Source: Ensifer sp. BR816 (lineage in GTDB: Bacteria; Pseudomonadota; Alphaproteobacteria; Rhizobiales; Rhizobiaceae). Taken from it: 64,000 bases of DNA. Positions 1-64,000 of this stretch are shown in pieces. The stretch covers positions 3,989,342 to 4,053,341 of the forward strand of contig NZ_KB905370.1 of assembly GCF_000378985.1 (NCBI RefSeq). The letters are read 5' to 3'. The notes under the pieces were generated by a model. That model saw only the letters and a list, made by a program, of their open reading frames with translations. It had not been told where the DNA came from and did no database searches. Each line of letters starts with the position of its first letter. The first letter of the stretch is position 1. The translations under genes were made by a program, and so were the position numbers.

Positions 1-1399
1 CCTTGACGACCGCCGCTTTGCCGATCGTCTCGTCATCGCTGAAGGCATTGCTCCAGGACCTGAGCGCCAGCCCCCAGATCGCGCCGGAGGTGCCGCCGGC
101 GCGGTCCGCCCAGGCGTCGCCCGCCGCGGCCAGCACGCTCGCTGCCCCGGCACCTGCAGCAACCGCCGTCTTCGCGGCCCCGACCGCGGCGGCGGAGCCG
201 CGGCGCATGCCCTGGCCATGGTCGCCGTCGCCGGCAATGGCATCGATGCGGCCGAGTTCTTCCTCCGTCTCCTTCAGCGCGGCGGCAATGCTGCCGATCA
301 GCCGGGCGATGCATTTGCCGCTTTCCCCCGATGCTTCCGACGCAGCTGCGAATGTCTGCGGGCCGTCGGCATCGACGATTTCATCCGTGGCGGGTTCCGC
401 AGCGATGATCGTGCCCTTGCGCAGCACCGGCGCATCGGCGGGCGCGCGCCACAGCGCTTCCAGCTCCTCGTCGAGCCAGAGAAGCGTCAGCGAGCAGCCC
501 TGCATGTCGAGGCTGGTGACGAATTCGCCGCATTCGGGATCGACTACCTCGAGGCCTGCGCCTGCCAGTTCCTTGGCGATCGCCGTCCAGAGCACGAAAA
601 GCTCCTCATACTTGGTCGAGCCGAGGCCGTTCAGCACCGCGGCGACCTTGCTGGTGCCGGCCGGGCGCTCGGCAAGCAGCTTGCCGGCAAAAAGCTTCGC
701 GAGATCGCTCGCCGTGGAAATCTTCTCCTCGCTGATGCCCGGTTCGCCGTGGATGCCGAGGCCAAGCGCCATCTGTCCTTTCGGAACGGTGAAGAGCGGC
801 CCGGCCGCGCCCGGCAGGGTGCAGCCGCCGAAGGCGACGCCGAAAGACACGGTGCGGTCATTGGCAAGCCGCGCCAGCCGCTCCACCTCGTCGAGCGATT
901 TGCCCGCCTCGGCGGCGGCCCCGGCGATCTTGAAGACGACGAGGTCGCCAGCAATGCCGCGGCGTTTGGCGGGCGTTTCCACCGAAGCGCTTGCCACGTC
1001 GTCGGTCACCGGCACGACGCGCACGTCGATGCCTTCCGCCCGCAGCCGCTCGGCCGCAACGCCGAAGTTCAGCACGTCGCCGGCATAGTTGCCGAAGCCG
1101 AGCAGAACGCCGCCGCCCTGGTCCGCATGCCGGCAGACCCGTGCGACGGCGGCCGTCGAGGGCGAGGCGAAGACGTCACCGGCAACCGCCGCATCCGCCA
1201 GACCCGGGCCGACATAGCCGGCAAAGGCCGGATAGTGGCCGGATCCGCCACCGATGACCACGGCGACCTTGCCCTTCGGCACCTTGGTAGAGCGCACCAC
1301 GCCGCCCTTCACCAGGCGGACGTTGCGGGCATAGATCGCGGCGAAACCGGCGAGCGCGGTGGTGGCAAAATCTTCCGGAGCGTCAAAGATCGTCGTCAT
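1..1399 (-). CDS. Dihydroxyacetone-kinase-family kinase (3' end outside window)
   Basis: Open minus frame from an ATG at 1399 to the left edge, about 466 codons of a family usually near 550 aa. It is an ATP-dependent kinase for short ketoses (dihydroxyacetone, erythrulose type). The N-terminus carries the DhaK motif VVIGGGSGHYPAF, then RRGIAGDLVVFKIAGAAAE, and GLGIHGEPG at about residue 217, whose His is the residue that binds the ketose covalently in this family. The part near the edge (WSNAFSDDETIGKAA) fits the C-terminal DhaL nucleotide-binding domain, so this is a fused DhaK-DhaL kinase. It lies 4 bp after the TIM-barrel gene and ends the tct-pdxA operon. The substrate is not shown by the sequence; an L- or D-erythrulose kinase is as plausible as dihydroxyacetone kinase. 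Confidence 0.85.
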   Translation of the reverse strand, partial: MTTIFDAPEDFATTALAGFAAIYARNVRLVKGGVVRSTKVPKGKVAVVIGGGSGHYPAFAGYVGPGLADAAVAGDVFASPSTAAVARVCRHADQGGGVLLGFGNYAGDVLNFGVAAERLRAEGIDVRVVPVTDDVASASVETPAKRRGIAGDLVVFKIAGAAAEAGKSLDEVERLARLANDRTVSFGVAFGGCTLPGAAGPLFTVPKGQMALGLGIHGEPGISEEKISTASDLAKLFAGKLLAERPAGTSKVAAVLNGLGSTKYEELFVLWTAIAKELAGAGLEVVDPECGEFVTSLDMQGCSLTLLWLDEELEALWRAPADAPVLRKGTIIAAEPATDEIVDADGPQTFAAASEASGESGKCIARLIGSIAAALKETEEELGRIDAIAGDGDHGQGMRRGSAAAVGAAKTAVAAGAGAASVLAAAGDAWADRAGGTSGAIWGLALRSWSNAFSDDETIGKAAVVK

Positions 1400-1403
1400 C
1401 GCT

Positions 1404-2345
1404 TCAATGTCCCTGTTCGCGAGGCAGGATGCGCCTCAGATAATCGCGATTGGCGGCGCTGACCGAAAGGCCGTCACCGCCGTAGTGCTCGCAGAGGAAG
1501 GGGCTCTCAAATCCGTACGCCAGGGCCATGCGGATCGCCGCCCGGTAGTTGATGACGCCAAATTCGAGCGGGGCCGGGTGGGTGACGATGAGCCCCGATG
1601 CCGCATCCTCCGTGCGGTTGTAGTTCTTGACGTGCCAATATTTAGCAAAAGGCGCAACCTTTGCCATCATCTCCTGCCAATGCTCGACCGGGCGATGCAG
1701 GCGGATGAGGTTGCCGAGATCGGCATTGATGCCGACATTTTGAAGCCCGACGTCCTCCACAAAGCGCACCGAGCTGTCGGCCGTGCCGAGATAGGTATCC
1801 TCGTACATTTCCAGCGACACTTCGACGCCGAGCTCTTGCGCATGGCGGCCAAGCTCGCGGATCCGTGAAACCGCTGTCTTCCAGGTCGCCGCGTCGTCCG
1901 GGTTCTTCACGCCATCGACGGTCCAGAACCAGAGCACTTGTCTCTGCGCCTCGGTCAGCGGACCGAAGAAGCCGAACGAGACCGAGCCCGCGCCGACTGC
2001 CGCCGCCGTCTCGATGACCCGGTGCCCATAGGCGAGATATTCCTCGCCGCGCTCCGGATCGATCAGGCTGCGCCGCGCGGTCGAGATCGCCGGAATGGTA
2101 AGGCCGAGGGACCGGGTCAGGGCGACGAATTCTTCCAGCCGATCACGCGACAGATCGGCGAGCCGGATCCAGCTGTCGGTCGGGTCGAGCTCGGTAAAGC
2201 CGGCGTCGACCACGTCGTAGAGCGTTGCGGCCCATTCCTCGACCGACTGCTCCTGCACGGATCGACCGTCCGGCAGAATGTTCGGATACTGGATCATCGC
2301 GGCCGCGATCGGCCAGTTGTCACGGTTCCATTTGCGTGGCGCCAT
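1404..2345 (-). CDS. Sugar phosphate isomerase/epimerase-type TIM-barrel enzyme
   Basis: 313 aa, xylose-isomerase-like TIM barrel. Likely metal ligands are visible as Glu in SLEMYED, Asp in INADLGN, His in YWHVKN and Glu in FLCEHYG, the usual spacing for divalent-metal isomerases and decarboxylases of this superfamily. It sits between tctA (54 bp upstream) and the DHA-type kinase (4 bp downstream), so it should make or process the substrate of that kinase. One member of the superfamily decarboxylates 3-oxo-isoapionate to L-erythrulose in apionate catabolism. That would fit a following erythrulose kinase, but it is inference only. Confidence 0.8.
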   Translation of the reverse strand: MAPRKWNRDNWPIAAAMIQYPNILPDGRSVQEQSVEEWAATLYDVVDAGFTELDPTDSWIRLADLSRDRLEEFVALTRSLGLTIPAISTARRSLIDPERGEEYLAYGHRVIETAAAVGAGSVSFGFFGPLTEAQRQVLWFWTVDGVKNPDDAATWKTAVSRIRELGRHAQELGVEVSLEMYEDTYLGTADSSVRFVEDVGLQNVGINADLGNLIRLHRPVEHWQEMMAKVAPFAKYWHVKNYNRTEDAASGLIVTHPAPLEFGVINYRAAIRMALAYGFESPFLCEHYGGDGLSVSAANRDYLRRILPREQGH

Positions 2346-2399
2346 GGCGAGCTCCTCGATATTGGAGAGATTTGATCAGGTGTTTCGGCAGCGGCCGGA

Positions 2400-3935
2400 T
2401 CAGGCCGCCGCGTTGCCGTCGCCATGCGGAGCGACGTCGTGCCGGCGCCGGCGCAGGCTGCCGATCAGCCAGAAGGCAAGCGGCGAGAGAAGCAGCACCA
2501 GGCCGAGCGCCATCAGGGCGGAAACGAGCCCGTTCGACCAGAAGATATTGAGGCTGCCGCCCGACATCAGCATCGATTGGCGGAAGGCATCCTCGGCCTT
2601 GTCGCCGAGCACCATGGCAAGAACCAGCGGTGCTAGCGGGTATTCGAGCTTCTTGAAGACGTAGCCGAGCAGGCCGAAACCGATCACCAGGAAGATGTCC
2701 GAGACGGAATTCGCGACCTGATAGGCGCCCGAGAAGATCACCGCGACGATGATCGGCCCAATGATCGAGAAGGGCACGCGCAGGATCGAGGCGTAGAGTG
2801 GCACCGTCGCGATCACCAGGAAGACGGCGACGACATTGCCGAGATACATCGACGCAATCAGGCCCCAGACGAAATCCGGCCGGTCGGTGAAGAGCATCGG
2901 ACCGGGCGTCAGGCCCCAGATCATCAGGCCGCCCATCATCACTGCGGCGGTCGCCGAACCGGGCACACCGAGGGCCAGCATCGGCAGCAGCGCCGAGGTG
3001 CCGGCCGAATGGTCGGCGGTCTCCGGCGCCACGACGCCACGCGGATCGCCCTTGCCGAACAGGGACTTGTCGCGCGCCGAGCGGCGGGGGACGCCATAGC
3101 TCATGAAGGAGGCGGCCGTCGGGCCGGCCGGCGTGATGCCCATCCAGATGCCGATGATCGTCGAGCGGGCGATCGTCAGCCAGTAGCGCGGGATCTCGAT
3201 CAGCGTGCGGCCGATCTCGGCGAGCTTGACGCGCGCCTTGATGCCTTCGAAGCGCAGGTCCTCCTCCGTCGTCAGCAGCAGTTCGCCGATGCCGAAGAGG
3301 CCCATGACGGCGATCAGGAAGCTGACGCCCTTGATGAGTTCGGGAATGTCGAAGGTCAGCCGCAGATTGCCGGAGATCGTGTCCATGCCGATCGATGCGA
3401 GCGCAAAGCCGAGCATCATCGAAACGAGCGTCTTGAAGGGCGACTGTGCACCCATCGAGATGAAGCTCGCAAAAGCGAGGAAATAGACGGCGAAATATTC
3501 GGGCGAGGAAAACCTGAGCGCGAAATTCGCCACCCAGCCGGAAAGCAGCGTGATCATCACGACGCCGGCGAGCGCCCCGAGGCCGGCTGAGACGAAGGCG
3601 AGCGTCAGCGCCCGGCTCGCCTGGCCGGCCTTGGCCATCGGATAGCCGTCGAAGGTGGTGGCGACGGAGGATGGCTCGCCGGGGATGTTGAAGAGGATCG
3701 ACGTCGTCGAGCCGCCGAAAAGCGCCCCCCAATACATGCAGGACAAGAGGATGATCGCCGAGATCGGGTCCATCGAGAAGGTGAGCGGTAGGAGCAGCGA
3801 CACGCCGTTCGGTGCTCCGAGCCCCGGTAGCACGCCGACGAGGATGCCGAGCGTCACGCCCACCATCATCAACAGGATGTGGTTCCAGCTCAGGATGTGG
3901 CCGAAGCCGTCGATCAGAAGACCGATATTTTCCAT
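2400..3935 (-). CDS. tctA: Tripartite tricarboxylate transporter, large membrane subunit TctA
   Basis: 511 aa polytopic protein with many hydrophobic segments. The family signature is near the N-terminus: GVLPGLGAPNGVSLLLPLTF at about residues 33-52, then YWGALFGGSTTSILFNIPGEPSS, and a related repeat in the second half (GITPAGPTAASFMSYG). TctA forms the translocation channel of the secondary transporter that takes carboxylates handed over by the periplasmic protein TctC. It follows tctC and tctB in the same orientation and precedes the catabolic enzymes. The transported acid cannot be read from the sequence; the neighbouring PdxA-type enzyme suggests a sugar acid rather than citrate. Confidence 0.93.
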   Translation of the reverse strand: MENIGLLIDGFGHILSWNHILLMMVGVTLGILVGVLPGLGAPNGVSLLLPLTFSMDPISAIILLSCMYWGALFGGSTTSILFNIPGEPSSVATTFDGYPMAKAGQASRALTLAFVSAGLGALAGVVMITLLSGWVANFALRFSSPEYFAVYFLAFASFISMGAQSPFKTLVSMMLGFALASIGMDTISGNLRLTFDIPELIKGVSFLIAVMGLFGIGELLLTTEEDLRFEGIKARVKLAEIGRTLIEIPRYWLTIARSTIIGIWMGITPAGPTAASFMSYGVPRRSARDKSLFGKGDPRGVVAPETADHSAGTSALLPMLALGVPGSATAAVMMGGLMIWGLTPGPMLFTDRPDFVWGLIASMYLGNVVAVFLVIATVPLYASILRVPFSIIGPIIVAVIFSGAYQVANSVSDIFLVIGFGLLGYVFKKLEYPLAPLVLAMVLGDKAEDAFRQSMLMSGGSLNIFWSNGLVSALMALGLVLLLSPLAFWLIGSLRRRRHDVAPHGDGNAAA

Positions 3936-3969
3936 GTCATTCCTCCCGCAGGCAATGCATTCGCCCGGG

Positions 3970-4470
3970 TCAATAGATCCCGAACCAGGCCTCGACCGGT
4001 CCCTTCAGCAGCGGAACCTGGAAGCCGATTTCGAAGACGACGAAGAAGACGAGCGAGACGCCGAGCCCCGCCGGCAGGGCGATCCACCATTTGTAGCGCC
4101 CCTGGAAGAGCATCGTCGCGGCGATGTAGAGCGCCGTCCCGACATAAAGCCCCAGCCAGGCGGCAATGGCGGCGAAGGCAACGAGCGGCAGCAGGAAGGA
4201 GGAGACCACCTTGGCGCGCGCGGCATCGAGGAAGATCTCTCCGGTGCCGCGGTGCTTGAGGAACGCCTGGGCGATGTTGACCAGGCTGCCGAAGACGATG
4301 AGAAGGCCGATATAGAAGGGGAAATAGCCGGCATCCGGCCCCATCTCGGTCCAGCCGGCGCCGATATCGAGCGAGCCGTAGCAGACGGCGGCGCCAAAGG
4401 CGGCGGTGAGCGCTGCGACGCCAAGCTCGACCGCGAAGCGGGAGATCCCATTCGCACTGTTCTCACTCAT
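3970..4470 (-). CDS. tctB: Tripartite tricarboxylate transporter, small membrane subunit TctB
   Basis: 166 aa with four predicted hydrophobic segments (AVELGVAALTAAFGAAVCYGSL; FPFYIGLLIVFGSLVNIAQAF; VVSSFLLPLVAFAAIAAWLGLYVG; GLGVSLVFFVVFEIG). Small TctB-type subunit that pairs with TctA. The start is placed at MSENSANG, because the frame's longer extension overlaps the end of tctC and is rich in Arg. It lies between tctC and tctA, the normal order of the tripartite system. Sequence is poorly conserved in this family, so the call rests on topology and position. Confidence 0.85.
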   Translation of the reverse strand: MSENSANGISRFAVELGVAALTAAFGAAVCYGSLDIGAGWTEMGPDAGYFPFYIGLLIVFGSLVNIAQAFLKHRGTGEIFLDAARAKVVSSFLLPLVAFAAIAAWLGLYVGTALYIAATMLFQGRYKWWIALPAGLGVSLVFFVVFEIGFQVPLLKGPVEAWFGIY

Positions 4471-4556
4471 GATCGTAACCTTTCCAAAGCGGTGGCGGGC
4501 GCCTGAAGCGGGATAGAAGAACATGTCCGCTCCAGCACCGAGCGCCCGCCTGAGCC

Positions 4557-5543
4557 TTAGTTGGCGAGCCAACCTTCGCGCTTCAGCACTTCGCTGACGG
4601 CGGCGCCGTCCACCTCGACCGCGGACTTGAGCTCGTCACCGCTCAGATAGACGGGCGACTGTGACGTGTCGGCGAGATATTTTGCCCATTCCGGCGTTTC
4701 CGAAACCTTGCGCAGCACATCCGCATAGAACTGGACGACATCCGCTTCGACGGCGCCCGGCAGCCAGACGGTGCGCGGCATGGAATAGTTGTCGATCGGA
4801 ATGCCGGCTTCCTTGCAGGTCGGGATATCGCCCCAGCCCTTGTCACCGGCGACCTTTGCCTCGCTCGAAAGCTTGACGCTCTTGAAGACGCAGAGCGGCT
4901 TCACCATCCCGGCCTGCCACTGGCCGAGATTCTCGCTCGGATTGTTGACATTGGCGTCGATGTGCTCGCCGGCAAGCTGCACCGCCGCCTCGCCGCCGCT
5001 CTTGAACGGGATGTAGTTGATCTTGGCGCCGGTCGCGTCGTTGATCATCGAGGTCAGGATCTGGTCGACGTCCTTCGACTGGCTGCCGCCGATCTTCAGC
5101 CCGCCTTCCTTCGCCTTGGCGACGAAGTCCGCAGCGGTCGCATAATCGGCCTTGCCGTTGACCCAGAGGACGAATTCGTCGGATGCGAGGGCTGCGACCG
5201 GGGTCAGGTCCTCGGCCTTGTAGGGCACCTTGGCGCGAACCGGCAGCAGGTAGGCATTATTGGTACCGAAGGCGAGCTTGTGGGCGTCGCCCTTGTATCC
5301 GGCCGTGTAGACGAAGCCTTCCGCGCCGCCGGCGCTACCCTTGTTGGTGACGACCACCGGCGACATCATCAGTTCGTATTTGGCGATGATCGCCTGGATA
5401 GTGCGCGCGAAAATGTCGGTGCCGCCGCCGGGGCCGGCGGTAACGACGAATTCGACCGGACGGTTGGGCTCGAAGGCCGCGGCCGGCGCGGCCACGCCGA
5501 GCGCGGCGGCGATCATGCATGCGATAGAGACGGATTTCTTCAT
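4557..5543 (-). CDS. tctC: Tripartite tricarboxylate transporter, periplasmic binding protein TctC
   Basis: 328 aa. A signal peptide (MKKSVSIACMIAAALGVAAPAAA) is followed by the Bug/TctC fold opening with RPVEFVVTAGPGGGTDIFAR, in which the GPGGGTD loop contacts the carboxylate in solved Bug proteins. It captures the substrate in the periplasm and delivers it to TctAB. It is the first transporter gene, 74 bp downstream of the PdxA-type gene, with a GGAGG ribosome binding site before the ATG. Ligand unknown; sugar acids or small carboxylates are typical. Confidence 0.93.
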   Translation of the reverse strand: MKKSVSIACMIAAALGVAAPAAAFEPNRPVEFVVTAGPGGGTDIFARTIQAIIAKYELMMSPVVVTNKGSAGGAEGFVYTAGYKGDAHKLAFGTNNAYLLPVRAKVPYKAEDLTPVAALASDEFVLWVNGKADYATAADFVAKAKEGGLKIGGSQSKDVDQILTSMINDATGAKINYIPFKSGGEAAVQLAGEHIDANVNNPSENLGQWQAGMVKPLCVFKSVKLSSEAKVAGDKGWGDIPTCKEAGIPIDNYSMPRTVWLPGAVEADVVQFYADVLRKVSETPEWAKYLADTSQSPVYLSGDELKSAVEVDGAAVSEVLKREGWLAN

Positions 5544-5617
5544 GTCTGGTCCTCCCGTTGAGCTGGATCCGGCGCAAGACCTCCCCCGGCGCCGGTATGT
5601 CGTGAAAGCGTGCGAAT

Positions 5618-6664
5618 TCAGGCGGCGGCGGAGAGCCCCCGGTTTTTCTTCGCCATGCGGGCCGCAAGCAGGATCGCTTCGCGGCTGGCGCCGACATCGG
5701 CAATGCCCTTGCCGGCAATGTCATAGGCGGTGCCATGGGCCGGCGTGCAGAGCGGGAAAGGCAGGCCGCCCATCATCGTCACGCCCTTGTCGAAGCCCAT
5801 CAGCTTCATGGCGATCTGGCCCTGGTCGTGATACATGGTCAGCACCGCGTTGAAGCCTTCCTTCAGCGCCCGGACGAAGACCGTGTCGGCCGGGAACGGC
5901 CCCTCGACATTGAAGCCGAGCGCCTTGGCCTTTTCGACGGCCGGTTCGATGATGTCGATCTCCTCCATGCCGAAGCTGCCGCCGTCGCCGGCATGCGGGT
6001 TCAGCCCCGCGACCGCGATCCGCGCCTCGTCATGGCCGGCGTTCCTGAGGCAGGCGCGGGTGAGCTCGAGCTCGGCGACGATCCCTTCCACGGAAAGGCT
6101 GCGCGCCACGTCCTTGAGCGGAATGTGCGAGGTCACGCGGGCGTTCCATACTTTTTCGAGAACGTTGAACTCGCGGACCTTGCCGTTGAAGGAAAGTACG
6201 TCGGCGACGAAGCGGATCTCGTCGTCATAGCCCGGATAGGCAAAGCGCATTGCCTTCTTGTTGAAGGGCGTGAAGCAGACGGCGTCGGCCTTGCCGGCAT
6301 GCGCCAGTTCCAGCGCCGCGCGGAAATTACGGGTCGCGAACGCGCCGCCGGCAAGCGTCGCCTCGCCGCGCACCACATCGGCCGGATCGAGATGCTTGAG
6401 ATCGACGAAGGCGTGCCGCGAGGTGCCGGCCCGGTCGAGCGTCTCGGTCGAGGCCGCTTCGAGATCGAGCGTAACGCCGGCGACCTTGGCGCCCTCGTCA
6501 AGAATGCGGCGGTCGCCGATGACAATGACATGCGCCGCTTCTCGGACATCGCCGAGCGCCAGCAACCGCGCCGTCAGTTCCGGACTGATCCCCGCCGGGT
6601 CGCCCATGGCAAGGGCGATGACAGGACGCCCACCCTTCGCTTCGGCCGCACCATTGGTCGTCAT
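5618..6664 (-). CDS. pdxA2: PdxA-family 4-phospho-tetronate/4-hydroxythreonine-phosphate dehydrogenase
   Basis: 348 aa. PdxA fold with ALAMGDPAGISPELTARL at the N-terminus, GLNPHAGDGGSFGMEE in the middle and the metal-site histidine motifs MYHDQGQIAMKLMGFD and PLCTPAHGTAYDIAG near the C-terminus. PdxA proteins oxidise the 3-hydroxyl of a 4-phosphorylated acid and the product decarboxylates. In vitamin B6 synthesis the substrate is 4-phosphohydroxythreonine; catabolic PdxA2 enzymes use 4-phospho-D-threonate or D-erythronate and yield dihydroxyacetone phosphate. The operon with a carboxylate transporter and a ketose kinase supports the catabolic role. No DUF1537 tetronate kinase is visible, so the phosphate donor step is either elsewhere or done by the DHA-type kinase. 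Confidence 0.85.
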   Translation of the reverse strand: MTTNGAAEAKGGRPVIALAMGDPAGISPELTARLLALGDVREAAHVIVIGDRRILDEGAKVAGVTLDLEAASTETLDRAGTSRHAFVDLKHLDPADVVRGEATLAGGAFATRNFRAALELAHAGKADAVCFTPFNKKAMRFAYPGYDDEIRFVADVLSFNGKVREFNVLEKVWNARVTSHIPLKDVARSLSVEGIVAELELTRACLRNAGHDEARIAVAGLNPHAGDGGSFGMEEIDIIEPAVEKAKALGFNVEGPFPADTVFVRALKEGFNAVLTMYHDQGQIAMKLMGFDKGVTMMGGLPFPLCTPAHGTAYDIAGKGIADVGASREAILLAARMAKKNRGLSAAA

Positions 6665-6867
6665 GTGAGATGTCCTCCCGTCTTCATGCCTCGGGCACTG
6701 TCATACGTCATTCAAAATTCTGCATCAAGTCTTTTGTATTCTGTATGCAGCATTTTTTTGTTGACGATGGCGAGACCTGTCTCCATGCTTGAATGAGACA
6801 CCGCTGATTCAATCAGCCGGACGAGGGAACTTAAGACCGGTCACCGGTCTGAGCGCAGAATGGGAAA
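6665..6867. promoter_or_regulatory. Divergent promoter region with a repeated ATTCTGYAT motif
   Basis: Gap between the PdxA-type gene (minus) and the GntR regulator (plus). ATTCTGCAT at 6717-6725 recurs as ATTCTGTAT at 6738-6746, spaced 21 bp start to start, two helical turns, within an AT-rich patch in otherwise GC-rich DNA. This arrangement suits binding of a dimeric regulator such as the adjacent GntR protein. Binding is inferred. Confidence 0.45.
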
Positions 6868-7554
6868 ATGAACGAAATCACATCCTTGGAGCGGAGGCGC
6901 GAAGGCGGCCCGGGGCCGATCCGGCGCACCGCGCTGCACGACACGCTGGTCAGCCATCTTCGCGACATGATTATCGAGGGCGATCTGCCGCCCGGCACCC
7001 GCCTGCATGAGGGCCAGCTCGGCGAACAGCTCGGCGTGTCGCGAACGCCGCTTCGCGAGGCGATCAAATATCTGGCGAGCGAAGGCCTGGTCGAGCTCGT
7101 GCCGAGCCGCGGTGCCGTCGTCAAGCGCTTCAGCGCCAAGGACGTCCAGGACATGCTGACGGTGCTGCAGTCGCTCGAGGAGCTAGCCGGGCGGCTTGCC
7201 TGCGAGACCGCCAGCGACGCGGGGATCGCCGAGGTGCGGGCGCTGCACGACGAGATGGTGCGCCGCTACCAGGCCGGCGACCGGCTGCAATATTACAAAC
7301 TGAACCAGCAGATCCACACCGCGATCGCCCAGCTTTCCGGCAATGCGGCGCTGGCCGACATGCACGCCGTGCTGCAGACGCGGCTGAAACGCATCCGCTT
7401 CATCGGCCACGAAGGCCCCGAAAAATGGGCCGCCGCCGTCGCCGAGCACGAAGAGATGATCGCGGCGCTCGAGGCGCGCGACAAGGCCAAGCTATCGGAG
7501 GTGCTCGGGCGGCATCTGACGAAGGCCTGGGAGCGGGTGCGGGACTCGGTGTAG
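6868..7554 (+). CDS. GntR-family (FCD domain) transcriptional regulator
   Basis: 228 aa. N-terminal winged helix at about residues 20-85 (DMIIEGDLPPGTRLHEGQLGEQLGVSRTPLREAIKYL is the GntR signature), followed by an all-helical FCD ligand domain with the metal/acid-binding residues in FxxxNQQIHTAI and the final EHEEMIAAL and LGRHL helices. It is divergent from the pdxA-tct operon and is the obvious candidate for its repressor, with a small acid intermediate as effector. Start ATG is preceded by a weak GGGAAAA ribosome site. Confidence 0.9.
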   Translation: MNEITSLERRREGGPGPIRRTALHDTLVSHLRDMIIEGDLPPGTRLHEGQLGEQLGVSRTPLREAIKYLASEGLVELVPSRGAVVKRFSAKDVQDMLTVLQSLEELAGRLACETASDAGIAEVRALHDEMVRRYQAGDRLQYYKLNQQIHTAIAQLSGNAALADMHAVLQTRLKRIRFIGHEGPEKWAAAVAEHEEMIAALEARDKAKLSEVLGRHLTKAWERVRDSV

Positions 7555-7622
7555 GTTCCGATCCAGCGCTGCGCAGGCGGCGCCGGTTCCACGGTCAGCA
7601 GATCGGTTCCCGCCTTATGCGG

Positions 7623-8171
7623 CTAGTGGATGGCCAGCAGGCAGACGTAAGCGAGGACCGTGACCAGCAGGCCGCGGAAAGCGGCGATGACGAAGCGATA
7701 TTTGCTGCAGGCGATGGCCGAAAGCACGTCGGCGTTGTCCACATACTGGCGAAACAGATAAGTCGAATCACCACGACCTGCGGCTTCCAGAAACTCGCCG
7801 CGGTGGGCGCGCCATGCGCCCCAGAAAAGCGTGGTGGAGACGGCGCCCTTTCTCGGTAGAACCACGAGGATCGCTGCGAGGAGCGAAAAGATCGAGGCGA
7901 GCGCCATAATGACGGAGAATATTATCGGCAGCACCTCCCCTTCCATGTAGCGCTGCCAAGTAAATACACTCCGTCCTTCTTCGGACGAGACCAGGAAGGC
8001 AAACATGAAGGTAAAGATATAGGCCGCCTTCTGATCGGACATCTTGATCTGATCGGAAAAGACGTCGTTGACCTTCTGGATGTGATCGTAATAGGCGCTC
8101 GGCGCGACCTCGCACCCATCGCCTTCACTTGGCGTTTCGAGTCTGTACAGGTTACCCCCTTGGTCCATCAT
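7623..8171 (-). CDS. Two-part membrane protein resembling Pycsar effector (PycTM/DUF5706)
   Basis: 182 aa. Order: soluble N-terminus, an amphipathic QIKMSDQKAAYIF segment leading into TM1 (IFTFMFAFLV), TM2 (VLPIIFSVIMALASIFSLLAAILVVLP), a cytoplasmic part with FWGAWRAHRGEFLEAA and YLFRQYVDNADVLSAIACSKYRFVIAAF, then TM3 (GLLVTVLAYVCLLAI). The D-x-K-A motif entering TM1, the Pro after TM2, the F-W-G motif and the Q-x(3)-N-x(2)-L-S-x(5)-KY helix match what I recall of the DUF5706 family, later named PycTM, the membrane effector of cyclic-pyrimidine defence. It is transcribed divergently from a FecR/TPR protein and a class III cyclase. Family assignment is from pattern memory only. A plain membrane protein of unknown function is the alternative. 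Confidence 0.6.
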   Translation of the reverse strand: MMDQGGNLYRLETPSEGDGCEVAPSAYYDHIQKVNDVFSDQIKMSDQKAAYIFTFMFAFLVSSEEGRSVFTWQRYMEGEVLPIIFSVIMALASIFSLLAAILVVLPRKGAVSTTLFWGAWRAHRGEFLEAAGRGDSTYLFRQYVDNADVLSAIACSKYRFVIAAFRGLLVTVLAYVCLLAIH

Positions 8172-8298
8172 TAGCCCCCTTCTTCCTGGTTTCCTCTCTA
8201 TTACACCGGTGCAGTAACAAACATGCCCAAAACTGGGCGCTTGACTTTTTCGTGCCGAAAATCCACTGGATTCCGTGCAACGAGGGGCGATTGCACGG

Positions 8299-11200
8299 AT
8301 GCGGCGAATAAGAATGGGGGCATTGCTGATCGCAATGGCGCTCTTTGCGCCATGGCCGGCGCTTGCCGAGCCGGTGGCGCGTCATCAGCCGGCGGCCGGT
8401 TCCGTCATTGCCCGCAAGTCCGGCGAGGAAGTGCGCTTCGTCGACGTCTCCAACTGGCGTTTCGTCGATCTCGCCCAGGACCTGGTTCCGGGCGACGTGC
8501 TGCGCACCAACGCGACCGGCTCACTCGCCGTGCTCTTCCGGGACCACACGCAGATCCGCCTCGGACGCAACACCGCCTTGCGCGTCAAGCAGATCGGCGG
8601 AGGCGACACTAACCTCGAGTTGCAATCCGGTTCGATCTGGGCGCGCGCCGAGCGAGGCGGCGAGGGCCTGGTGATCGACACGCCCGCCGCCGCCGCCGCA
8701 ATCCGCGGCACCGACTGGACGATGACCGTCGGCGGCGACGGCAAGACGTCGCTGACCGTGCTTGAAGGCGTCGTCGAACTTAGCAACGCCCACGGCAGCG
8801 TCACGGTGAAACAGGGCGAGGGTGCCGTCGCCGCGATCGGCAAGGCTCCGAGCAAGATCGTCATCGTCACGCCCAAGGACCGCGAGCAGATGCTTTTCCA
8901 TCTGTCGCTGCGTGACGCCTTCGTGTGGATGCCGCCGTCGCCCCTCAGGGTTCCCGACATGCGGCGCGCGCGGGGACGGATCGAGGCCCAACCGGGAGCC
9001 TCGCGCTCCGCCGAAGACTGGCTGATGCTTGCAGAAATCTACCTGACGTTGGACGGCCGTCAAAAGGCGCAGGCAGCGCTTGATCAGGCCCAGCGGCGGG
9101 GTCTCAATCGCTCGCAGGCGGCCCGCGTAACCCTCATCGAGGCGCTTATCGCCGGCTCCGAGAATCGCTTCGCCGACGCCGCGAAACTGTTTGAGCAGGC
9201 CGCGCGCGAGCTGGATGTCAAGCGCCGCTCCATCGCCGCCTATGGCGGATACTTTGCCCGTGCGCTCGCCGATCCTGATCGCGTCGAAAATCCCCCTCGG
9301 CAGACGGCCGGCGCTTACGGCGCACTGGCAGGAGCCTTAACGGCGGGCTTTCGCACAGACATCCGGACTGCCATCGATACGATCAAGAAAGCGGAGCGGC
9401 AGTATCCCGACGATCCGAGCCTTCCGGCCTTCCGCGCGCAGTTCGCCATGCTGCTCGACGATCGCGATGAGATGCGCGAGGGCATCGAAAGGGCCCTGGC
9501 GATCGATCCCGACGATCCAACCGCACTTGAGGCACGCGCTCATTACCGCTCCGACATTGAAAACGATCTTGATGGCGCGCTGGCCGATCTTCAGCGCGCC
9601 TTGGAAACAGCGCCGGGATCTCCAACGATCTGGAACGCGATCGGGCTAGTTCAGGGGGAACGCGGCGACAACCGCGCGGCCGAGAAGGCGTTCAAGAAAG
9701 CTATCGAACTCGATCCCACAGATCCGAATTATCGCAATAGCCTCGCCCTGCAATACCTAGGCGAGGGGAGGCTTACCGAAGCCAAGCGCGAGATCGACGC
9801 TGCGCTCGCCAACGATCCCTCGTTCGATTTCGTGCTGGGGGCGCGAGGTCTGTACCACTTGCAAAACGGTGACGCTGACAAGGCAATCGACGACCTGCTC
9901 GCCGCCTCGACCGCCAATCCAGGCGATGCCGGTGCGCAGCTCCTGCTCGCCGGTGCACACTACGAGAAAGGTGACCGAGTCCCCGCTGCCCAGGCGCTCG
10001 ACAATGCCGACAGGCTCGATCCGAACCAACCTGCCACATCAGCAATTCGCACCGCCATCGCAATTGACGCCTATGACGCAGATGCGGCCATCCGCAATGC
10101 CCGGGAATTCATGCGGCGCAACCGCGTAAAGGGCGGCGACACGGCGGCGCTCGGCGCCAACCAGTCGGCCGGCTCGACGCTCAACGACGCCTTCCGCCTG
10201 CAGGGCCTCGACGCCTGGGGGCAATATTACGGCGACGCCGTGTTCGACCCCTTCACCGCCGCCGGTTATATCGATCAGGCTGTCCACGGCAGCGTCAACC
10301 CTCTGTTCAACAATTATGATTTCGACAGCAATCCGATTGTTAATTCGAGCAATTCGTCCGCTTTCTCAGCATTTTTCCAGGGACTTCTGCTCGAACCGCA
10401 CATGCTCGCGAGCCGCGACCGAGCGGCCAACTTAGTCCAGTACCCCTTCTTCGAGGCGGAACTCGGGGGAGGTGTGATAGCTAACGATGACCACGCTGGA
10501 TGGACGGGAGAGGCTGGCGTCCGCGGTCTGACTCTGACTCCCTTTCCGGTCAGCATCAATGGAAACGTTATATGGGAGGAACCACGCGACGCCGTAGGGC
10601 AAGGGCTGGGCGTGACAATTGAACGAGAATCCCGTTTGCTTGGCGCGAACGGCTATATTACAGCCACACCCGCTCCCGACGATCGAGTCGTCGCCTATGC
10701 GCGATATTCCTCCTTTGACGATAGTCGAGATCAGTTCGACATTCCCCTCCCGCCGGCTCCCATCGATAGTCTCAACGACGACAGTTCATCCCAGTTGATC
10801 TCAGGTATCGCCTGGAGTCACACGTTCGGCTATCGCAACATTGCCAACGCGGCTTTTTTCTACGCTGACAGCGAAGTTGTCGAAGGGGAAAGGGCGGTAT
10901 TTTCAGACTTTCCCTTCCCGGACCTGCTCACCGTTCGCACCGAAGAGCGGAGAAAAAACTATATCGGTGCAATCAGTCATCTCGTCGGCGACGGTGACCT
11001 GACTTGGCGCTACGGCATCGAAGCAGGCGCCGCCGAGTCGGCAAGCAAGTTTGATTTTATTGATCGGGTAACCCCCGGCGGACCGATTTCCATATCTTCA
11101 GCTTCCACCCAGACTGTGGCAAAGACCTACGTGGATGGCCTTTACGAGATCACGCCGGACCTCAAGGTTGAGGGGGCGCTCTTTGCTCGCTACATCGAGG

Positions 11201-11928
11201 ATGTCAACGATAACAATATCCGGCTCGAGCCGAAACTCGGCGTCGCTTGGGCTCCCCTCGATGGCCATTGGCTGAGGGCGGCGGTGCAACGCGAGGGTTA
11301 TAATTTCGATATCGCTTCCCTGGCCCCCGTTGGCATCGTCGGCCTTCAGCCGAACCAATTCCTGATCGGTGCCGAGGGTTATGCCGACACGCTCGCGCTT
11401 CGCTGGGACGCCGAATGGAACGACTGGATTTTTACAGCTATCGACTACCAGCATCAAGAAATCCACGACGGCTCGATCGAACTCCCGTTGTCGACGGAGG
11501 AGTATGAATTCGACAAGGCCAGAGCCGACCGCGTTGCTCTGACCGCCAACTTGGCACTTGGCCATGGCTTCGGCATCTCGGCGACTGTCGCCCACACTTG
11601 GAGCAGGGACTTTTCGCCCGCGAGCATGAATCCGTCAGGTGAACTTCCATACCTCCCGGAGAATTCCGGCCAGGTCGCGTTGACTTGGGTTAACGAGGCA
11701 AACATACGGACAACGGTCGCCGCCAACTATGTGGGTGCTCGATCGGAGGGCGCCACAACGCTCGACGACTTCTGGACGCTCGACGCCGCCCTGCAATGGG
11801 AGCCCTTCGACAAACGCTTCGAGGTCGAGCTCGCCGGTTTCAACCTGCTTGACGAGGAATTCGAGCTGCGCGACGGCCTGCCGGGCTGGGGGCCCACCTT
11901 CAAGGGCACCGTCAAAGTGCGGTTCTGA
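8299..11928 (+). CDS. FecR-domain, TPR and outer-membrane beta-barrel fusion protein
   Basis: About 1209 aa. Signal peptide (MGALLIAMALFAPWPALAEP), then a FecR domain at about residues 35-165 (GDVLRTNATGSLAVLFRDHTQIRLGRNT; IDTPAAAAAIRGTDWTM), a run of TPRs at about 230-610 (for example NAIGLVQGERGDNRAAEKAFKKAIELDPTDPNY) and a C-terminal region of alternating polar and aromatic strands ending in VKVRF, typical of outer-membrane barrels. FecR domains usually sense or relay a signal in the periplasm. The gene overlaps the CHASE2 cyclase by 1 bp (TGATG), so the two are translationally coupled. Start chosen at ATG 8299, 11 nt after GAGGGG; GTG 8275 and ATG 8314 are alternatives. The barrel half has lower GC and more Asn/Ser codons than the TPR half. 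Confidence 0.85.
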   Translation: MRRIRMGALLIAMALFAPWPALAEPVARHQPAAGSVIARKSGEEVRFVDVSNWRFVDLAQDLVPGDVLRTNATGSLAVLFRDHTQIRLGRNTALRVKQIGGGDTNLELQSGSIWARAERGGEGLVIDTPAAAAAIRGTDWTMTVGGDGKTSLTVLEGVVELSNAHGSVTVKQGEGAVAAIGKAPSKIVIVTPKDREQMLFHLSLRDAFVWMPPSPLRVPDMRRARGRIEAQPGASRSAEDWLMLAEIYLTLDGRQKAQAALDQAQRRGLNRSQAARVTLIEALIAGSENRFADAAKLFEQAARELDVKRRSIAAYGGYFARALADPDRVENPPRQTAGAYGALAGALTAGFRTDIRTAIDTIKKAERQYPDDPSLPAFRAQFAMLLDDRDEMREGIERALAIDPDDPTALEARAHYRSDIENDLDGALADLQRALETAPGSPTIWNAIGLVQGERGDNRAAEKAFKKAIELDPTDPNYRNSLALQYLGEGRLTEAKREIDAALANDPSFDFVLGARGLYHLQNGDADKAIDDLLAASTANPGDAGAQLLLAGAHYEKGDRVPAAQALDNADRLDPNQPATSAIRTAIAIDAYDADAAIRNAREFMRRNRVKGGDTAALGANQSAGSTLNDAFRLQGLDAWGQYYGDAVFDPFTAAGYIDQAVHGSVNPLFNNYDFDSNPIVNSSNSSAFSAFFQGLLLEPHMLASRDRAANLVQYPFFEAELGGGVIANDDHAGWTGEAGVRGLTLTPFPVSINGNVIWEEPRDAVGQGLGVTIERESRLLGANGYITATPAPDDRVVAYARYSSFDDSRDQFDIPLPPAPIDSLNDDSSSQLISGIAWSHTFGYRNIANAAFFYADSEVVEGERAVFSDFPFPDLLTVRTEERRKNYIGAISHLVGDGDLTWRYGIEAGAAESASKFDFIDRVTPGGPISISSASTQTVAKTYVDGLYEITPDLKVEGALFARYIEDVNDNNIRLEPKLGVAWAPLDGHWLRAAVQREGYNFDIASLAPVGIVGLQPNQFLIGAEGYADTLALRWDAEWNDWIFTAIDYQHQEIHDGSIELPLSTEEYEFDKARADRVALTANLALGHGFGISATVAHTWSRDFSPASMNPSGELPYLPENSGQVALTWVNEANIRTTVAANYVGARSEGATTLDDFWTLDAALQWEPFDKRFEVELAGFNLLDEEFELRDGLPGWGPTFKGTVKVRF

Positions 11929-13949
11929 TGCAGAACCCTCCCCTCGTCCCCGCCCGTCAAGGCGCTCTTGCGGTAATCGATCGAATCCGGCAGTTGCCGC
12001 GGCGAGCGAAGCTTGCCGCCTTGACCCTTTTCGTCGCGGCCGTCGTCTCGCTCGCCTCGCTGACCGGGGGCTGGTCGCTCGCCGACCTCAGGGCTTACGA
12101 CTATCTCTCGATCGTCGGGCGTCCGGAGCTTCCCGAGGACGGACCAATCATCGTGGCGATCGACGAGCCGTCGATGGCCGAGATCGGCAGCCAGTGGCCT
12201 TGGCCGCGCGCCCTGCACGCCCGGCTGATCGAGGCGTTGAGAAAGGCCGGCGCGCGGGCAATGGCCCTTGACGTGATCTTCGCCGAACCGGCCGCCGAGC
12301 CAGAAAACGACAGGGCACTGGCCGACGTACTTGGGCCGGACGTTGTGCTTGCCGGCGACCAGACGCTGATCGAGACGCCGCAGGCCGACCAGTTCGTCCG
12401 CACCGAGCCCCTGCCCCTCTTCATCGAAAGAGGCGCGAAAGTCGGCATCGCCTCGGTCAATCTCAGCGGCGACGGCACCTTGCGGCAGATCCCCTCCTAT
12501 CCGGACGGCTTCGCCATGACGCTCGCCACCGTCGCCGGAGCAGATCCGGAGCCGCCGCAAAAGCGCAGCTTGATCCAGACCTTCGGTCCGGCCCGCACCT
12601 ATCCGACCGTTTCCTACTACCAGGCGCTCGATCCGGAGAACTTCCTGCCGGAGGGCACCTTCCGCGATCGCGTCGTCATCGTCGGTCTGAGCCTGCAGAA
12701 CGCGCCGTCGATTGCCGATGGCGGTGCCGATGCTTTCGCCACATCCGATACGGTCCATTCGCGCAGCCTCGTCGCCGGCGCAGAGGTCCAGGCGACCATC
12801 TATGACAATCTCGTCCACGGGCTCGCGATCCAGAGAGCGGGTGCGTCGATTTCCATAGCGGCGATCCTTCTTTCAGCGCTGGCGGCAGCACTCGCAGTCT
12901 TCAAATCGACCAACTGGCGCACGCTCGGCTATGGCGCCTTCGCGCTTGCGCTGATCCTGCTTGCAAGCTACGGCCTGTTGCGCTTCGGCCATCTGTTCGT
13001 CTCGCCGCTCGGCCCGGGCCTTGCCTTCCTCGGCGTTGCGGTCGGCCAGACGGGCATCGACTATGCGGAGGAGCGTCGTCGCCGCCGCGAGATCATGCGA
13101 GCCTTCTCGCAATACCTCTCGCCGGCGCTCGTCGAACGGCTGGCGAAAGATCCGTCGCAACTGAAGCTCGGCGGCGAAAGGCGCACGCTGTCTGTGCTTT
13201 TCTGCGACGTCCGCGGATTCACGACGATTGCGGAAGACATGAAGGACGACCCGGAGGGGCTAACGACGCTGGTCAATCGGCTGCTGACGCCGCTTTCCGA
13301 GGCGGTGCTGAACCAGGGCGGCACGATCGACAAATATATCGGCGATTGCCTGATGGCCTTCTGGAACGCGCCGCTCGACGATCCCGATCATGCCCTTCAT
13401 GCGGTCACAGCGGCGCGCGACATGCTCGTCGCCCTCGCCCGCATCAATGACGAGCTCCGCGCCGAGGCCGAGGCGGCAGGACGCCAACCGAAGGCGCTTC
13501 GCATCGGTATCGGCATCAATACCGGCGAATGCGTGGTCGGCAACATGGGCTCGGCCCGGCGCTTCGACTATTCGGCGCTCGGAGACGCCGTCAACCTCGC
13601 CTCGCGCCTCGAAGGCGCGTCGAAGGACTACGGCATCCCGCTGCTGCTTGGCGAACGGACGGCCGCGCTCGTCGCCGGCAAGTTCCCCGTCATCGAGATC
13701 GACCGGATCACGGTCAAGGGGCGGAGCACGGTTTCCCCGGTCTTCACGCTGGCCGAAGGGGCTACCGAAGCCGCCCTTTCCCAACACCACGCCTATGTCG
13801 ACGCAAAATACCGCGACGCCGTCGGCATCGACGAGGCCCAGCTCGACGCGCTCACGTCGACGCTGCCCTCGCTCGCGCAATACTACGAGCGTGAGCGCAA
13901 GCGGCTGGCGGCAATGAAACGAAATCGCGCGACGAACAAAGCGCCCTGA
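11928..13949 (+). CDS. CHASE2-domain class III adenylate cyclase
   Basis: 673 aa membrane cyclase. TM1 near residues 25-45, an extracytoplasmic CHASE2 sensor at about 50-290 (IIVAIDEPSMAEIGSQWPWPR; DVIFAEP; VIVGLSLQNAPS), two or three further TM segments at about 300-380 (ISIAAILLSALAAALAVF; FALALILLASYGLL), and a cytoplasmic cyclase domain. Catalytic residues look intact: metal Asp427 (LFCDVRGF) and Asp473 (KYIGDCLMAF), adenine-selecting Lys469 and Asp553 (YSALGDAVN), and NLASR for the transition state. It should convert ATP to cAMP in response to a periplasmic cue. The 1-bp overlap with the FecR/TPR/barrel gene suggests that protein supplies the cue. Confidence 0.93.
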   Translation: MQNPPLVPARQGALAVIDRIRQLPRRAKLAALTLFVAAVVSLASLTGGWSLADLRAYDYLSIVGRPELPEDGPIIVAIDEPSMAEIGSQWPWPRALHARLIEALRKAGARAMALDVIFAEPAAEPENDRALADVLGPDVVLAGDQTLIETPQADQFVRTEPLPLFIERGAKVGIASVNLSGDGTLRQIPSYPDGFAMTLATVAGADPEPPQKRSLIQTFGPARTYPTVSYYQALDPENFLPEGTFRDRVVIVGLSLQNAPSIADGGADAFATSDTVHSRSLVAGAEVQATIYDNLVHGLAIQRAGASISIAAILLSALAAALAVFKSTNWRTLGYGAFALALILLASYGLLRFGHLFVSPLGPGLAFLGVAVGQTGIDYAEERRRRREIMRAFSQYLSPALVERLAKDPSQLKLGGERRTLSVLFCDVRGFTTIAEDMKDDPEGLTTLVNRLLTPLSEAVLNQGGTIDKYIGDCLMAFWNAPLDDPDHALHAVTAARDMLVALARINDELRAEAEAAGRQPKALRIGIGINTGECVVGNMGSARRFDYSALGDAVNLASRLEGASKDYGIPLLLGERTAALVAGKFPVIEIDRITVKGRSTVSPVFTLAEGATEAALSQHHAYVDAKYRDAVGIDEAQLDALTSTLPSLAQYYERERKRLAAMKRNRATNKAP

Positions 13950-13990
13950 ACGGCACGGATGGCCACTCGGCCGAAAGGGACCGTAATCTC

Positions 13991-14014
13991 TGGCATCGTC
14001 TTTAAACGATGCCA
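13991..14014 (+). terminator. Hairpin after the cyclase operon
   Basis: Perfect 9-bp inverted repeat TGGCATCGT / ACGATGCCA with a 6-nt loop, 42 bp after the cyclase stop. There is no T tract behind it, so it may be a weak terminator or an mRNA-stabilising stem. The rest of 13950-14326 shows no gene; the segment before 14327 is AT-rich with AAGGAG just upstream of the next gene. Confidence 0.5.
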
Positions 14015-14326
14015 TCTCCCAAATATTACACGGTGTTCATCAACGCTAAGCGCTTGCCCCGATCCGCGTCGGAAGACAAGCCCCAGGACTCGACATTTCC
14101 CAATATTTCCGGAGGACGTTACAGGTCCGTCTCCGGGATTTTGACAGAACTTTGTCTGCAGATGTCGAGGAAACTTTATTTATTGTTAATGTGACTTGCC
14201 GCGCCTGCAGGCCTATTCCTTTCCTTGAGGCTGAATACTGCCGGCGACCAACTGATCGCGACGCGACGGTATGAGACAGCCCCGACCGGAAGCACGCAGC
14301 TTCCTTAAGTTCAAGGAGACGCAAAC

Positions 14327-14776
14327 ATGCGCTCGCTCATCAACACTTCCGCAATCGCCGCCCTCGTTTTGTCGCTCGCCGCAGGCGGCGCCCTGGCCGC
14401 TGAAACGCACGAGCTTAATAGCAATTCGCCCGGCCCCGAGAACGGCGACTACTACCAAGGAATATTCGGCAACGACTATGTGGCCCCTCCCGCCCCCGAC
14501 GCCCGGCCGATGACCTCCGCCGTCGTCGTTGAACAGCCACGGCTTGCCACCATCCTCCACGAGCTTCGCGCCGCCAACCATCGCATGGATGCGGAGCGCT
14601 CTTCGGGCAAGCTCAGTACCGTTGCCTTCGACAGGCTGCGGCGCGAGGAGGGAAACATCCGCGCCGACGCAACCCGGGTAGCGGCGATGCATAACGGCAG
14701 AATACCGGGCGCGTCCTATGCGCAATTGCAGAGGGACGTCCGCCGGCTCGACTGGAATATTGCCCGGTCTGCTTGA
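14327..14776 (+). CDS. Small secreted protein of unknown function
   Basis: 149 aa with a clear signal peptide (MRSLINTSAIAALVLSLAAGGALAAE), so a periplasmic or secreted product. The mature part has an acidic Asn/Gly/Pro-rich stretch (ELNSNSPGPENGDYYQGIFGNDYVAPPAPD) and a charged helical C-terminal half with many Arg and Ala (LRAANHRMDAERSSGKLSTVAFDRLRREEGNIRADATRVAAM). A good ribosome site (AAGGAGA) precedes the ATG, and a strong terminator follows, so it is its own transcription unit. I do not recognise the family. Confidence 0.8.
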   Translation: MRSLINTSAIAALVLSLAAGGALAAETHELNSNSPGPENGDYYQGIFGNDYVAPPAPDARPMTSAVVVEQPRLATILHELRAANHRMDAERSSGKLSTVAFDRLRREEGNIRADATRVAAMHNGRIPGASYAQLQRDVRRLDWNIARSA

Positions 14777-14808
14777 ACCCCCGACACCGCTCTGTTCCTG
14801 CCTTCCAT

Positions 14809-14846
14809 CGCCGGGCCGCTTCTCAGGAAGCGGCCCGGCGTCTTTT
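14809..14846 (+). terminator. Rho-independent terminator
   Basis: A perfect 14-bp stem (CGCCGGGCCGCTTC and its complement) with a TCAG tetraloop, followed by TCTTTT. It ends transcription of the small secreted protein and also lies just beyond the pcaB stop, where transcripts converge. Confidence 0.9.
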
Positions 14847-14854
14847 CGGCAATC

Positions 14855-15907
14855 TCAAGCGCCCAGCCGCCGGATGTTACCTGCAAGTTCCGTGGCAAGC
14901 CGCAGGGCCGCAGCGGTCGCGCCGACGATCTGCGGCAGCAGCAGCCATTCGAGCGTCCAGGCGGAACCGGAACGCTCCTGCTCATGCACCACCGCCTGGT
15001 GGATGCCGGAGATCTGCGTGGCATTGAAGCGCGCCAGCGTCACCAGCACCTCGGCGGCAACCGGGTTCTGCTTGTGCGCCATGGAGGAGGACGAACCGCC
15101 TCCGGCCAGCACGATCTCGTCGCCCGCCTGTGCCATCAGCACGACATCCTGGCCGAACTTGCCAAGGCTGCCGGTCACCAGCGAAAGCAGATGGGCAAAA
15201 TCGGCGATCGCCGCGCGCTGGCTGTGCCATTGCGGGCAGTCGATCAGCGCCAGTTCCTCCGCCAGCGTTGCGCGGATCGCGTCGGCCTTGTCCTCGAGCT
15301 TGTCGAGCGTGCCAGCCGCGCCGCCGAATTGCACGGCGAACAGGTCGATGTCCATGGCGTCGAGTCGATCCTGATGGTCGAGCAGCGGCTCGATCCAGGT
15401 CCGCATTCGATCCACCACGGTGATCGGAATGGCCGCCTGCATGCGGGTGCGGGCCAACAGCGGACGCTCGCCCCATTGCCGGGCGCCTTCTTCCAGCACG
15501 CCGACGATTTCGCCGAGGCGGCCGGAAAAAAGCTCGCCGATCGCCTTCAGGCGCAGCATCAGGCTGGTGTCGATAACATCCTGGCTGGTGGCGCCGTAGT
15601 GCACATAGTCCGCTGCCTCTTGCCCGACCGCCCGCCGCAATTGGCGGACCAGTTCCGGCACGGCGACGCCGTCGATAGCCATTCCGCGCCGCAAGGCCGC
15701 GACATCCGGGGAGAAGGCGCGGCACGCCTCGGTGATCCGGTCGGCGGCCGCAGGCGGGATCACGCCGTGCTGCGCTTCGGCCCGCGCCAGTGCCGCCTCG
15801 AAGGCCAGCATGGCACGGATCTCCGCGGCGGCGGAAAACTCCGCCGCGACCGCTTCGTCGCCAAGCAGACCGGACAGATACGGATGATCAAAGGCCGAAT
15901 AGGTCAT
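14855..15907 (-). CDS. pcaB: 3-carboxy-cis,cis-muconate cycloisomerase
   Basis: 350 aa, fumarase/aspartase superfamily. The superfamily signature GGSSSSMAHKQNPV is at about residues 268-281 and the active-site YGATSQDVIDTS segment lies earlier. The enzyme closes 3-carboxymuconate to 4-carboxymuconolactone, the step after ring cleavage by PcaHG. Start taken at MTYSAFDHPYL; the frame extends 28 codons upstream but that part is Arg-rich and overlaps the operator-distal end of pcaG. Last gene of pcaDCHGB. It is shorter than many PcaB proteins, which often have a longer C-terminal domain. Confidence 0.93.
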   Translation of the reverse strand: MTYSAFDHPYLSGLLGDEAVAAEFSAAAEIRAMLAFEAALARAEAQHGVIPPAAADRITEACRAFSPDVAALRRGMAIDGVAVPELVRQLRRAVGQEAADYVHYGATSQDVIDTSLMLRLKAIGELFSGRLGEIVGVLEEGARQWGERPLLARTRMQAAIPITVVDRMRTWIEPLLDHQDRLDAMDIDLFAVQFGGAAGTLDKLEDKADAIRATLAEELALIDCPQWHSQRAAIADFAHLLSLVTGSLGKFGQDVVLMAQAGDEIVLAGGGSSSSMAHKQNPVAAEVLVTLARFNATQISGIHQAVVHEQERSGSAWTLEWLLLPQIVGATAAALRLATELAGNIRRLGA

Positions 15908-15987
15908 TGCACGCCTCCAGGATCTGGCCTCCCCCGGGGAACGGGGGCGCCGACAAGCACGCGGCAACGCGGATGGGTCGCCAATGA

Positions 15988-16602
15988 TCATATGTCCAGG
16001 AAGACCGTCTCCTTCTCCCCCTGGAGATGAATGTCGAAAACATAATTAGGCGCCTGGCCGCCGGCGACAAGCGTCTCGGCCCGATGGCGATGCTCGATCC
16101 GCTGAAGCAGCGGATCCTCGGCATTCGCCGTCCCCTCGTCCGGGAAGTAGAGGCGCGTGTGGAGACCGATATTGATGCCGCGCGCCACGACCCAGACGCT
16201 GATATGTGGCGCCATCAGCCGTCCGTCCTTGAACGGGATGCGACCTGGCTTGATGGTCTCGAAAGCGAAGGTGCCGTCCTCGGCGCTCGTCGGGCAGCGG
16301 CCCCAGCCGGTGAAATTCGGGTCGGCGGCGCCGCGCATCTCCGAGGGCGAATTGTAGAGACCCGTCGCATCCGCCTGCCAGATTTCAATGACCGCGTCCT
16401 TGAGCGGCGCGCCCGCCCCGTCGATCACCCGACCGGTCACGGTGATGCGTTCCCCGAGCGTCTCGTCATTGACCATTGACGATCCGAGGTCGCGTTCGTA
16501 GACGCCGGCAATGCCGCCGAAATTCGGCGTCAGCCCGATGTGGACATAAGGCCCGGCCGTCTGCGAGGCGGTTTCCTTGAGGTAGCCCAGATCCTGAACC
16601 AT
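15988..16602 (-). CDS. pcaG: Protocatechuate 3,4-dioxygenase alpha subunit
   Basis: 204 aa intradiol dioxygenase fold (GPYVHIGLTP; ITVTGRVIDGAGAPLKDAVIEIWQADATGLY; PHISVWVVARGINIGLHTRLYFPDE). This subunit pairs with PcaH, which carries the iron; here the ligand positions are degenerate, as expected for alpha. Start is the ATG 12 bp after the pcaH stop with GGGAGGGA before it. The frame is open for another kilobase upstream, but that overlaps pcaH in a second frame and is a high-GC artefact. Confidence 0.95.
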   Translation of the reverse strand: MVQDLGYLKETASQTAGPYVHIGLTPNFGGIAGVYERDLGSSMVNDETLGERITVTGRVIDGAGAPLKDAVIEIWQADATGLYNSPSEMRGAADPNFTGWGRCPTSAEDGTFAFETIKPGRIPFKDGRLMAPHISVWVVARGINIGLHTRLYFPDEGTANAEDPLLQRIEHRHRAETLVAGGQAPNYVFDIHLQGEKETVFLDI

Positions 16603-16613
16603 CGTTCCCTCCC

Positions 16614-17363
16614 TCAATTGCCTTCCGGCCGGTTCTCGAAGAATGTCGACCGGCGGCCGCGCAGCACGATGTCGAACTTGTAGGCGCGCGCATCCATCGG
16701 GATGGTGCTCGCCCAATCGAGCGGCGCGATCAATTGCTCGATCGCCCGGCGATCCGGGATCGTGCCGACGATCGGACACTTCCAGATCATCGGGTCCCCT
16801 TCGAAATACATTTGGGTGATCAACCGCTGGGCAAAGCCGTGGCCGAAGATCGAGAAATGGATATGGGCCGGCCGCCAGTCGTTGACGCCGTTCGGCCAGG
16901 GATAGGCGCCCGGCCTGATGGTGCGGAAACAGTAGCGGCCGTCCTCGTCGGTGATCGTCCGGCCGCAGCCGCCGAAATTCGGGTCGAGGGCCGCGAGGTA
17001 GCTTTCCTTCTTGTGGCGGTAGCGTCCGCCGGCATTCGCCTGCCAGAATTCGAGCAATGCGCCGGGAACCGCCCGACCCCGCTCGTCCAGCACCCGGCCG
17101 TGAACGATGATGCGTTCGCCGATCGCGCTTTCGCCGGCCTTGGCGAAATTGTAGATGAGGTCGTTGTCGAGTTCGCCGAGAATCGAATGGCCGAAGACGG
17201 GACCGGTGATTTCCGAAATCGTGTTGTCGAGCGACAGCAGTGCCTTTTGCGGCGAGCGCAGCACCGAGGTCTTGTAGCCGGGCGCGAAGGCCGGCGGATG
17301 CCAATCCCGGTCGCGCTGGAAAAAGGCGCCCGTCTCGGGCCTGCGATTCTCTGTATTGGACAT
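16614..17363 (-). CDS. pcaH: Protocatechuate 3,4-dioxygenase beta subunit
   Basis: 249 aa. Catalytic subunit that cleaves protocatechuate with O2 between its two hydroxyls. The four non-heme Fe(III) ligands can be placed: Tyr115 (GGRYRHK), Tyr154 (GAYPWPNG), His167 and His169 (RPAHIHFS). The N-terminal segment ([25 protein letters not shown]) is the PcaH-type extension. The ATG lies 2 bp after the pcaC stop; pcaG follows at 11 bp. Confidence 0.97.
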
Positions 17364-17365
17364 CG

Positions 17366-17776
17366 TCACTCCCCCTCGGGCCTTTCGGCATCCATCTCGC
17401 CGAACACCTGCTTGGCGATCCTGATGGCGTGGTTGGCGGCCGGTACGCCGGCATAGATCGCCACATGCAGCAAGGCCTCGCAGATATCCTCGCGCGTCGC
17501 CCCGGTGTTGGCTGTCGCCCGGACATGCATCGCCACCTCTTCGTCCTGGCCGAGGGCGGCCAGCAGCGCGATGGTGACGATCGACCGCTCGCGCTTCGTC
17601 CAGGTCGGACGCGACCAGACATGCCCCCAGGCGGCCTCGGTGATCAACGCCTGGAAAGGCTGGTCGAATTCCGTCGTCGCCGATTGGGCGCGGTCGACGT
17701 GACTGTCGCCGAGAACGGCGCGGCGCGTCGCCATGCCCTGGCAAAAACGGTCGGAGGATGTGACGGCATCACGCAT
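17366..17776 (-). CDS. pcaC: 4-carboxymuconolactone decarboxylase
   Basis: 136 aa, AhpD-like all-helical family. Motif [59 protein letters not shown] in outline, with the conserved Glu and His of the active site (here Glu before VAMHV and His in LLHVAIYAG). It releases CO2 from 4-carboxymuconolactone to give the enol-lactone used by PcaD. The start overlaps the pcaD end by 8 bp, a tight operon junction. Confidence 0.95.
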
Positions 17777-18581
17777 CGGGTCTGTCTCCAGGCGATAGGG
17801 ACGTAAAGAAGCGGCTGAGCGTCGCCGTCAGCGCCTCGGGCTGCTCGACGCAGGGGATGTGCCCAGCGTCCCGGATCACCTCGAAGCGCGCGCCGGGGAT
17901 GAGCCCCGCCGTCGAGCGCACCAGATCGGGCGGCGTCGAGCCGTCCTGGTCGCCGACGACGCAGAGCACCGGCACGGCGATCCCGCTCGCGGCTTCGGTG
18001 TAATCGGCGTCGCGGATGGCCGAACAGGTGGCGACGTAGCCCGGCACCGGCTGGCGGATCAGCATATTGCGGTAGCCGGCGAAGGCGACGTTCTCGGGCC
18101 GGCGGAAAGCCGGCGTGAACCAGCGCTCGAGTACCGAGTCGGCGATCGCCTCGATACCATGCGCCTCGATCGCCGCGATACGCGCGTCCCACATTTCGGC
18201 CGTGCCGATCTTGTGCGCCGTATCGGCGAGCACGAGCGCCCGCACCAGATCCGGCCGGCGCTGGTAGAGCGACTGGGCGATCAGGCCGCCGACCGAAAGT
18301 CCGCAGATGATGGCGCGCTTGACGGCGAGCCGGTCGAGAAGGCCGGCGAGGTCGGTCGCGTGATCCTCGATCGAATAGGGCACCTGGCCGATATCCGAGA
18401 GGCCGTGACCGCGCTTGTCGTAGAGGACGATCGAAAATTCATCGGAGAGGCGGGCGGCGACGTCGCTCCAGATGCGGAAATCCGTGCCCAGCGAATTGAT
18501 GAAGACAAGCACCGGCTTTTCGGCGACGGCTCCGATCATCCGATAGTGGATGGCGATGTCGTTGATACGGGTGATTTGCAC
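17769..18581 (-). CDS. pcaD: 3-oxoadipate enol-lactonase
   Basis: 270 aa alpha/beta hydrolase. Nucleophile Ser96 in GLSVGG, Asp in CVVGDQDGSTPP and His in DAGHIPCVEQP form the triad. It opens the enol-lactone to 3-oxoadipate. The start is set at GTG 18581, because AGGAG ends 7 nt before it and the product then begins MQITRINDIAIHYR as in known PcaD. An in-frame ATG at 18611 has no ribosome site. First gene of pcaDCHGB, read away from pcaQ, with the PcaQ box 70 bp upstream. Confidence 0.95.
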   Translation of the reverse strand: MQITRINDIAIHYRMIGAVAEKPVLVFINSLGTDFRIWSDVAARLSDEFSIVLYDKRGHGLSDIGQVPYSIEDHATDLAGLLDRLAVKRAIICGLSVGGLIAQSLYQRRPDLVRALVLADTAHKIGTAEMWDARIAAIEAHGIEAIADSVLERWFTPAFRRPENVAFAGYRNMLIRQPVPGYVATCSAIRDADYTEAASGIAVPVLCVVGDQDGSTPPDLVRSTAGLIPGARFEVIRDAGHIPCVEQPEALTATLSRFFTSLSPGDRPDA

Positions 18582-18650
18582 GGTCGATCTCCTCTCCACC
18601 AAATTGGCCATTTCATCTGGTTAGGTAAAATGATATTTTGCGGCGATCCA

Positions 18651-18666
18651 TTAACTCCCGAGTTAT
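18651..18666. promoter_or_regulatory. PcaQ operator
   Basis: Read on the pcaD strand the site is ATAACT-CGGG-AGTTAA, a near match to the published Sinorhizobium PcaQ box ATAACC-N4-GGTTAA, with compensating changes that keep the dyad. It sits 70 bp before the pcaD start and 8 bp before pcaQ, so one site can serve activation of pcaDCHGB and autoregulation. Confidence 0.85.
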
Positions 18667-18673
18667 GTTTCCC

Positions 18674-19600
18674 ATGATCGACGCGCGCATCAAGTTTCGC
18701 CATCTGCAGACGTTTGTCGAGGTCGCGCGCCAGAAGAGCGTCGTCAAGGCCGCCGATCTCCTGAACGTCACCCAGCCGGCGGTCACCAAGACGATCCGCG
18801 AACTGGAGGAGGTCCTGGGGGTCTCGGTATTCGAGCGCGACGGGCGCGGCATCAAGATCACCCGTTACGGGGAGGTTTTCCTACTCCACGCCGGCGCGGC
18901 GCTGACGGCGCTTCGGCAAGGCCTCGATTCCGTCTCGCAGGAGCGCTCCGGCGACGTGACGCCGATCCGCATCGGGGCGCTGCCGACGGTCTCGACGCGC
19001 ATCATGCCCCGGGCCATGGGGCTCTTCCTCGAGGAGAAAACCGGGGCCCGGATCAAGATTGTCACCGGCGAGAATGCGGTTCTCCTGGAGCAGCTCCGCG
19101 TCGGCGATCTCGACCTCGTCGTCGGCAGGCTTGCCGCGCCCGACCGAATGACCGGCTTTTCCTTCGAGCATCTCTATTCCGAGCAGGTAGTCTTCGTGGT
19201 CCGCGCCGGCCATCCACTGCTTTCCGACAAGCAGTCGGTGTTCGCGCATCTTGGCGACTACCCCGTGCTGATGCCGACGCGCGCCTCGATCATCCGCCCC
19301 TTCGTCGAGCGCTTCCTGATCGCCAACGGCATCGCCGCGCTGCCGAACCAGATCGAAACCGTCTCCGATTCCTTCGGCCGCGCCTTCGTGCGTTCGAGCG
19401 ACGCGATCTGGATCATCTCGAACGGCGTCGTCGCCACCGACATCGATGACGGCCTGCTGGCGGCCTTGCCGATCGACACCAGCGAGACGAAAGGGCCGGT
19501 CGGCCTCACCATGCGCACCGACGCGATCCCGTCACTACCGCTGTCGATGCTGATGCAGACCATCCGCGAGGCCGCCGAGGCGGTGGCGGCCAAGGGTTAG
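18674..19600 (+). CDS. pcaQ: LysR-family activator of protocatechuate genes
   Basis: 308 aa. LysR winged-helix at residues 1-65 (IKFRHLQTFVEVARQKSVVKAADLLNVTQPAVTKTIRELEEVLGV in pieces) and a type-2 periplasmic-fold ligand domain at about 95-300. PcaQ activates pcaDCHGB in response to 3-carboxymuconate or carboxymuconolactone type intermediates. Start at MIDARIKFRHLQTF as in known PcaQ; three upstream in-frame ATG codons would place the start inside the operator. Divergent from pcaD. Confidence 0.95.
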   Translation: MIDARIKFRHLQTFVEVARQKSVVKAADLLNVTQPAVTKTIRELEEVLGVSVFERDGRGIKITRYGEVFLLHAGAALTALRQGLDSVSQERSGDVTPIRIGALPTVSTRIMPRAMGLFLEEKTGARIKIVTGENAVLLEQLRVGDLDLVVGRLAAPDRMTGFSFEHLYSEQVVFVVRAGHPLLSDKQSVFAHLGDYPVLMPTRASIIRPFVERFLIANGIAALPNQIETVSDSFGRAFVRSSDAIWIISNGVVATDIDDGLLAALPIDTSETKGPVGLTMRTDAIPSLPLSMLMQTIREAAEAVAAKG

Positions 19601-19637
19601 GTGCCCAAGACTGACGCATGCTTTGGGCGACATACGT

Positions 19638-21383
19638 CTAATATCCCCTCGCCGCCCCGGCGCCGATGCGGCTGTCGGCGGCGCCATTGTAGCGGGCGCC
19701 GCCGCCGGCCTCGATCTCGGCGAGACTCTCGCCGCCGACGAGAATGCCGGTCGCCTGGCCCCAGATGGTCCAGCTCTTGTCAATCTCGACATCATGGCCC
19801 AGCGCCGAGAGCAGCTTCAGCGTGTCGGGCGAAAGCGCATACGGCTCCATGAACACCTTGTCGGGCAGCCATTGGTGGTGGAGGCGCGGCGCGTCGACCG
19901 CCTCCTGGATGTTCATGCCGTGGTCGATGACGTTGAGGATCGCTTCCAGCGTGATGGTGATGATGCGTGCGCCACCGGGGCTGCCGATCACCATGAAGGG
20001 CTTGCCGTCCTTGGAGATGATCGTCGGGCTCATCGAGGAGAGCGGCGTCTTGCCGGGGGCGATCGCATTCGCTTCGCCCTGCACGAGACCGTAGAGATTG
20101 GGCGCACCGGGCTTGGCGGTGAAATCGTCCATCTCGTTGTTGAGTAGGATGCCGGTTCCGGGCGCCACCACGCCGGCGCCGAAGGAGCCGTTCAGGGTGT
20201 AGGTGACGGCGACCGCATTGCCCTCGTCGTCGATGATCGAATAGTGGGTCGTTTCCTTGCTTTCGCCGAAACCCTCGGGCATCAGCGCCTCAGAGGTGCC
20301 GGCCCTGAACGGGTCGATCTTGTCGCGAATCTCCTTCGCATAGGCCTTGTCGGTCAGCTTGGCGACGGGGTTCTCGACGAAGTCCGGATCGCCAAGCGCG
20401 GTGTTGCGATCGACATAGGCGTGGCGCATCGCCTCGATCATAGCATGCACGGTCTCGGCCGAGCCGTAGCCGAGATAGGAGAGCGGATAACCTTCGAGGA
20501 TGTTGAGTATCTCGCAGATGATCAGGCCGCCCGAGGACGGCGGCGGCGAGGAGACGATGTCGTAGCCGCGGTAATTGCACTTGACCGGCTCGAGCTCGCG
20601 CACCTGATATTGCTCGAAATCCTTCTTGGCGAGGATGCCGCCCTTCTCCGCGCTCGCCTTGACGATCTGATCGGCGATCGCACCCTTGTAGAAGGCGTCC
20701 GGCCCCTTCTCGGCAATGCTCGAAAGCGAGGCGGCGAGATCGGCCTGGACCAGCCTCTCGCCGACCTCGAACGCTTTGCCGTCCGCCTTGAGGAAGATTG
20801 CCGCGGCGGCCGGGTCCTTGGCCAACCGCTCGGTTCTGCCGTCGAACGAATCGACGTCGCCCTGCTCGAGTTCAAAGCCTTCCCGCGCCAGCGTGATCGC
20901 CGGCTCGATCAGCTCCTTCAGCGGCCGCGTGCCGTAGCGGCTGCGGGCGAATTCGAAACCGGCCACCGGACCCGGCACGCCGACGGCGAGATAGCCGTTG
21001 GTGCTCAGGCCTTTGACAAGACCGCCCTTGTCGTCCTGGTACATGGTCTTGGTGGCCGCAAGCGGCGCGCGCTCGCGGAAATCCAGAAACGTCGTCCTGC
21101 CATCCTTGAAGCGGATGGTCATGAAGCCGCCGCCGCCGATATTGCCGGCGGTCGGATAGACGACGGCCAGCGCATAGCCGACGGCGACCGCCGCATCGAC
21201 CGCATTGCCGCCCTTCTTCAGGACTTCGACGCCGATGTCGGAGGCAAGATGCTGGGCGGTCACCACCATGCCGTGCTCGGCCTTGACGGGTTCGGGCGAG
21301 GCGGCGCCAGCCATCTGCGGCAAGGCCGTACCGGATGCGAGGAACAAAGCGAAGGACAGGCTCGTCAAGGCGGAACTGCGCAT
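19638..21383 (-). CDS. ggt: Gamma-glutamyltransferase
   Basis: 581 aa exported Ntn hydrolase. A signal peptide (MRSSALTSLSFALFLASGTALPQMAGA) is followed by the large subunit. Self-cleavage should occur before Thr378 in the motif ETTHYSIIDDEGNAVAVTYTLN, releasing a small subunit that starts with this catalytic Thr. The later GSPGGARIITITL motif is also conserved. The enzyme hydrolyses or transfers the gamma-glutamyl group of glutathione in the periplasm. It is convergent with pcaQ (37 bp between stops) and stands alone. Confidence 0.96.
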   Translation of the reverse strand: MRSSALTSLSFALFLASGTALPQMAGAASPEPVKAEHGMVVTAQHLASDIGVEVLKKGGNAVDAAVAVGYALAVVYPTAGNIGGGGFMTIRFKDGRTTFLDFRERAPLAATKTMYQDDKGGLVKGLSTNGYLAVGVPGPVAGFEFARSRYGTRPLKELIEPAITLAREGFELEQGDVDSFDGRTERLAKDPAAAAIFLKADGKAFEVGERLVQADLAASLSSIAEKGPDAFYKGAIADQIVKASAEKGGILAKKDFEQYQVRELEPVKCNYRGYDIVSSPPPSSGGLIICEILNILEGYPLSYLGYGSAETVHAMIEAMRHAYVDRNTALGDPDFVENPVAKLTDKAYAKEIRDKIDPFRAGTSEALMPEGFGESKETTHYSIIDDEGNAVAVTYTLNGSFGAGVVAPGTGILLNNEMDDFTAKPGAPNLYGLVQGEANAIAPGKTPLSSMSPTIISKDGKPFMVIGSPGGARIITITLEAILNVIDHGMNIQEAVDAPRLHHQWLPDKVFMEPYALSPDTLKLLSALGHDVEIDKSWTIWGQATGILVGGESLAEIEAGGGARYNGAADSRIGAGAARGY

Positions 21384-21465
21384 GCTCTCCTCCTGGGCAG
21401 AATTCGCTTCTCAAAGCGTGAACTGTAGCATCAAGGATCAAGACGGATAGTCGCAGATTCTCGCC

Positions 21466-22128
21466 TCAATCGCCGGAATAGCGCTCCTCGCGCCAGGGAT
21501 CGCCGCGCATGTGGTAGCCGTTCTTCTCCCAGAAACCGGCCGTGTCGCGGCTGCGAAAATCGATGCGCGTCAGCCACTTGGCGCTCTTCCAGAGATAGAG
21601 GTGGGGGACGATCAGGCGCATCGGTCCGCCATGCGGGCGCGTGATCGGCGCGCCTTCCCAGCTCGTCGCAAGGATCGCGTCCTCGGCGGCGAAATCGGCA
21701 AGCGGCAGGTTGGTCGTATAGCCGTCAAAGCTCGTCAGCATGACGTATTCGGCGTCCGGCATGGGCGTGACCCGATCGAGAAGATCGCGCGTCGCGACAC
21801 CTTGCCAGCGGTTGTCGTAGCGAGACCAGGTCGTCACGCAATGGATGTCGGAGAGGCTTTCCGTTTGCGGCAGGGCCTGGAAGGCCTTCCAGTCGAGCGA
21901 CAGCGGGCGCTCGACTGAACCGGTCACATCGAGCCGCCAGGTATCGAGCGCCATATGCGGCTGTTGCCCGAGATCGAGAACGGGCCAATCCTTGACGAGA
22001 TGCTGGCCGGGCGGCAGACGCTCCGTTTCCGGGCGCGCCACGCGGCCGGTCAGGAACTTGCCGTCGGCAGCCCAGCGCCGCTTGGTGGATGTCAGCTTCG
22101 TCTCCGGTACCGATTCGTCGTCGACCAT
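21466..22128 (-). CDS. Sulfite-oxidase-type molybdopterin-binding oxidoreductase
   Basis: 220 aa, a single oxidoreductase molybdopterin-binding domain. Cys97 in LSDIHCVTTWSRYDNRWQG is the expected Mo ligand, followed by the HGGPMRLIVPHLYLWKSAKW motif. There is no signal peptide and no dimerisation or heme domain, unlike MsrP (Tat-exported) or classical sulfite oxidase, so a cytoplasmic minimal version is suggested. Start at MVDDESVPE; the frame extends 23 codons further but without a ribosome site. Substrate unknown. No partner heme or membrane subunit gene is adjacent. Confidence 0.85.
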   Translation of the reverse strand: MVDDESVPETKLTSTKRRWAADGKFLTGRVARPETERLPPGQHLVKDWPVLDLGQQPHMALDTWRLDVTGSVERPLSLDWKAFQALPQTESLSDIHCVTTWSRYDNRWQGVATRDLLDRVTPMPDAEYVMLTSFDGYTTNLPLADFAAEDAILATSWEGAPITRPHGGPMRLIVPHLYLWKSAKWLTRIDFRSRDTAGFWEKNGYHMRGDPWREERYSGD

Positions 22129-22563
22129 GTTGCACCCATCCCGTTTTTTGGTCTTTAAAGGCTGATTTGAGGCTCGCTGAGCTGCCGCGTCAAGCAAGCG
22201 TTCCGACCAATGAGGGCCTGCGTCTTTCGAGCTAAGCCAAAAGGATGAGGCTCGATTGACTATCGGCGTCTGCCGTGACAGTCTTTGTTGCAGTGCAGCA
22301 ATGCAGCTTTATCGCACGGTCACCCTGCTCGGTGGAGGTTCACTCTCTTGCGGCCGGATGAACAGGCTTCTAAGTCCTTGGCGACCTCCGCGCCGGTCGC
22401 TTCGGCGCCACTCGAGCACGCCTCGAAATCGCAGGTTGCGCCGGCCGGTCGCCGGGCGACCCAACAATTGCCGTCATTCTGGAGTTGATGCGTCCCGACT
22501 CGTCCATTTGGTGCTGCGCCCTGCGCTCACGGTGAAAACGTCTCTATGAAGGAGAAATGCGGT
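22129..22563. other. Intergenic region before the polysaccharide genes
   Basis: 434 bp between the Mo-oxidoreductase and the first glycosyltransferase. Short frames here have no ribosome sites or recognisable product. An AAGGAGA element at 22549-22555 serves the next gene. I see no convincing hairpin or repeat. It likely holds divergent promoters. Confidence 0.5.
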
Positions 22564-23649
22564 ATGAAGGTCCTGTTTGCCGGCGGAAACGGATATTATC
22601 CCGAATTCAGCGGCGGCGTTCAATCGAGCACGCACCACCTTGTCCAGCAACTGCGTGACCGTGGTCACGAGGCCGGCGTGCTCGCCGCCCTGTTCGGCGA
22701 CGGCATGTTCGGCTTCAAGCAGCGCGTCAAGCTAAAGTTGTCCGGCGACCGCGGCGTCATGGACAGCTTCCCCGGCTATCCCGTCGTTCGCGCCTGGCAC
22801 CCGTGGGAAGCGGCAAGCTTCGCCGTGAAGAAGCTGCAGCCAGACGTGGCCGTTGTGCAGTGCCACAAATCCGTGCCGATCGGCAAGGCGCTGCAGGTCC
22901 ACAACGTGCCGCTGGTCATCTATCTGAGAAACGTCGAGTTCCATGAGCTCGCCGGCGATCTGCGCGAACTGACCTCCGCCCACTACATCGCCAACTCGGA
23001 ATTCACCGCCCGGGCCTACAAGCAGGAGTTCGGCATCGATTCGGTGGTCATCCCGCCGACGATCAATCCCGAAACCTACACGACCCGCACGACGGGCGAG
23101 TACGTGACCTTCATCAACCCCTACAAGGAGAAGGGGTTCGAGCTGGCGGTCCAGATCGCCGCGAAGTGCCCGGACATTCCCTTCCTCTTCGTCGAAAGCT
23201 GGAAGCTTTCCGATGACCATCGGGCGGAAATCGAGAAGATCATCGCGCCCTTGAAGAACGTGCGGCTGGAAAGCCGCACCAGCGACATGAAGACCGTCTA
23301 CGGCCGCGCGAAAATCCTGCTTGCGCCGAGCAAGTGGGAAGAGGCCTGGGGGCGCGTCGCCTCCGAGGCGCACTGCAGCGGCATTCCGGTCGTCGGCTCA
23401 CGGCGCGGCGGATTGCCGGAGGCGATCGGCGAAGGCGGTATCGTCCTCGACTATGACGCGCCGCTCGAGGAATGGACCGGCGCCATCCGCCGGCTCTGGA
23501 GCGACGAGGGCGAGTATCAGCGCCTGTCGCAGGCCGCCTCGACATTCGCCAAGCGGCCGCTCATGCAGCCCGACCGGCAGTTCGCGGCCTTCCTCGAGGT
23601 GCTGGAACGCGCCGCGGCGAGCCGCCCCGCCCAGCTCAAGGCCTCCTGA
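22564..23649 (+). CDS. Glycosyltransferase family 4 protein
   Basis: 361 aa GT-B enzyme. The N-terminal acceptor domain opens with MKVLFAGGNGYYPEFSGGVQSS, a typical GT4 start with a Gly-rich loop. The C-terminal donor domain has LLAPSKWEEAWGRVASEAHCSGIPVVGSRRGGLPEAIGEGG in outline, with the conserved Glu pair (EAWGRVASE) that binds the nucleotide sugar. Start at ATG 22564, 9 nt after GGAG; an earlier ATG at 22546 lies before this ribosome site. First gene of a polysaccharide block with a second GT4 12 bp downstream. Confidence 0.92.
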   Translation: MKVLFAGGNGYYPEFSGGVQSSTHHLVQQLRDRGHEAGVLAALFGDGMFGFKQRVKLKLSGDRGVMDSFPGYPVVRAWHPWEAASFAVKKLQPDVAVVQCHKSVPIGKALQVHNVPLVIYLRNVEFHELAGDLRELTSAHYIANSEFTARAYKQEFGIDSVVIPPTINPETYTTRTTGEYVTFINPYKEKGFELAVQIAAKCPDIPFLFVESWKLSDDHRAEIEKIIAPLKNVRLESRTSDMKTVYGRAKILLAPSKWEEAWGRVASEAHCSGIPVVGSRRGGLPEAIGEGGIVLDYDAPLEEWTGAIRRLWSDEGEYQRLSQAASTFAKRPLMQPDRQFAAFLEVLERAAASRPAQLKAS

Positions 23650-23660
23650 GACCGCCCGGC

Positions 23661-24842
23661 ATGCGCGTCGGTTTCGTCGTCGGTCAGTTTCCGATGCTTT
23701 CGGAGACATTCGTCATCGGCCAGATGGCCGGTCTGTTGAGGCGCGGCTTCAAGGTCGAGGTCGTCTGCAACGGTATCTCGGACTACAATTTTGCGGATCG
23801 CCAGCAGGAGCCGCTTGCGACCTTGCTCGCCCGCACGCGCGACTGGTGGGGTGCGGCGGCGCGCTTCCGCCCGGCCATTGGCCGGTTGCCGCCGAAGCTC
23901 CGCGACAAGGCCTCCACCGCGCTCGACATCTCGTCGGTCGCGCGATTGAACGCATGCGACGTGATCGTTGCCCATTTCGGCCATAACGGCGCCCGCGCTG
24001 CGCGTCTCAAGAAATGGAAGCGGCTGACCCCGCCGATCGTGACAATCTTCCACGGCTATGACGTCGGCGTTCCGCTCAAGGAGCGGGGCCTCGGCCGCTA
24101 TGACGACCTGTTTCAGCACGGCGCGCTCAACCTGACGGTAAACGACTATTTTCGCCGCGTGCTGATCGAGGCCGGGGCGCCGGCATCGAACGTTGCCGTC
24201 CACCATATGGGCATCGACCTCGAAAAGATCCCCTATGAATGGAAATCCTGGCGCGGCGCGACGCTGCAACTGATTTCGGTCTGCCGGCTGGCCGAGAAGA
24301 AGGGCGTCGAATACGCGCTCCGAGCGCTGGGCAGGCTCCGCGCCGAAGCCCCCGCACTCGATTGGCGCTACACGATCATCGGCGACGGTCCGCTGCGGCC
24401 AGAGCTCGAAGCGCTTGCCGCCGAGCTCGACATTGCGAGCCAAGTTTCCTTCCTCGGCAGCCTCCCCCATCAGGAGGTGAAGGAATGGTTGCGGCGGTCG
24501 CACGCCTTCGTGCTGCCGAGCGTCACCGCCGAAAACGGCGATGTCGAAGGCATACCGGTGGCCCTGATGGAGGCGATGGCCGCCGGGCTGACGGTGGTCA
24601 GTTCGTACCATTCCGGTATTCCCGAATTGATCGAGGACCAGAAAACCGGCTTCCTCGCCATCGAAAGGGATGTCAATGCGCTGGCGAACAGGCTGCGCTT
24701 CATCGCAGAGCATCCGGACGAATGCGAGCACATCGCCCGGGACGCCCGCGGCAAAGTCGAGGCGGAATTCAATATGGAGGCTCTGGACGACGATTTCGCT
24801 CGAATTCTGAGCCGGTTCTCCCAAACGAGGCTTGTCGCTTGA
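23661..24842 (+). CDS. Glycosyltransferase family 4 protein (colanic-acid type)
   Basis: 393 aa. The start MRVGFVVGQFPMLSETFVIGQM resembles WcaL/AmsK-like colanic-acid glycosyltransferases, which begin with FPxLSETFI. The donor domain shows SVCRLAEKKGVEYALRAL, VSFLGSLPHQEVKEWLRRSHAFVLPS and the EX7E motif around EGIPVALMEAMAAGLTVVSS. It would extend a lipid-linked or exopolysaccharide repeat unit at the inner membrane. The TGA overlaps the TTG start of the flippase (TTGA), so it is coupled to it. Confidence 0.93.
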   Translation: MRVGFVVGQFPMLSETFVIGQMAGLLRRGFKVEVVCNGISDYNFADRQQEPLATLLARTRDWWGAAARFRPAIGRLPPKLRDKASTALDISSVARLNACDVIVAHFGHNGARAARLKKWKRLTPPIVTIFHGYDVGVPLKERGLGRYDDLFQHGALNLTVNDYFRRVLIEAGAPASNVAVHHMGIDLEKIPYEWKSWRGATLQLISVCRLAEKKGVEYALRALGRLRAEAPALDWRYTIIGDGPLRPELEALAAELDIASQVSFLGSLPHQEVKEWLRRSHAFVLPSVTAENGDVEGIPVALMEAMAAGLTVVSSYHSGIPELIEDQKTGFLAIERDVNALANRLRFIAEHPDECEHIARDARGKVEAEFNMEALDDDFARILSRFSQTRLVA

Positions 24843-26302
24843 ACAAGGAAAACCTTCAGTTCGGCCGCGTCGCGCTGCGCGGTGGGCTGGTGACCGGCGG
24901 CGCTCAAATTCTGCGCATGGTCATCCAGTTCGTCTCGGTCGTGGTGCTTGCCCGGCTGCTCGCGCCGGAGGATTTCGGTCTCGTCGCCTCGGTGAGCCCG
25001 ATCGTCGCCTTTGTCGGGCTGTTCCAGAATCTCGGCCTGCAGCAGGCGGTCATCCAGCGCAAGGAGATCGGCGAGAAAGAGCTCAACCAGGTCTTCTGGA
25101 TCAGCACTCTCGTCGGCCTCCTCTGCACCCTCGTCGTCGTTGCCCTTTCCCCCGCCATTGCCGCCTTCTACGGCGACCAGCGGATGACGGCGATCGCCAT
25201 TGCTGCGGCCCTGCCGCTGCTGCTCGGCAGCCTTGCGGCCCTACCGCTCGCCTTGATGAACCGGCATCTGAAGTTCGGCCAGCTGGCGCTCAACGATGTC
25301 TATGCCGCGGTCGTGGGGCTCCTGGTCACCGCTGCGGCCGCCTATTACGGCATGGGATACTGGTCGCTGGTGATCGGCCCGGCAGCGTCGGCCGCCGTGG
25401 CCCTTCTCGCCGCCTGGTGGGCGACGCGATGGATGCCCGGCCGGCCGGCCTTCCGGATCGACCGTGAGATCATCTCCTTCGGCGCCAATCTCACCGGCTT
25501 CAACCTCGTCAATTTCTTCTCGCGCAATCTCGACAACATCCTGATCGGCAAGTTCTCCGGACCGGTCGAGCTCGGCTATTACGACCGCGCCTACAAGCTC
25601 CTGCTCTTCCCGCTGCAGAACATCACCCAGCCGCTCTCACGCGTGATGATCCCGCTGATGAGCCGCATCCAGGAGGACAAGGCGCGGTTTCGCGATATCT
25701 ACATGCGGACCAACTGGCTGCTGGCGGCAGTGACGATGCCGGGCATTGCGGCGCTGACCTGTGCCGCGGAGCCGACCGTCAGCCTCCTCTTCGGCGCGCA
25801 ATGGCTGCCGGTCGCGCCGATCTTCGCCTGGCTCGGGGTTGCCAGCCTCATGCAGCCGGTATCGAGCACGACCGGCTGGATCTTCATCTGCCAGGGCGAG
25901 ACGAAGACGATGTTCCGCTGGGGGATCTATTCGTCGCTGACGACGGTGCTTTCCTTCGTCGTCGGCCTGCAATGGGGTGCGATCGGCGTCGCAGCCGCCT
26001 ATGCCATCAGCGGCTACGTGCTGCGCGTCCCGGTACTTGCCTGGTTGTTGCAGCGGGTCGGGCCGGTCTCGGCCCGGGATTTCCTCTACGTCCAGGGCCT
26101 CTTCGTTCTTTCGGCGCTCGTCGCCTGGTTCGGCTACCGGCTGCTGCCGATAGCCCTGACCGGCTCCTCGAACGTCGTCGCGCTGGCTCTGGCGATCTGC
26201 CTCAACTACGGGCTGGCGCTGCTGTTCGCGCTTGCCCTACGCGCGCCGCGCCAGGTCCTCTTCGAGATCCTGACGAAGGGCCTGGGCGCCGTTCGCCGAT
26301 GA
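24839..26302 (+). CDS. Polysaccharide flippase, MOP superfamily (Wzx-like)
   Basis: 487 aa with about 12-14 hydrophobic segments. The N-terminus (LRGGLVTGGAQILRMVIQFVSVVVLARLLAPEDFGLVA) and the FSRNLDNILIGKFSGPVELGYYDRAYKLLLFPLQNI region are typical of lipopolysaccharide/teichuronic-type exporters. It would flip undecaprenyl-linked oligosaccharide across the inner membrane. Start TTG 24839 overlaps the upstream stop and has CGAGG 9 nt before it; the frame is open much further upstream but that lies inside the GT4 gene. Its last 66 bp overlap the 3' end of the convergent pyruvyl transferase. Confidence 0.9.
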   Translation: MNKENLQFGRVALRGGLVTGGAQILRMVIQFVSVVVLARLLAPEDFGLVASVSPIVAFVGLFQNLGLQQAVIQRKEIGEKELNQVFWISTLVGLLCTLVVVALSPAIAAFYGDQRMTAIAIAAALPLLLGSLAALPLALMNRHLKFGQLALNDVYAAVVGLLVTAAAAYYGMGYWSLVIGPAASAAVALLAAWWATRWMPGRPAFRIDREIISFGANLTGFNLVNFFSRNLDNILIGKFSGPVELGYYDRAYKLLLFPLQNITQPLSRVMIPLMSRIQEDKARFRDIYMRTNWLLAAVTMPGIAALTCAAEPTVSLLFGAQWLPVAPIFAWLGVASLMQPVSSTTGWIFICQGETKTMFRWGIYSSLTTVLSFVVGLQWGAIGVAAAYAISGYVLRVPVLAWLLQRVGPVSARDFLYVQGLFVLSALVAWFGYRLLPIALTGSSNVVALALAICLNYGLALLFALALRAPRQVLFEILTKGLGAVRR

Positions 26303-27580
26303 ACCTGCCATCAGCGGGCGGATGAAGTCGGCCGCCGACATCGCCGAGGCGTGCTCCTCCAGTACCGCCTTGAGGCTGACCGCGCGATAGCGGTCGAGAT
26401 CGCCGGCGAAGCGGTCGAGCTTGCCGAGCGCCTCCTCGGGCGTCACCGTGTCGATATCGAGCAGGACATCCTCGACGCCGATCCGCTTGGCGACTTCCTT
26501 GGTCTTGAACTCGTAGGCGATCGGCAGCACCGGCGTGCCGACGCAGAGCGACATGATCATCATGTGCATGCGCGTCGCCACGACGAAATCGAGCTCCCTG
26601 GCGATCGCCATCAACTGTTCCGGCGTGTGGAACGCCGCGTCGACCGTGACGTGCTCGGCAATTTCGGGCGCGAGGCCCGAGACGATCAGTTTCGCCGTCT
26701 TCGAATCGTCGTGGGCATATTCCGGCACGCCCTGGCAGGTCGAAATGAAGGTGACCTCCTTGCCGTGGTCGCGCACGAGCCTCGTCGCAATCTCGCGGAT
26801 CGACTGGATGTAGCGGTCCATGCCGCCGCCACCGCCCTGGACGTAGTGCCAGTGCCGCACGGAGATGCCGACGCGGCCCGTCGGCGCCGGCCGGCCGATC
26901 GTCAGCAGTGCCTTGATCCGCTCCACGTCGGCGAGCGCAAAGACGGAATCGGCGACCACATGGCACTTCGACGGGTCGTCGACGAGGTCGAGAATGTGGT
27001 CGCGGGAACGAACATCGCGCAACAGGATCAGCGGGCTGCGGTTGAAAACCGGCGGCAGGTTGCGGCGGTTGTAGGGCTTTGCAAAGGGGCCGAGCGACTG
27101 GGTGAAGAAGATGGTCTTCTTGCCGAGCATCTCCGCAAGCTTGAACTGGTTGATGCGCCGCTCGAGCGAATAGTTTTCGACGAGATAGGTGCCGCCGGTG
27201 GTGATCACCATATCGGCGTCCTTGTAGAGCGCCAGGCTCTTGCGGTCCGCCTCGCTGAAGAAACGCCGATCGAGGTAGTTGCCGCTGCCGAGATGGCGCA
27301 GAGCCTGAAACACGGCCTGATTGTAGACCTGCTTCAGTGCGTTCTTGACGGTGTTGTCGTCGTATTTGTACTTGAAGATCGATTCCGACGGCAGCTTCCT
27401 GAGCTCGATGTCCGGATATTGCTCCTTCGGATAAAGCCGCGCCGCAACCTCCGGCTGGCTGTCGAACACCAGGAATTCCAGGTCCTCGTTCGCCACCGAT
27501 CTCAGGATATGCCTGATCGCCAGAAGAATGGCCGCGTCGCCGGTGTTCAAGCAGACGGTATTCTCGACTACAACTTTCAT
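26237..27580 (-). CDS. Polysaccharide pyruvyl transferase family protein
   Basis: 447 aa. Motifs of the family include NTGDAAILLAIRHIL at the N-terminus, ADMVITTGGTYLVENY, FFTQSLGPF, ILLRDVRSRDHI, GISVRHWHY and the C-terminal ATRMHMMIMSLCVGTPVLPIAYEFKT, where the RxH motif binds the substrate. Such enzymes add pyruvate ketals from phosphoenolpyruvate to sugars, giving acidic exopolysaccharide, and fit the adjacent glycosyltransferase/flippase block. Transcribed toward it, with a 66-bp tail overlap. A hairpin lies in the leader (27602-27634). Confidence 0.9.
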   Translation of the reverse strand: MKVVVENTVCLNTGDAAILLAIRHILRSVANEDLEFLVFDSQPEVAARLYPKEQYPDIELRKLPSESIFKYKYDDNTVKNALKQVYNQAVFQALRHLGSGNYLDRRFFSEADRKSLALYKDADMVITTGGTYLVENYSLERRINQFKLAEMLGKKTIFFTQSLGPFAKPYNRRNLPPVFNRSPLILLRDVRSRDHILDLVDDPSKCHVVADSVFALADVERIKALLTIGRPAPTGRVGISVRHWHYVQGGGGGMDRYIQSIREIATRLVRDHGKEVTFISTCQGVPEYAHDDSKTAKLIVSGLAPEIAEHVTVDAAFHTPEQLMAIARELDFVVATRMHMMIMSLCVGTPVLPIAYEFKTKEVAKRIGVEDVLLDIDTVTPEEALGKLDRFAGDLDRYRAVSLKAVLEEHASAMSAADFIRPLMAGSSANGAQALRQDLEEDLARRA

Positions 27581-27601
27581 GGTCCGTCATCCCCGTGTGT
27601 A

Positions 27602-27634
27602 AAGCCGGCAGACATGGAGGAATGTCGCCGGCTT
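27602..27634 (-). promoter_or_regulatory. Leader hairpin upstream of the pyruvyl transferase
   Basis: Thirteen paired positions with one bulged base and a 6-nt loop (GGAGGA on plus, TCCTCC on the transcribed strand), beginning 21 bp before the start codon. The loop on the mRNA is complementary to a Shine-Dalgarno sequence. It may act as a leader control element; function is inferred. Confidence 0.4.
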
Positions 27635-27966
27635 GCCGCTTGCGATGGAATCGTCCGCATCCCAGGGACAACCCGCAATAGCGTTCTGTCGCCAAGTTTT
27701 GGTGAATTCATGGCCGCGCGGAGGATTTTTGCCGCACTGCAGCATCGGTGCAATATATTCGCGATAAGACGGCAGCCGAGCGCGCTCCCTTTCAGCAAGG
27801 CATACGGACTTTGGTCCGACTCCGGGAGGCGCTTCGGTCGCCAAAGGTCCGATCCGCTGCGATGTCGGTTGCCGTATGGTGCGTTCGACACGTATTGCGG
27901 CAATCGATGCTGCTGAACGAAACGGTCAATCACCCTTTTGAGACCATTCTATCGGGATCTTCGGCT

Positions 27967-28200
27967 ATGGCGGCGTTCGAGAGCAAATGGAAGGATCGTA
28001 TATCCGATCTCGCTTGGGCCGTGCTCTCCAGCCCCCTGTCGATCGGACTCTATATTGCGGCGGCAATGCTGGTTGCTGCCTTTGCCAGTGCAACGACCGG
28101 CATTCCGCCATACATACTCGTGGCGGCGGCCGTTGTCTTGGTGCTGTTCATCGACCCGCCGGAAAGAATGGAAAAACTCAGAAAACAACGGCGCCGATAG
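27967..28200 (+). CDS. Small membrane protein, unknown function
   Basis: 77 aa if started at MAAFESKWKDRISDLAW. Two adjacent hydrophobic segments (LSSPLSIGLYIAAAMLVAAFAS and GIPPYILVAAAVVLVLFI) and a basic tail ERMEKLRKQRRR that should stay in the cytoplasm. The frame is open from 27748, with an alternative ATG at 27907, but no start has a convincing ribosome site. The rest of 27581-27966 shows only the leader hairpin at 27602. No family recognised. Confidence 0.45.
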   Translation: MAAFESKWKDRISDLAWAVLSSPLSIGLYIAAAMLVAAFASATTGIPPYILVAAAVVLVLFIDPPERMEKLRKQRRR

Positions 28201-28321
28201 TCGCAACCGGTGCGACATGCATCCGTGATTGCCGCTCGGCTTTGCCGACATTCCGACTTGTCGTCTAAGTTGTGTTCCTATAGTCAACGCACGGGAACAG
28301 ACGGAGCGGGGGCTTTCGACC

Positions 28322-28852
28322 ATGCACATTATCCTGGCGGTATTTGGTTTGCTCGGCGTAGCTGCCTTCTGGTGGTATCGCCTCAAGATCATGAGTGAGG
28401 CGGCCGGCGAAGTGGCAGATGCGGTCGGCAGGGTGCGCGGCACTCTGAGGCGCAACAAGCTGCGCAAAAAGGCCGCCCTGGCCCCTGTCACAGCCATAGA
28501 CGACCCCGTCACCGCGGCCGCCACGGTCATCCTGGCAATCGCCGCAGAGGACGCGGTCGTCTCGGAGGCTCTGGAAATGCGGGTGCGCGCGGAAATCGGC
28601 GCGATTGCCGCCAACGAAAAGCAACTCGAGGAGGCGGTCGTCTACGCGAAATGGGCCACCGACCAGGTGGCAGACGTGCCCAGGGTGATCGACAAGTCGA
28701 CCGAGTTGCTGAAACCGCGTCTCGACGAGCGCGAGAAGGAGCAACTCGTCGCCATGGTCCTCTCGGCGACGCTTCCGGGCGAACGCCACGCCATGTTCAA
28801 GCAACGTGTCGAGCAATTGCGCCGCAAGCTGGGACTGGAAGTCACCAGGTAG
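28322..28852 (+). CDS. Single-pass membrane-anchored helical protein, unknown function
   Basis: 176 aa. N-terminal TM anchor (MHIILAVFGLLGVAAFWWY), a basic linker (RGTLRRNKLRKKAA) and a helical Glu/Ala-rich domain (AIAAEDAVVSEALEMRVRAEIGAIAANEKQLEEAVVYAKWATDQV) ending in LRRKLGLEVTR. The helical part recalls TerB-like folds, but I cannot assign a family with confidence. GAGCGGGGG precedes the ATG. It lies upstream of the TPR cyclase in the same direction (123 bp gap) and may share its regulation. Confidence 0.75.
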   Translation: MHIILAVFGLLGVAAFWWYRLKIMSEAAGEVADAVGRVRGTLRRNKLRKKAALAPVTAIDDPVTAAATVILAIAAEDAVVSEALEMRVRAEIGAIAANEKQLEEAVVYAKWATDQVADVPRVIDKSTELLKPRLDEREKEQLVAMVLSATLPGERHAMFKQRVEQLRRKLGLEVTR

Positions 28853-28975
28853 GCAATCCACAAACCAGCAGGGAGCGGCGCTGGCTGTCCGATCTCACGA
28901 TCGCGCCGAACGACCGCACAAGCGCGGCGTTGGCTGCCACTTTGTGGTAATCTGGGTCCAGGTGGGACTGGCGCT

Positions 28976-30715
28976 ATGAGCGACACGCGAAAAATCGCAG
29001 CGATCCTGGTCGCAGATGTGGTGGGTTACAGCCGACTCGCTGGCACGGACGAGGAGCGCATCCTGGCGCGGCTACGGGCGCTGCGCAGCGATCTGATCGA
29101 TCCGACGATCGCAGTGCACAATGGCCGAGTGGTCAAGCGCACCGGCGACGGGAGCCTCATCGAGTTCCGTAGCGTTGTCGATGCCGTGCGTTGCGCCGTC
29201 GAAGTACAGAACGGCATGGTCGAGCGAAACGCCGGTCTCACGCCCGAGCGCCGCATCGAATTCCGCGTTGGCATCCATCTCGGCGATGTGGTCGAGGAGA
29301 GCGATGGCGATCTCATGGGCGACGGCGTCAACATCGCCGCGCGGTTGCAAGGAATCGCCAAGCCCGGCGCGATCTGTCTATCGGAAGATGCCTACCGGCA
29401 GGTGAAAGCAAAGCTCGACCTCCCTGCACTCGACCTTGGCGCAACGCAACTCAAGAACATCGCCGAGCCGATCCGGGTCTATTCGCTTGAGGTCGGCGGT
29501 CAAGAACGGTCGGTGCTGCCGCCTGTGCCCGACAAGCCTTCCATTGCCGTGCTGGCATTCAACAACATGAGTGGCGATGCCGAACAGGAGTATTTCTCCG
29601 ACGGCATAAGCGAGGATATCATTACCGATCTCTCGAAGCTGTCGGAGTTGCACGTAATCGCCCGCAACTCATCCTTCATATACAAGCATGCGACGATCTC
29701 GGTCCCGGACATGGCCAAAGCGCTCGGCGTTCGCTACGTGCTCGAGGGCAGCGTGCGCAAGGCGGGCAACCGGGTGCGGGTCACGGCCCAATTGATTGAT
29801 TCGAGCAGCGGCGGACATGTCTGGGCCAGCCGGTTCGATCGCGACCTCAGCGACATTTTCGCCGTCCAGGACGAACTTACGCAGGAGATCGTCACTGCGC
29901 TCAAACTGAAGCTGACGGCCAGTGAGCAGGATCGGCTGATTCCAAGGCGCGCGGTCGACGTGAAGGCCTACGAACTCTTCTTGCGCGGCCGCGAGCTGTC
30001 TTGGGCGGCCACCCGAACGGGCAATATCGCGGGGCGCGACCTGCTCGAGCGCGTGCTCGCCATCGATCCAGGATATGCCGCCGCCTGCGCATTGATCGCC
30101 TTCACCCATGTCAATGACTACTCCAACGGCTTCTCCAGCGATCCTGAGCACTCGCTGCGGACCGGCTTGGACCTTGCGCAGCGGGCGGTTGCGATGGACG
30201 AGGATGAACCCACCGCCCACTGGGCATTGGGCGTGGCTTACCTCTGGATCCGCGAACTCGACCGGGCAGAGGCCGAAGTAGAACGTGGTCTCGCTCTTTC
30301 GCCGAACTCCGTGGAGTTCCTGCTCTTGAAGGCGGCCACTCAAACATTCTCCGGCGATCCGTCTGGTGCGCTCGAGACGCTTGATACTTCGATGCAGTTG
30401 GACCCGCACTATCCGGAAATCACGCTGCAATTTCTCGCCGATGCGCGCTTTTCCCTCGGCCAATATGCGCAAGCGATTGCTGCGATCGAACAGCGGCTCG
30501 CGCGTAATCCTCAATCAGAAACCGCCTACGCCCTGCTCGCCTCTTGCTATGGTCACCTCGGCCGACTGGAGGAGAGCCGACAGGCCTGGAAGCGCGTGCT
30601 TCAGATCAATCCCGGCTTCTCCGTCGAGCGCCGCCGCCGCATCCTTCCCTTCCGGAACCCTGAGGACTTCGAGCGCCGCGTTGAAGGCCTCCTCAAGGCG
30701 GGACTGAAATTCTGA
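28976..30715 (+). CDS. Soluble class III adenylate cyclase with TPR domain
   Basis: 579 aa. The cyclase domain is N-terminal (residues about 5-170): metal Asp in ILVADVVGYSRLAG, GRVVKRTGDGSLIEF, and GDGVNIAARLQ with the Asn/Arg transition-state pair. It is followed by a TolB/FlgO-like linker (SIAVLAFNNMSGDAEQEYFSDGISEDIITDLSKL and YVLEGSVRKAGNRVRVTAQLID) and C-terminal TPRs at about 330-570. This layout is common in rhizobial cyclases, which have many paralogues. No TM segment, so cytoplasmic. Product expected to be cAMP; signal unknown. Confidence 0.92.
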   Translation: MSDTRKIAAILVADVVGYSRLAGTDEERILARLRALRSDLIDPTIAVHNGRVVKRTGDGSLIEFRSVVDAVRCAVEVQNGMVERNAGLTPERRIEFRVGIHLGDVVEESDGDLMGDGVNIAARLQGIAKPGAICLSEDAYRQVKAKLDLPALDLGATQLKNIAEPIRVYSLEVGGQERSVLPPVPDKPSIAVLAFNNMSGDAEQEYFSDGISEDIITDLSKLSELHVIARNSSFIYKHATISVPDMAKALGVRYVLEGSVRKAGNRVRVTAQLIDSSSGGHVWASRFDRDLSDIFAVQDELTQEIVTALKLKLTASEQDRLIPRRAVDVKAYELFLRGRELSWAATRTGNIAGRDLLERVLAIDPGYAAACALIAFTHVNDYSNGFSSDPEHSLRTGLDLAQRAVAMDEDEPTAHWALGVAYLWIRELDRAEAEVERGLALSPNSVEFLLLKAATQTFSGDPSGALETLDTSMQLDPHYPEITLQFLADARFSLGQYAQAIAAIEQRLARNPQSETAYALLASCYGHLGRLEESRQAWKRVLQINPGFSVERRRRILPFRNPEDFERRVEGLLKAGLKF

Positions 30716-30763
30716 CGCGAGCCGCCGCGGCAGTGACCCCACCGGTCGAGGACCGGCGCCGAC

Positions 30764-31519
30764 CTATTGTACAAGCGGCCGCAAGGCCGCTTGTGTCTCC
30801 CTGAGCAAGGGCAGGTAGCGCTCGGCGAGCTCCGAGGCTGCGACATGGGCGGCGGGCGCTCCGATATTCAGCGCGGCGACCACCTGCCCGCGCGCATTCA
30901 TCAGTGGGACGGCGATCGAACAAAGCCCGATTTCCAGTTCCTGGTCGATCACCGCGTAGCCCTCTGCGCGAACCCGCCGCAGTTCCTCGATCAACTCCTC
31001 GGGGTCGGTCTTCGTCCGTGGTGTGTTGGCCTTGAGCTCGGTGCGGCTCAGGATCTCGCGCGCCTCAGTTTCAGGAAGCGCGGCAAGCAGCACCCTTCCC
31101 ATCGAGGCGCAATAGGCCGGCAGCCGCGAGCCGGGCATGAGGTTGATCGACATCACCCGGCGCTGCGAGGCGCGGGCGATGTAGACGACCTCTGTGCCGT
31201 CGAGCACGGAGGCAGAAGCGCTCTGGCCGGCCTTTTCCGAGAGCTGGTCGAGATAGGGCTGGACGATCGCCGGCAACGGCGTCGCCGAAAGATAGGCGTG
31301 GCCGAGCCTCAGGACCTTCGGTGTCAGTGTGAAGAACTTGCCGTCATAGTCGGCATAGCCGAGTTCCGAAAGCGTCAGCAACGAGCGCCGCACGGTGGCG
31401 CGGTCGAGGCCCGTCAGCTTCGATGCCTCGGCGATCGACAGTCGCGGCTGCGCCTCGCCGAAGGCCTCGATCACCTTCAGGCCCCGGGCAAAGCCGCTGA
31501 CAAAATCTGTTTCTCGCAT
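30764..31519 (-). CDS. pcaR: IclR-family regulator of pcaIJF
   Basis: About 251 aa. N-terminal winged helix (VSGFARGLKVIEAFG; LSIAEASKLTGLDRATVRRSLLTLSELGYA) and C-terminal IclR ligand domain (QRRVMSINLMPGSRLPAYCASMGRVLLAALPE; YAVIDQELEIGLCSIAVPLMNARGQVVAALNIG). PcaR/PcaU proteins respond to 3-oxoadipate and control its CoA activation. Start set at MRETDFVSGF with GGGGGA before it; the open frame reaches 31585, but that would put the start within the operator. Divergent from pcaI, with a 14-bp inverted repeat between. Confidence 0.93.
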   Translation of the reverse strand: MRETDFVSGFARGLKVIEAFGEAQPRLSIAEASKLTGLDRATVRRSLLTLSELGYADYDGKFFTLTPKVLRLGHAYLSATPLPAIVQPYLDQLSEKAGQSASASVLDGTEVVYIARASQRRVMSINLMPGSRLPAYCASMGRVLLAALPETEAREILSRTELKANTPRTKTDPEELIEELRRVRAEGYAVIDQELEIGLCSIAVPLMNARGQVVAALNIGAPAAHVAASELAERYLPLLRETQAALRPLVQ

Positions 31520-31547
31520 GCCGTCCCCCATCGATTCCATTTCCTTC

Positions 31548-31590
31548 ATTTTGTGCGATATACGAACAAATGTCAAATATCGCACAAAAT
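31548..31590. promoter_or_regulatory. Probable PcaR operator, 14-bp inverted repeat
   Basis: ATTTTGTGCGATAT at 31548-31561 is repeated exactly as its complement at 31577-31590, spaced 15 bp. It lies 28 bp before the pcaR start and 81 bp before pcaI, the right place for an IclR-type dimer pair controlling both genes. Binding is inferred from position and symmetry. Confidence 0.8.
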
Positions 31591-31671
31591 GTTTGACGAC
31601 CGGCTGAAACGGGCGCTTATTCCCCCCGCAGCCGCCGCTGATACTCGGCCGGCAAACTGAGGAGGGTTTGA

Positions 31672-32532
31672 ATGGCTCGCATAATGTCGCTCACCGATGC
31701 AGTGGCGGAAAATGTCCGCGACGGCGACACCGTCGCCATGGAGGGGTTCACGCACCTGATCCCCTATGCCGCCGGTCATGAAGTGATCCGCCAGGGCAGG
31801 GAGGATCTGTTCCTCGTCCGCATGACGCCGGATATCCTCTATGACCAGTTGATCGGCGTCGGCGCTGCGCGGGGCATGAAATTCTCCTGGGGCGGCAATC
31901 CCGGCGTCGGCTCGCTGCACCGCTTCCGCGACGCGGTCGAGAACCAGTGGCCGCGGCCGCTCGAGATCGAGGAGCACTCGCATGCGGCGATGGCGAACGC
32001 CTATGAGGCGGGCGCGGCAAACCTGCCCTTCGCCATGCTGCGCGGCTATATCGGCGCAGACCTCCCGAAGGTGAACCCGAACATCAAAAGCGTCACCTGC
32101 CCCTTCACTGGCGAAGTCTTGGCTGCAGTGCCGGCGATCCGGCCGGACGTGACGATCATTCACGCGCAGCGCGCCGACCGCAAGGGCAACGTACTGCTCG
32201 AAGGCATCGTCGGCGTTCAAAAGGAGGCGGTGCTTGCCGCCAGGCGCTCGATCGTCACCGTCGAGGAGATCGTCGACGAACTCTCGCCGCCCTCTCCCAA
32301 TTCCGTCGTGCTGCCGACCTGGGCGGTGACGGCGGTCGCCCATGTACCGGGCGGCGCCTTCCCGTCCTATGCGCATGGCTACTATCCGCGGTCGAACGCC
32401 TTCTACATCCGCTGGGACGAGATCGCCCGCGACCGGGAGACGTTCACGGCGTGGATCAAGGAAAACGTGCTTGACACACGGCCCGAGGACTACGCCCGCC
32501 ATGCCGCGAAGACTTCGGCAAAGGTTGCCTGA
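31672..32532 (+). CDS. pcaI: 3-oxoadipate CoA-transferase subunit A
   Basis: 286 aa, class I CoA-transferase alpha subunit (LTDAVAENVRDGDTVAMEGFTHLIPYAAGHEVIRQ in outline; VGSLHRFRDAVEN; CPFTGEVLAAVPAIRPDVTIIHAQRADRKGNVLLEG). With PcaJ it moves CoA from succinyl-CoA to 3-oxoadipate. It begins the pcaIJF operon; GAGGAGGG precedes the ATG and pcaJ follows 10 bp after the stop. The motifs match the longer rhizobial/actinobacterial type rather than the shorter Pseudomonas PcaI. Confidence 0.95.
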   Translation: MARIMSLTDAVAENVRDGDTVAMEGFTHLIPYAAGHEVIRQGREDLFLVRMTPDILYDQLIGVGAARGMKFSWGGNPGVGSLHRFRDAVENQWPRPLEIEEHSHAAMANAYEAGAANLPFAMLRGYIGADLPKVNPNIKSVTCPFTGEVLAAVPAIRPDVTIIHAQRADRKGNVLLEGIVGVQKEAVLAARRSIVTVEEIVDELSPPSPNSVVLPTWAVTAVAHVPGGAFPSYAHGYYPRSNAFYIRWDEIARDRETFTAWIKENVLDTRPEDYARHAAKTSAKVA

Positions 32533-32542
32533 GGAGGAGGCG

Positions 32543-33337
32543 ATGATGACGGATTTCACCCCCACGGAAATGATGACCATCGCCGCGGCGCGCGAACTTT
32601 CCAACGACGACGTCTGCTTCGTCGGCATCGGCGCGCCTTCGGCCGCCTGCAATGTCGCCCGGCTGACGCATGCGCCGGACATCACGCTGATCTACGAAAG
32701 CGGCACCGTCGGCACCAGGCCGGACGTGCTGCCGCTGTCGATCGGCGACGGCGAGCTCTGCGATACCGCGCTCTTCACCGTCTCGGTGCCGGAAATGTTC
32801 CGCTATTGGCTGCAGGGCGGCCGCATCACCACCGGCTTCCTCGGCGGCGCGCAGATCGACCGCTTCGCCAATCTCAACACCACCGTCGTCGGCCCCTACG
32901 ACCACCCGAAGGTCCGCCTGCCGGGCGGCGGCGGTGCGCCGGAGATCGCCTCCAATTGCGGCCGCATCTTCATCACCATGGCGCTGTCGAAGCGCGGCTT
33001 CGTCGAAAAGCTGCCCTTCGTCACCTCCATGGGCCATGGCGAGGGCGGCAACACCCGCGAAAAACTCGGCCTGAAGACCAAGGGTCCGACGCGCGTCATC
33101 ACCGATCTCTGCATCCTCGAGCCGGATCCGGAGACGAAGGAGCTGACCGTCGTCTCGATCCATCCGGGCGTCGGCCGCGAGCGGATTGTCGAGAATTGCG
33201 GCTGGCCGATCAAATTCGCCGAGACCGTCATTGAAACCCCCGCGCCGACCGAGACGGAGCTTTCGGTGCTGCGCGACATCAACGCCCGCACCAAGAAGGC
33301 CCACGAAGGCGCCGGGCCGGGCAAGGAGGCCGCCTGA
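32543..33337 (+). CDS. pcaJ: 3-oxoadipate CoA-transferase subunit B
   Basis: 264 aa, class I CoA-transferase beta subunit. The catalytic Glu lies in ITLIYESGTVGTRP, where the thioester forms; GGRITTGFLGGAQIDRFANLNTTVVG is a conserved beta motif. Start at MMTDFTPTE directly after GAGGAGGAGG; the frame continues upstream through the pcaI end but that is overlap. Its TGA shares one base with the pcaF ATG. Confidence 0.95.
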   Translation: MMTDFTPTEMMTIAAARELSNDDVCFVGIGAPSAACNVARLTHAPDITLIYESGTVGTRPDVLPLSIGDGELCDTALFTVSVPEMFRYWLQGGRITTGFLGGAQIDRFANLNTTVVGPYDHPKVRLPGGGGAPEIASNCGRIFITMALSKRGFVEKLPFVTSMGHGEGGNTREKLGLKTKGPTRVITDLCILEPDPETKELTVVSIHPGVGRERIVENCGWPIKFAETVIETPAPTETELSVLRDINARTKKAHEGAGPGKEAA

Positions 33338-34539
33338 TGCGCGACGCTTACATCTGCGACTACATCCGCACGCCGATCGGCCGCTTCGGCGGTTCGCTCG
33401 CCGCGGTGCGCGCCGACGACCTCGGCGCCATCCCGCTGAAGGCGCTCGCTGAGCGCAATGCTTCGGTCGATTGGGAGGCGGTCGATGACGTGATCTTCGG
33501 CTGCGCCAACCAGGCGGGCGAGGACAACCGCAATGTCGCGCGCATGTCGTCGCTGCTCGCCGGTCTGCCGGTCGCCGTGCCCGGCACGACGATCAACCGG
33601 CTTTGCGGCTCCGGCATGGATGCGGTGATTGCCGCTGCCCGCGCCGTCAAGGCGGGCGAGGCGGAACTGATGATCGCCGGCGGCGTCGAATCCATGTCGC
33701 GCGCGCCCTTCGTGCTACCCAAGGCCGACAGCGCCTTTTCACGCCACGCCGAAATCCACGACACGACGATCGGCTGGCGCTTCGTCAACCCGCTGATGAA
33801 GGCGCAGTATGGCGTCGATTCGATGCCGGAGACCGGCGAGAACGTCGCCGAAGATTTCAAAGTCTCGCGCGCGGACCAGGACGCCTTTGCCGTGCGCAGC
33901 CAGGCAAAGGCAGCCACCGCCCAGGCGAACGGCCGGCTCGCCCGGGAGATCGTCGCGGTCACCATCCCGCAGAAGAAGGGCGAAGCAATCATCGTCGACC
34001 GGGACGAGCACCCGCGCGTGACGTCCATCGATGCGCTTGCCAAGCTGAAGGCACCGTTCCGCGCCGGCGGCTCCGTCACCGCCGGCAATGCCTCCGGCGT
34101 CAATGACGGCGCGGCGGCGCTGATCATCGCCTCGGAGGCGGCGGTCAGGAAACATGGGTTGAAGCCGATCGCCCGCGTCCTTGGCGGCGCCACGGCCGGC
34201 GTGCCGCCGCGCATCATGGGCATCGGCCCGCTGCCCGCCTCGCAAAAGCTGATGGCGCGGCTCGGCATGACGCAGGACCAGTTCGACGTCATCGAACTCA
34301 ACGAGGCTTTCGCCAGCCAGGGTCTCGCCGTCCTGCGCGAACTCGGGATCGCCGACGACGATCCCCGCGTCAACCGCAATGGCGGCGCGATCGCGCTTGG
34401 CCACCCCCTCGGCATGTCCGGCGCCCGCATCACCGGCACCGCGGCACTGGAACTTGCCGAAACCGGCGGGCGCTTTTCGCTCTCGACCATGTGCATCGGC
34501 GTCGGCCAGGGCATCGCGGTGGCCCTGGAGCGGATGTAG
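33337..34539 (+). CDS. pcaF: 3-oxoadipyl-CoA thiolase
   Basis: 400 aa thiolase. Nucleophile Cys90 (NRLCGSGMDAV), His356 (GGAIALGHPLGMSG) and acid/base Cys386 (STMCIGVGQG) are all in place. It splits 3-oxoadipyl-CoA to acetyl-CoA and succinyl-CoA, ending the protocatechuate pathway. The 1-bp overlap with pcaJ shows coupling. Followed by a RIME-like palindrome, so pcaIJF is a three-gene operon. Confidence 0.96.
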   Translation: MRDAYICDYIRTPIGRFGGSLAAVRADDLGAIPLKALAERNASVDWEAVDDVIFGCANQAGEDNRNVARMSSLLAGLPVAVPGTTINRLCGSGMDAVIAAARAVKAGEAELMIAGGVESMSRAPFVLPKADSAFSRHAEIHDTTIGWRFVNPLMKAQYGVDSMPETGENVAEDFKVSRADQDAFAVRSQAKAATAQANGRLAREIVAVTIPQKKGEAIIVDRDEHPRVTSIDALAKLKAPFRAGGSVTAGNASGVNDGAAALIIASEAAVRKHGLKPIARVLGGATAGVPPRIMGIGPLPASQKLMARLGMTQDQFDVIELNEAFASQGLAVLRELGIADDDPRVNRNGGAIALGHPLGMSGARITGTAALELAETGGRFSLSTMCIGVGQGIAVALERM

Positions 34540-34649
34540 TGCGGCCCGCACGGTCTTGTTGGGACGCCTCGGTCCGACAAGACACGATCTGAATGAATCG
34601 TTGCGGCGGCCACCGCGCGGAGTAGCATGTCGGATCCGCCCATGGCGGC

Positions 34650-34847
34650 ACCCCCCTCTGCCCTGCCGGGCATCTCCCCCGCAAGGGGGGAGATTGGTCG
34701 GAAGCGAAGTCCTGCCCGTCACCGAACTCGCAAACGGCGAAGCCGCCGAGTTCATGATCGGTGCACAGGGTCATCGGTGGGACGGGCGATCGCCGCTTAC
34801 CGATCTCCCCCCTTGCGGGGGAGATGCCCGGCAGGGCAGAGGGGGGT
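34650..34847. repeat. RIME-like long palindromic repeat (copy A)
   Basis: Arms of about 46 bp (34650-34696 and 34801-34847) are nearly perfect inverted copies. Each contains CTCTGCCCTGCCGGGCATC and a CTCCCCCGCAAGGGGGGAG stem. The class resembles Rhizobium intergenic mosaic elements. It fills the gap between pcaF and the acylphosphatase gene and holds no reading frame that looks real. Confidence 0.85.
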
Positions 34848-34890
34848 ATCACATCCGCTTCCCGTCATCGCGATCTGATCGGATTCCGCG

Positions 34891-35175
34891 CTAGGAGATA
34901 ATCCGAAACCCCGCCGGCGTCTCCGTCGAGGATGCCTCCTCGCTCGCGACGTTGGCAACGGCGGCACCCGGCGGGCCCTTCCAGAACCGGCCGAGCATCG
35001 TCTCGACGGCCGTATCCGCCCCGGCGATCAAGGCGGTCACCGAACCGTCGCTTTCGTTGCGCACCCAGCCGACAAGTCCGAGGCGTTCGGCCTCGTCGCG
35101 CGTCCAGACACGGAAGCACACCCCTTGCACCCTGCCGGTGATCCGCACCAAAGCCGCCTTGCGTTCATCCGCCAC
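34891..35175 (-). CDS. acyP: Acylphosphatase
   Basis: 94 aa, usual length for the family. The phosphate cradle and catalytic Arg are in GRVQGVCFRVWTRDEAERLGLVGWVRNESDGSV (catalytic Arg in CFRVW, Asn in VRNESDG). It hydrolyses acyl phosphates such as carbamoyl or acetyl phosphate. The start is GTG 35175 with GGGAGG 5 nt before; an ATG further upstream would add a basic tail not seen in the family. Single gene. Confidence 0.92.
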   Translation of the reverse strand: MADERKAALVRITGRVQGVCFRVWTRDEAERLGLVGWVRNESDGSVTALIAGADTAVETMLGRFWKGPPGAAVANVASEEASSTETPAGFRIIS

Positions 35176-35357
35176 GACCGCCTCCCTTGTTCGTTCTTTC
35201 CGAATCTGGCGCAGCTCGCCCCGAAGGCAAGCCATTGAAGCGGGCCGCCTGCGGCTTGCCCTATCGCCCTCGCACTTCCAGATCATTTTTTACCGGTCAG
35301 ACAAAATAATTTGAATTTCGGGCTTGCAATTGCTGCGATGCAACATTATTGTATGAC

Positions 35358-35476
35358 TTATCGATCGAGCACTCCTCCTCCCAGCTCTATCGAGGGATCG
35401 GCAACCCTCCTCCTCCCAGTTGCCGGTCAGGATCGAAAGCCCGGCGCACCTCCTCCCGCGCCGGGCTTTCTCTTTT
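35358..35476 (+). ncRNA. Alpha-r14-family small RNA (NfeR1-like)
   Basis: About 119 nt with three hairpins. Stem 1: GAGC 35367-35370 with GCTC 35384-35387, extended by CGAT/ATCG. Stem 2: 10 bp at 35396-35405 with 35419-35428 (one G-U pair). Stem 3: 11 bp at 35437-35447 with 35458-35468, followed by TTTCTCTTTTT, a rho-independent terminator. Each loop carries CTCCTCCC, an anti-Shine-Dalgarno sequence. This triple-loop design is the hallmark of alpha-r14 sRNAs, which repress mRNA translation in rhizobia. A promoter is visible: CTTGCA at 35323 and TATTGT at 35347 (18-bp spacer). A protein frame crosses the region but has no support. Confidence 0.85.
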
Positions 35477-35576
35477 TGATCTACCCACCTTTCATAGCAT
35501 CCTGGAAGACGGCCAGCGCCACGATGCTCGAATCCGGGCATCATCGCGCTAATTTCGGTGATATCGTCAGCCGATT

Positions 35577-35603
35577 GGGAACGTTTCGCGCGATGCGGCA
35601 TCC
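35577..35603 (+). promoter_or_regulatory. ECF-type promoter motif, copy 1 (before the sigma gene)
   Basis: GGGAACGTTTCG-N9-GCATCC, with 21 bp from GGGAAC to GCATCC, 34 bp before the sigma factor ATG. The same motif with identical spacing recurs at 36320-36346. Rhizobial ECF sigma factors commonly use a GGAAC -35 element, so autoregulation is likely. Confidence 0.75.
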
Positions 35604-35636
35604 AATGCGCGACACCATGACCATGGGGAGCCAATC

Positions 35637-36317
35637 ATGCCCATCGTTGAGACCCGCCATCGCCTGAAGAGCCCGCCCGGTGCCGAGGAAATCGAAGGCT
35701 TTCGCGCCGTCATGCAGGCGCATAACCGTAAACTCTATCGGATCGCGCGGAGCATCGTTCGTAGCAACAATGATGCCGAAGACGTGCTGCAGGAGGCTTA
35801 TGTCCGCGCCTTCACGCATTTTGACGAATTCCGTGGCGACGCCGCAATCACGACCTGGCTTGCCCGCATCGTCATCAACGAGGCGCTCGGCCGTCTGCGC
35901 AAGAGCCGGCGCCAGATGGCGCTAGTCGAGAGCATGCGGCAATCGCATCAGGCGGAGATCATCGCCTTCCCGCTGAACGCAAATGTGAGCGACCCGGAAA
36001 AGACCATGGCACAACGACAGATTCTCGACCTTGTCGAAAGGCTGACGGATCATCTGCCGGACGCTTACCGGAGCGTTTTCGTGCTGCGCGTCATCGAAGG
36101 GCTCAACAACGAGGAGACCGCTTCCCTGCTCGGGCTCCGCCCCGAGACCGTCCGCACGCGGCTGCATCGGGCGCGCCAGTTGCTGAAGCAGCAACTGGAA
36201 AAGCAGATCGGCCCGGTCCTGCTCGATGCCTTTCCCTTCGCCGGGAAACGCTGCGAGCGCCTGACCGAGGCCGTCCTCGCCCGCATCTCAGGACAACCGA
36301 TAGAAGCCGACAAATAA
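35637..36317 (+). CDS. ECF RNA polymerase sigma factor
   Basis: 226 aa. Sigma region 2 at about residues 25-95 (LYRIARSIVRSNNDAEDVLQEAYVRAFTHFDEFRGDAAITTWLARIVINEALGR in pieces) and region 4 at about 140-190 (LPDAYRSVFVLRVIEGLNNEETASLLGLRPETVRTRLHRARQLLK in pieces), with a C-terminal tail FAGKRCERLTEAVLARISG typical of one rhizobial ECF group. It should direct polymerase to promoters of the GGGAACG type. GGGGAG precedes the ATG by 6 nt. No anti-sigma gene is adjacent; the next genes encode two secreted proteins under the same promoter motif. Confidence 0.95.
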   Translation: MPIVETRHRLKSPPGAEEIEGFRAVMQAHNRKLYRIARSIVRSNNDAEDVLQEAYVRAFTHFDEFRGDAAITTWLARIVINEALGRLRKSRRQMALVESMRQSHQAEIIAFPLNANVSDPEKTMAQRQILDLVERLTDHLPDAYRSVFVLRVIEGLNNEETASLLGLRPETVRTRLHRARQLLKQQLEKQIGPVLLDAFPFAGKRCERLTEAVLARISGQPIEADK

Positions 36318-36319
36318 TC

Positions 36320-36346
36320 GGGAACGTTTCGGCCGCCGAAGCATCC
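36320..36346 (+). promoter_or_regulatory. ECF-type promoter motif, copy 2 (before DUF4142 gene)
   Basis: GGGAACGTTTCG-N9-GCATCC, the same bases and spacing as the copy before the sigma gene, beginning 3 bp after the sigma stop and 52 bp before the DUF4142 ATG. It likely gives extra sigma-dependent expression of the two downstream genes. Confidence 0.75.
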
Positions 36347-36397
36347 AAAGCGTGTCAAACGAAAACGCCTTTTGATCTTCGAGGAAAGGAACATCCC

Positions 36398-36922
36398 ATG
36401 ACCATCCGACTGACGACCGCGGCGGCGGCAATCGCGCTGATCTTCACCGCCAACGGCGCGCTCGGCGCCGACAAGCCGACGGACCCGCAGATCGCCCATA
36501 TCGCCTATACGGCCGGCGTGCTCGACATCGAGGCGGCGAAGCAGGCGATCGCCACCTCGAAGAACAAGGCCGTCGTCGAATTCGCCGAGACGATGGTGCG
36601 CGACCACGAGGCGGTGAACAGCCAAGCCCTCGACCTCGTCAAGAAGCTGAACGTCACGCCGGAGGACAACGACACCAGCAAGGCGCTGTCGCAGGCCGCC
36701 GAAACGAAGCGCCAGGAACTGGCGAAGCTTTCCGGCGCGGAATTCGACAAGGCCTATGTCGAGCATGAGGTGGCCTATCACAAGCAGGTCAACGGCGCCC
36801 TGGAGACGTTGCTGATCCCGGCCGCGCAGAACGGCGAACTCAAGAGCCTGCTGGAGACCGGGCTGAAGCTGTTCCAGGGCCATCAGCAGCATGCCGAGCA
36901 TGTCGCGACCGAGCTCAAATGA
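36398..36922 (+). CDS. DUF4142 periplasmic ferritin-like protein
   Basis: 174 aa. Signal peptide (MTIRLTTAAAAIALIFTANGALGA) followed by the four-helix DUF4142 domain: DPQIAHIAYTAGVLDIEAAKQAI, VVEFAETMVRDHEAVNSQALDLV, FDKAYVEHEVAYHKQVNGAL and LKLFQGHQQHAEHVATEL, with the conserved EF-x(2)-MV-x-DH-x(2)-VN and H-x(2)-V-x(3)-L pattern. Family members are tied to envelope or oxidative stress; no enzyme activity is established. ATGA overlap with the cupredoxin gene makes a two-gene operon. Confidence 0.92.
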   Translation: MTIRLTTAAAAIALIFTANGALGADKPTDPQIAHIAYTAGVLDIEAAKQAIATSKNKAVVEFAETMVRDHEAVNSQALDLVKKLNVTPEDNDTSKALSQAAETKRQELAKLSGAEFDKAYVEHEVAYHKQVNGALETLLIPAAQNGELKSLLETGLKLFQGHQQHAEHVATELK

Positions 36923-37248
36923 GGGCGACAATGCTTCCGGCACGCTCGGCCGTTCTCACGCTGTTCCTGGGAGCGGCCGCCGTTGCCGCTCCATCGCGGG
37001 CCGAGACCATTGAGGTAACGGTCGACCGCCTAGTCTACACGCCCGCGGAAATCGTAGCGAAGGTGGGCGACGAGGTCGAGTGGGTCAACAAGGACGCGCT
37101 CATCCACACCGCCACGATCAAAGGCGGCGCAGACGTACCCTTGCCGGCAAAGAAGTCGGGGCGTCTCTTGCTGCAGGAGGCAGGCAGCTTCGACTATATC
37201 TGCCGCTACCACCCGAACATGAAAGGGCACATTACGGTGCGGCCCTGA
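36919..37248 (+). CDS. Cupredoxin (plastocyanin/amicyanin-like copper protein)
   Basis: 109 aa. Signal peptide (to PSRAE) and one cupredoxin domain. Copper ligands can be placed as His in LIHTATIKG, and Cys, His and Met in YICRYHPNMKGHI, the compact type-1 site of amicyanin-like proteins. It would carry electrons or copper in the periplasm. Overlaps the DUF4142 stop by 4 bp (ATGA); an ATG 12 bp further in is also possible. Confidence 0.92.
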   Translation: MRATMLPARSAVLTLFLGAAAVAAPSRAETIEVTVDRLVYTPAEIVAKVGDEVEWVNKDALIHTATIKGGADVPLPAKKSGRLLLQEAGSFDYICRYHPNMKGHITVRP

Positions 37249-37251
37249 TCC

Positions 37252-37283
37252 GCAGCCGGCCGGGCGCTTCGCCGGCCGGCTGC
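37252..37283. terminator. Bidirectional hairpin between convergent genes
   Basis: Perfect 12-bp stem GCAGCCGGCCGG with an 8-nt loop, between the cupredoxin stop and the stop of the ABC ATPase gene on the other strand. There is no T tract on either side, so termination may be weak or Rho-assisted. Confidence 0.55.
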
Positions 37284-37294
37284 AAACGGCTTCC

Positions 37295-38020
37295 TCAATG
37301 GACCCCGAGAAACTGCTTCAGCTCCGGCGTCCGCGGATTGGCAAAGACCTCCTCCGGTGCGCCGATCTCGTGGACCCGGCCCTGATGCATGAAGACGACG
37401 CGCGAACAGACGTCACGGGCGAATTTCATCTCGTGCGTCACCATCAGCAGCGTCATGCCCTCGGCGGCAAGCTCGCGCACCACCGCCAGCACCTCCGCCA
37501 CCAGTTCAGGATCGAGCGCCGAGGTGATCTCGTCGCAGAGCAGCGCGATCGGCTGCATCGCCAGCGCGCGAGCGATTGCGACGCGCTGCTGCTGGCCGCC
37601 GGAGAGCTCGTCCGGATAGGCATCGAATTTCTGGCTGAGGCCGACGCGCTCCAGCATCTTGCGGGCCATCGCCTCGGCCTTAGGCTTCGGCGTCTTCTTG
37701 ACGACCATCTGCGACAGCATGACATTGCCGCCGACCGTCAGATGCGGAAAGAGGTTGAACTGCTGGAAGATCATCCCGACCTTCAATCTCAGCGCCTTCA
37801 GATGCGCCTCATCGTCGAGAAGCTGGGCGCCGGCGACCGAGATCGACCCCTTGCTGATCGTCTCCAGCCCGTTGATGCAGCGCAACAGCGTCGACTTGCC
37901 CGAGCCGCTCTTGCCTATGATGGCGATCACTTCGCCCGGCGCGACATCGAGATCGATGCCCTTCAGCACCTCGTTGTCGCCGAAGCTCTTGCGGACGTCA
38001 GTGATTTCGATGAGCGACAT
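37295..38020 (-). CDS. Polar amino acid ABC transporter ATPase
   Basis: 241 aa. Walker [10 protein letters not shown] at about residue 36, Q-loop [12 protein letters not shown], signature [15 protein letters not shown], Walker [14 protein letters not shown] and H-loop VTHEM. The GlnQ/HisP type pattern marks it as the ATPase of a polar amino acid importer. The D-to-C change in the Walker B lead-in (LCDEI) is common in this subfamily. Last gene of the transporter operon; it overlaps the permease by 23 bp. Confidence 0.94.
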
Positions 38021-38657
38021 TAAGCTTCCTTTCGAGGATCTGGCTGCTCTTGGACAGGGGCCAGCAGAGCGCGAAATAGATCAGCGCCACGAGGCCGTAG
38101 ACAGTGAAGGGCTGGAAGGTGGCGTTGGTGACGACGGTGCCGGCCTTCGACAGTTCGACGAAGCCGATGATCGAGGTCAGCGCCGTGCCCTTGATCACCT
38201 GTACCGAAAAGCCGACGGTCGGCGGCACGGCGATCCGCATCGCCTGCGGCAGGATGACGTAGCGCATCTGCTGCAGCCGGCCCATGCCGAGGCTGGCGGA
38301 GGCCTCCCACTGCCCCATGGCGATCGCCTCGACGCAGCCGCGCCAGATCTCGCCCAGGAAGGCGGCGCTCCAGAGGATCAGCGCGACGCCCGCCGCCAGC
38401 CAGGCCGGCACGTCAATGCCGAAAAGGCCAAGCCCGAAGAAGGCGATGAAGAGCTGCATCAGGAGCGGCGTGCCCTGGAACAGCTCGATATAGTATTTCG
38501 CCACCGCCCGCGCCCACCGGCGCCGGCTGATGCGCAGGAACAGGAGCACGAGCCCGACGACGCCGCCGCCGACGAAGGAGACGAGCGAAAGCAGGAGCGT
38601 CCAGCGGGTAGCAAGCAACAGGTTGCGCAGGATGTCCCAGATGGTGAACTCGATCAT
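37998..38657 (-). CDS. Polar amino acid ABC transporter permease
   Basis: 219 aa, HisMQ/GlnP type with about five TM segments and the EAA loop EASASLGMGRLQQMRYVILPQAMR, which docks to the ATPase. Start at MIEFTIWDIL, giving an ATGA overlap with the preceding permease; the frame extends 10 codons further. Forms a heterodimeric channel with the neighbouring permease. Confidence 0.93.
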   Translation of the reverse strand: MIEFTIWDILRNLLLATRWTLLLSLVSFVGGGVVGLVLLFLRISRRRWARAVAKYYIELFQGTPLLMQLFIAFFGLGLFGIDVPAWLAAGVALILWSAAFLGEIWRGCVEAIAMGQWEASASLGMGRLQQMRYVILPQAMRIAVPPTVGFSVQVIKGTALTSIIGFVELSKAGTVVTNATFQPFTVYGLVALIYFALCWPLSKSSQILERKLNVAHRNH

Positions 38658-39325
38658 CTGGCCGCCCTCCTCGGAAAGATCAGCCAACCGACCATGCCGA
38701 GCACCTGGCGGAGCAGGATGGCCAGCAGCAGGTAGACGGCGGTCGAGACGAAATAGGCCTCGAAGGCGCGGAAGGTGCGCGACTGGATGAAGTTGGCGGC
38801 GAAGGTCAGGTCCTCGGCGGCGATCTGCGAGACGACAGCGGAGCCGAGCATGACGATGACGACCTGCGAGGAGAGCGCCGGCCAGATGCGCTGAAGCGAC
38901 GGGATGAGCACGACATGGCGGAAGGTCTCGAAGGGCGTCATGGCGAGGCTCGCGCCCGCCTCGAACTGGCCTCTCGGCGTCGCCTGGATGCCGGCGCGGA
39001 TGATTTCCGAGCTATAGGCGCCGAGATTGACGACCATGGCGATATTGGCCGCCTCGAGTTCGCTGAGCTGCAGCCCGAGCGATGGCAACCCGAAGAAGAT
39101 GAAGAAGAGCTGGATCAGGAAGGGCGTGTTGCGGATCAGCTCCACGTAGGCGGCGACCACCGGCTTCAGCCATGGCGGCCCGAGCGCCCGCACCCAGGCG
39201 CAGACGATGCCGAGCGAGATGCCTGCGATGGCGCCGACGGCGATCAGTTGGATCGTGATTGCGATCCCCTTGACGATCTGCGGGTAGTATTCGAAGAGCC
39301 AGCCGAATTCGAAATGATAATTCAA
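38654..39325 (-). CDS. Polar amino acid ABC transporter permease
   Basis: 223 aa HisMQ-type permease. TM1 (IVKGIAITIQLIAVGAIAGISLGIVCAW), ELIRNTPFLIQLFFIFFGLP, and the EAA loop FEAGASLAMTPFETFRHVVLIPSLQR. It precedes its partner permease with a 4-bp ATGA overlap and follows the binding-protein gene by 63 bp. Confidence 0.93.
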   Translation of the reverse strand: MNYHFEFGWLFEYYPQIVKGIAITIQLIAVGAIAGISLGIVCAWVRALGPPWLKPVVAAYVELIRNTPFLIQLFFIFFGLPSLGLQLSELEAANIAMVVNLGAYSSEIIRAGIQATPRGQFEAGASLAMTPFETFRHVVLIPSLQRIWPALSSQVVIVMLGSAVVSQIAAEDLTFAANFIQSRTFRAFEAYFVSTAVYLLLAILLRQVLGMVGWLIFPRRAAR

Positions 39326-39388
39326 TGCGCACCCCTGTTTGCAAACGGCGGTGACGCCACCCCGCTCCCGCGGAGTGGCTTGGAGGGA

Positions 39389-40174
39389 TCAGAGCTCGGC
39401 CGGCAGGTCGGCGCCGAGCCACTTCTGAGCAATGGCGTTCAGGCTGCCATCAGTCTTGGCGGCGGCGATGATGCCGTTGACCTTTTCGAGCAGGGCCGGC
39501 TGTTCCTTGGAAAGGCCGATATAGCAGGGCGAGTTCTTGATCAGGAACTTGAGCTCCGGACGCTTCGGCGGGTTCTTGGCAAGGATCGCTGCGGCGACGA
39601 CGTTGCCGGTCGCGACCGCCTCGACCTGGCCCGAAAGGAAGGCGGAGATCGTGCCGTTATTGTCCTCGTAGCGCTTGATGACGGTATCGGCCGGCGCGAC
39701 CTTGGTCAGTTCCAGGTCTTCGACCGCGCCGCGGGTGACGCCGATCGTCTTGCCGGCAAGCTCTTCGGCCTTCGTGGCGGCAAAATCGGCCGGTGCGAAG
39801 ACACCGTTATAGAAAGGCGCGTAAGCCGCCGTGAAGTCGATGACCTTTTCCCGGTCCGGGTTCTTGCCGAGGCTCGAAATGACGAGATCGACCTTGTTGG
39901 TCTGCAGATAGGGAATGCGGTTCGCGCTCGTCACCGGCACCAGCTCGACCTTCACCCCGAGCTTCTCGGCAATCAGATTGGCCATGTCGATATCATAGCC
40001 GACCGGCGCCATGTCCGGACCGACACTGCCGAAGGGCGGGAAATCCTGCGGCACGGCGACGCGGATCGTGCCGCGGGCGGTAATGTCGCCGAGCGCATCG
40101 GCCTGCGCGACGGAGCCGAAGCCGATCGCGGCGGCCATTGCCGTGATCGCGACGAAAACTCTTCTCGAAAGCAT
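39389..40174 (-). CDS. Amino acid ABC transporter periplasmic binding protein
   Basis: 261 aa. Signal peptide MLSRRVFVAITAMAAAIGFGSVAQA, then the family-3 solute-binding fold: TIRVAVPQDFPPFGSVGPDMAPVGYDIDMANLIAEKLG in outline, the ligand-contact SLGKNPDREKVIDFTAAYAPFYNGVFAP and GVTRGAVEDL. It binds an amino acid or small organic cation. Start at ATG 40174 behind AGGAGA; the upstream frame belongs to the GntR gene region. First gene of the transporter operon, 24 bp after the GntR stop. Confidence 0.93.
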   Translation of the reverse strand: MLSRRVFVAITAMAAAIGFGSVAQADALGDITARGTIRVAVPQDFPPFGSVGPDMAPVGYDIDMANLIAEKLGVKVELVPVTSANRIPYLQTNKVDLVISSLGKNPDREKVIDFTAAYAPFYNGVFAPADFAATKAEELAGKTIGVTRGAVEDLELTKVAPADTVIKRYEDNNGTISAFLSGQVEAVATGNVVAAAILAKNPPKRPELKFLIKNSPCYIGLSKEQPALLEKVNGIIAAAKTDGSLNAIAQKWLGADLPAEL

Positions 40175-40197
40175 TGGGTCATTCTCCTCTGTTGATG

Positions 40198-40926
40198 TCA
40201 TGATTTGGCTTTTCGGGGTGCATTCGAAGACGCGGCCGCGTTCTGCGGCGGCAGCGAAAGGGAGTGCCGGAGATCGGCGAGAGGATCCGGGCGACGGGTG
40301 AGGTCGAGCCCCGTTTCCACCTCGTCCAGGTGCTCGACGGAAAGCTCGGCCGCCTTGAGGAAATCGCCCTCCTCCATCGCCGCGACGATGCGGCAATGGC
40401 CGAGATGCGACTGCATGGCGTGGAAATCGGACTGGTAGATGAGCGAGATCAGGATGGTGCGCGCCGTCAGGTCGCGCAGGATCTCGACAAGGATGGTATT
40501 GCCGGAGAGCTCGGCGATGCGGATATGGAAGTCGCCCATCAGGCAGGTGAGCCGCTGGCGGTCACCGGCGGCGATCGCCAGCTTTTCCTCGGCCAGATGC
40601 GCATGGAGCTTGTCGCGGCCGCTTTCCGTAAGCCGCTCCATGCTGCGCAGCAGCCCCGCCTCGATGACGCGCCGGGCCGCATAGACCATCATCGCCTCCT
40701 CGGCCGATGGTTCGACGACGAACCAGCCGCGCCGCGGACTGACCTTGACGATGCCGCGCTGTTCGAGCCGCATCATCGCCTCGCGCACCCGGGTGCGTGA
40801 AACGTTGAAGAGGCTGGCGACCTCGCTCTCCCCCAAGCGCGTGCCGGGGCGAATGCGGGCGGAAAGGATACCGGAGACGATTGCCTCGTCTATCTGATCG
40901 TTCTGTTGTGGCGACAAATCTTGCAT
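40198..40926 (-). CDS. GntR-family (FCD) regulator of the amino acid transporter
   Basis: 242 aa. Winged helix at about residues 10-75 (ILSARIRPGTRLGESEVASLFNVSRTRVREAMMRLEQRGIV) and FCD domain with DFHIRIAELSGN and the metal-binding HLGHCRIVAAMEEGDF/HLDEVE helices. It leads the ABC transporter operon in the same direction (24 bp before the binding protein), so it probably regulates its own operon. Confidence 0.9.
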   Translation of the reverse strand: MQDLSPQQNDQIDEAIVSGILSARIRPGTRLGESEVASLFNVSRTRVREAMMRLEQRGIVKVSPRRGWFVVEPSAEEAMMVYAARRVIEAGLLRSMERLTESGRDKLHAHLAEEKLAIAAGDRQRLTCLMGDFHIRIAELSGNTILVEILRDLTARTILISLIYQSDFHAMQSHLGHCRIVAAMEEGDFLKAAELSVEHLDEVETGLDLTRRPDPLADLRHSLSLPPQNAAASSNAPRKAKS

Positions 40927-41093
40927 ACAAGTTTGGAAAGCAAGCGTCGTGCCAAGTTTATTACCATTTTATTTCAATGACTTGCGTGACATATGCGGCC
41001 GTGTTTGCCTGCCAGATCAGCATCTGCGCATATTTTCACCAGGAACTTGTGACATGGCAGCAATGATGCGCGAAGCCAGCCCGGGTGGACGCC

Positions 41094-41260
41094 ACCCCCC
41101 TCTGGCCTGCCGGCCATCTCCCCCACAAGGGGGGAGAATATGTGCGGCATGCTCCATGCCACATCAAGAGTTCCGCGTGTGTGAGCCTTTCTGTAAAGTG
41201 AGCGGTTACCGCGACTCGTCTCCCCCTTGTGGGGGAGATGGCCGGCAGGCCAGAGGGGGT
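41094..41260. repeat. RIME-like long palindromic repeat (copy B)
   Basis: Arms at 41094-41139 and 41220-41260 share CTCTGGCCTGCCGGCCATC and a CTCCCCC-ACAAG-GGGGGAG stem. The GGCC variant of the core differs from copies A, C and D, but differs symmetrically in both arms, which argues for selection or copying as a hairpin. It fills the gap between the GntR regulator and ftsK; 40927-41093 otherwise holds only promoter-like AT-rich DNA. Confidence 0.85.
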
Positions 41261-41306
41261 GGCGGCTGCCCCCGTCACCGACATCTGTTCCCGACTCGAA
41301 CCCCGC

Positions 41307-44090
41307 TCAATCCATCTCGGCGTCATCCGCCTTCACCGCGTGATCGCGGTTGCCATGGATGATCTCGCGCTTGCCGACATGGTTGGCCGGACCGACGAGG
41401 CCGTCCTTTTCCATCCGTTCGACGAGCGAGGCGGCGCGGTTGTAGCCGATGCCGAGACGGCGCTGGATGTAGGAGGTAGAGCATTTCTTGTCGCGCAGCA
41501 CCACTTTCACCGCCTGCTCGTAGAGCTCGTTACCGTCTTCCGATGCCATCGCACTCTTGTCGAAAACGGCGCCCTGATCCTCTTCCGGCTCCTCTTCCTC
41601 CTCTTCCGCCGTCACCGTCTCCAGATATTCCGGGCGTCCCTGGGTCTTCAGATGCGCGACCACATGCTCGACCTCGAGGTCGGAGACGAAGGGGCCGTGG
41701 ACGCGGGCGATGCGGCCGCCGCCGGCCATGTGCAGCATGTCGCCCTGGCCGAGGAGCTGTTCGGCGCCCTGCTCGCCGAGAATGGTGCGGCTGTCGATCT
41801 TCGACGTCACCTGGAAGGAGATGCGTGTCGGGAAATTCGCCTTGATCGTGCCGGTAATAACGTCGACCGACGGGCGCTGCGTCGCCATGATCAGGTGGAT
41901 GCCGGCGGCCCGCGCCATCTGCGCGAGGCGCTGGATGGCGCCTTCGATCTCCTTGCCGGCGACCATCATCAGGTCGGCCATCTCGTCGACGATGACGACG
42001 ATATAGGGCATCGGCGCCAGATCCATCTCCTGCTGCTCGAAGAGCGGCTCGCCGGTGCCCTTCTCGAAGCCGGTCTGCACCGTCGCCAGAATCGGCTCGC
42101 CCTTTTCGCGGGCGGCGGCGGCGCGCTGGTTGTAGCCGTCGATGTTGCGGACACCGAGCCGCGACATCTTGCGATAGCGGTCCTCCATCTCGCGCACCGC
42201 CCATTTGAGCGCCATCACCGCCTTCTTCGGATCGGTGACGACCGGCGTCAAAAGATGCGGGATGCCGTCATAGACGGAGAGTTCGAGCATCTTCGGGTCG
42301 ACCATGATCAGCCGGCACTCTTCCGGCTTCAGCCGGTAGAGCAGCGACAGGATCATCGTGTTGATCGCCACCGACTTGCCCGAGCCGGTGGTGCCGGCGA
42401 CGAGCAGATGCGGCATCTTGGCCAGCTCGGCGATCACCGGCTCGCCGCCGATCGTCTTGCCGAGGCAGAGCGCCAGCTTGCAGCCGGTCCTCTGGAAATC
42501 ATTGGATTCGATCAACTCGCGGAAATAGACCGTCTCCCGCGTCGCGTTCGGCAGCTCGATGCCGATGACGTTGCGGCCGGGGACCACCGCGACGCGGGCC
42601 GAAAGCGCCGACATTGAGCGGGCGATATCGTCGGCAAGACCGATGACGCGCGAGGATTTGACGCCGGGCGCCGGCTCGAATTCGTAAAGCGTCACGACCG
42701 GGCCGGGACGCACATGGATGATCTCGCCCTTGACGCCGAAATCCTCGAGCACGCTTTCGAGAAGCCCGGCATTCTGCTCGAGCTGCTCCTGCGTCATGAA
42801 GAAGCCCTGGCCCTGCGGCGGCTCCTGCAGCAGTTCCTTGGCCGGAAACTCGTAGGTGTCGCCAGCATGCTGGCGCTCGCTGCCGCCGATCGGCGGGAAG
42901 GGTGAAGAGGAACGCTGTACCACGGCCGGCATGGTGATCGCGGCCTTGGTGGCCGGAACCTCGACCACCGGCGTCTTCTCCTCGGCTTTGACGGTCTCGA
43001 CAGGCTCGGCCAGTGACGGAGTGGCCGCCACGGCCACTTCTTCAGGCTTATCGGCGGCGCTTGGGGCCGGGACGGGAACGGGCGCGGCGACAACTGTCGC
43101 CGCTGGGCGGCATTCGACCACCCGGAACATCGAGGTGATCCCGGTTGGCGGCAGCGGCCGGATTTCCACCGGCGCGGCGACAGGCTTCGGTGCCGCCGCA
43201 ATCTGCTGCGGCGCCTTTGCCGATTCGGCGGCGACCTGCGAGGCAGCCGCCATTTCGAGCGGCATGAATTCAAAGAATGCGTGATCGGAGAGGTACGAGA
43301 GACGGGCATTCCCCTCGTTGCCCACACCGATGGCGGCTGAATCGGGTGCGGTTTCGCTGCCGGCCCGGATCACCTCGGCGACGTCCAGCTCCCGGACCGC
43401 CGACGCCTGGGTTCCCGCCGTTTCTTCCACCACCGGCGCCGCATCGACCGTCGATTCAGCCGCGCCCGTGTCGCGCGTCTGGGCGGGACGCCAGGAAGGA
43501 AGCTGCCGCATCAGCACCCGCAAGAGTTCGGAGGGGCTGTGGGCCGGCGTTTCGGGCTCGAGCGCAGCGGGCGCCGCGTCTACGGATGCCGTTTCGGCGA
43601 CGATCTCTGCTTCGACAACCTCAGCGGCAATCGCACCGAGCTCTGCCTCGCCCTCTTCGGCCGCCGGCGCGCGGCGCTTCATGAATTCGCGTTCGGGCGT
43701 GCGGGTGAAGCGGACATTGGGCGACAGGAAGAAATGGCTCTCCCAGCCGTCCTCGTCCGTTTGACCGGTAATCTCTGCCAGCGTGGGGAGCGGATCGCGG
43801 GTAGAGGCGGTCACCTGGGCCGGCGCATAGGCCGAGCCGTGGCCATAGAGCCGCGCCGCGCGCCCGGCATAGGCCATATCGTCGCCCGGATGACCGGCGC
43901 TTCGGCGCGGCGCTTCCGGCGCCTCGAACAGGTGGTCCTGCGCCGACGTGCGGGTCGTCTGGGCATGCGAAACGTCCGGTGCTCCCGGATGCGGATGCTC
44001 GAAATCATCCGCCTCATCTGCATCATGCAAGGCTGCCGTCGAGAAATTTGTCCGGGGAATACGCATGGCCTGAAACTCGAAATTCATCAT
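41307..44090 (-). CDS. ftsK: FtsK/SpoIIIE-type DNA translocase without membrane domain
   Basis: 927 aa. Residues 1-430 form a long low-complexity Ala/Pro/Glu-rich linker with no TM segment, unlike classical FtsK with four N-terminal TM helices. The motor domain follows: [20 protein letters not shown] (alpha domain), Walker [14 protein letters not shown] at about 563-575, Walker [14 protein letters not shown] at about 697-709 and [13 protein letters not shown]. The C-terminal gamma winged helix ([27 protein letters not shown] in pieces) would recognise KOPS-like polar sequences. A cytosolic translocase for chromosome or megaplasmid dimer resolution is the likely role. Confidence 0.93.
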
Positions 44091-44370
44091 CGAAAGGGCT
44101 GTCCCTAGCGAATAGGAAATGAAGGTTAATAAGTCCCTTCCAGGGACGCCGCCGGATGGTGTCTCACTGCCCGCATGAGGGCGCTCGGGGCGGTCTTCCC
44201 GCTACTTTGTCGAGGATTTCCAGGCCTTCGGCACGGACCCCGCGCCGCAGGAGAAGGCCGTTCAATTTGTGTTTCAGACCGGGAGAATTTCTGCCGTGTG
44301 GGGCAAAGCCACCGAGGGCCGGACCAGGCGGGAAAAATGAAACCGCGCCGTGCCGGCCCTGGCAATCCGT

Positions 44371-45243
44371 TCAGGTGCTTGTGATCGTTCCATTCATGCC
44401 GTTCGGGTAGAAGCCACCCTTGGTCGCGCCCTCCTGATCCGTGAGATAGACGATGCGCAGCACTTCCTGCGGCGTCCGTGTGAAGGCGATCGCATCCGGC
44501 GTCGAAGGAACGATGTTCGCCTTGCCCTCCAGTTGCAGGCCCTGGTCCTTGTCGTCCGATCCGTCGATCTTGTCGCGGGCATCGGAAACCGCGGCTACTG
44601 CTTTCCAGGCTTCTTCGCCCATCCGGTAGAGCGTCGAGCGGGCCATGCCCATGTGGTAGGCTTCGACGGCGAGGATACCCGCGGCGGCGGCGAGAAACTC
44701 CTCGTTCTTCAGGACCGTCGCGGCGCCGGCATAGGCGGTCACGCCGACATCCTCGAACAGCATGCCGCCGAGCACGAAGTTCATCTCGTTGCCGAAGGGA
44801 TCGAAATTCTCCCCGAGCCCCGCCGCCTTCGCGACGGCGGCGAAGCCGGCATCGAAATCGATGGCCGGCCGCGACACGGCATCGGCGCCAAGCGTCTTGC
44901 GATAGAACCTGACGTGAGCAAGTTCGTTTTCCGCAACTTCGCTCATGAACTCGCCGATCGCGGGCGTATCGAACGAAACCTGCTTGCCGCCGGTGACGGC
45001 GCCAGCATCCGCACCCGCATCGGCATCGTCGATCCCTTTGCCGGTCGTTCCGCGCAGGTAATACTCGGCTTCCATATATTCGAGGTTCAGCGCGAACTGG
45101 AAGACATCCTCGTCCATCGGTTCAGCTGGTTCATCCGCCCGCGAAACCCGGGCGAGACCTGCGGTCGAGGCGAGCGTTGCTCCGAGTCCCAGCTGCAACA
45201 GGCGGCGGCGCGGAAGAAAAAGTGGGGGTAGTGCACGGATCAT
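44371..45243 (-). CDS. Ferritin-like (desiccation-related type) exported protein
   Basis: 290 aa. Start at MIRALPPLFLPRRRLLQLGLGATLASTAGLARVSRA, a Tat-like signal with PRRRLLQ, behind GGAGGAA. The mature part is a ferritin-like four-helix domain with metal-type Glu/His pairs (ALNLEYMEAEYYLRG; EVAENELAHVRFYRKTLG; AGILAVEAYHMGMARSTLYR). Plant pcC13-62 desiccation proteins and bacterial stress proteins share this fold; no reaction is established. Divergent from doxX-like gene. The gap to ftsK (44091-44370) shows no gene. Confidence 0.88.
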   Translation of the reverse strand: MIRALPPLFLPRRRLLQLGLGATLASTAGLARVSRADEPAEPMDEDVFQFALNLEYMEAEYYLRGTTGKGIDDADAGADAGAVTGGKQVSFDTPAIGEFMSEVAENELAHVRFYRKTLGADAVSRPAIDFDAGFAAVAKAAGLGENFDPFGNEMNFVLGGMLFEDVGVTAYAGAATVLKNEEFLAAAAGILAVEAYHMGMARSTLYRMGEEAWKAVAAVSDARDKIDGSDDKDQGLQLEGKANIVPSTPDAIAFTRTPQEVLRIVYLTDQEGATKGGFYPNGMNGTITST

Positions 45244-45394
45244 GGCTTCCTCCGAAGCCCGCCCGGCGTCAGTTTTTGGCACCCTGTATCAGGCGGGCCA
45301 ATCAGGGTCCAACAGCATCAAGGGCGAAATGTTCCGGAACTCGAAGTCCTTATCCGTGTAAAATAGCGGCGCCATACCCACGAAAGGAACAGAC

Positions 45395-45799
45395 ATGAGC
45401 AGCAACGCCGCACTTCAGAGTTCGCTCGCCTTTGTTGGCCGTCTGCTCCTCGCCGTCGTCTTCGTCGTTTCCGGCGTGGAGAAACTGGCCGATCCCTCCG
45501 GCACCATCGCCTATATATCGGCGGCCAACATGCCGCTTCCCGCCGTCGCCTATGCCGGCGCCCTCATCGCCGAACTCGGCGGCGGCATCCTCCTCATCCT
45601 GGGTTATCAGACGAGGTTGGCAGCATTGGTCCTGGCGACCTTCACGCTCGCCTCTGCGCTCGGCTTTCACCTGGAATTCGACGATCAGAATCAGCTGATC
45701 CACTTCATGAAGAACATCGCGATTGCCGGCGGTTTTCTGCAGGTCGCCGCATTCGGCGCCGGTGGATTCAGCCTCGACGCACGGGCCGGTCGCGCCTGA
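45395..45799 (+). CDS. DoxX-family membrane protein
   Basis: 134 aa with four TM helices (FVGRLLLAVVFVVSGVEKLADP; AVAYAGALIAELGGGILLILGYQ; LAALVLATFTLASALGFH; FMKNIAIAGGFLQVAAFGAGG). The family pattern GR-x(3)-F-x(3)-G-x(2)-K near TM1 and FMKN-x(4)-GG near TM4 is present. Relatives link to redox balance of the envelope or quinol oxidation. AAGGAAC precedes the ATG. Single gene. Confidence 0.92.
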   Translation: MSSNAALQSSLAFVGRLLLAVVFVVSGVEKLADPSGTIAYISAANMPLPAVAYAGALIAELGGGILLILGYQTRLAALVLATFTLASALGFHLEFDDQNQLIHFMKNIAIAGGFLQVAAFGAGGFSLDARAGRA

Positions 45800-45959
45800 C
45801 CGTAAGGCCCGCGGCCCGCTTCTCATCGTCGCCTCGGTGCACCGGCGACCTCCCGTCTTTACTTAGTATCGCCTTAGTCCGCCTCTAGGCATGCCCTTGT
45901 GCGTCGCAACATAGCGCGCGGCAGTAACCTTTAGTTGCAAACAAGGACGAAGTGTACTG

Positions 45960-47114
45960 ATGGCCGACTATGACCCCCGCAACACCCGAATCGATTGCCT
46001 GGATGGACTCCGGGGGCTGGCGTCTCTCTGGGTGATGATCGGCCATGCACTGCTGCTGACGGGCTGGCGCCTGCCGGTTCTGTCGGAGCCCGATCTCGGT
46101 GTCGATCTCTTCATCATGCTTTCCGGCTTCCTGATGGTATTTCACTATCAGTTGCGAGCCGCAAAGGAGCCGTGGGAACTGACCTCGACCTGGGCGAGAT
46201 TCTGGATCCGACGCTTCCTGAGGATTGCGCCGCTTTACTACCTTCTTCTGGCCGTGGCTTTTGCGCTCGGGTCCTGGCTGTTCGAATCGAGAATGATCAT
46301 CGACGGCTTCCTAGACAAGGCGCCGCAGTCGCCGGCGCGCTACCTCGACAACGGCCTCACGAACGGGCTGATGCATTTGAGCTTTCTGTTCGGCCTCTCC
46401 CCGGATTATGCCTACCGGACTCCGCTGCCCGACTGGAGCATCGGCCTCGAAATGCAGTTCTACGCCGCCTTCCCCTTCGTCATGCTTCTGTTGAAGAGAT
46501 GCGGCTGGCTGAGGGGCGCGCTCTTCACCTCCGCTATCGCCGCCGCAATCGCCTCGACGGCCGGTCTGGTGGGGGTACACTTCCCGATGCCCGCCTTCCT
46601 GCCGTTGAAGATGCATGTCTTCCTGTGTGGAATGCTGCTGGCGCTCGGCCTTGACGCGGAGAGGTCCAGGGCTTTCCTCTATGGCGGTGCGGCCCTGGCG
46701 CTCGTGCTGCTGCCGATCGGCGGCGACATGACGGCGACGAAAATGCTGATGCGGGTCGCGCTTGTCGGAGTGTTTTTCGCCCTGCTCCATCACCGCCTGG
46801 CCGGCGAGGCGTTGGGCAAGAGGCTTCGCGCCGTGTCGTCGTCGCTCGGAAACAGGTTCTTCCACTGGCTGGGGGAGCTGTCATTCGGGGCCTATCTCTG
46901 GCACCTGATCTTCCTGCAGCCGATTGCCGCCTATTTCATCAGTACTTTCGGCCACACGATGACAGCGCCTGCCCGCTTCGCTGCGGTTACCGTCCTTCTG
47001 GTGCCGCTGGTCTACATCGCTGCCTGCGGGACTTTTCTTGCCGTCGAGAGACCCGGGCAGCAACTCGCCAGGCGCTTGATCGGCAGGCGAAAACCTCGCG
47101 CGCTCGAGGCATGA
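45960..47114 (+). CDS. Membrane O-acyltransferase (acyltransferase 3 family)
   Basis: 384 aa with about ten TM segments. Motifs: RIDCLDGLRGLASLWVMIGHALL near the start with the catalytic-type His, LGVDLFIMLSGFLMVFHYQLR, RFWIRRFLRIAPLYYLLL and WSIGLEMQFYAAFPFV. Such proteins (OafA, NodX type) acetylate or succinylate surface or signalling sugars from cytosolic acyl-CoA. No SGNH domain, so it is the membrane-only class. It ends with a basic tail; a RIME-like element follows. Confidence 0.93.
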   Translation: MADYDPRNTRIDCLDGLRGLASLWVMIGHALLLTGWRLPVLSEPDLGVDLFIMLSGFLMVFHYQLRAAKEPWELTSTWARFWIRRFLRIAPLYYLLLAVAFALGSWLFESRMIIDGFLDKAPQSPARYLDNGLTNGLMHLSFLFGLSPDYAYRTPLPDWSIGLEMQFYAAFPFVMLLLKRCGWLRGALFTSAIAAAIASTAGLVGVHFPMPAFLPLKMHVFLCGMLLALGLDAERSRAFLYGGAALALVLLPIGGDMTATKMLMRVALVGVFFALLHHRLAGEALGKRLRAVSSSLGNRFFHWLGELSFGAYLWHLIFLQPIAAYFISTFGHTMTAPARFAAVTVLLVPLVYIAACGTFLAVERPGQQLARRLIGRRKPRALEA

Positions 47115-47177
47115 GGAGGTTCGCGGACCGATCTCCGATCAGGTTGCAGTGGCGAATACCGGAAAAGCAGCGCGAAT

Positions 47178-47373
47178 ACCCCCTCTGCCCTGCCGGGCAT
47201 CTCCCCCACAAGTGGGGAGATCGGCAAGGCGTGGGCTCCGTGCCCATCTTCCCCATACGTTAGGCTCGGATCAAATGCTTTGCCCATTTTGCGGCGTTGG
47301 CCAACTGGCGAAGGCGTCGATGCTGGCCAATCTCCCTCCTTGTGGGGGAGATGCCCGGCAGGGCAGAGGGGGT
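47178..47373. repeat. RIME-like long palindromic repeat (copy C)
   Basis: Arms 47178-47224 and 47327-47373 contain CTCTGCCCTGCCGGGCATC with CTCCCCCACAAGTGGGGAG. The interior is shared with copy D in reverse: 47291-47331 matches the complement of 50451-50491 at 36 of 41 positions. It lies between the acyltransferase stop and the LacI regulator stop. Confidence 0.85.
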
Positions 47374-47387
47374 GCCTCCGCAAGCCG

Positions 47388-48389
47388 TCAGACGTTCTCC
47401 GGCGTGATCGTCAGAAACCGCACCGGCTCCGGGCTCACCTCGACGTCGATCAGGCCAAGCGACCGCAATGTCAGGTCGATCGCGCGGCGCGCCTGGATCT
47501 CCGGCGCCTGGTCGAGGACGATCGACATGACGCCCCCGCGCAGAGCGCGGCGCGACTGGTCGGAGAGCTCGTGACCTACCCAGAAGATGCGGCGCGACGC
47601 ATGCTCCTTCAGCACCGCGGCGACGGACCGGTTGTCGCCGCCGGCGGTGTAGAGACCGATGATATCGGCATCGTCGCACAGTGCCGCGCGCAGAAGCTCC
47701 ATCGAGTTGAGGTCGTCGTCGTAGTCGAACATCACCTGCCGGAAGAGGTGGTCGCCAGGGTGGTTGGCGAGATAGGCGGAGAAGCCGCGGATGCGTTCCT
47801 TGTGGTTCTCGTAGGCACCGCTGTGGCAGAGCGCCACGAAGGACCCTGACCGTCCGGCAAGCATCCTCGACATGTAATAGGCGGCCGTCCGCCCCGCCGC
47901 ATAATTGTCGATGCCGACATAGGGAAGTTCCGGCGCCGGTCGTGTCATGATCTGCACCACCGGCGTGCCGTGACGCGCGGCCGTCCGCAGGCTTTTCACC
48001 ACATTCGGATGGTCGGGGGCGACGACGATGAGTGCCGAACGGCGGACCGCCGGATTGGCGACGCGGTGGGCGAATTCGACCGGGTCGTTCTCGCGCGCGA
48101 AGGTGCGGTGAACGGTGATGCTCTTGTCGAGCAGGGCGGCGATCCGCTCGAAGGCCTGGTTCATGCGCGAGTAGAAGCTCGTCTCGGGCCGTACCAGGAT
48201 GACCTCGATCCGGATCAGCCCGCGATGCGCCTCCGGCAGCCGATGCCGGTAGTCGAGCTTTCGGACCGCGAGGAACACCCGCTCGACCGTTTCCGCCCTG
48301 ACGCCGCCGCGGCCGTTGACGACGCGCTCGACGGTCGCGGTGCCGACACACGCCTCCCGGGCCACATCCTTCAAGGTCACTTTCACCAA
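47388..48389 (-). CDS. LacI-family transcriptional regulator
   Basis: 333 aa. HTH at residues 1-50 (VTLKDVAREACVGTATVERVVNGRGGVRAETVERV in pieces; TVERVVNG replaces the more common TVSRVLNG, with Glu in the recognition helix) and a periplasmic-binding-type ligand domain (LIVVAPDH; YVGIDNYAAGRTAAYYMSRML; GLYTAGGDNRSVAAVLKEH; ALRGGVMSIVLDQAPEIQARRAIDL). Of the VbsR/ribose-like class that senses a sugar. Divergent from two isomerases, with a 16-bp palindrome in the gap. Confidence 0.93.
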   Translation of the reverse strand: MVKVTLKDVAREACVGTATVERVVNGRGGVRAETVERVFLAVRKLDYRHRLPEAHRGLIRIEVILVRPETSFYSRMNQAFERIAALLDKSITVHRTFARENDPVEFAHRVANPAVRRSALIVVAPDHPNVVKSLRTAARHGTPVVQIMTRPAPELPYVGIDNYAAGRTAAYYMSRMLAGRSGSFVALCHSGAYENHKERIRGFSAYLANHPGDHLFRQVMFDYDDDLNSMELLRAALCDDADIIGLYTAGGDNRSVAAVLKEHASRRIFWVGHELSDQSRRALRGGVMSIVLDQAPEIQARRAIDLTLRSLGLIDVEVSPEPVRFLTITPENV

Positions 48390-48433
48390 TGCGCTTGCTC
48401 CCTGGAAATTCCCTCCGGTTCAGCATCCAGGAA

Positions 48434-48449
48434 TGATCAAATTTGATCA
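48434..48449. promoter_or_regulatory. LacI-type operator palindrome
   Basis: TGATCAAATTTGATCA is a perfect 16-bp palindrome in the gap between the divergent LacI gene and the first isomerase gene, 45 bp before the LacI start and 61 bp before the isomerase start. LacI-family proteins bind such dyads. Confidence 0.8.
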
Positions 48450-48509
48450 AGTAAGATTTAGCGGGCAGCGGTGATGCTCGGTATCCTTCGCGCATCAGGA
48501 GGAGCACCC

Positions 48510-49424
48510 ATGAAGATCGCACTCGACCCCTACATGCATCGCCATCTCGGTCTCAATGATCTGTGCCGCAAGGCGGCAGACCTCGGCTATGACCATATCG
48601 AGCTGTCGCCGCGCGAGGATTTCCTCCCCTGGTGGGTGCGGCCGCGCGCCCACAGGGAACGGATCGCCGAATTCAAGGCGGCGCTGAAGGATCACGGCGT
48701 CAAGCTCGCCTCGATCCTGCCGATGTATCGCTGGGCGAGCCCGCATGAGGACGAACGCCAGGCGGCGGTGCGCTACTGGAAGGAAGCGATCGAGGTCGCG
48801 GTCGAGATGGGCTGCGACACGATGAACTCCGAATTCGGCCGCGGCCCCTCGCCCGACCGCAGCCATCGCGCCAATTGCTGCGGCGGCATGCACACGCACG
48901 AGCACAGCGAAGCCGCCTGGTGGCGGTCGATGGAGGAGCTCGTGCCGGTCTTCGAGAAGGAAGGCGTGACGCTCAACATGGAGCCGCATCCGGAAGACTG
49001 GTGCGAGACCTTGCATCCGGCGATCGACATGCTGAAGACGATCGGCTCGAAGAACGTCAAGTTCCTCTACTGCGCCCCGCATACCTTCTATTTCGGCGAC
49101 GACATGGCGAAGATGATCCGCGATGCCGGGCCGCTGATCGCCCATGTCCATGTCGCCGACACCTATAACCACAAGGCATCCTCGGGGCTTCGCTACATCA
49201 TCAACCCGCCGGGCGCCCAGGTGACGATCCACCAGCACATGGACATGTACCAGGGCGAGATCAACTGGGACGTCTTCTTCTCCTCGCTCGCCGCCGTCGG
49301 TTTCGACGGCATCGTCACCGCCTGCGTCTTCGGCTGGGAGGACCGCGCCGACGAATCCGGCCGCTTCATGCGTGCGGAGATCCAGAAATACGTCGACAAA
49401 TACTGGCCGGGCAAGACTGCGTAA
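48510..49424 (+). CDS. Sugar phosphate isomerase/epimerase-type enzyme
   Basis: 304 aa TIM barrel of the xylose-isomerase-like class. Metal-site candidates are in LNMEPHPEDW, HVHVADT and the early HIELSPRED. The start MKIALDPYMHRHLGLNDLCRKAADLGYDHIELS is followed by a Cys/His-rich stretch (SHRANCCGGMHTHEHSEAAWW) that is unusual and could bind metal. GGAGGAG precedes the ATG. First gene of an operon with a second isomerase 30 bp downstream; a Gfo/Idh dehydrogenase follows past a repeat. Substrate unknown; a cyclitol or keto-sugar is plausible. Confidence 0.88.
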   Translation: MKIALDPYMHRHLGLNDLCRKAADLGYDHIELSPREDFLPWWVRPRAHRERIAEFKAALKDHGVKLASILPMYRWASPHEDERQAAVRYWKEAIEVAVEMGCDTMNSEFGRGPSPDRSHRANCCGGMHTHEHSEAAWWRSMEELVPVFEKEGVTLNMEPHPEDWCETLHPAIDMLKTIGSKNVKFLYCAPHTFYFGDDMAKMIRDAGPLIAHVHVADTYNHKASSGLRYIINPPGAQVTIHQHMDMYQGEINWDVFFSSLAAVGFDGIVTACVFGWEDRADESGRFMRAEIQKYVDKYWPGKTA

Positions 49425-49454
49425 GTCATTTCTTACCCAACAAGGACAAGATTC

Positions 49455-50378
49455 GTGACCATCACCATCACGACCGCCCCCTGCTGCTGGGGCGTGGACG
49501 ACGTCGAGAACCCGAACCTGCCCGCCTGGGAACGCGTCCTCGACGAGGCGGCCGCCGCCGGTTATGGCGGTCTCGAACTCGGCCCCTACGGCTATGTGCC
49601 GCTCGACTCCGAACGGGTCGCCAAGGCGCTCGCCGACCGCAACCTCTTCATCGTCGCCGGGACGATCTTCGACGATCTTGTCTCGCCCGAAAACCGCGAG
49701 AATCTGTTGCGCCAGACCGACGAGATCTGCGCCGTCATCACCCGGCTGCCGCAGCCCGAACAGCTCCCCGGCCAGCGTTTCAGGACGCCATACCTGACAG
49801 TGATGGACTGGGGGCATGACGAACGCGATTTTGCCGCCGGCCATTCCGACCGGGCGCCGCGGCTCTCGGATGAGGCCTGGACCGGCATGGTCGTCAACAT
49901 CGAGGCGATCGCCGAGCTTGCGAGGAGCAAATACGGCGTGCGCGCCGTCATCCATCCGCATGCCGGCGGCTATATCGAATTCGCCGACGAGATCGAGCGG
50001 ATTGCCTGCGATGTGCCGGCGGAACTCGCCGGCTTCTGCATCGACACCGGCCACAGCTATTACGCCGGCATGGATCCGGTCGAGACGCTGAAGCGCTACG
50101 CCGACCGGCTTGATTACGTCCACTTCAAGGACATCGACGAGACGGTCTTCCGCCGCGTGCTCGGCGAAAAAATCCGCTTTTTCGAGGCCTGCGCCCAAGG
50201 GGTGATGTGCCCGATCGGCCGCGGCGTCATCGACTATCGGGCGGTAAGGCGCGCGCTCGAGGAGATCGATTATCACGGCTTCATCACGGTCGAGCAGGAA
50301 CGCGACCCGTTGAGCGTCGCCGGCAGCCTCGCGGATGTGAAGGAAAGCCGCGACTATCTGCGATCTGTCGGATTTTAG
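49455..50378 (+). CDS. Sugar phosphate isomerase/epimerase-type enzyme (IolE-like)
   Basis: 307 aa TIM barrel. The metal set appears as Glu in LELGPYGYVP, His in IHPHAGGYIE, Asp/His in FCIDTGHSYY, His in YVHFKDID and Glu in VEQERDP. The last two motifs and the APCCWGVDD start resemble inosose dehydratase (IolE) relatives. With the adjacent isomerase and Gfo/Idh dehydrogenase the set could oxidise and then rearrange a cyclitol or sugar. Confidence 0.88.
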   Translation: MTITITTAPCCWGVDDVENPNLPAWERVLDEAAAAGYGGLELGPYGYVPLDSERVAKALADRNLFIVAGTIFDDLVSPENRENLLRQTDEICAVITRLPQPEQLPGQRFRTPYLTVMDWGHDERDFAAGHSDRAPRLSDEAWTGMVVNIEAIAELARSKYGVRAVIHPHAGGYIEFADEIERIACDVPAELAGFCIDTGHSYYAGMDPVETLKRYADRLDYVHFKDIDETVFRRVLGEKIRFFEACAQGVMCPIGRGVIDYRAVRRALEEIDYHGFITVEQERDPLSVAGSLADVKESRDYLRSVGF

Positions 50379-50407
50379 AGGCGATTGAGGTCTGGGGTCT
50401 GGGGTTC

Positions 50408-50627
50408 ACCCCGCTCTGCCCTGCCGGGCATCTCCCCCACAAAGGGGGAGATTGGCAAGCATCGATACCTTCGCCGGTTGGCCGACGCCGCAGCTTGGGC
50501 GACCTATTTTGCGGTGCCGTCTCCCTCCCGCACCGAGATGAACGCTGTCGAAAAGATGGATTGGGGAGCCCGCGTCCTGCCGATCTCCCTCCTTGTGGGG
50601 GAGATGCCCGGCAGGGCAGAGGGGGGT
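50408..50627. repeat. RIME-like long palindromic repeat (copy D)
   Basis: Arms 50408-50455 and 50580-50627 with the CTCTGCCCTGCCGGGCATC core. The interior matches copy C in opposite orientation. It lies between the second isomerase and the Gfo/Idh gene, thus within the presumed operon, and may form a large mRNA hairpin there. Confidence 0.85.
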
Positions 50628-50677
50628 GCCCCGGCCACCAGCGGAAATGTAACGCCAAACACCTGAGGAACAGAACA

Positions 50678-51841
50678 ATGTCACAGAAAAACAAAAACCC
50701 GATCCGCTGGGGCATGGTCGGCGGCGGGCGCGGCAGCCAGATCGGCTATATCCATCGCTCGGCCGCACTCCGCGACGACACCTTCGAACTCGTCGCCGGC
50801 GCCTTCGACATCGACTCGGAGCGCGGCCGCGCCTTCGGAGCGGATCTCGGGCTCGACGAGGCCCGGAGCTATCCGGACTACCAAACGCTGTTCGTCGACG
50901 AGGCGAAGCGCGCCGACGGCATCGAAGCGGTCTCGATCGCGACGCCGAACAACACCCATTTCTCGATCTGCAGGGCGGCGCTGGAATACGGCCTGCATGT
51001 CGTCTGCGAAAAGCCGCTCTGCTTCACGGTCGCGGAAGCGAAGGAGCTCAAGACGCTCGCCGAAGCGCGCGGCCTCGTCGTCGGCGTCACCTATGGCTAT
51101 GCCGGTCACCAGATGATCGAGCAGGCCCGCGCCATGGTGAAGAACGGCGACCTCGGCGAAATCCGGATCGTCAACCTGCAATTCGCCCATGGCTTCCACA
51201 GCGCCCCCGTCGAGGAGCAGAACCCGTCGACACGCTGGCGCGTCGACCCGAAATTCGCCGGCCCGAGCTATGTTCTCGGCGATGTCGGCACCCACCCGCT
51301 CTATATTTCCGAGGTCATCCTGCCGCAGCTGAAGATCAAGCGGCTGATGTGCGTGCGCCAGAGTTTTATCAAAAGCCGCGCACCGCTCGAGGACAATGCG
51401 GTGACCCTGATGGAATACGACAACGGCGCCATCGCCAACGTCTGGTCGAGCGCCGTCAATGCCGGCTCGATGCACGGCCAGAAGGTTCGGATCGTCGGTT
51501 CGAAGGCGAGCATCGAATGGTGGGACGAGCGGCCGAACCAGCTGTCCTACGAGATCCAGGGCGAGCCGGTCCGCATCCTCGAACGCGGCATGGACTATCT
51601 CTACCCGCAAGCCCGGCTAGACGACCGCATCGGCGGCGGCCATCCGGAAGGCCTGTTCGAGGCCTGGGCCAACCTCTACCGCCGCTTCGCCCTCGCGATC
51701 AATGGCAACCGCGGGCTTGCGCCGGAGGGAATTGGGGATCTGGTTTTCCCCGGCGTTGACGCCGGGCTCGAAGGTGTCCGCTGGGTGGAGAATTGCGTGC
51801 GCTCGGCCGATGCGGGTGGGATTTGGGTGGATTATGAGTAG
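50678..51841 (+). CDS. Gfo/Idh/MocA-family oxidoreductase
   Basis: 387 aa. N-terminal Rossmann fold (IRWGMVGGGRGSQIGYIHRSAAL in outline with the GGGRGS nucleotide loop) and the family motif VVCEKPLCFTVAEAKEL with the catalytic-type Lys in EKP, then a C-terminal alpha/beta domain (DVGTHPLYISEVI, His near the active site). NAD(P)-dependent oxidation of a sugar or cyclitol is expected. GAGGAAC precedes the ATG. It follows a RIME-like element that separates it from the isomerases. Confidence 0.92.
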   Translation: MSQKNKNPIRWGMVGGGRGSQIGYIHRSAALRDDTFELVAGAFDIDSERGRAFGADLGLDEARSYPDYQTLFVDEAKRADGIEAVSIATPNNTHFSICRAALEYGLHVVCEKPLCFTVAEAKELKTLAEARGLVVGVTYGYAGHQMIEQARAMVKNGDLGEIRIVNLQFAHGFHSAPVEEQNPSTRWRVDPKFAGPSYVLGDVGTHPLYISEVILPQLKIKRLMCVRQSFIKSRAPLEDNAVTLMEYDNGAIANVWSSAVNAGSMHGQKVRIVGSKASIEWWDERPNQLSYEIQGEPVRILERGMDYLYPQARLDDRIGGGHPEGLFEAWANLYRRFALAINGNRGLAPEGIGDLVFPGVDAGLEGVRWVENCVRSADAGGIWVDYE

Positions 51842-51897
51842 AGAGTTACGGCTTTCCGTCCCTCCGCTCGATTCCTTCCTATCGGTCCGTTCAAAAC

Positions 51898-52050
51898 ACC
51901 CCTCCCCAACCCCTCCCCACAAGGGGGAGGGGCTTACCGTGCCGCACCGCTCGGTCCTGATTCACTGTCGACACCTGTGCGAACGCTGAGTGGGGCGCGG
52001 CGGTGCCGCTGCGAACCCCTCCCCCTTGTGGGGAGGGGTTGGGAAGGGGT
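51898..52050. repeat. Palindromic repeat of a second class (copy E)
   Basis: Arms 51898-51935 and 52014-52050 carry CCCCTCCCCAACCCCTCCCC on the left and its near complement on the right, with ACAAGGGGGAGGGG inside. It lacks the GCCCTGCCGGGC core of copies A-D. It lies between the Gfo/Idh gene and the repB end. Confidence 0.8.
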
Positions 52051-52071
52051 CTTGCGGCCGCAGGCCGCAAG
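52051..52071 (-). terminator. Hairpin at the end of the repAB unit
   Basis: Perfect 9-bp stem CTTGCGGCC with a 3-nt loop, 4 bp after the repB stop. There is no T tract; a weak or Rho-aided terminator is possible. No repC follows. Confidence 0.45.
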
Positions 52072-52075
52072 AAAG

Positions 52076-53131
52076 CTAAGACTTCTGATTCTTCACAAAT
52101 GTCGCATGCCATTTCGCCAGCATCGACACCGCCTCCTTGAGGAAAGCCGGGTGGGTGCCGGGAAGAAACTCGATCTTTGGCGCTTTCCCGTCGAGCCTTA
52201 GCCGCGCGAAGACCCGGCCGGCCTCGTCCTTCAGTTCCTCCGGCTTTTCCGGCTCCGGCTTTTCGCCCTCAGACAGGCGGTTGAAGACGAGCTGGAAGCG
52301 CTGGTCCGTATCGGCCGAACGGAAGCCCGGCGCACCTATCTCCGCTTCCGCCACTTCCCTCGCCTCGTCCCGTTCCAGCAAGGTGCCGATCGCCATCCAG
52401 CGCTCGCGGCCGGCCTTCGGCGCCGGGCCGATGGCGCGGGCGAGTTCGTGCGGCACGCTGTCGGCCACCTGCAGCAGGCGGGACAATTCGCTCTTCTGCA
52501 CGGCGAGCGCGTCGCCGATCACCTTGCGGTCGAAGCCGCGGGCGGCAAGTGCGGCGGCGAAAAGCGCCCGCTCGATGAACGAGAGGTTGCGCCGTTCCGC
52601 ATTTTCCTTGCCCTGCGCCAGCACCAGCTCGTCATCCGTCAGCGGCCGGACGATCGCCTTCACCTGCAGTTCGAGCCGGCGCACGGCCTTCAAGCGGCGA
52701 TGGCCGTAGGCGGTCTGGTAGCACCCCGGCTTTTCCGGATGCGGGCGCACGAGGATCGGCGATTGCTGGCCGTTCTCGCGGATGCTTTCGACGAGCGCGA
52801 GGAAATCCGGATCGTCGACCTCGCCGTCGGTCAGCCGGTCCTCGATGAAGGAGGCCTCGACGAGCGCCGGATCGAGCGAAACGACGCGCTCGCCCTGGGT
52901 CAAAGCTTCGCGGAGCACGCGGGCCTCTTCCGCCTCGCGGGTAATGCTGCCGAGAGAAAGGCCCATGGCCTTGACGGCGCCGGACGCGGCGCGCGGGGCA
53001 GCGGGCTGGGTGTTGACAGGTGTCAACTCACCGGGGTTCGCGACCGGCTGTTCGGCCGCCTGCGGCGTGGCGGCGGGCGCACCGCCCATGAACAGCGCCC
53101 GCAATTCGTTCTTCCGGTTGTTGCCAGCCAT
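52076..53131 (-). CDS. repB: RepB/ParB-type plasmid partition protein
   Basis: 351 aa. Start MAGNNRKNELRALFMGG is typical of RepB in repABC plasmids. A ParB/Srx-like domain follows at about 80-180 (FIEDRLTDGEVDDPDFLALVESIRENGQQSPILVRP in outline; CYQTAYGHRRLKAVRRLELQVKAIVRPL, with the GHRR CTP/NTP motif; ENAERRNLSFIERALFAA), then a HTH (IGDALAVQKSELSRLLQVADSVP). It binds parS-like sites and works with RepA. It lies 3 bp after repA. A canonical repC replication gene is absent downstream. Confidence 0.94.
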   Translation of the reverse strand: MAGNNRKNELRALFMGGAPAATPQAAEQPVANPGELTPVNTQPAAPRAASGAVKAMGLSLGSITREAEEARVLREALTQGERVVSLDPALVEASFIEDRLTDGEVDDPDFLALVESIRENGQQSPILVRPHPEKPGCYQTAYGHRRLKAVRRLELQVKAIVRPLTDDELVLAQGKENAERRNLSFIERALFAAALAARGFDRKVIGDALAVQKSELSRLLQVADSVPHELARAIGPAPKAGRERWMAIGTLLERDEAREVAEAEIGAPGFRSADTDQRFQLVFNRLSEGEKPEPEKPEELKDEAGRVFARLRLDGKAPKIEFLPGTHPAFLKEAVSMLAKWHATFVKNQKS

Positions 53132-53134
53132 GAT

Positions 53135-54415
53135 TTAGCGCCCCCAAGCCGCGTGGATGAGAGCCTCGATCTCGCCATTGACGGCGTTGAGCGACTCGAT
53201 CGCCCTGTCATAGGTGGCGCGGGTGAAGTTCTCGCGGCCGACCTCGTACAGCGTCTGCTTGGTCAGGCCCGCATCCGAGATCGCCGTCGATTTCACCATG
53301 GCCGAAGTCAGCACCCGGTCGCCGAAGAGAGAGCGCATGAAGCCGACGATCTGTGCCTGCGGCCCGTCATTCGGCTCGAAGCGGGTGACGAGATAGCGAA
53401 GGAAATCGAAATTGAGCTCGCCGCCGGCCTCGCGCACGACGCTGAGCAGGTCCGAGGTCATGTAGAGGAACTGGTTCATCGAGGCGACGTCGAGCATCTG
53501 CGGATGCACGGTGACGATGACCGAGGTCGAGGCGCAGAGCGCCGACAGCGTCAGGTAGCCGAGCTGCGGCGGGCAGTCGATGACGACGACGTCGTAGTCG
53601 TCGGCCACACTTGCAAGCGCCGCCTGCACCCGGGCAAAGAACAGCGGCCCGGCATCGGTGCCGTTCTGCCGCGCGCTCAGTGCCTGCGGCGTCGTGTGCT
53701 CGAATTCCTGCAGTTCGAGGTTGCCCGGCACCAGGTCGAGCCCGTCGAAATAGGTCTTGCGGATGATCTCTTTCAGCGGCCGCGCCTCGGCGTCGTAGCG
53801 GATTGCCCCATAGAGCGTGTCGTTGCCGGTGAGGTCGAGCTCCGGCTGGTAGCCGAACAGCGCCGAGAGCGAGGCCTGCGGGTCGAGATCGACCGCCAGC
53901 ACCCTATGGCCGGTGAGCGCCAGATATTGCGCCAGATGGACCGACGAGGTCGTCTTGCCGGAGCCGCCCTTGAAATTGGTGACGGAGATCACCTGCAGAT
54001 GCTCGCCGCGGACGCCGTCGCGCCAGTTCACATAGCCGCGCGCCTTGGCGGCATTGCCCTTGGCGAGCGCCTGTTCGGCGAGATGGCGGCGCAGCGCATT
54101 GATGTCGGCAAGCGAATAGGAGCGACGCCCGCCGATGCCGGTATCGGGCTGCGGCCCCTCGCCGGCGAGCGACAATTGCCGGAGATAGCCGTCGGAGACG
54201 CCGATCAGCTTGGCGGCCTCGCCGGAGGTGAAGCTCCGGAGCGTCTTCATCGCGGTGGGCGCGAACAGCCGGTCGCGCATCGCCTTCAACTGCTCGGAAA
54301 GCGCCCGCGCATCGGCCGCGATCGCCTCGTCGGCAGACCTGCGAGACCCGGCACCGGTAATCGTCGCCTTGTCGATTGCGCTTGCGGCGTCCACCGCCGT
54401 TCCCGTCATGTCCAT
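53135..54415 (-). CDS. repA: RepA/ParA-type partition ATPase
   Basis: 426 aa. N-terminal winged helix at about 60-120 (FTSGEAAKLIGVSDGYLRQLSLAGEGPQPDTGIGGRRSYSLADINALRRHLAEQ in pieces), then the ParA domain: deviant Walker A ISVTNFKGGSGKTTSSVHLAQYL at about 146-168, VLAVDLDPQASLSALFG and the VVIDCPPQLGYLTLSAL segment, with the partner-interaction region behind. Length and layout match RepA of repABC plasmids. Start at MDMTGTAV behind GAGGGG; other ATGs at 54436 and 54529 lack good sites. It precedes repB by 3 bp. Confidence 0.94.
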   Translation of the reverse strand: MDMTGTAVDAASAIDKATITGAGSRRSADEAIAADARALSEQLKAMRDRLFAPTAMKTLRSFTSGEAAKLIGVSDGYLRQLSLAGEGPQPDTGIGGRRSYSLADINALRRHLAEQALAKGNAAKARGYVNWRDGVRGEHLQVISVTNFKGGSGKTTSSVHLAQYLALTGHRVLAVDLDPQASLSALFGYQPELDLTGNDTLYGAIRYDAEARPLKEIIRKTYFDGLDLVPGNLELQEFEHTTPQALSARQNGTDAGPLFFARVQAALASVADDYDVVVIDCPPQLGYLTLSALCASTSVIVTVHPQMLDVASMNQFLYMTSDLLSVVREAGGELNFDFLRYLVTRFEPNDGPQAQIVGFMRSLFGDRVLTSAMVKSTAISDAGLTKQTLYEVGRENFTRATYDRAIESLNAVNGEIEALIHAAWGR

Positions 54416-54617
54416 CGTCGAAATCCCCTCGTGCATTGCGCGATCCCGCGTCCGACGAAAAAATGGCAACAGCCATCCCTTCGCCGGCCGCACAGATGCG
54501 CCCGCCGCATTCCCTAACAGAGCAATCACCGAACTACGCTGAAATACGGAATATGCGATCCAATCCGTTACAGGAATGATTCATCCACTGATTCGCGTCA
54601 AGCCATTTCTCCCGCCG

Positions 54618-55610
54618 TCAGCGGCTTGGAGGGGCGCGGCCGTAGAGCAGCAGCATCACGATGATGACGACGCCGTAGACGATCTGCCGGCCGGCCTCGG
54701 GCATCTGCATGACCGAGAGGATGGATTGCAGGAGCGTGATCAGGATGACCCCGGCGACCGTACCGAAATAGGAGCCGCGGCCACCGAGGATGGACGTGCC
54801 GCCGAGCACGACCGCGGCAATCGAAGGCAGGAGATAGGGATCGCCCATCGCCTGCGCCGCCTTCGAGGCATAGCCCGCAAGCAGCACGCCGCCGAAGGCG
54901 CTGAGGCCGCCGGAAACGACGAAGGCGATCATCACCACGCGCCGCGTGCCGACGCCGGAGAGGAAGGCGGCGCGCTCGCTGTTGCCGATGCCGTAGACGG
55001 CGCGGCCGAAGGCGGTACGGGTGAAAAGGAACACCATCGCCGCGCTCACGCCGGACCAGACGAGAATGGCATTGGGGACGCCCGGCAGGAGCGCCCCTGT
55101 CGCGAGCCAACGGATGGCGTTCGGCGCCGAATCCTGCGGCGAGAAGCCGCCGGTATAGACGACCATCAGCCCCTGCGCCACGACGTTGGAGGCGAGCGTC
55201 ACGATCATCGAAGGAATGCGCAGATAGGCGACGCCAAGGCCGTTCAGGAGGCCGAAGGCCATGCCGGAGAGCACGCCGACCGGAATGGCGACAGCGGCGC
55301 CGATCTCGCCGAAGCCGGCCGCGGCGCAGGCCATCATGGCGCCCATCGTCATCACCCAGGGCACCGACAGGTCGATGTGGCCGAGAAGGATGACGACCAT
55401 CATCCCGGCCGCCACCACGCCGAGGAAGGACGCGACCTTGAGCTGCTGCAGCAGATAGTCGGGAGACAGGAAATTGCTGGAATAGAGGCTGCCGAGAAGG
55501 AGCAGGAGAAAAATGCAGCCGAAGGCGGTGAGCACGGCCGGATCGGCGCGGCGAAGAAAGACGGGCAAGCGCGCCTTGATGGACAAGCGGCTTTCGGAGG
55601 TCTCGCTCAT
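54618..55610 (-). CDS. Ribose-type ABC transporter permease (second)
   Basis: 330 aa, RbsC family, about ten TM segments. Motifs: GMMVVILLGHIDLSVPWVMTMGAMMA, which matches the GIDLSVG signature of RbsC-type permeases, and AVVLGGTSILGGRGS near the C-terminus. Start at MSETSESRLS with an ATGA overlap with the first permease; the long open frame upstream is an artefact of GC bias. The RbsC-type pair forms the channel for the substrate delivered by the binding protein. Confidence 0.94.
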   Translation of the reverse strand: MSETSESRLSIKARLPVFLRRADPAVLTAFGCIFLLLLLGSLYSSNFLSPDYLLQQLKVASFLGVVAAGMMVVILLGHIDLSVPWVMTMGAMMACAAAGFGEIGAAVAIPVGVLSGMAFGLLNGLGVAYLRIPSMIVTLASNVVAQGLMVVYTGGFSPQDSAPNAIRWLATGALLPGVPNAILVWSGVSAAMVFLFTRTAFGRAVYGIGNSERAAFLSGVGTRRVVMIAFVVSGGLSAFGGVLLAGYASKAAQAMGDPYLLPSIAAVVLGGTSILGGRGSYFGTVAGVILITLLQSILSVMQMPEAGRQIVYGVVIIVMLLLYGRAPPSR

Positions 55611-56587
55611 TGGAACCAGTCCAGACGGTTCCGCACACGCAGCAGCGCCAGCGAACCGATGCTGACCGCGATCATCAGGACGATGCCCTGGAGAAGCGGC
55701 TGCCACAACGGATCGACATCGAAGGCAAACAGCATGTCGCCGGTGGTCCGGGCCGCAAACGCCCCGAAGATCGCACCGACGGCGCTGCCGCGGCCGCCAT
55801 AGAGCGACACGCCGCCGAGCACGACCGCGGCGATCGACCAGAGCGTATAGGCGCTGCCGCTCGCATAGGCCGCCTCCCCGGTATAGGTGAAGAAGGTCAG
55901 GAACAGGCCGCCCATTCCGGCGAGCAGCCCACCGAGCAGATAGGCGGCGAACTTGCCGCGCCGGATCGGCACGCCGGACATGAAGGCGGCCGGCTCGGAA
56001 GAGCCCGCCGCATAGGCGGCTCTGCCGGCGACAGATCGCTTGAACGGCAGCCAGACGAGAAGGACGACGGCCGCGAGCGCGACGAGGCTCGACGGAACGA
56101 CGCCGAAGAGCCGGCCGGTGAGCGCGTCGGCGAGATCCTCGTTGACGGAACCGCCGGGGAAGGGCCGGAGCAACAGCGCCAGGCCGAAATAGACGGCACC
56201 CGTCGCGATGGTTGCGACGATCGGCTGCAGGCGTCCGTAGATCACCAGCATGCCGTTGATGGCGCCACAGAGCGTTCCCGTCGCCAGCACCGCCGCCACG
56301 CCGAGGCTCGTCGGCATGACGCCGCCGACGACGATCCAGGAGGCAAGGCAGTTGGTGAGCACGAGGATCATGCCGACCGACAGGTCGATCCCGGCGGTGA
56401 TCACCACCAGCGCCTGGGCCATTGCGACGAAGGCGAGCAGCACGCCCTTGTTGGCGGCCGTGTGAACGACATTCGCCGTGAACCCGGCCGGGTGATTGGC
56501 GACATAGACGGTGAACATCACGAGAAAGATCACAAGACCCGTCAGTGTGCCGCGCTGTTCGTTCAGCCAATAGCGCCATTCGCTCAT
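55607..56587 (-). CDS. Ribose-type ABC transporter permease (first)
   Basis: 326 aa, RbsC family, with the VVITAGIDLSVGMILVLTN signature and AVVLGGVSLYGGRGSAVGAI. ATGA overlap with the other permease at its end and 4-bp overlap with the ATPase at its start. With two different permeases this importer resembles rhizobial CUT2 systems for sugars or cyclitols. Confidence 0.94.
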   Translation of the reverse strand: MSEWRYWLNEQRGTLTGLVIFLVMFTVYVANHPAGFTANVVHTAANKGVLLAFVAMAQALVVITAGIDLSVGMILVLTNCLASWIVVGGVMPTSLGVAAVLATGTLCGAINGMLVIYGRLQPIVATIATGAVYFGLALLLRPFPGGSVNEDLADALTGRLFGVVPSSLVALAAVVLLVWLPFKRSVAGRAAYAAGSSEPAAFMSGVPIRRGKFAAYLLGGLLAGMGGLFLTFFTYTGEAAYASGSAYTLWSIAAVVLGGVSLYGGRGSAVGAIFGAFAARTTGDMLFAFDVDPLWQPLLQGIVLMIAVSIGSLALLRVRNRLDWFQ

Positions 56588-58137
56588 GCGACTGTTCCCT
56601 CCTGCGCTGCCTCGACGTTGAGCGCGCTGGCGATCAGCGCCCGTTCGGTGATCCCGTCGCCTTCGAGTTCGCGCACGACGCGGCCGTCATAAAGAACCAG
56701 GACACGGTCGCAGCAGCCGATCAGCTCGTCATAGTCGGTCGAATAAAAGACGATCGCCGCGCCTGCCTCGGCCAGCCGCCGAAGCAGGCGATAGAGCTCC
56801 TGCTTGGTGCCGACGTCGATACCGCGTGTCGGGTCGTTGAGCAGGATGATCCGGGGTTCACGCATCAGCCATTTGGCGATGACGACCTTCTGCTGGTTGC
56901 CGCCGGAAAGCGCGCCGACGGGTACGTCGAGGCCGGCGGTCTTGATCTCCAGCAGCCGCACCATGTCGTCGATCAGTTGCTCCTCCTTCCCCCGGTCGAT
57001 GACACCGCCGCGGGCAATGCGGTCGAGGGCCGCAAAGGACAGGTTCTCGCGCACCGTCATCGGCAGCATCAGCCCCTCCGTCTTGCGGTCCTCGGGGATC
57101 AGCGCCATGGAACGCGGTGGTCTGCGCGCCTCCGCCGGGCTGCGGATCGCGGCCGGCTGACCGTCGATGAGCACCGAGCCGCTCGTTCCCCGCAACACGC
57201 CGAAGAGGGCGAGCAGCAGCAATCGCTGGCCTTGGCCCTCGAGCCCGCCCAAGCCGACGACCTCGCCCTCGCCGACCGAGAATGATATGTCGCGCAGCCG
57301 ATCGCTCCAGCCAAGATTGCGGCATTCGAGCACCGGCGCCTTTCCCGGCTCGGCCGAGTGCTGCTGCCGCGGCGGGAAGACGTTGCTGTATTCGCGCCCG
57401 ATCATCATTTCCACGACTTCGCCATTGGTCCGGGTGCCGGCGCAGAAGCTCGCGACATTGCGGCCGTTGCGGAAGACCGTGCAGGTGTCGGCGAGCTCTG
57501 CGATCTCATGCATGCGATGCGAGATGTAGAGCAGCGCCAGGCCTTCGGACCGCAGGCCCTTTAATACGGCAAATACCTTGGCGACATCGCCAGCCGTCAG
57601 CGCCGAGGTCGCTTCGTCGAGGATCAGGATACGCGGCCGCGAGGCCAGCGCCTTGGCGATCTCGACCATCTGCCGGCGCGACAAGGGCAGGTCCTTCACC
57701 GCGGCGCGCGGATGTATGTCCTCGGCGCCGGCGCGCGCAAGCGCCTCCTCCGCGATCGCGCGCTGGGCCCGCCGATCGATCAGGCCGAAGCGGCATGGTG
57801 GATTGGAGATGGCGATATTGTCGGCGACGCTTAAGTCCGGGATCAGCGACAGTTCCTGAAAGACGCAGGCAATACCTGCGGCAGAGGCTGCCGCCGGCGA
57901 ACGGAAGACCGCTTCCTGGCCGTCGAGCAGCATGCGGCCCTCGTCCGGCGCCACAACGCCTGCCATAATCTTGATCAGCGTCGACTTGCCTGCGCCGTTC
58001 TCGCCCAGGATCGCGTGGATGTGGCCCGCTTCCACGTCGAGATGGGCATTTTCCAGGGCGCGAACGCCGCCATAACGCTTCGACACGCCCTCCATCCGAA
58101 AGAGCGGGGACGTCGCCTGTATCTCTGCCGTCGTCAT
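56584..58137 (-). CDS. Ribose-type (CUT2) ABC transporter duplicated ATPase
   Basis: 517 aa with two ABC domains. Domain 1: Walker A GENGAGKST, signature LSRRQMVEIAKAL (LSxxQ form), Walker B ILDEATSAL, H-loop ISHRM. Domain 2 from about 275: the Walker A is degenerate (GGLEGQGQRLL), signature LSGGNQQKVVIAKWL, Walker B LLNDPTRGID. The degenerate second site is normal for RbsA-type ATPases. Start at MTTAEIQATS behind GGCGACGG/GAGGCG; the extra 12 upstream codons lack a site. Confidence 0.95.
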   Translation of the reverse strand: MTTAEIQATSPLFRMEGVSKRYGGVRALENAHLDVEAGHIHAILGENGAGKSTLIKIMAGVVAPDEGRMLLDGQEAVFRSPAAASAAGIACVFQELSLIPDLSVADNIAISNPPCRFGLIDRRAQRAIAEEALARAGAEDIHPRAAVKDLPLSRRQMVEIAKALASRPRILILDEATSALTAGDVAKVFAVLKGLRSEGLALLYISHRMHEIAELADTCTVFRNGRNVASFCAGTRTNGEVVEMMIGREYSNVFPPRQQHSAEPGKAPVLECRNLGWSDRLRDISFSVGEGEVVGLGGLEGQGQRLLLLALFGVLRGTSGSVLIDGQPAAIRSPAEARRPPRSMALIPEDRKTEGLMLPMTVRENLSFAALDRIARGGVIDRGKEEQLIDDMVRLLEIKTAGLDVPVGALSGGNQQKVVIAKWLMREPRIILLNDPTRGIDVGTKQELYRLLRRLAEAGAAIVFYSTDYDELIGCCDRVLVLYDGRVVRELEGDGITERALIASALNVEAAQEGTVA

Positions 58138-58209
58138 CCGTCGCCTCGCTCCCGGTTTGTTGCCGCGCGCCAACGCACGCGGCTGGTGCTCAGGAAAGCG
58201 TAATGCGAC

Positions 58210-59334
58210 CTACTGGTTTTCCTTCGTCTGCCCCATGATCTCCTGGGCGGTGAAGTTGATGCCGCAGGTCGGGAAGGCGTTGCCGACGAAGAAGTTATCC
58301 GACTGGTCGGGATAAAAATCCTGGCCCTCCTTGAAGTTCGGATCCTCGACGATCGCCAGCGGCAGCTTGATCGACTGCGGCACAACCTGTCCCTCGAGCG
58401 CTGCGATCGCCGTCTTGATGGCGACGGCGACCTGCGCCGGGCCGGTGCCCGCCGACGAGCACTTCAACCCCTCGCCCGCGTGCTTGGCGCAGAACTTGCG
58501 GAAGCCGTTCTCCGTTTCGCCGCCAAACGGCACAAAGGGATGGCCGGCATCGATCATCGCCTGCACGACACCGGTATCGCCGCCCTGCGCGGTGATGCCG
58601 TCGAACTTCTTGTGCACGGCGATCGCGTCCGCCGTCGCCTTCTGCGCGGTCGGGTCGTCCCACTTGCCGATCACCTCGACGACATCCCATTTCTTGCCGG
58701 TTGCCGCGAAGGTTTCATGAATGCCGTTGTGGCGGTCGGTATCGACCGACGTACCGGCGACGCCCCGCACCTCGAGGATCTTGCCGCCCTCCGGAATATG
58801 CTTGGCGAGCCAGTTCGCCCAGAGCACGCCGAGGCCTTTCTGGTCGACGTTGACGTTGATGGCGTCCTCGGTGTCGAGAATGTTGTCGAAGGCGACAAGG
58901 ACCACGCCGGCTTCCTTGGCGCGCTTGATGACCGGACCGAAGGCGGTCGGGTTCTGGGCATTGACGATGATCGCGTCATAGCCGGAATCGATGAAGTTGT
59001 TGATCGCCGATATCTGCGCCGGCACGTCCTCGCCGGTGGAAACAACCTTGAATTCCTTGAGCTTGGCGGCAACGTCCGGCTGCGCGGCATAGGCCTTGGC
59101 CGTCTGGATCATCTGGATGCGCCATGTGTTGGCGATGAAGCCATTGGCGAGCGCGATCCGATAGGGGCCGTCCTTCTTCGGGAACTTGAAGAACTTGGTC
59201 TCGGCCGACCATGGCGCGAAACAATCCGGTTCGGCAGCCGGACCGCTGACGACTTCAGGCTCTGCGTAGCCGGTGGTGGATAGAAGTGCGAGTGCAGCGG
59301 CCGCGAGAATGCCGCTGACGAACGTTCTGGTCAT
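58210..59334 (-). CDS. Ribose-type ABC transporter periplasmic binding protein
   Basis: 374 aa. Signal peptide MTRTFVSGILAAAALALLSTTGYAEP, then the PBP1 fold: PYRIALANGFIANTWRIQMIQTAKAYAAQ, IDSGYDAIIVNAQNPTAFGPVIKRAKEAGV, VLVAFDNILD and HNGIHETFAATGKKWDVVEVIG. The NAQNP and DNILD stretches line the sugar pocket in this family. It is the first gene of the importer operon after the LacI operator; start at ATG 59334 behind GGGAGGGA. Confidence 0.95.
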   Translation of the reverse strand: MTRTFVSGILAAAALALLSTTGYAEPEVVSGPAAEPDCFAPWSAETKFFKFPKKDGPYRIALANGFIANTWRIQMIQTAKAYAAQPDVAAKLKEFKVVSTGEDVPAQISAINNFIDSGYDAIIVNAQNPTAFGPVIKRAKEAGVVLVAFDNILDTEDAINVNVDQKGLGVLWANWLAKHIPEGGKILEVRGVAGTSVDTDRHNGIHETFAATGKKWDVVEVIGKWDDPTAQKATADAIAVHKKFDGITAQGGDTGVVQAMIDAGHPFVPFGGETENGFRKFCAKHAGEGLKCSSAGTGPAQVAVAIKTAIAALEGQVVPQSIKLPLAIVEDPNFKEGQDFYPDQSDNFFVGNAFPTCGINFTAQEIMGQTKENQ

Positions 59335-59584
59335 CGAATTCCCTCCCGTTATCGTGCGGGGACAGGGCATCGAAATAGGGTGCAAGACATCGATGTTCGC
59401 CGCAGACACATCTGCTGGCTGGAGCACGGAGGTTCATGTGAACGCACGGTGCTCCCTGGCTTCCGAAGCATCGTTCGGTTCAGTTGCCTGAACTCGGAAT
59501 GCTCCAGCGGCCGATCCGGCACGACTATCGATACGCGAGTCCGATGACGCCGCACAGGCTCCTCCCTGAGGCGTCCGAGGCGAA

Positions 59585-59598
59585 TGGTAGCGCTACCA
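59585..59598. promoter_or_regulatory. LacI/GalR-type operator palindrome
   Basis: TGGTAGCGCTACCA, a perfect 14-bp dyad with the central GCGC typical of LacI/GalR operators, 251 bp before the binding-protein start, in the gap between the LacI gene and the importer. The remainder of 59335-59639 shows no gene. Confidence 0.8.
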
Positions 59599-59639
59599 AC
59601 TTCCCTTGTAAAGAAGCGGTTCCGCGCCGGCTCGGCCAA

Positions 59640-60695
59640 TCATTTTTCCGGTCCCCTCCGCCTCGTGCTTTCGCGTATTCTGAGCTCGAATCCGAGATCC
59701 ACGACGCTTTCGCGCGGCCGCTCGCCGGCAATAGCGGCAAGTGCCATCGCAATGGCGCATCTGCCAATCTCGTAGCGCGGCGTGCGGACGCTGGTGATCG
59801 ATGGAAAGGCGACCGACATCATATCGAGATCGTTGAACCCGGCGATGCTGATCCGTTCCGGAACGTCGATCCCGGCACGTTGGCAGGCAAAAAGAACACC
59901 AAGCGCGATATCGTCGTTGTTGCAGACGATCGCGTCGACATCGGGCTCGGATTCGAGAATGCGATGAAGGAGGCTGACGCCCATCGACGCGCTCGAGGGT
60001 GCCGCGGTGGTCGTGACCCGCGCGGTTCGGCCGGCCGCCTCCATCACCGCCCGGTAGCCGGCGAGCCGGCGCTGCGTGCGCGGGTCCATGCGCGCGCCGA
60101 GAAAGCCGATCTTCCTGCAGCCGACATCGACCAGGTGGCGGGCAACCGCCTTTCCGGCTTCGAAATGCGAGAAGCCGACCATCATGTCCACCGGATCGGG
60201 CCCGATCTCCATGATCTGGACAACCGGGCAGCCGGCCTCCTCCAGGAGCCGCCGCGTGGCAGGTTCCTGGTCTATGCCGGAAACGACAAGGGCTGCCGGC
60301 CGCTGCCCGAGAAAGACCCTGAGCAGCCGCTCTTCCTCCCGCGTGGAGTAATGCGTGTTCCCGAACTGGATCTGCAGCGGGCAATCCTCGAGGCCATCAT
60401 GGATACCGCGCAGGACTTCCGAGAAAACATTGTTGGTGAGCGATGGAACGAGAACGCCGATGACATCGGCTCGCGCCGACGCAAGCGCGCGAGCGCTGGG
60501 ATTGGGCACATAGCCGAGCTCCTCGACGGCGGCGGCGATGCGCCGGCGCAGATGTTCGGATACGCGCTCTGGATCACGCAATGCACGCGATACCGTTATG
60601 CTTCCGACACCGGCCCGCCCGGCGACATCGGCGAGCGTCGGACGACCGCTGCCCCGCCGCGTCCGGTTCTTAAGGTCACTTCCGTCCGACCCCAC
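59640..60695 (-). CDS. LacI-family regulator of the sugar importer
   Basis: About 351 aa. HTH (RPTLADVAGRAGVGSITVSRALRDPERVSEHLRRRIAAAVEELGYVPN in pieces) followed by the ligand domain (VLVPSLTNNVFSEVLRGIHDGLE; VSGIDQEPATRRLLEEAGCPVVQIMEI; VCNNDDIALGVLFACQRAGIDVPERISIAGFNDL). The GntR/GalR class. Start chosen at GTG 60695; a TTG at 60779 would add 28 residues not typical of the HTH. It is upstream of the importer operon on the same strand, with an operator between, so autoregulation and importer control are likely. Confidence 0.9.
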   Translation of the reverse strand: MGSDGSDLKNRTRRGSGRPTLADVAGRAGVGSITVSRALRDPERVSEHLRRRIAAAVEELGYVPNPSARALASARADVIGVLVPSLTNNVFSEVLRGIHDGLEDCPLQIQFGNTHYSTREEERLLRVFLGQRPAALVVSGIDQEPATRRLLEEAGCPVVQIMEIGPDPVDMMVGFSHFEAGKAVARHLVDVGCRKIGFLGARMDPRTQRRLAGYRAVMEAAGRTARVTTTAAPSSASMGVSLLHRILESEPDVDAIVCNNDDIALGVLFACQRAGIDVPERISIAGFNDLDMMSVAFPSITSVRTPRYEIGRCAIAMALAAIAGERPRESVVDLGFELRIRESTRRRGPEK

Positions 60696-60867
60696 ACTCC
60701 GCCCCAATCCGGCGCGTCCAGGACAAATATCGGCGGGGGATGCATGCGCGCGCACGTCGCTCCCGACACTCCGTTTCAACGAACGGAGGAATGCCCCGCC
60801 CCCCGCATCTTACGGCGCGCGAGATGAAATGAAAGGCGTCTGTTGGATTGCGATGCAGCCCGTCACA

Positions 60868-60902
60868 AGAGGACAGCGCATCCGGCGGTTGCGCTGTCCT
60901 CT
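60868..60902 (-). terminator. Hairpin after the hypothetical gene
   Basis: Perfect 12-bp stem AGAGGACAGCGC with an 11-nt loop, 11 bp after the stop of the 60914 gene. No T tract follows on that strand. Confidence 0.5.
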
Positions 60903-60913
60903 AAAACTTCGGA

Positions 60914-61306
60914 TCAGGCTTCCAGTCCTGGGCGATGGGGCTGATTGAAACTCTCGGCGAAGGCCTCGATGGAGCCGCGTCCGTAGCGCCTTACGCGCCG
61001 CCGCACCAGAACGGACATGACGCGGGCGGCGGTGGAGACGGTCATCTCGTCGAGAGGGCCCGTGCCGCTCCAGGGCTTCGTCAGCCGGTCGGTGACGATG
61101 CCGAGCATGTTTGCGGGCATGATGTCCGTGCAGGGTTTCATTCTTTCGAAAACGGTGCTGATCGGCACCACCTTGCCTTCGAAGGGAACGATCGGCTCGG
61201 GCATGTCTTCGTCCCAATCGTCATAGGCTTCAAGCGCATCCCTGAAGAGGGTCTGCAGGGTGATCGGGGCATGCCCTTCATAAAGGGCGGGCAGGAAATT
61301 CGTCAT
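60914..61306 (-). CDS. Conserved-looking hypothetical protein
   Basis: 130 aa, start MTNFLPALYEGHAPITLQTLFRDALEAYDDWDEDMPEPIVPFEGKVVPIS in outline, behind GGAGGAGA. It has no signal peptide or TM segment. An acidic N-terminal part is followed by a basic helix (AARVMSVLVRRRVRRYGRG). I do not recognise a family. It lies between the LacI gene and urtE, with a hairpin after it. Confidence 0.75.
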   Translation of the reverse strand: MTNFLPALYEGHAPITLQTLFRDALEAYDDWDEDMPEPIVPFEGKVVPISTVFERMKPCTDIMPANMLGIVTDRLTKPWSGTGPLDEMTVSTAARVMSVLVRRRVRRYGRGSIEAFAESFNQPHRPGLEA

Positions 61307-61543
61307 TAGGGTCTCCTCCGCGTGGTTAGGCCGGAAACGCGAAATGGCCAATTCTGTCAGCGGTAACGGTTTGTGATGCTCCTTCATAAAACGTGCAGCG
61401 GCAGTATGGTTCAAAGCACAGGAGCGCGCAAACACAATCGATTAAAACGGTGGATTTTCTGCCGTAATCCCGAGACTCGATACCGCCACCGCCGACTCAA
61501 GTTGCTGATTTGCCGGGCGGAATTTGCGCCTGTGGAAAACCGG

Positions 61544-62239
61544 CTAAACCGTCAGGTGCCGGCGCGCTTCCGGCGTGTCCAGCGTCTCCGCCGCCCCCTC
61601 ATGCACGAAAGCGCCGCGGTCCATGATGTAGACCTGGTCGGCAAGCTCGCGGCAGAAATCGAGATATTGCTCGACGAGCAGGATCGCCATGCCGGTCGAA
61701 TCCCTCAAGTATTTGATCGCCCGGCCGATGTCCTTGATGATCGACGGCTGGATGCCCTCGGTCGGCTCGTCGAGCACGAGGATCTTGGGTCGGGTGACCA
61801 GCGCCCGGGCGATGGCGAGCTGTTGCTGCTGGCCGCCGGAGAGATCGCCGCCGCGCCGGCCAAGCATGGTCTGAAGCACCGGGAAGAGGCTGAAGGTATC
61901 GTTCGGGATGGAGCGCTCGGCCCGCTTCAGCGGCGCATAGCCGGTTTCCAGATTCTCCTTCACCGTCAAAAGCGGAAAGATCTCGCGACCCTGGGGCACG
62001 TAGCCGATGCCCTGCTTCGCTCGCCGGAACGGCGCCAGTCCATCGAGCGCCATGCCGTTGAAGGAGATCGCGCCGGAACTTACCGGGTGCTGGCCGGTGA
62101 TCGCCCGCAACAGGCTCGACTTGCCGACACCGTTGCGGCCGAGCACGCAGGTGATCTTGCCCATCTCGGCCTTGAACGAGACATTGCGAAGCGCCTGGGC
62201 GGCACCGTAGTGCAGATTGACGTTTTCGACGCTCAACAT
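61544..62239 (-). CDS. urtE: Urea ABC transporter ATPase UrtE
   Basis: 231 aa, LivF-like. Walker A GRNGVGKSS, signature LSGGQQQQLAIARAL, Walker B LVLDEPTEGIQP, H-loop LVEQYLDF. The EGIQPSII after Walker B is the UrtE/LivF pattern. It follows urtD by 16 bp. UrtDE drive uptake of urea through the UrtBC channel. The urea assignment rests mostly on urtC and urtD. Confidence 0.88.
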   Translation of the reverse strand: MLSVENVNLHYGAAQALRNVSFKAEMGKITCVLGRNGVGKSSLLRAITGQHPVSSGAISFNGMALDGLAPFRRAKQGIGYVPQGREIFPLLTVKENLETGYAPLKRAERSIPNDTFSLFPVLQTMLGRRGGDLSGGQQQQLAIARALVTRPKILVLDEPTEGIQPSIIKDIGRAIKYLRDSTGMAILLVEQYLDFCRELADQVYIMDRGAFVHEGAAETLDTPEARRHLTV

Positions 62240-62255
62240 GGTGTGCCCCTCCCGC

Positions 62256-63008
62256 TTACCGGCCGAGATAGTTCTCGATCACCTTCGGATCGTTGCTGAC
62301 GAAATCGATCGAGCCTTCCGCGAGCACCGAGCCTTCGGCGAGGCAGGTGACCTTGACGCCGAGGTCGCGGATGAAGCCCATATCGTGCTCGACGACGACG
62401 ACCGATCGGGTCCTGGCGATTTCCTTCAATAGGACCGCGGTTTCCGCGGTCTCCGCGTCGGTCATGCCGGCGACCGGCTCGTCGACGAGCAGCAGTTCCG
62501 GCTCCTGGGCGAGCAGCATGCCGATCTCCAGCCATTGCTTCTGGCCATGCGAGAGGTTGGCGGCGAGATCGTCGCAGCGCGCCGTCAGCCGCACGGTCGC
62601 AAGAATCTCCTCGATCCGCGCCTTGTCCTCGCCCGTCAGCCGGTAGAACAGTGTCGCGAAGACGCCGCGGCTGCGGTTCAGCGCCAGTTCGAGATTGTCC
62701 CAGACTGTGTGGTTCTCGAAGACGGTCGGCTTCTGGAACTTCCGGCCGATGCCGAGTTGGGCGATCTCCGCCTCGTCCTTCCTGGTGAGATCGATGTCGC
62801 CCTTGAAGAACACCTCGCCCTCGTCGGGCCGGGTCTTGCCGGTGATGATATCCATCATCGTCGTCTTGCCGGCGCCGTTCGGGCCGATGATGGCGCGCAG
62901 TTCCCCCGGCTCGACGATGAAGGAGAGCGAGTTCAACGCCTTGAAGCCGTCGAAGGAGACGGAGACGCCGTCGAGATAGAGCAGGCTTTTCGGTTTCTTC
63001 TCGGTCAT
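62256..63008 (-). CDS. urtD: Urea ABC transporter ATPase UrtD
   Basis: 250 aa, LivG-like. Walker A GPNGAGKTTMMDIITGKTRPDEGEV, the GRKFQKPTVFENHTVWDNLELAL switch region characteristic of UrtD, signature LSHGQKQWLEIGMLLAQ, Walker B LLVDEPVAGMTD, H-loop VEHDMGFI. Start at MTEKKPKSLLYLDG. Its start overlaps the urtC stop by about 1-4 bp. Confidence 0.9.
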   Translation of the reverse strand: MTEKKPKSLLYLDGVSVSFDGFKALNSLSFIVEPGELRAIIGPNGAGKTTMMDIITGKTRPDEGEVFFKGDIDLTRKDEAEIAQLGIGRKFQKPTVFENHTVWDNLELALNRSRGVFATLFYRLTGEDKARIEEILATVRLTARCDDLAANLSHGQKQWLEIGMLLAQEPELLLVDEPVAGMTDAETAETAVLLKEIARTRSVVVVEHDMGFIRDLGVKVTCLAEGSVLAEGSIDFVSNDPKVIENYLGR

Positions 63009-63013
63009 GGCGA

Positions 63014-64000
63014 TCACTCCGCGGCCATCGGTTCGGCGAGGCCGGTCTCGTTCTCGAGTCGGCTGGCGGCACGATAGGCGCGGCGCCTGGCAAGATAGTG
63101 CTGGGCCGTGCCGACCACGCCCTTTGGCAGGAACAGGGTGACAAGCACGAACAGCCCGCCGAGCGCAAAGAGCCAGAATTCCGGGAAGGCGGCGGTGAAG
63201 ATGCTCTTGCCGCCGTTGACGAGAATGGCGCCGATGATCGGGCCGATCAGCGTGCCGCGGCCGCCGACCGCGGTCCAGATGACAACCTCGATCGAGTTGC
63301 CCGGCTCGAACTCTCCCGGATTGATGATGCCGACCTGCGGCACATAGAGCGCACCGGCGACACCCGCCATCATCGCCGAGACGGTGAACGCGAAGAGCTT
63401 CATGTGCTCGACCCGGTAGCCAAGGAAGCGGGTGCGGCTTTCCGCATCGCGAAGCGCCACCAGCACCTTGCCGAATTTCGAGCGCACGATGCCGGACGTC
63501 ACGACCAGCGAAAGGGCGAGCGCCAGTGCCGAGGCCGCGAACAGCGAGGCGCGCGTGCCGTCCGCCTGGATGTTGAAGCCAAGAATGTCCTTGAAATCGG
63601 TCAGCCCGTTATTGCCGCCGAAGCCCATGTCGTTCCTGAAGAAGGCGAGCAGCAGCGCATAGGTCATCGCCTGGGTGATGATCGACAGATAGACGCCATT
63701 GACGCGCGAGCGGAAGGCGAACCAGCCGAAGACGAAGGCGATGAGCCCCGGCACCACAACGACCATCAGCGCCGCGAACCAGAACATGTCGAAGCCATGC
63801 CAGAACCAGGGCAGTTCCTTCCAGTTCAGGAACACCATGAAATCCGGCAGCAGCGGATTGCCATAGGAGCCGCGCGCGCCGATCTGGCGCATCAGGTACA
63901 TGCCCATCGCATAGCCGCCGAGCGCGAAGAAGGCGGCGTGGCCGAGCGAGAGAATGCCGCAGAAGCCCCAGACGAGATCGAGCGCCAAGGCGAGTAGCGC
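63014..64000 (-). CDS. urtC: Urea ABC transporter permease UrtC (5' end outside window)
   Basis: 328 codons visible; the gene runs past the right edge. LivM-like with many TM segments. It has the UrtC-specific insertion GNPLLPDFMVFLNWKELPWFWHGFDMFW after TM2, then FRNDMGFGGNNGLTDFKDILGF, typical of urea permeases, and AVGGRGTLIGPIIGAILVNGGKSIF. The end is LENETGLAEPMAAE. The N-terminus and urtAB are expected beyond the window. Confidence 0.9.
   Translation of the reverse strand, partial: ALLALALDLVWGFCGILSLGHAAFFALGGYAMGMYLMRQIGARGSYGNPLLPDFMVFLNWKELPWFWHGFDMFWFAALMVVVVPGLIAFVFGWFAFRSRVNGVYLSIITQAMTYALLLAFFRNDMGFGGNNGLTDFKDILGFNIQADGTRASLFAASALALALSLVVTSGIVRSKFGKVLVALRDAESRTRFLGYRVEHMKLFAFTVSAMMAGVAGALYVPQVGIINPGEFEPGNSIEVVIWTAVGGRGTLIGPIIGAILVNGGKSIFTAAFPEFWLFALGGLFVLVTLFLPKGVVGTAQHYLARRRAYRAASRLENETGLAEPMAAE

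What the first reader, a model, noticed from the sequence alone, without database searches (positions are those of the whole stretch)
35358..35476. Small RNA with three anti-Shine-Dalgarno loops (alpha-r14 type)
Three stems each present CTCCTCCC in the loop, and the last is a rho-independent terminator. A sigma-70-like promoter lies upstream. This fits NfeR1-like alpha-r14 RNAs, which repress translation of many transport mRNAs in rhizobia. It sits next to an ECF sigma gene, 160 nt before its start, which could link the two.
Basis: partly seen in the sequence, partly recalled or inferred. Interest (0 to 1): 0.7.

Follow-up and report, generated by a model that had tools for sequence, protein, structure and literature searches.

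The report
PHB-sensor-linked anti-Shine-Dalgarno small RNA
A nitrogen-fixing soil bacterium carries a small RNA that can probably block the start sites of many messages, and its promoter contains a likely binding site for a sensor of the cell's carbon-storage granules, which suggests that stored carbon controls when this RNA is made.

Summary
Window 35356-35473 (+) matches Rfam ar14 (RF02344) at 107.9 bits against a gathering score of 58.8. It has three hairpins, each with CTCCTCCC in the loop, and ends in a terminator.

The window is Sinorhizobium. This copy is not the NfeR1 orthologue, which lies elsewhere in the genome, but the paralogue between acyP and rpoE8 (ECF29).

An ECF link is not supported. 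rpoE8 has its own conserved promoter, its start region is not an unusual target, and two genomes that lack rpoE8 there keep the RNA.

The new point is the promoter. Where NfeR1 has LsrB and NtrC boxes, this lineage has a PhaR (AniA) operator filling the spacer between -35 and -10 (35328-35348). PhaR senses polyhydroxybutyrate (PHB). In S. meliloti the corresponding site was shown by gel shift to bind PhaR, but was assigned to rpoE8/acyP (PMC12542648). The PhaR-repressed sRNA gene mmgR has the same layout.

Best reading: PhaR represses this sRNA, and PHB accumulation releases it to block ribosome-binding sites. Membership and the operator are well supported. The sign, the expression and the targets are inferred.

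The parts
35323..35328 (+). -35 element CTTGCA of the sRNA promoter
   Evidence: Read from sequence. CTTG is invariant in 18 of 18 Sinorhizobium acyP-rpoE8 regions aligned. Below the threshold of the generic scan.
35328..35348 (+). PhaR (AniA) operator AATTGCTGCGATGCAACATTA, filling the -35/-10 spacer
   Evidence: Only match in the 64-kb window to the published S. meliloti PhaR consensus; 0.19 expected, 18 of 100 shuffles have at least one. Matrix score 23.2, inside the range of 15 gel-shift-positive training sites, 17.6-29.0. The aligned S. meliloti site is the one bound by PhaR in PMC12542648.
35347..35352 (+). -10 element TATTGT
   Evidence: Read from sequence; TATTGT, TATTAT or CATTGT across the 18 aligned sequences.
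35358..35477 (+). alpha-r14 small RNA (Rfam model match 35356-35473; about 120 nt to the end of the U tract)
   Evidence: RF02344, 107.9 bits, E 5.5e-19; fold z -5.9; compensatory changes in orthologues and paralogues. The 5' end is inferred from the promoter.
35361..35393 (+). hairpin 1, loop with anti-Shine-Dalgarno motif 35375-35382
   Evidence: 5 of its 9 pairs have changes on both sides among 17 orthologues, 93.4% of cells paired.
35396..35428 (+). hairpin 2, loop with anti-Shine-Dalgarno motif 35410-35417
   Evidence: all 10 pairs kept in 17 of 17 orthologues, no change on both sides there; compensatory changes among paralogues.
35435..35470 (+). hairpin 3 (terminator stem), loop with anti-Shine-Dalgarno motif 35450-35457, followed by a U-rich tail to 35477
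   Evidence: 100% of cells paired, 2 of 13 pairs with changes on both sides.
35577..35605 (+). separate ECF29-type promoter of rpoE8 (GGGAAC ... GCATCCAA)
   Evidence: GGGAAC and GGCATCCAAT invariant in 18 of 18. Matches the S. meliloti rpoE8 promoter mapped in PMC6180224. Not part of the sRNA unit; given as boundary.
35637..36317 (+). neighbour: ECF sigma factor, orthologue of S. meliloti RpoE8 (SMb20592, ECF29)
   Evidence: Conserved neighbour, not functionally tied by the evidence here.
34891..35286 (-). divergent neighbour: acylphosphatase acyP (the likely start is a GTG at about 35175, inside this frame)
   Evidence: PF00708, NCBIfam PRK14425 from residue 39 of the long frame; start read by eye. 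Kept beside the sRNA in the two genomes without rpoE8.

Best explanation
The element is the gene of an alpha-r14 trans-acting small RNA, about 120 nt, transcribed from its own sigma-70-type promoter and ended by its third hairpin. Its three loops offer CCUCCUCCC to the purine-rich ribosome-binding sites of target mRNAs and so block translation, as shown for NfeR1. What sets this copy apart is its input. The spacer of its promoter is a PhaR/AniA operator, so PhaR bound there would shut it off. When PHB granules build up and titrate PhaR, the promoter would be freed and the RNA made, lowering uptake and other functions when carbon is stored. Shown: family membership, structure, conservation, and the operator's position and match. 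Shown by others for the S. meliloti orthologue: PhaR binding in vitro. Inferred: the sign (repression), expression under PHB-rich conditions, and the targets.
For: Family: Rfam match far above the gathering score and covariation.

Operator: a perfect 21-of-21 consensus match in the core promoter, the only one in 64 kb. The same pattern has 41 sites in the whole 6.95-Mb genome, against 27 for the reversed control.

Identity with the tested site: the S. meliloti site AGATGCTGCACTGCAGCATTA lies 290 nt before rpoE8 in PMC12542648 Table 3. It lies exactly 290 nt before rpoE8 in L013, S. meliloti 4H41, and it starts 27 nt before the sRNA model start in the four fetched genus copies that carry the string. 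That paper rates His6-PhaR binding there 'Efficient'.

Conservation: the core TGC-N3-GCA is intact in 26 of 29 rpoE8-linked copies. 19 of the 29 pass a matrix built without this site, against 0.15 expected from resampled sequences, all 19 at position -28 or -27.

Contrast: the 59 NfeR1-locus copies (both members of the tandem pairs) have 0 PhaR core-promoter sites and 29 exact LsrB boxes (29 of 31 positions at -62 to -60), and 26 of 59 have NtrC-type boxes. The acyP/rpoE8 locus has 1 of 31 LsrB (off position) and 0 of 31 NtrC.

[quoted passage not shown] By published coordinates the mmgR PhaR site (3046679-3046699) covers -33 to -13 of the RNA start (3046712), the same layout as here. PhaR itself is present in 32 of 33 Sinorhizobium genomes; the one without is 70% complete.
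Against: No expression data for this locus. A review says that of six S. meliloti copies only one was reliably detected by northern (PMC7143759); that fits repression but also disuse.

10 of 29 linked copies fall below the matrix threshold and 3 of 29 have a broken core (L114, L115, L117), so the operator is not universal.

What I saw of PMC12542648 does not show that this PhaR site controls any transcript of the intergenic region in vivo; its table lists rpoE8 as not detected and acyP as not regulated. An acyP reporter plasmid is listed in its methods, but I saw no result for it.

A scan of alpha-r15 promoters meant as a negative control was not negative: 17 of 30 reached the threshold, 7 at -60 and 10 at -100. 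So PhaR-like motifs in sRNA promoters are not specific to alpha-r14, and some may really be LsrB sites.

A consensus match turns up somewhere in 18 of 100 shuffles of the window, so the window match alone is modest; the case rests on its place and its conservation.
Confidence: 0.7

Rival explanations
1. It is simply another NfeR1: an LsrB-activated, NtrC-repressed nitrogen-responsive alpha-r14 sRNA.
For: Same family, same loops. In one genome (L098) TGCA-N6-GCAT overlaps the PhaR site.
Against: The window has no LsrB box of either published form and no TGC-N11-GCA within 200 nt upstream. Over the locus LsrB is 1 of 31 and NtrC 0 of 31, against 29 of 59 and 26 of 59 at the NfeR1 locus. A separate copy in this genome (5556470, L185) has the exact TGCA-N6-GCAT box.
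Confidence: 0.1
2. The sRNA and the ECF sigma factor form one regulatory module: RpoE8 transcribes the sRNA, or the sRNA controls rpoE8 as a leader or by pairing.
For: The sRNA lies directly upstream of rpoE8 in 29 of 30 genomes with the ECF and in 17 of 17 named Sinorhizobium loci (the two sets overlap). Two transcription starts were reported upstream of S. meliloti rpoE8, one without a recognised motif (PMC6180224).
Against: There is no GGGAAC within 200 nt upstream of the sRNA, and rpoE8 has its own conserved GGGAAC/GCATCCAA promoter after the terminator. The sRNA-to-rpoE8 distance varies from 80 to 200 nt. The rpoE8 start region pairs with the loops at -9.8 kcal/mol, near the random median of -8.2. 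Two genomes without an ECF match at E 1e-50 (G021, G024), and with none in the stretch beside the sRNA, keep the sRNA, its operator and acyP. One with the ECF (G017) has no sRNA within about 690 nt upstream. 0 of 38 loci of ECF relatives outside Sinorhizobium have ar14 nearby.
Confidence: 0.07
3. A redundant or decaying duplicate with no function of its own.
For: Several copies per genome (4 here, up to 8 in the genus). Only one of six reliably detected by northern in S. meliloti. A few orthologues have loop changes (L018, L019, L020) or a shortened third loop (L008).
Against: Stems are kept by compensatory changes: 7 pairs and 14 cells, 0 of 500 shuffles as high. Apart from the exceptions named, loops, terminator and -35 are conserved across the genus, and the RNA is present where the neighbouring ECF is absent.
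Confidence: 0.08
4. The PhaR operator serves the divergent acyP gene or rpoE8, and its place inside the sRNA promoter is incidental.
For: PMC12542648 assigned the site to those genes.
Against: It fits exactly between the sRNA's -35 and -10, at -28 or -27 in 19 of 19 matrix-positive linked copies. The table of that paper lists acyP as not regulated and rpoE8 as not detected. Eight further Sinorhizobium alpha-r14 copies at other loci, three of them alike in the printed upstream sequence (L145-L147), have PhaR sites at the same place.
Confidence: 0.1

Closest known systems
NfeR1 (SmelC397/Smr14C2) of S. meliloti, founder of the alpha-r14 family (PMC10746234)
   Same: Same Rfam family, three hairpins, identical anti-Shine-Dalgarno loop motif, last hairpin as terminator.
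   Different: Different locus; no LsrB or NtrC boxes; PhaR operator in the core promoter; stem sequences differ.
The S. meliloti pSymB copy between acyP (SMb20590) and rpoE8 (SMb20592)
   Same: Direct orthologue: same neighbours, same promoter layout, PhaR site bound in vitro in PMC12542648.
   Different: What I saw of that study does not identify it as an sRNA promoter; I found no characterisation in the papers looked at. The operator letters differ outside the core.
MmgR (alpha-r8) of S. meliloti
   Same: An sRNA gene with a dyad between -35 and -10, repressed by AniA/PhaR and listed with an efficient PhaR site.
   Different: Unrelated RNA family (77 nt, Hfq-dependent), acting on phasins; also regulated by NtrC.
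AbcR1/AbcR2 (alpha-r15)
   Same: Anti-Shine-Dalgarno sRNAs acting on transport mRNAs, predicted to share targets with NfeR1 (PMC8844928, passages).
   Different: Different Rfam family; AbcR1 responds to LsrB, AbcR2 to RpoH1.

Membership tests
alpha-r14 (Rfam RF02344) | Covariance-model score above the gathering score | tested here: met
   107.9 bits against 58.8, full-length model match
alpha-r14 (Rfam RF02344) | Three hairpins, each with CCUCCUCCC unpaired in the loop | tested here: met
   covariation
alpha-r14 (Rfam RF02344) | RpoD promoter of the type CTTAGAC-N17-CTATAT | tested here: inconclusive
   CTTGCA-N18-TATTGT read by eye; generic scan negative; CTTG conserved 18 of 18
alpha-r14 (Rfam RF02344) | A transcript of about 115-125 nt, Hfq-independent | not testable with these tools
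   No RNA data for this strain
NfeR1 orthology (as opposed to alpha-r14 paralogy) | LsrB box and NtrC box in the promoter | tested here: not met
   None in 200 nt upstream; locus-wide 1 of 31 and 0 of 31
PhaR (AniA) regulon | Operator matching WNWDDNYGCRNYGCRNHHWNW in the promoter | tested here: met
   21 of 21 positions at 35328-35348; matrix score 23.2
PhaR (AniA) regulon | PhaR protein encoded in the same genome | tested here: met
   PF07879, E 5.5e-30, C1:1644089-1644268
PhaR (AniA) regulon | Binding to and control of the promoter in response to PHB | not testable with these tools
   In vitro binding reported for the S. meliloti orthologue only; in vivo control not seen
RpoE8 (ECF29) regulon | GGGAAC/GCATCCAA promoter upstream of the sRNA | tested here: not met
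   No GGGAAC within 200 nt upstream of the sRNA; motif present at 35577 before rpoE8 and at 36320 before the next gene

The most novel reading that the evidence does not exclude
The anti-Shine-Dalgarno sRNAs of the Rhizobiaceae are wired in part to the PHB sensor PhaR. Paralogues with identical 'output' loops are switched by different inputs: NfeR1 by nitrogen (NtrC, LsrB), the acyP/rpoE8 copy and some copies at other loci by PhaR in the core promoter, and further alpha-r14 and alpha-r15 copies by an upstream element that reads as a merged LsrB/PhaR site. Carbon stored in granules would then gate a bank of translation-blocking RNAs, and paralogues thought silent may only be waiting for PHB.
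Probability: 0.35. Interest if true: 0.75.

Novelty: new variant of a known kind. Interest (0 to 1): 0.55.

Why it matters
alpha-r14 RNAs are multicopy, and the functional work I saw concerns one copy, NfeR1. If this lineage is PhaR-controlled, it would explain why it looks silent in ordinary media and would give a purpose to a PhaR site that was bound in vitro without a known regulated gene. It would also join carbon storage and translational control of uptake in legume symbionts. It is cheap to test: one promoter fusion and one northern in S. meliloti phaR and phbC mutants.

Tried and rejected
ECF link: tested by promoters, pairing energy, synteny and loss patterns; rejected.

Targets near by: rpoE8 orthologues pair at -7.1 to -15.5 kcal/mol, near random for most. 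Among nine start regions tried in the window, acyP pairs best (-19.0; start taken 3 nt off the likely GTG; random 1% quantile -19.1), then pcaF (-18.0) and pcaI (-16.2). This may only reflect strong Shine-Dalgarno sequences; not followed.

Negative control that failed: alpha-r15 promoters, 17 of 30 at threshold. The LsrB consensus GCAT-N3-TG-N3-T of AbcR1 (PMC8844928) overlaps many upstream PhaR-like sites, so I did not claim the -56 element of other alpha-r14 copies as PhaR. In one search, of 60 other Sinorhizobium copies 24 have the upstream PhaR-like site without an exact LsrB box, 8 have both, 8 have the core-promoter site, 2 LsrB only (L133, L161, which look NfeR1-type) and 18 neither. 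Of 103 other Rhizobiaceae copies 79 have neither, though some of these are four-hairpin copies whose site lies further up than the bins used.

One search did not list all its matches, so weaker copies were not fetched. Of the copies listed only the 27 new loci given with it (L186-L212) and 60 further copies were scanned, and it did not list all either. In position counts, copies with under 110 nt upstream were dropped (one in the family set), as were exact duplicates only. Three model hits were left out as partial or weak: second hits of L135, L206 and L236. Of the matches only the 30 given as loci were scanned. Shuffles in my scripts are first-order Markov resamplings, not exact dinucleotide shuffles.

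The order-level search (32 of 101 genomes with a match, 11 over the cut-off) was not scanned for operators.

Full report
1. The thing itself. Window 35356-35473 on the + strand matches Rfam ar14 (RF02344) over the full model at 107.9 bits, E 5.5e-19; the gathering score is 58.8. It is the only Rfam match above gathering score in the 64 kb. CTCCTCCC stands in each of the three loops. The strand folds at -53.3 kcal/mol, z -5.9, with 0 of 200 shuffles as good.

2. Structure support. In 17 orthologues (the window plus 16 of the 17 named Sinorhizobium loci; L015 was left out of the alignment) 98.2% of pair cells are standard. Seven pairs and 14 cells change on both sides, and 0 of 500 shuffles reach this; the count of further pair types does not exceed shuffles. 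Hairpin 1 has most of the changes (5 of 9 pairs); its outermost pair is not standard in 10 of 16 cells. Across 20 more diverse copies, 16 of 22 predicted pairs have compensatory changes (hairpin 1 was not in that consensus).

3. Where it is. The named relatives of the neighbouring ECF protein with highest identity are Sinorhizobium (92% in S. americanum). The genome has 6.95 Mb in three contigs and four ar14 matches: this one, 5556470 (107.6 bits), 891533 (86.1) and 1398275 (40.6, below gathering). Neighbours are acyP (divergent), and downstream on the same strand an ECF sigma factor, a DUF4142 protein and a cupredoxin. This is the order acyP, rpoE8, SMb20593, amcY of S. meliloti pSymB (PMC6180224, passages; pSymB).

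4. Synteny. ar14 stands upstream of the ECF gene in 17 of 17 named Sinorhizobium loci and in 0 of 38 loci of ECF relatives with other names (flanks up to 3 kb, some shorter). In a genus-wide search 33 of 33 genomes have ar14 and 30 of 33 have the ECF at E 1e-50 or better. Upstream stretches of all 30 were examined: 29 have ar14 and one (G017, L107, about 690 nt) does not. Two genomes without the ECF (G021, G024) keep the RNA beside acyP and pcaF, with no ECF in the stretch fetched. The third genome without an ECF match, G030, is 70% complete.

5. The ECF link. In S. meliloti a start upstream of rpoE8 was mapped with GGGAAC/GCATCCAA (PMC6180224, passages). The window has this at 35577-35605, after the sRNA terminator, and no GGGAAC within 200 nt upstream of the sRNA. 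GGGAAC and GGCATCCAAT are invariant in 18 of 18. The rpoE8 start region pairs with the loops at -9.8 kcal/mol; random 33-mers have a median of -8.2 and a 5% quantile of -15.2. The two are neighbours with separate promoters. The same paper reports a second start upstream of rpoE8 without a recognised motif; it may be the sRNA's, which I could not check because supplements were not available.

6. The promoter. A search for the published S. meliloti PhaR consensus (PMC12542648, sections 18 part 1 and 21 and passages) finds one site in the window, 35328-35348, where 0.19 are expected and 18 of 100 shuffles have one or more. It fills the 18-nt spacer of the sRNA promoter. The paper lists AGATGCTGCACTGCAGCATTA on pSymB at 290 nt before rpoE8, also as the acyP site, with efficient binding of His6-PhaR; its proteome column says rpoE8 not detected and acyP not regulated. 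In S. meliloti 4H41 (L013) this string starts 290 nt before rpoE8, inside the promoter of the sRNA. A word search of the paper's main text found no 'sRNA' and no 'NfeR1', and its three 'small RNA' hits concern MmgR. Another of its predicted, untested sites, at SMc02855/SMc02856, also falls upstream of an alpha-r14 copy: the SMc02855 string starts 56 nt before the model start in four fetched copies.

7. How general. In 147 distinct Sinorhizobium copies with enough upstream sequence, 79 have the core YGCRNYGCR within 110 nt; resampled sequences give a mean of 20.9 and a maximum of 31 in 100 rounds. There are 90 cores against 7 of the reversed control. They pile up at -22/-21 (34) and -50/-49 (31). 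In the 103 copies of the wider family sample 50 have a core (mean 13.4, maximum 22), 55 cores against 7, mainly at -49 (13) and -88 to -86 (13). With a matrix trained on 15 gel-shift-positive sites, this locus left out, 19 of 29 rpoE8-linked copies, 47 of 62 other Sinorhizobium copies, 3 of 59 NfeR1-locus copies and 26 of 103 family-sample copies reach the lowest training score; resampled expectations are 0.05-0.15. The 62 include the two copies beside acyP without an ECF.

8. Two kinds of site. The upstream site (-56) of many copies overlaps the LsrB consensus GCAT-N3-TG-N3-T known from AbcR1 (PMC8844928, passages), so it cannot be given to PhaR alone. The core-promoter site is different. At the acyP/rpoE8 locus 21 of 31 copies have it, LsrB boxes are rare (1 of 31, off position) and NtrC-type boxes absent (0 of 31). 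At the NfeR1 locus it is 0 of 59, with 29 of 59 exact LsrB boxes and 26 of 59 NtrC-type boxes. A scan of alpha-r15 promoters, meant as a negative control, gave 17 of 30 at the threshold. This weakens any claim that PhaR-like sites mark alpha-r14 alone, and it leaves open a wider PhaR or LsrB network.

9. Sign. [quoted passage not shown] By published coordinates the mmgR site covers -33 to -13 of the RNA start (site 3046679-3046699, RNA from 3046712); here it covers -28 to -8 of the model start, or about -30 to -10 of the inferred start. PMC12542648 found its motif enriched in the module that behaves as PhaR-repressed. Repression is therefore the likely sign. It would also fit the report that only one of six S. 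meliloti copies is reliably seen by northern (PMC7143759, passages).

10. Exceptions. The core is broken in 3 of 29 linked copies and 10 of 29 miss the threshold. Nine of these ten share an altered promoter of the form CTTGAAGG...CCATTGTATGA or close to it (L095 to L119), so the site was weakened in part of the genus.

11. Literature. Searches for PhaR/AniA with NfeR1, r14 or anti-Shine-Dalgarno and with sRNA terms, and for SMb20592 and SMb20590/SMb20591, showed no paper linking PhaR to alpha-r14. I saw these as listings, with passages of PMC10746234 (and its section 5), PMC8844928, PMC7143759, PMC8401924, PMC6180224, PMC3927594 (and its section 21), PMC2873474 and PMC12542648. The library is open-access only; the 2017 NfeR1 paper and the 2018 mmgR paper were not read (known through citing papers).

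12. Verdict. The RNA is a new member of a known family. Its wiring to the PHB sensor is a new variant of a known kind of control, with in vitro support from others for the orthologue, and it is testable at once.

Noticed in passing
window 22283-22303: Second strong PhaR-type site (matrix 24.3), between the start of a - strand gene (21466-22197) and a + strand gene at 22546 that looks by eye like a glycosyltransferase (no family search). PhaR controls exopolysaccharide genes in S. meliloti (PMC12542648).
   Followed up: partly
window 27727-27747: Third PhaR-type site (matrix 18.7), about 150 nt before a - strand gene (26237-27580) that looks by eye like a polysaccharide pyruvyltransferase (no family search).
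   Followed up: partly
window 36320-36346: Near-perfect copy of the rpoE8 promoter motif right after the ECF stop codon, before the DUF4142 gene, as reported without explanation for S. meliloti.
   Followed up: partly
L004 (own genome C1:1398275-1398388): Degenerate fourth alpha-r14-like copy (40.6 bits, below gathering) whose third loop no longer has the full anti-Shine-Dalgarno motif; a neighbour looks by eye like phosphoenolpyruvate carboxylase.
   Followed up: no
L002/L185 (own genome C1:5556470): 29 other genus genomes showed two alpha-r14 copies in tandem at the NfeR1 locus; this genome shows only one there.
   Followed up: partly
own genome contig C1 (6.13 Mb): Carries both the NfeR1 locus, chromosomal in S. 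meliloti, and the pSymB acyP-rpoE8 region, suggesting that the second large replicon is fused to the chromosome here (also in G008, contig of 6.48 Mb).
   Followed up: no
L222, L223, L249, L250 and similar (other Rhizobiaceae): Copies with an extra anti-Shine-Dalgarno hairpin at the 5' side (four-hairpin form, read by eye); their PhaR-like core at about -87 of the model would be about -49 of the longer RNA.
   Followed up: partly
L301-L330 (alpha-r15 loci): alpha-r15 (AbcR-family) promoters also carry PhaR-like sites at fixed positions: 7 of 30 reach the matrix threshold at -60 and 10 of 30 at -100.
   Followed up: partly
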